DNA of 10,206 nt from Candidatus Fermentibacterales bacterium (lineage in GTDB: Bacteria; Fermentibacterota; Fermentibacteria; Fermentibacterales; JAFGKQ01), in assembly GCA_016928495.1 (NCBI GenBank), contig JAFGKQ010000222.1, positions 1 through 10,206 of the forward strand, written 5' to 3'. Positions 1 through 10,206 of this stretch are shown here, piece after piece (positions within the stretch are counted from its first letter, which is position 1; each line of letters opens with the position of its first letter). The notes beneath the pieces are model-generated. The model worked only from the letters and a program-made list of their open reading frames with translations. It was not told the DNA's origin and ran no database searches. Made by a program: the position numbers and the translations under genes.

Positions 1-2607
1 AATCCCATCTACATGATGTCGGCCTCCGGGGCCAGGGGAAGCAAGGACCAGGTCCAGCAGCTCGCGGGAATGCGAGGCCTCATGGCCAAGCCCAGGAAGA
101 GGCTCTCCGGCGAGGTTGGAGAGACGATAGAGACCCCCATCATCTCCTCCCTCAAGGAGGGGCTGTCCGTCATCGAGTACTCGATATCCACCCATGGCTC
201 GCGCAAGGGCCTGGCGGATACCGCTCTGAAGACTGCTGACGCCGGCTATCTGACCCGGCGTCTGGTGGACGTCGCGCAGGACGTGGTGATAACCACGACG
301 GACTGCGGCACGGTGCGGGGAAGGGTCATCAGTGCTCTCAAGGAGGGTGAGGAGATCATCGAGCCGCTCTCCGAGCGGATCCTGGGCAGAGTCACGGCCG
401 AGGACATCTTCGACCCGGCGACCGAGAAGATCATCTGCGAGGCCGGCATGGAGATATCGAGGGAGTTGGCTAGCAGGATCGAAGAGAGCGGAGTGGAGTC
501 GGTCCGCATACGCAGCGTGCTGACCTGCGAGGCCCCGCGGGGCCTCTGCGGCAAGTGCTACGGCTGGGACCTGTCCCGCAACAGGATGGTCACGGCCGGC
601 GAGGCTGTCGGTGTGACCGCGGCCCAGAGCATAGGAGAGCCTGGCACGCAGCTCACGCTCAGGACCTTCCACGTGGGTGGCGTGGCCGGGCATGCCGCCC
701 AGGAGAAGGAGATCCACGCCCGCCACTCCGGAACGGTCAGCTTCCGGAACATGCACATCATACACGGCAAGGAGGACGGAGGATCCAGGCAGATCGCGAG
801 CAGGACCGGCCAGTTCGACCTACTGGACGACAACGGAGACGTGCTCTCCTCCTATGACATCGTGGTCGGTTCGATCATGCGGGCGACTGACGGCCAGTTG
901 CTCACCAAGGGTGACGTCATCTGCGTCCAGGATCCCTTCACCATCCCCATTGTCGCCGAGGCGAGCGGATCGGTGCACTTCGTGGACATAGAGGAGGACA
1001 TAACTGTCCGGGAGGAGCTGGACAGCGAGAGAAGGAAGCAGATGATGATCGTGGAGGATCGCAGCAAGACCCTGCATCCCCACATCTTCATCCTCCCGGA
1101 GCACGAGGTGGTTCTGAGCGGAAGGCCGCGGCGAAGGGAAGAGGAGCTCCGGCTGGTCAGGGAGTACGCCTCCGCCGCCGCGTCCGGCGAAGGAAGGGTG
1201 CTGTTCACCTACAGGGAGGCCAGCCCAGCGAGACCCACCAGCCTCCTCGAGGACGTCGAGGAGATCATGCCGGAGCTCGAAGGGACCGCCTGCGTGAAGG
1301 TGGACTGCAGACGGGTCGCCACCGGGAGCTACGCGGCACTGGTGCAGGCCGCCGATCTGCTGCTGGACACCACTAGCGGCGCCAGATCGAGCAAGGCCGG
1401 CAAGCAGCTTGCCAGCGCTGTCGAGGGCCTCAAGAAGGCCGGCACTCGCCGGAACGAGGACGTGGAGGGGGCCTTCGTGGAGGCTATCCTCGAGTTCGCG
1501 AGGAAGAACGCGGTGCTGGTCTGCATGGCCAGCCTGGACAAGGCGCACGCCGGGACACGAAGGCTCGTCAGGCTGATCGGAGAGCAGATAGAGGGCTCCC
1601 GGCTGCTTCTCATGTCGAGCTTCTCCGTCCGGGGCCGCCGCAGCCACGTCGTCCACAGGGGAAAACAGAAGGAGAAGGAGAAGGACCAGGTCGAGGAGTT
1701 CATACATCCCAGGAAGTGGTATGCCATCCCGACCGGTGCCCACATCAGGGTCCATGACGCGACGATCGTCGCCGTGGGCACGCATCTCGCCCGGATCGAG
1801 AGGAAGCTGGGTCAGCAGAAGGACATCACCGGCGGCCTTCCGAGGGTAGACGAGCTGTTCGAGGCCAGGCGGCCCTCCGATGCCGCCTACATAGCCAGGA
1901 TCAGCGGGATCGCCACTCTCAGCCCGATACGTGCCGGCCTGAGGACCGTCACGATTCGGGGTGAACAGGGCCAGGAGGAGGACATCAAGATCCCCTCCAC
2001 CAGGCACATCAGGGTGCATGAAGGCGACAGGGTCGAGGCAGGGGATCGCCTGACGGAAGGACCGATCGACCCGCACGACATACTCGAGGTCAAGGGCACG
2101 GAGGCCGTGGAGGAGTACCTCCTCAACGAGATACAGGAGGTCTACAGGCTCCAGGGCGTGAAGATCAACGACAAGCATGTCGGCATCATCGTAAGGCAGA
2201 TGCTGGCCAAGGCGAAGATCGAGGACCCCGGGGACACCAGGTTCCTCGAGGGCGCTCAGGTCGACCGGCTGATCCTGAACGCAGAGAACATGGCCGTCCT
2301 CATGGAGGGCAAGAGGCCGGCAACCTCCAAGCCCCTTCTGCTCGGGATGACCAAGGCCTCGCTGGCGACGGACAGCTTCCTGTCCGCCGCTTCCTTCCAG
2401 GAGACGAACACCGTTCTGGCGGATGCCGCGGTGGAGGCGAGGGTGGACTATCTCAGAGGACTCAAGGAGAACGTCATAGTCGGGCATCTCATACCTGCGG
2501 GGACCGGGATGCGCTACTGCAGGAAGATAACGCTGAAGGAGGCGAAGGGAGGCGACCTGCCTCCCCCGCCGATGGGGGACATTGACGAAGACTCCGTCAA
2601 TGCCTAA
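1..2607 (+). CDS. rpoC: RNA polymerase beta' subunit, C-terminal part (5' end outside window)
   Basis: This is the beta' subunit of RNA polymerase, which holds part of the active site and the trigger loop. The frame is open from base 1, where the codons read [17 protein letters not shown], a conserved internal beta' segment, so the ATG at 13 is not the real start. Counting codons from base 1, the four zinc-site cysteines are C102, C176, C183 and C186. The trigger loop motif [19 protein letters not shown] follows, with the catalytic-type His at 224. After it come an SI3-like sandwich-barrel region, then [10 protein letters not shown] (codons near 609), [13 protein letters not shown] and the terminal [16 protein letters not shown]. 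Between about codons 373 and 566 there is an extra segment not found in ordinary beta' (described separately). The reading frame is intact and key catalytic residues are kept, so the protein should be functional. The stop TAA is at 2605. rpsL follows after 97 nt. Identification is certain. Confidence 0.98.
1117..1698 (+). other. About 194-residue insertion domain inside the SI3 region of RpoC, AAA_16/STAND-like
   Basis: Compared from memory with E. coli beta', the segment [15 protein letters not shown] before it and [15 protein letters not shown] after it would be nearly contiguous within the second SI3 barrel domain. The roughly 194 codons between them are extra. The pattern resembles the ATPase module of bacterial regulators. 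It has a GR..REEEL start (codons 374-383), a strand GRVLF, and then [14 protein letters not shown] (405-418), where a Walker A GEAGxGKTxLLEE would be expected. A VDCR (445-448) and SYAALVQ (453-459) segment follow, then helices, [13 protein letters not shown] (504-516), where Walker B hhhhDDhHWAD would be expected, and [10 protein letters not shown] (533-542), like the following strand. The Walker glycines, the P-loop lysine and the acidic pair are lost. A charged linker rich in K and E (about 555-565) leads back into beta'. The insertion is clear; the family assignment is an inference. Confidence 0.6.
2580..2602 (+). other. Hairpin over the last codons of rpoC
   Basis: CATTGACG pairs perfectly with CGTCAATG (8 bp) around a 7-nt loop, ending three bases before the rpoC stop codon. 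No T-tract follows, so it does not look like an intrinsic terminator. It is the first of three successive hairpins at the rpoC-rpsL junction. Confidence 0.5.
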
Positions 2608-2611
2608 CCTT

Positions 2612-2645
2612 ATGGCCCCGATCGGCGCGAGCCGGTCGGTGCCGT
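2612..2645 (+). other. Long hairpin with GNRA tetraloop in the rpoC-rpsL spacer
   Basis: CCGATCGGC (2618-2626) pairs with GCCGGTCGG (2631-2639), with one G-U pair, around a GCGA tetraloop of the stable GNRA type. After one C/T mismatch the stem continues with ATGGC (2612-2616) against GCCGT (2641-2645), giving about 14 pairs. The downstream bases are CATGGTAGAG, not a T-tract. It may be a processing site, a pause or protein-binding structure, or a Rho-type boundary. The function is unknown. Confidence 0.55.
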
Positions 2646-2660
2646 CATGGTAGAGAACCC

Positions 2661-2678
2661 GGCAGCCGCATGGCTGCC
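2661..2678 (+). other. Hairpin upstream of the rpsL ribosome binding site
   Basis: GGCAGCC pairs perfectly with GGCTGCC (7 bp) around a GCAT loop. It ends 12 nt before the rpsL Shine-Dalgarno sequence and no T-tract follows. It could influence ribosome access to rpsL. Confidence 0.5.
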
Positions 2679-2690
2679 ATGAGAGTACGG

Positions 2691-2707
2691 AAGGAGCCCG
2701 GGAGTTG
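2691..2707 (+). promoter_or_regulatory. Ribosome binding site and TTG start of rpsL
   Basis: AAGGAG at 2691-2696 is followed after 8 nt by TTG at 2705. The next codons read [14 protein letters not shown], the standard S12 N-terminus, and no in-frame ATG lies nearby, so the TTG is the start. Confidence 0.85.
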
Positions 2708-3073
2708 CCGACTATCAACCAGCTGGTGAGGATGGGGCGCAAGAGGCAGGCCAAGAAGACCAAGGCCCCCGCGCTCACCGGTTGCCCCCAGAGGAAGGGT
2801 ATCTGTACCAGGGTCTACACCAGCACCCCCAAGAAGCCGAACTCCGCCCTGAGGAAGGTCGCCAGAGTGAGGCTGCGGAACGGCTACGAGGTGACGTGCT
2901 ACATTCCGGGCGAGGGCCACAACCTGAACGAGCACTCGGTCGTCCTTGTCAGAGGAGGCAGGGTGAAGGACCTTCCCGGCGTGCGCTATCACATCATAAG
3001 GGGTGTAGAGGACGCGGCCGGCGTCGAGGGCCGTCAGCAGGGAAGATCCAAGTACGGGACGAAGCGCGCCTGA
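2705..3073 (+). CDS. rpsL: 30S ribosomal protein S12 (uS12)
   Basis: S12 sits at the decoding centre of the small subunit and contributes to decoding accuracy. The 122-residue product matches the family length and runs from PTINQLVR to the conserved C-terminus [20 protein letters not shown] includes Lys43, and [13 protein letters not shown] includes Lys88, Asp89 and Pro91. These are the positions where streptomycin-resistance changes arise in other bacteria, and all are the sensitive wild type here. Asp89 is the residue that RimO methylthiolates in species that have this enzyme. The start is TTG behind AAGGAG. The gene is preceded by a 97-nt hairpin-rich spacer after rpoC, and rpsG follows after 100 nt. 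No oddities are visible in the protein. Confidence 0.98.
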
Positions 3074-3078
3074 TTCTC

Positions 3079-3096
3079 CCGGCCGCGAACGGCCGG
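3079..3096 (+). other. Hairpin in the rpsL-rpsG spacer
   Basis: CCGGCCG pairs with CGGCCGG (7 bp, perfect) around a CGAA tetraloop, starting 6 nt after the rpsL stop codon. No T-tract follows, so an intrinsic terminator is unlikely. Confidence 0.5.
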
Positions 3097-3102
3097 TACA
3101 GG

Positions 3103-3154
3103 CTTCGAGTCTCGTCTCCCGCCGGTAGGTCTCGAGGGGCCCCCGCGACGGGGG
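3103..3154 (+). other. Structured leader just upstream of the rpsG ribosome binding site
   Basis: Two helices can form. CTTCGAG (3103-3109) pairs with CTCGAGG (3131-3137), with one G-U pair. CCCCCG (3140-3145) pairs with CGGGGG (3149-3154) around a 3-nt loop. The second helix ends 3 nt before the rpsG Shine-Dalgarno sequence. In E. coli the rpsL-rpsG spacer is the binding site for S7, which represses its own translation. A similar role is an inference from position only; no sequence match to the E. coli site was recognised. Confidence 0.4.
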
Positions 3155-3157
3155 AAT

Positions 3158-3176
3158 GAGGAGGAACGAGCAGATG
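3158..3176 (+). promoter_or_regulatory. Ribosome binding site deciding the rpsG start
   Basis: GAGGAGG at 3158-3164 is followed after 9 nt by ATG at 3174. An in-frame ATG at 3156 would place this Shine-Dalgarno sequence inside the coding region and add six residues (MRRNEQ) not typical of S7. The ATG at 3174 is therefore the start. Confidence 0.85.
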
Positions 3177-3647
3177 CCAAGAAGGGGTTCGAGAAGGAAG
3201 CGGGAGATCATCCCCGACAGGAGATACGGGAGCGTCCTCGCGACCAAGTTCATCAGGAACATCATGCGAGAGGGCAAGAAGAGCCTCGCCGAGCGGGTCT
3301 TCTACGATGCCATAGGGTACATCGAGGAGAAGACCGGATCCGATGGCATGACGGTCTTCAACAAGGCTGTCGCCAACGTCCGGCCCAGCCTCGAGGTCAG
3401 ATCCAGGAGGGTCGGAGGCTCCACCTACCAGGTTCCGGTGGAAGTCAGGCCCGAGAGACGCGATGCTTGCGCGATACGATGGATCCTCCAGTTCGCCCGG
3501 AAGAGGAAGGGCCGGCCGATGTACCAGAAGCTGGCGGAGGAACTGATAGAGGCTTCGAGGGGCGAGGGGTCCGGAAGCGTGAAGAAGAAGGAAGACACAC
3601 ACAAGATGGCCGAGGCCAACAAGGCCTTCGCCCACTACCGCTGGTAG
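3174..3647 (+). CDS. rpsG: 30S ribosomal protein S7 (uS7)
   Basis: S7 nucleates assembly of the head of the small subunit by binding the 3' major domain of 16S rRNA, and it lies near the E site. The product of 157 residues, MPRRGSRRKREIIPD to AFAHYRW, matches the family length (about 156) and has the usual C-terminus. Family hallmarks seen are LATKFIRNIMREGKKSLAE, FNKAVANVRPSLEVRSRRVGGSTYQVPVEV and the C-terminal KMAEANKAFAHYRW. The start at 3174 was chosen by the GAGGAGG upstream rather than the ATG at 3156. It lies between rpsL and fusA as in the str operon. S7 is the translational repressor of this operon in E. coli, and the structured spacer upstream would suit such control here. Confidence 0.97.
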   Translation: MPRRGSRRKREIIPDRRYGSVLATKFIRNIMREGKKSLAERVFYDAIGYIEEKTGSDGMTVFNKAVANVRPSLEVRSRRVGGSTYQVPVEVRPERRDACAIRWILQFARKRKGRPMYQKLAEELIEASRGEGSGSVKKKEDTHKMAEANKAFAHYRW

Positions 3648-3648
3648 A

Positions 3649-3696
3649 GCCGCCCCAGGACGGCCCTCCTGGCTTCCTGATCTCGAGCGAGGCGGC
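3649..3696 (+). other. Branched stem-loop in the rpsG-fusA spacer
   Basis: GCCGCC (3649-3654) pairs with GGCGGC (3691-3696) and encloses a second perfect helix, CCAGGA (3655-3660) with TCCTGG (3667-3672). The structure begins 2 nt after the rpsG stop codon. No T-tract follows. The function is unknown. Confidence 0.45.
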
Positions 3697-3739
3697 GGGG
3701 GCGAGGCGAAGGGTCCCCGGCATCTCGTGAAGGAAGCCC

Positions 3740-5821
3740 ATGACGACCGTCTCACCAGATCCCCTGCGGATACGCAATATCGGCATCATGGCCCACATCG
3801 ATGCCGGCAAGACCACTGTCACCGAGCGTATCCTCTTCTATAGCGGCAGGGTTCACCGCATGGGCGACGTAGATCACGGAACCACCGTCATGGACTGGAT
3901 GCCCCAGGAACGGGAGAGGGGCATCACGATAACCTCGGCCGCCACGACCTTCTTCTGGCGTGATCACCAGATAAACCTGATCGACACCCCCGGGCACGTC
4001 GATTTCACCGTGGAGGTAGAACGTAGCCTCCGCGTGCTCGACGGCGCCGTGGTCGTGTTCTGCGCCGTCGGTGGGGTCGAGCCGCAGTCGGAGACCGTGT
4101 GGCGTCAGGCGGACAGGTACGGCGTGCCGAGGATCGCCTTCGTCAACAAGATGGACAGGCAGGGAGCTGACTTCGCAAGGGCCGTCTCCATGATCAGGGA
4201 GAGGCTGGGAGCCAGGCCGCTGCCGGTTGCGCTTCCGATAGGATCCGGGGGCGAGTTCGAGGGCGTGGTGGATATCATTCGCGGAAGGGCGATCCACTTC
4301 CACCAGGAGAGCCTGGGTGCCGAGTTCGATCTGGGGGAGGTTCCCGAAGCGATGCTCCGGAGCTTCGAGGATGCCCGGAAGCTGGTCTGGGAGACCGCTG
4401 CGGAGCAGGATGACGAGGCCATGGCTCGCTACTTCGACGGGACGCTGACCGAAGAGGATGTCGTGGCCGGTCTCAGAAAGGCGACCCTCAGCGGAGAGAT
4501 AATCCCCGTTCTGTGCGGCGCCGCCCTGCGGAACATAGGCATACAGAGACTGATGGATGCCATCGTGGACTGGCTGCCATCCCCGGCGGACCTGGGGCCC
4601 GTCCCGGGCCACGCCGCGGGAGGCGGGGAGATCCTGAGGGCCAGGAGCGCGCTCGAGCCCTTCTCGGCGCTGGTCTTCAAGGTCGTGAGCGACGATCACC
4701 TCGGAAGGCTGGCATACATCAGGGTCTACTCGGGAAGCGCCTCCGACGGAGAGAAGGTCCTGAACAACAGGACCGGCAGGAGGGAAAGGCTCACCAGGCT
4801 GGTGAGGATGCACGCGGACAAGAGGTCCAGGCTCGAGACGATCGCCGCAGGCGACATCGCAGCCGCCGGTCTGCGCGACGCGGCGACCGGAGACACCCTG
4901 ACAGCCGCTGACTCCCCGCTGATCCTCGAGTCCATAGACTTCCCCGACCCAGTCATGCAGATGGCGATAGAGCCCCATAGCACCTCCGACGAGAAGGCTT
5001 TCGAGGAGGCGCTGCAGGCAATGACCAGCGAGGATCCCACTCTGGAGGTGGCGGTGGACGAGGAGAGCGGTCAGACCATCATCAAGGGGATGGGCGAGCT
5101 CCACCTCGAGATAGCGGCAGACAGGCTCAGGAGGGAGAAGAAGCTGGAGGTCCGCACGGGCAAGCCGCAGGTCTCCTACAGGGAGAGCGTTGCCGGGGAG
5201 GGCTACGGTGAGAGCACCTTCACCAGGTCCATCCAGGGCAGGGGCCACTTCGGGCACGCCAGGCTAGCCGTGAGGCCCCTCCGGGGAGCGTCCGGGATCA
5301 GGATAGACTCCGCTGCGGTGGAGCGTGATACACCCAATCAGCTCGTGGAGGCCATCAGGACGGGCATCCTCAGCTCTGCGGGAGCCGGCACGCTTGCCGG
5401 TTTCCCCGTGGACGGCGTCTCGGTCGAGGTCGTCGAGGCCAGGCTTCACGAGACCGATTCCAGCGAGATGGCTTATGCCTCCGCCGCAGCCAGGGCTTTC
5501 AGGGAAGGGCTCGAGAACGCCGGCCCGGTGCTGAGGGAGCCCGTGATGCGGGTTGACCTGGTCTGCCCCGTCGAGTACGTGGGCGAGGTCATAGGCGACA
5601 TCAGCTCGCGCAGGGGAAGGATCCTCTCACTCGAGTCGAGAAGCGATATACAGGCCATTCACGCAAGGGTACCACTTGCGGACCTGTTTGGTTATAGTAC
5701 CGCGCTCCGGTCCTTGACACAGGGACGCGCAGGCTACACAATGCAGTTCCTCGAATACGACGATGTGCAGCCCAGCGTCGCCGAGGCCCTGCTCAGGAGG
5801 ATCGGCGTTCATCCCTTCTAG
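3740..5821 (+). CDS. fusA: Translation elongation factor G
   Basis: EF-G is a cytosolic GTPase that moves tRNAs and mRNA through the ribosome after peptide bond formation and, with RRF, helps recycle ribosomes. The 693 residues match the family length. The G domain shows AHIDAGKTT (18-26, P loop), the switch I segment [10 protein letters not shown] (58-67), DTPGH (82-86) and NKMD (136-139). Domain III has [15 protein letters not shown]. Domain IV starts near residue 480 and keeps the tip His570 in HETDSSEMA. Domain V ends with [20 protein letters not shown]. The domain IV stretch that usually reads GGVIPxEYIPAVxKG is replaced by a different sequence ([19 protein letters not shown]), so the exact EF-G subtype is uncertain. 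The ATG at 3740 has AAGGA 5 nt upstream. rpsJ follows; tuf is missing. Confidence 0.96.
5714..5742 (+). promoter_or_regulatory. Possible sigma-70-type promoter inside the 3' end of fusA
   Basis: TTGACA (5714-5719) is a perfect -35 box, followed after 17 nt by CACAAT (5737-5742), which matches 4 of 6 -10 consensus bases. It would start RNA near 5750, giving rpsJ a leader of about 145 nt. However, TTGACA here encodes part of the conserved EF-G motif RSLTQGR, so the match may be coincidence. Confidence 0.2.
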
Positions 5822-5847
5822 CAGAAGGAAGAACTGCGAAAGCATGC

Positions 5848-5882
5848 GACCGGGGGCAGTGCATCTGCCTTCCGGCCGGGTC
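5848..5882 (+). other. Stem-loop in the fusA-rpsJ spacer
   Basis: GGCAG (5855-5859) pairs with CTGCC (5865-5869) around a TGCAT loop. It can be extended by two G-U pairs and one G-C pair, and by an outer GACC/GGTC helix (5848-5851 with 5879-5882) across a 6-nt bulge. It ends 2 nt before the rpsJ Shine-Dalgarno sequence. No T-tract is present. Confidence 0.35.
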
Positions 5883-5884
5883 AT

Positions 5885-5898
5885 GAGGTGAGGACTTG
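5885..5898 (+). promoter_or_regulatory. Ribosome binding site and TTG start of rpsJ
   Basis: GAGGTG (5885-5890) is followed after 5 nt by TTG at 5896. This start gives 15 residues up to the conserved AYDH, the same as E. coli S10 up to its AFDH. A second in-frame TTG at 5911 would shorten the protein by five residues and fits less well. Confidence 0.75.
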
Positions 5899-6201
5899 GG
5901 AGAGAACCGGTTGAGGATCAGGCTCAGGGCATACGATCACAGGCTTCTGGATATATCTGCCAAGAACATCGTGCGCGGCGTGAGAGCGACGGGTGCCAGG
6001 ATTGCCGGGCCTATCCCGCTGCCGACGAGGCGCTCGATCGTGACCGTCCTGCGGGGACCGCACGTGGACAAGAAATCCCGCGAGCAGTTCGAGATCAGGG
6101 TTCACTCCCGGCTCATAGAGATACGGGAGCCGCAGGAGCAGGTCACCGAGGCTCTACGCCAGCTGGAGATTCCGGCCGGTGTCGATGTGGAGATTCGCTG
6201 A
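5896..6201 (+). CDS. rpsJ: 30S ribosomal protein S10 (uS10)
   Basis: S10 belongs to the head of the small subunit and, in many bacteria, also acts with NusB in transcription antitermination of rRNA genes. The 101 residues match the family (about 102-103). Seen hallmarks are [33 protein letters not shown] with the usual loop, [23 protein letters not shown], and the end PAGVDVEIR. The start is TTG. It is normally the first gene of the S10 operon and is usually preceded by tuf, but here fusA lies directly upstream with a 74-nt spacer. The 160-nt gap to rplC downstream is unusually long for this gene pair. Confidence 0.97.
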
Positions 6202-6361
6202 GGGAAGACCCTCAGACGCTGCCTGACTGACCCGGGCTCCGGGTCAAGAGGTCACGGGGGGTGCCTCGACGGAGGCGGTATCGAGGCCCCTCGAAGAAAG
6301 TGAACAGAAACGCTCGTCCCTCCGCCCGAGCATCGGGGACTTCAGCGACGGGAGACGCAGA
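6202..6361 (+). other. 160-nt structured spacer between rpsJ and rplC
   Basis: No gene is seen. TGACCCGG (6228-6235) pairs perfectly with CCGGGTCA (6239-6246) around a 3-nt loop. Further on, GCCTCGA (6263-6269) pairs perfectly with TCGAGGC (6281-6287), but its first five bases can instead pair with GAGGC at 6272-6276. The two folds exclude each other. A less GC-rich patch follows (about 6291-6311), and then the rplC ribosome binding site GGAG (6351-6354). No T-tract is present. A regulatory leader or RNA processing region is possible. Confidence 0.45.
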
Positions 6362-7006
6362 ATGAGTGGTCTCGTAGCACGCAAGGTGGGGATGACTCGC
6401 ATCTTCAGGGAAGATGGCGCTGTCACCCCCGTTACTGTTCTCGAGGCAAAGCCCTGCCCGGTGGTGAAAGTCCGCGGAGCTTCGGCCCGAGCGAAGGGCT
6501 GCGATTCCGTCCAGTTGGCCTACGGCCCGCAGAAGACCTCCCGGCTCAGCAAGCCGCTTCGCGGGTACCTGGAGAAGAACGGGGTCGAAGCCGGATACGC
6601 CAGGCTGATCGAGCTGCCCTTCCCGGCCTCCGAGGTCAAGCCTGGCACCGAGATCACCGTCTCCCTGTTCAGAGAGGGCGAGAAGGTGGACATCACCGGC
6701 ACCAGTAAGGGCAAGGGCTTCCAGGGCGTCGTGAAGCGCTGCGGCTTCTCCGGCGGCGACGACACTCACGGCTGCAAGTCGAAGAGGGTCCCCGGCTCGA
6801 TCGGTCAGTGCGCCACTCCGTCCCGCGTCTGGAAGGGCAAGGGCCTTCCCGGACGCACGGGGGGAGAGAGGAGGACGGTGCGGAACCTGGAGGTCGTCCG
6901 CGTCGATCCCGAGCGCAACCTCATCGTGGTGAAGGGCGCGGTCCCCGGGGCCAGGAACGGCTACCTCATCGTGAGGAAGAGCGGTCGGAGCGGAGGGAGC
7001 TGCTGA
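6362..7006 (+). CDS. rplC: 50S ribosomal protein L3 (uL3)
   Basis: L3 binds 23S rRNA early in large-subunit assembly and sends a long loop toward the peptidyl transferase centre. The product has 214 residues, the usual length. Seen are the N-terminus GLVARKVGMTRIF, the loop region GKGFQGVVKRCGFSGGDDTHG, PGSIGQCATPSRVWKGKGLPG, and NLEVVRVDPERNLIVVKGAVPG. Gln149 corresponds to the glutamine methylated by PrmB in E. coli. The short tail RSGRSGGSC is not conserved. The start ATG at 6362 has GGAG 7 nt upstream. The stop TGA shares its A with the rplD ATG, so the two genes are probably translationally coupled. Confidence 0.98.
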   Translation: MSGLVARKVGMTRIFREDGAVTPVTVLEAKPCPVVKVRGASARAKGCDSVQLAYGPQKTSRLSKPLRGYLEKNGVEAGYARLIELPFPASEVKPGTEITVSLFREGEKVDITGTSKGKGFQGVVKRCGFSGGDDTHGCKSKRVPGSIGQCATPSRVWKGKGLPGRTGGERRTVRNLEVVRVDPERNLIVVKGAVPGARNGYLIVRKSGRSGGSC

Positions 7007-7629
7007 TGCCCGAGGCCAGAGTCTATTCGATGCAGGGCGAGGAGGTCGGCATGATCGACCTGCCCGTCAGCATCTTCGGCGTGGGTGTCTCCACTCATCT
7101 CCTCTGGGAAGTCGTCCGCGCCGAGACGCTGAACGCCAGGAGAGGGACCAGCAGCACCAAGACAAGGAGTGAGGTCAGGGCCTCCGGCTCGAAGCCGTGG
7201 AGACAGAAGCACACGGGTCGGGCACGCGCGGGCTCCTTCGCGTCTCCGATATGGCAGGGCGGAGGAGTCGCCCACGGTCCCAGGCCCAGGACCTGGAACC
7301 TGCGGGTCAACCGCAAGGTCAGGCGAAAGGCGCTGGCGGGCATCCTCACGGAGCGCTTCGAGGAGGGCAACGTCAGGCTGATCCGCGACCTCTCCTCGAC
7401 CGGCAGGACCAGAGAGATGGCAGCGTTCCTGAAGGACCATGGCTGCGAGGGCAGGCGGATCGTCCTGATCCTGGGAGAAGGGGAAGAGCCGGTGGCCAGG
7501 GCCAGCCGCAACCTGCCCCGTGTCGAGGCCAGCCCTGCCAGCAATGTCACGGTCACCTCGCTGGTGGATGCCGAGGTCGTGATCCTGAGCGAGCGGGCGC
7601 TGGCCGTCCTCGAGGAAAGGGTCCGGTAG
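7006..7629 (+). CDS. rplD: 50S ribosomal protein L4 (uL4)
   Basis: L4 binds 23S rRNA domain I and lines the peptide exit tunnel through an extended loop. In E. coli it also represses the S10 operon. The 207 residues fit the family. The loop reads TRSEVRASGSKPWRQKHTGRARAG followed by WQGGGVAHGPRPR, the typical L4 signature, though KHTGRAR has His where Gly is common. The C-terminal half has the normal globular fold pattern (RIVLILGEGE, ASNVTVTSLVDAEVVILSERAL). The start is the ATG overlapping the rplC stop (TGATG at 7004-7008), with GGAGG at 6992-6996. The frame is open further upstream, but that part is the shadow of rplC. Confidence 0.98.
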   Translation: MPEARVYSMQGEEVGMIDLPVSIFGVGVSTHLLWEVVRAETLNARRGTSSTKTRSEVRASGSKPWRQKHTGRARAGSFASPIWQGGGVAHGPRPRTWNLRVNRKVRRKALAGILTERFEEGNVRLIRDLSSTGRTREMAAFLKDHGCEGRRIVLILGEGEEPVARASRNLPRVEASPASNVTVTSLVDAEVVILSERALAVLEERVR

Positions 7630-7632
7630 GGG

Positions 7633-7920
7633 ATGGACGCGAGACAGATCATTCTCGAGCCGATCATGACCGAGAAGACCACCGCAGATCGCGAGAAGCA
7701 CAACCAGTACGCCTTCAGGGTCAGCCCCAGGGCAAGCAAGGGCCAGATAGCGAGGGCTGTCGAGGAGATCTTCGGCGTCCAGGTGACCAGGGTGAGGACC
7801 ATCAACATGGCCGGCAAGAAGAAGAGGCTCGGCAGGAACCTGGGGCGCACCGCGTCCTGGAAGAAGGCCCTCGTCACCCTCGCCGAGGGCAACTCGGTGG
7901 ACTTCTTCGAGGGCGCATAG
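7633..7920 (+). CDS. rplW: 50S ribosomal protein L23 (uL23)
   Basis: L23 lies at the exit of the peptide tunnel and is a docking site for trigger factor and SRP. The 95 residues match the family. Hallmarks are [12 protein letters not shown] near the N-terminus, [24 protein letters not shown] in the middle, and the rRNA-binding loop [26 protein letters not shown]. The ATG is 3 nt after the rplD stop, and purine-rich GAGGAAAGG (7612-7620), inside the end of rplD, can serve as ribosome binding site. rplB follows after 10 nt. Confidence 0.97.
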
Positions 7921-7930
7921 GAGCGGAGAG

Positions 7931-8770
<840 letters not shown>

Positions 8771-8775
8771 AGAGC

Positions 8776-9039
8776 ATGGCTCGTTCCGTCAAGAAGGGAC
8801 CTTTCGTCGACCCTCGCCTCGTGGGGAAGATCGACATGATGTCCTCCACGGGGGAGAAGAAGGTCGTCAGGACCTGGTCCAGGCGCTCGACGATTCCTCC
8901 CGAGTTCGTGGGTCACACCATTGCCGTCCATAACGGCAGGAAGTTCGTTCCTGTCTTCATAGTCGAGAACATGGTGGGCCACAAGCTCGGCGAGTTCGCA
9001 CCTACCAGGACCTTCCGCGGTCACCGCGAGAAGAAGTAG
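8776..9039 (+). CDS. rpsS: 30S ribosomal protein S19 (uS19)
   Basis: S19 binds 16S rRNA in the head of the small subunit next to S13 and contacts the A-site region. The 87 residues start [12 protein letters not shown] and contain [29 protein letters not shown] and [18 protein letters not shown], all family signatures. The ATG lies 5 nt after the rplB stop codon. GAGGAGG (8758-8764), inside the end of rplB, serves as ribosome binding site with an 11-nt spacer, which is slightly long. rplV follows after 8 nt. Confidence 0.98.
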
Positions 9040-9047
9040 GAGGCGCC

Positions 9048-9416
9048 ATGGAAGCAGTGGCCAGGGCCAGATACGTGAGAGTGCCGCCGAGAAAGGCGAG
9101 GCAGGTCGCGGACCTCATCAGGGGAAAGACCGTCAATCAGGCGCTCTCCGTGCTCCTTACGACGCCGAGGAAGGCCGCGAAGATCCTGGAGAAGACGCTG
9201 GACTCGGCGGTCTCGAACGCCATCGTGCTTGCGGAGGGGGCCAAGCTGGATCCCGACACGCTGGTAGTGTCGGACATCGCGGTGGACCAGGGGCCCGTCA
9301 TACTGCGTTGGCGCCCCCGGGCGAGGGGAAGGGCGACCAGGATCCGGCACAGGACGAGTCACATAACCATAAGGGTTGCCAGCCCGGATGAGCTGAGCAA
9401 GGGCGGGGAGGAGTAG
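9048..9416 (+). CDS. rplV: 50S ribosomal protein L22 (uL22)
   Basis: L22 contacts all 23S rRNA domains, and its long beta hairpin lines the peptide exit tunnel near the macrolide site. The 122 residues contain ARYVRVPPRKARQVADLIRGK, the core LDSAVSNAI, the hairpin VDQGPVILRWRPRARGRATRI and the end KRTSHITIRV-like RTSHITIRV. A short acidic tail (DELSKGGEE) follows. The strong AGGAGG at 9038-9043 overlaps the rpsS stop codon and lies 4 nt before the ATG. rpsC starts 5 nt after the stop. Confidence 0.98.
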   Translation: MEAVARARYVRVPPRKARQVADLIRGKTVNQALSVLLTTPRKAAKILEKTLDSAVSNAIVLAEGAKLDPDTLVVSDIAVDQGPVILRWRPRARGRATRIRHRTSHITIRVASPDELSKGGEE

Positions 9417-9421
9417 CCGGC

Positions 9422-10081
9422 ATGGGCCAGAAGACGAACCCGATCGGCCTGAGGCTCGGCATCACTCGCGGCTGGGACTCGGTCTGGTTCGCAAGGGGCC
9501 GGAAATACGCCGAGTTCCTCGAAGAGGATGCACGGCTCAGGCGCTACATCCGCGAGAGACTGGACAGGGCGCAGATCTCGAGGATCGAGATCGAGAGGAA
9601 GCCCCAGGAGGTGCAGGTGACCATTCACACCGCTCGAGCGGGCCTCGTCATCGGCAGCAGGGGCAGCACCATCGACAGGCTGACTCGCGAGCTGGCCGTG
9701 GTCACCGGGGGAAAGACCGTGCGGACCAAGGCCGAAGAGGTGCGCAATCCGGAACTGGATGCGAATCTCGTCGCGGACAGCGTCGTGCGCCAGATAGAGG
9801 GACGGGTCTCTGTCAGGCGCGCGATGAAGAGGGCGATGCAGGACGCGATTCGAAGCGGAGCCCAGGGAATGAAGATAACCTGCTCCGGCCGCCTCGGCGG
9901 CGCGGAGATGTCCCGCACCAACACCTATCACGATGGGCGCGTGCCACTGCATACCCTGAGAGCCGACATAGATTTCGCCCGGGGAGTGGCGCGCACCACG
10001 TATGGGGCCATCGGAGTCAAGGTCTGGGTCTTCAGCGGCGAGAACCAGGAGCGGTCGGGCTTCGCGGGCTCCGATCAGTGA
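9422..10081 (+). CDS. rpsC: 30S ribosomal protein S3 (uS3)
   Basis: S3 is at the mRNA entry channel of the small subunit and helps unwind mRNA structure together with S4 and S5. The 219 residues begin MGQKTNPIGLRLGITRGWDS. The KH type 2 domain has the GxxG loop at 78-81 (GSRG). Arg132, Arg133 and Lys136 correspond to the E. coli residues tied to helicase activity (R131, R132, K135). The C-terminal domain has SGRLGGAEMSRT and GRVPLHTLRADIDFA, then TTYGAIGVKVWVF. GGAGGAG at 9407-9413, in the end of rplV, lies 8 nt before the ATG. rplP starts 15 nt after the stop. Confidence 0.98.
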   Translation: MGQKTNPIGLRLGITRGWDSVWFARGRKYAEFLEEDARLRRYIRERLDRAQISRIEIERKPQEVQVTIHTARAGLVIGSRGSTIDRLTRELAVVTGGKTVRTKAEEVRNPELDANLVADSVVRQIEGRVSVRRAMKRAMQDAIRSGAQGMKITCSGRLGGAEMSRTNTYHDGRVPLHTLRADIDFARGVARTTYGAIGVKVWVFSGENQERSGFAGSDQ

Positions 10082-10096
10082 AGCGGGTGATCGACG

Positions 10097-10206
10097 ATGC
10101 TTCTGCCTAAGAGGACCAAGTTCAGGAAGCAGCACCGGGGCAGGATGAGGGGGCCCGCAAAGGGAGGGGCCTTTCTGGCCTTCGGGGAGTACGGATTGCA
10201 GGTGCT
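10097..10206 (+). CDS. rplP: 50S ribosomal protein L16 (uL16), 5' part
   Basis: L16 binds 23S and 5S rRNA near the A-site tRNA and completes late large-subunit assembly. Only the first 36 codons are in the window. They read [19 protein letters not shown] and continue [16 protein letters not shown], matching the family N-terminus (compare E. coli [19 protein letters not shown]). GGGTGA at 10085-10090 may serve as a modest ribosome binding site. The gene is cut by the window end, not truncated biologically as far as can be seen. Its position after rpsC is the normal S10 operon order. Confidence 0.95.

Follow-up and report, generated by a model that had tools for sequence, protein, structure and literature searches.

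The Fermentibacterota sampled here share an ancestor in which an AAA+/STAND (AAA_16) core entered a hairpin loop of the second SBHM barrel of SI3, the trigger-loop insertion of the RNA polymerase subunit β′, and they have kept it there since. The inserted domain is, with high confidence, a pseudo-ATPase derived from AAA_16, a reading absent from the original prediction, which had recognised an extra domain and left its nature open. The window, by which we mean the whole stretch of DNA analysed (10,206 bases), is an entire contig of a draft genome of 337 contigs that is 81% complete, and its 5′ end falls within rpoC. Downstream of rpoC, the genes read by their products form the usual set, namely rpsL, rpsG, fusA, rpsJ, rplC, rplD, rplW, rplB, rpsS, rplV and rpsC. 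The parts of the polymerase subunit that concern us are as follows.

1 to 2607, forward strand: 3′ part of rpoC (RNA polymerase β′), a single open frame of 868 codons closed by the stop at 2607; RNA_pol_Rpb1_5 at 2.6e-69, rpoC_TIGR at 8e-195.
634 to 684, forward strand: N-terminal arm of the trigger loop, from the alignment to E. coli RpoC; invariant in all members of the insert family.
685 to 1818, forward strand: SI3, the trigger-loop insertion, with two SBHM units of which the second hosts the nested domain; from the E. coli alignment and Foldseek.
1096 to 1716, forward strand: nested AAA+/STAND-like (AAA_16) core, very probably a pseudo-ATPase; from Pfam, hhalign, AlphaFold2, Foldseek, VIA and alignment.
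1822 to 1875, forward strand: C-terminal arm of the trigger loop, a conserved segment after SI3; from the E. coli alignment and conservation among members.

The site of the insertion can be placed closely. RpoC sequences from the PDB match the window over codons 1-364/370 and again from 571/573, leaving a break of ~200 codons between, and an alignment that includes outgroups and the RpoC of E. coli K-12 pairs codon 364 with E. coli I1080 and codon 572 with A1097. The E. coli counterpart of the site is VDAQGNDVLIPGTDMP, which forms a loop (1081-1096) within the latter half of SI3 and so puts the insert in the second of the two tandem SBHM barrels. The original prediction, which had nested the extra domain in this barrel and proposed an RpoC alignment as a check, was right as to the site, the same alignment having only a short loop there in E. 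coli and in six unrelated outgroup RpoCs; its limits of 1117-1698 were slightly too narrow, as the matches at codons 364 and 572 and the short outgroup loop move them to ~1096-1716. The insert is thereby ~200 residues long (codons 366-572), and the span from GEPGTQ to DITGGLPRV comes to 408 residues, whereas E. coli has 221 and the six outgroups 201-213. In the full-length RpoC of a relative (G011), residues 16-1081 of E. coli β′ align with residues 32-1099 of the open frame and 1099-1368 with 1307-1575; there is no further large gap, so the nested insert is the sole large extra segment. Its surroundings are those of an ordinary trigger loop: the SBHM barrels of SI3 lie between both arms, and the model of the larger SI3, less confident (pLDDT 74) than that of the insert itself, matches 2auk and 4iqz, crystal structures of SI3 from E. 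coli, in Foldseek. By established numbering, we take residue 221 and H224 of the N-terminal arm to be R933 and H936 of E. coli.

The assignment to AAA_16 follows from the agreement of sequence profile, profile-profile comparison and fold. Of the 30 members of the insert family, 19 match the Pfam AAA_16 profile (best 3.8e-5), some of them over nearly its whole length; among the members scanned singly, scores stay below the gathering score (best 23.4 vs 32.6 bits). The window copy alone has no meaningful Pfam match, AAA_16 included, and a profile search against PDB sequences returned only chance coiled-coil matches. Compared by hhalign with eight AAA_16 domains from the window's own genome, the insert aligns at a probability of 92.9 and an E-value of 3.8e-7, colinear over 159 columns, against a probability of at most 0.5 for the controls (the reversed alignment and 20 column-shuffled ones). 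AlphaFold2, given the 30-member alignment, returned a model with pLDDT 87 and pTM 0.84, in which strands and helices follow the β-α-β-α-β-α-β order of a P-loop NTPase core. The best Foldseek matches of this model are Cdc6/Orc1, RdrA, MuB and NLR proteins, and TnsC is also among the structural matches (Foldseek/VIA-align); the VIA Z values, which like the E-values are moderate, reach 12.1 to Cdc6/Orc1 2qby_B (rmsd 3.4 over 153 residues), 10.6 to MalT 8bob and 9.8 to the archaeal ATPase 2qen.

The fold also bears on simpler explanations. HABAS (SBHM) domains are the usual type of SI3 insertion, and further SI3 insertions do occur, at another site, in other genomes of our census, both in favour of an ordinary extra barrel; the modelled domain, however, is α/β with P-loop NTPase topology, which rules out such a barrel and an intein alike. 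A frameshift or an assembly artefact is ruled out by the recurrence of the insert across the phylum with an open frame in all members, as the earlier claim of an intact frame had it. Taken together, the probability of this whole class of explanations is negligible. The motifs of the domain, in contrast, are partly those expected of AAA_16 and partly eroded, as the following features make clear.

1114 to 1149, forward strand: GRxxREEEL motif ahead of the first helix, corresponding to the GRexEL start of AAA_16 domains.
1198 to 1254, forward strand: strand 1 with the eroded P loop, where a nearly invariant arginine (codon 411) stands opposite the lysine of Walker A.
1288 to 1338, forward strand: strand 2 and GSYAA motif, corresponding to the ‘xPYxxL’ segment of AAA_16 domains.
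1513 to 1539, forward strand: strand 3, the Walker B place; acids gone in this copy (CMASLDKAH).
1603 to 1623, forward strand: strand 4, a sensor-1-like place.
1624 to 1671, forward strand: flexible basic loop of low model confidence, in which 90% or more of the members share G, R, S, H and G.
1684 to 1704, forward strand: conserved exit helix DQVEEFI, leading back into the barrel.

What the insert has retained, then, are the GRxxEL start, the GSYAA segment and the core strands. A Walker A motif (GxxxxGK[ST]) occurs in 0/30 members; in the hhalign comparison the P loop GEAGAGK-S of the AAA_16 domains aligns with a stretch of the insert in which the glycines are lost and the lysine has become arginine in nearly every copy. 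At the Walker B place the acidic pair is replaced by AS, SA, GG, AD or ES, Aegiribacteria-type members keeping a single Glu (IESLDRGH), and no C-terminal helical lid is seen in the models, where only the loop and one short helix come after strand 4 before the barrel resumes. Having lost most of Walker B as well as the P loop and lid, the domain, as judged from its sequence, probably does not hydrolyse ATP and is best called a pseudo-ATPase core. That the polymerase here contains a working NTPase, or a sensor of nucleotides, would be in keeping with the core fold and with the one acid kept at the Walker B place in some members; set against the absence of Walker A from all 30 members, the lost glycines, the arginine and the missing lid, we regard it as very improbable.

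In the genomes sampled, the insert is confined to the phylum and seemingly universal in it. Across 42 genomes of the order, 37 carry it; of the remaining five, four lack any rpoC match and the fifth has an rpoC fragment of codons 1-89 only, which amounts to one copy per genome in 37/37 Fermentibacterota genomes whose rpoC covers the site, from three families. In GTDB genomes, a scan built on patterns of the insert family, which very remote relatives elsewhere could escape, gave 30 name-bearing loci, all of them in Candidatus Fermentibacteria / Fermentibacterota (Sabulitectum, Aegiribacteria, Hyd24-12), a phylum of the FCB group in the NCBI taxonomy; PMC11515920 also places Candidatus Fermentibacteria in the FCB group. 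The insert profile had no match at E <= 1e-4 in 343 sampled genomes outside the order. Of 18 genomes outside the order, 17 had an rpoC match, and none showed the insert where the matches reached both flanks. A PF04998 census over 290 genomes yielded a few other long SI3s among the best matches listed. In four of these (L099, L100, L101 and L103, in G137, G275, G227 and G098, respectively) other lineages have large insertions of their own, placed elsewhere, within the first half of SI3; in the long SI3s L099-L104 the insertions lie mostly in that first half or are short extensions, and no AAA-like segment appears in their alignment. Within the order, no second copy or free-standing relative of the insert was found at E <= 0.001 across the 42 genomes, and hence no donor. 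As a separate observation, large STAND/AAA_16 proteins whose Walker A is intact number at least eight in the genome of the window, on contigs C194, C200, C261, C119, C291 and C310, three of them on C194.

Considering its history, the insert is an old, vertically inherited and constrained domain. Its distances correlate with those of the RpoC core (r = 0.92; 0/2000 permutations as high), and its GC and GC3 match those of the flanks, in line with the claim that its codon use is like that of the rest of the gene. Among families it is 32-45% identical to the window copy, against ~80% for the core; in close pairs dN is 0.03-0.09, dS at least 0.28 and dN/dS ~0.03-0.13, in most of them ~1-2 times the value for the rest of SI3. 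Purifying selection is weaker on the insert than on the core, yet strong, with dN/dS far below 1, which together with the recurrence in every testable genome upholds the idea of a stable lineage-specific insertion. Could the domain nonetheless be a passive passenger, which long ago entered a surface loop of SI3 that permits insertions, is folded to avoid harm and lacks any partner or regulatory role? SI3 is indeed known to tolerate insertions of various kinds (PMC11515920, PMC10802570), the rate of evolution is higher in the insert than in the core, and purifying selection would also act on a domain that needs merely to stay folded. On the other hand, it has not been lost in any of the 37 genomes of the three families, the low dN/dS speaks of constraint, and residues of the flexible loop are conserved though the fold seems not to need them; we therefore consider a passenger unlikely, whilst taking it seriously.

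As the best explanation as a whole, we lean slightly towards one in which an AAA_16 core was inserted in the ancestor, lost its catalysis and is now a docking module that biases the trigger loop. Its catalytic motifs eroded and its lid gone, the pseudo-ATPase core would hang from SI3 as a rigid docking module, near the β′ jaw and the rim of the secondary channel. There it would bind a partner, perhaps a protein factor, another part of RNA polymerase or downstream DNA. In E. coli, the second barrel of SI3 (SBHMb) contacts the β′ jaw or swings over to TraR in the secondary channel (PMC6970531), which fits the earlier claim that the insert lies beside the secondary channel; SI3 also moves during trigger-loop folding and influences pausing and open complexes (PMC10802570). 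Since SI3 moves with the trigger loop, a partner bound to the insert would bias both the position of SI3 and trigger-loop folding, and this could in turn alter pausing, open-complex stability or the access of cleavage factors. Taken by itself, this docking and modulating role is plausible rather than probable. The RGxRSHxxxxG loop, conserved and of low model confidence, and the exit helix DxVEEFI are candidate contact sites.

If the partner were DNA, the insert might act as a nucleic-acid clamp whose basic loop touches duplex DNA close to the jaw, in front of the polymerase, much as the AAA+ cores of Orc/Cdc6 or MuB do. Downstream DNA runs close to the jaw side of SI3, AAA+ initiators bound to DNA and MuB give the top structural matches, and the flexible basic loop is conserved. 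Yet the net charge of the insert is near neutral, with an isoelectric point of 5.9 to 9.5 across members, which speaks against a general DNA-binding character; Orc/Cdc6 bind DNA with a winged-helix part that the insert does not have, and the RSH part of the loop is missing in one family (f3). A clamp seems distinctly improbable. Returning to the docking module, a bolder version would make the pseudo-AAA+ domain a dedicated receptor of RNA polymerase throughout the phylum, through which a lineage factor, e.g. a GreA of ~700 residues, controls trigger-loop movement. We hold this to be rather doubtful; if true, it would be a mode of regulating catalysis not known in other bacteria.

As for the Gre factors themselves, in three genomes read GreA has ~700 residues, with the Gre domains C-terminal and ~540 unannotated residues before them, and the lengths of open frames suggest a long GreA in nearly all 42 genomes; that of the window's genome lies at G000:C151:3314-3517 (locus L126, 459-2591). 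Long GreAs also occur in other lineages, for which NCBIfam has models 718 and 906 residues long, and this makes the connection between GreA and the insert only a lead. To our knowledge, cyanobacteria are without Gre factors, and the idea drawn from them, that the insert substitutes for a Gre factor, is unsupported, as GreA_GreB_N was found in 42/42 genomes of the order. The DksA/TraR zinc finger (PF01258) was found in only 2/42 Fermentibacterota genomes.

Surveys of β′ insertions (PMC11515920, PMC13114784) and work on cyanobacterial Si3 (PMC10802570) describe HABAS/SBHM, BEAN and sLC domains; ‘AAA’ is absent from the main text of the two surveys, which names no AAA+ domain of β′. A literature search on Fermentibacter rpoC, AAA+ in SI3 and pseudo-ATPases in β′, with subscription papers mostly outside its coverage, found no description. 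Lineage-specific SI3 insertions, then, are already known, and one derived from AAA+ appears to be new. β′ is among the most conserved and best studied of proteins, and its known lineage insertions have been described as barrel, BEAN or sLC domains; an inert domain derived from a P-loop NTPase, kept phylum-wide beside the lever of the active site, implies that the trigger-loop insertion can recruit unrelated folds. The insert is also a concrete part that can be deleted to probe the control of pausing and factor access by SI3, and it can serve as a marker of the phylum Candidatus Fermentibacterota.

How does it compare with known systems? HelD is reported to be an NTPase that recycles RNA polymerase and has a Gre-factor-like arm (PMC7749165, PMC7749167); likened by description, it is also NTPase-related and acts on RNA polymerase, but it is a separate, active enzyme, whereas the insert is part of β′ and predicted to be inactive. 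AAA_16 (PF13191), STAND/MalT and Orc/Cdc6 proteins share the core fold and colinear motifs with the insert, the GRxxEL start included; unlike them, it has neither Walker A nor lid, its Walker B is eroded, and the protein that hosts it is RpoC, not one of signalling or initiation. E. coli SI3 occupies the same place in the trigger loop, and the host part of the window's SI3 matches its structures; in E. coli, however, two SBHM barrels carry the short 1081-1096 loop, and in the window that loop holds an α/β domain. Cyanobacterial Si3 and other HABAS/SBHM insertions (PMC10802570, PMC11515920, PMC13114784) are likewise large, lineage-wide and nested in SI3; these, though, are additional barrels, whereas the insert of the Fermentibacterota has an AAA+-type fold.
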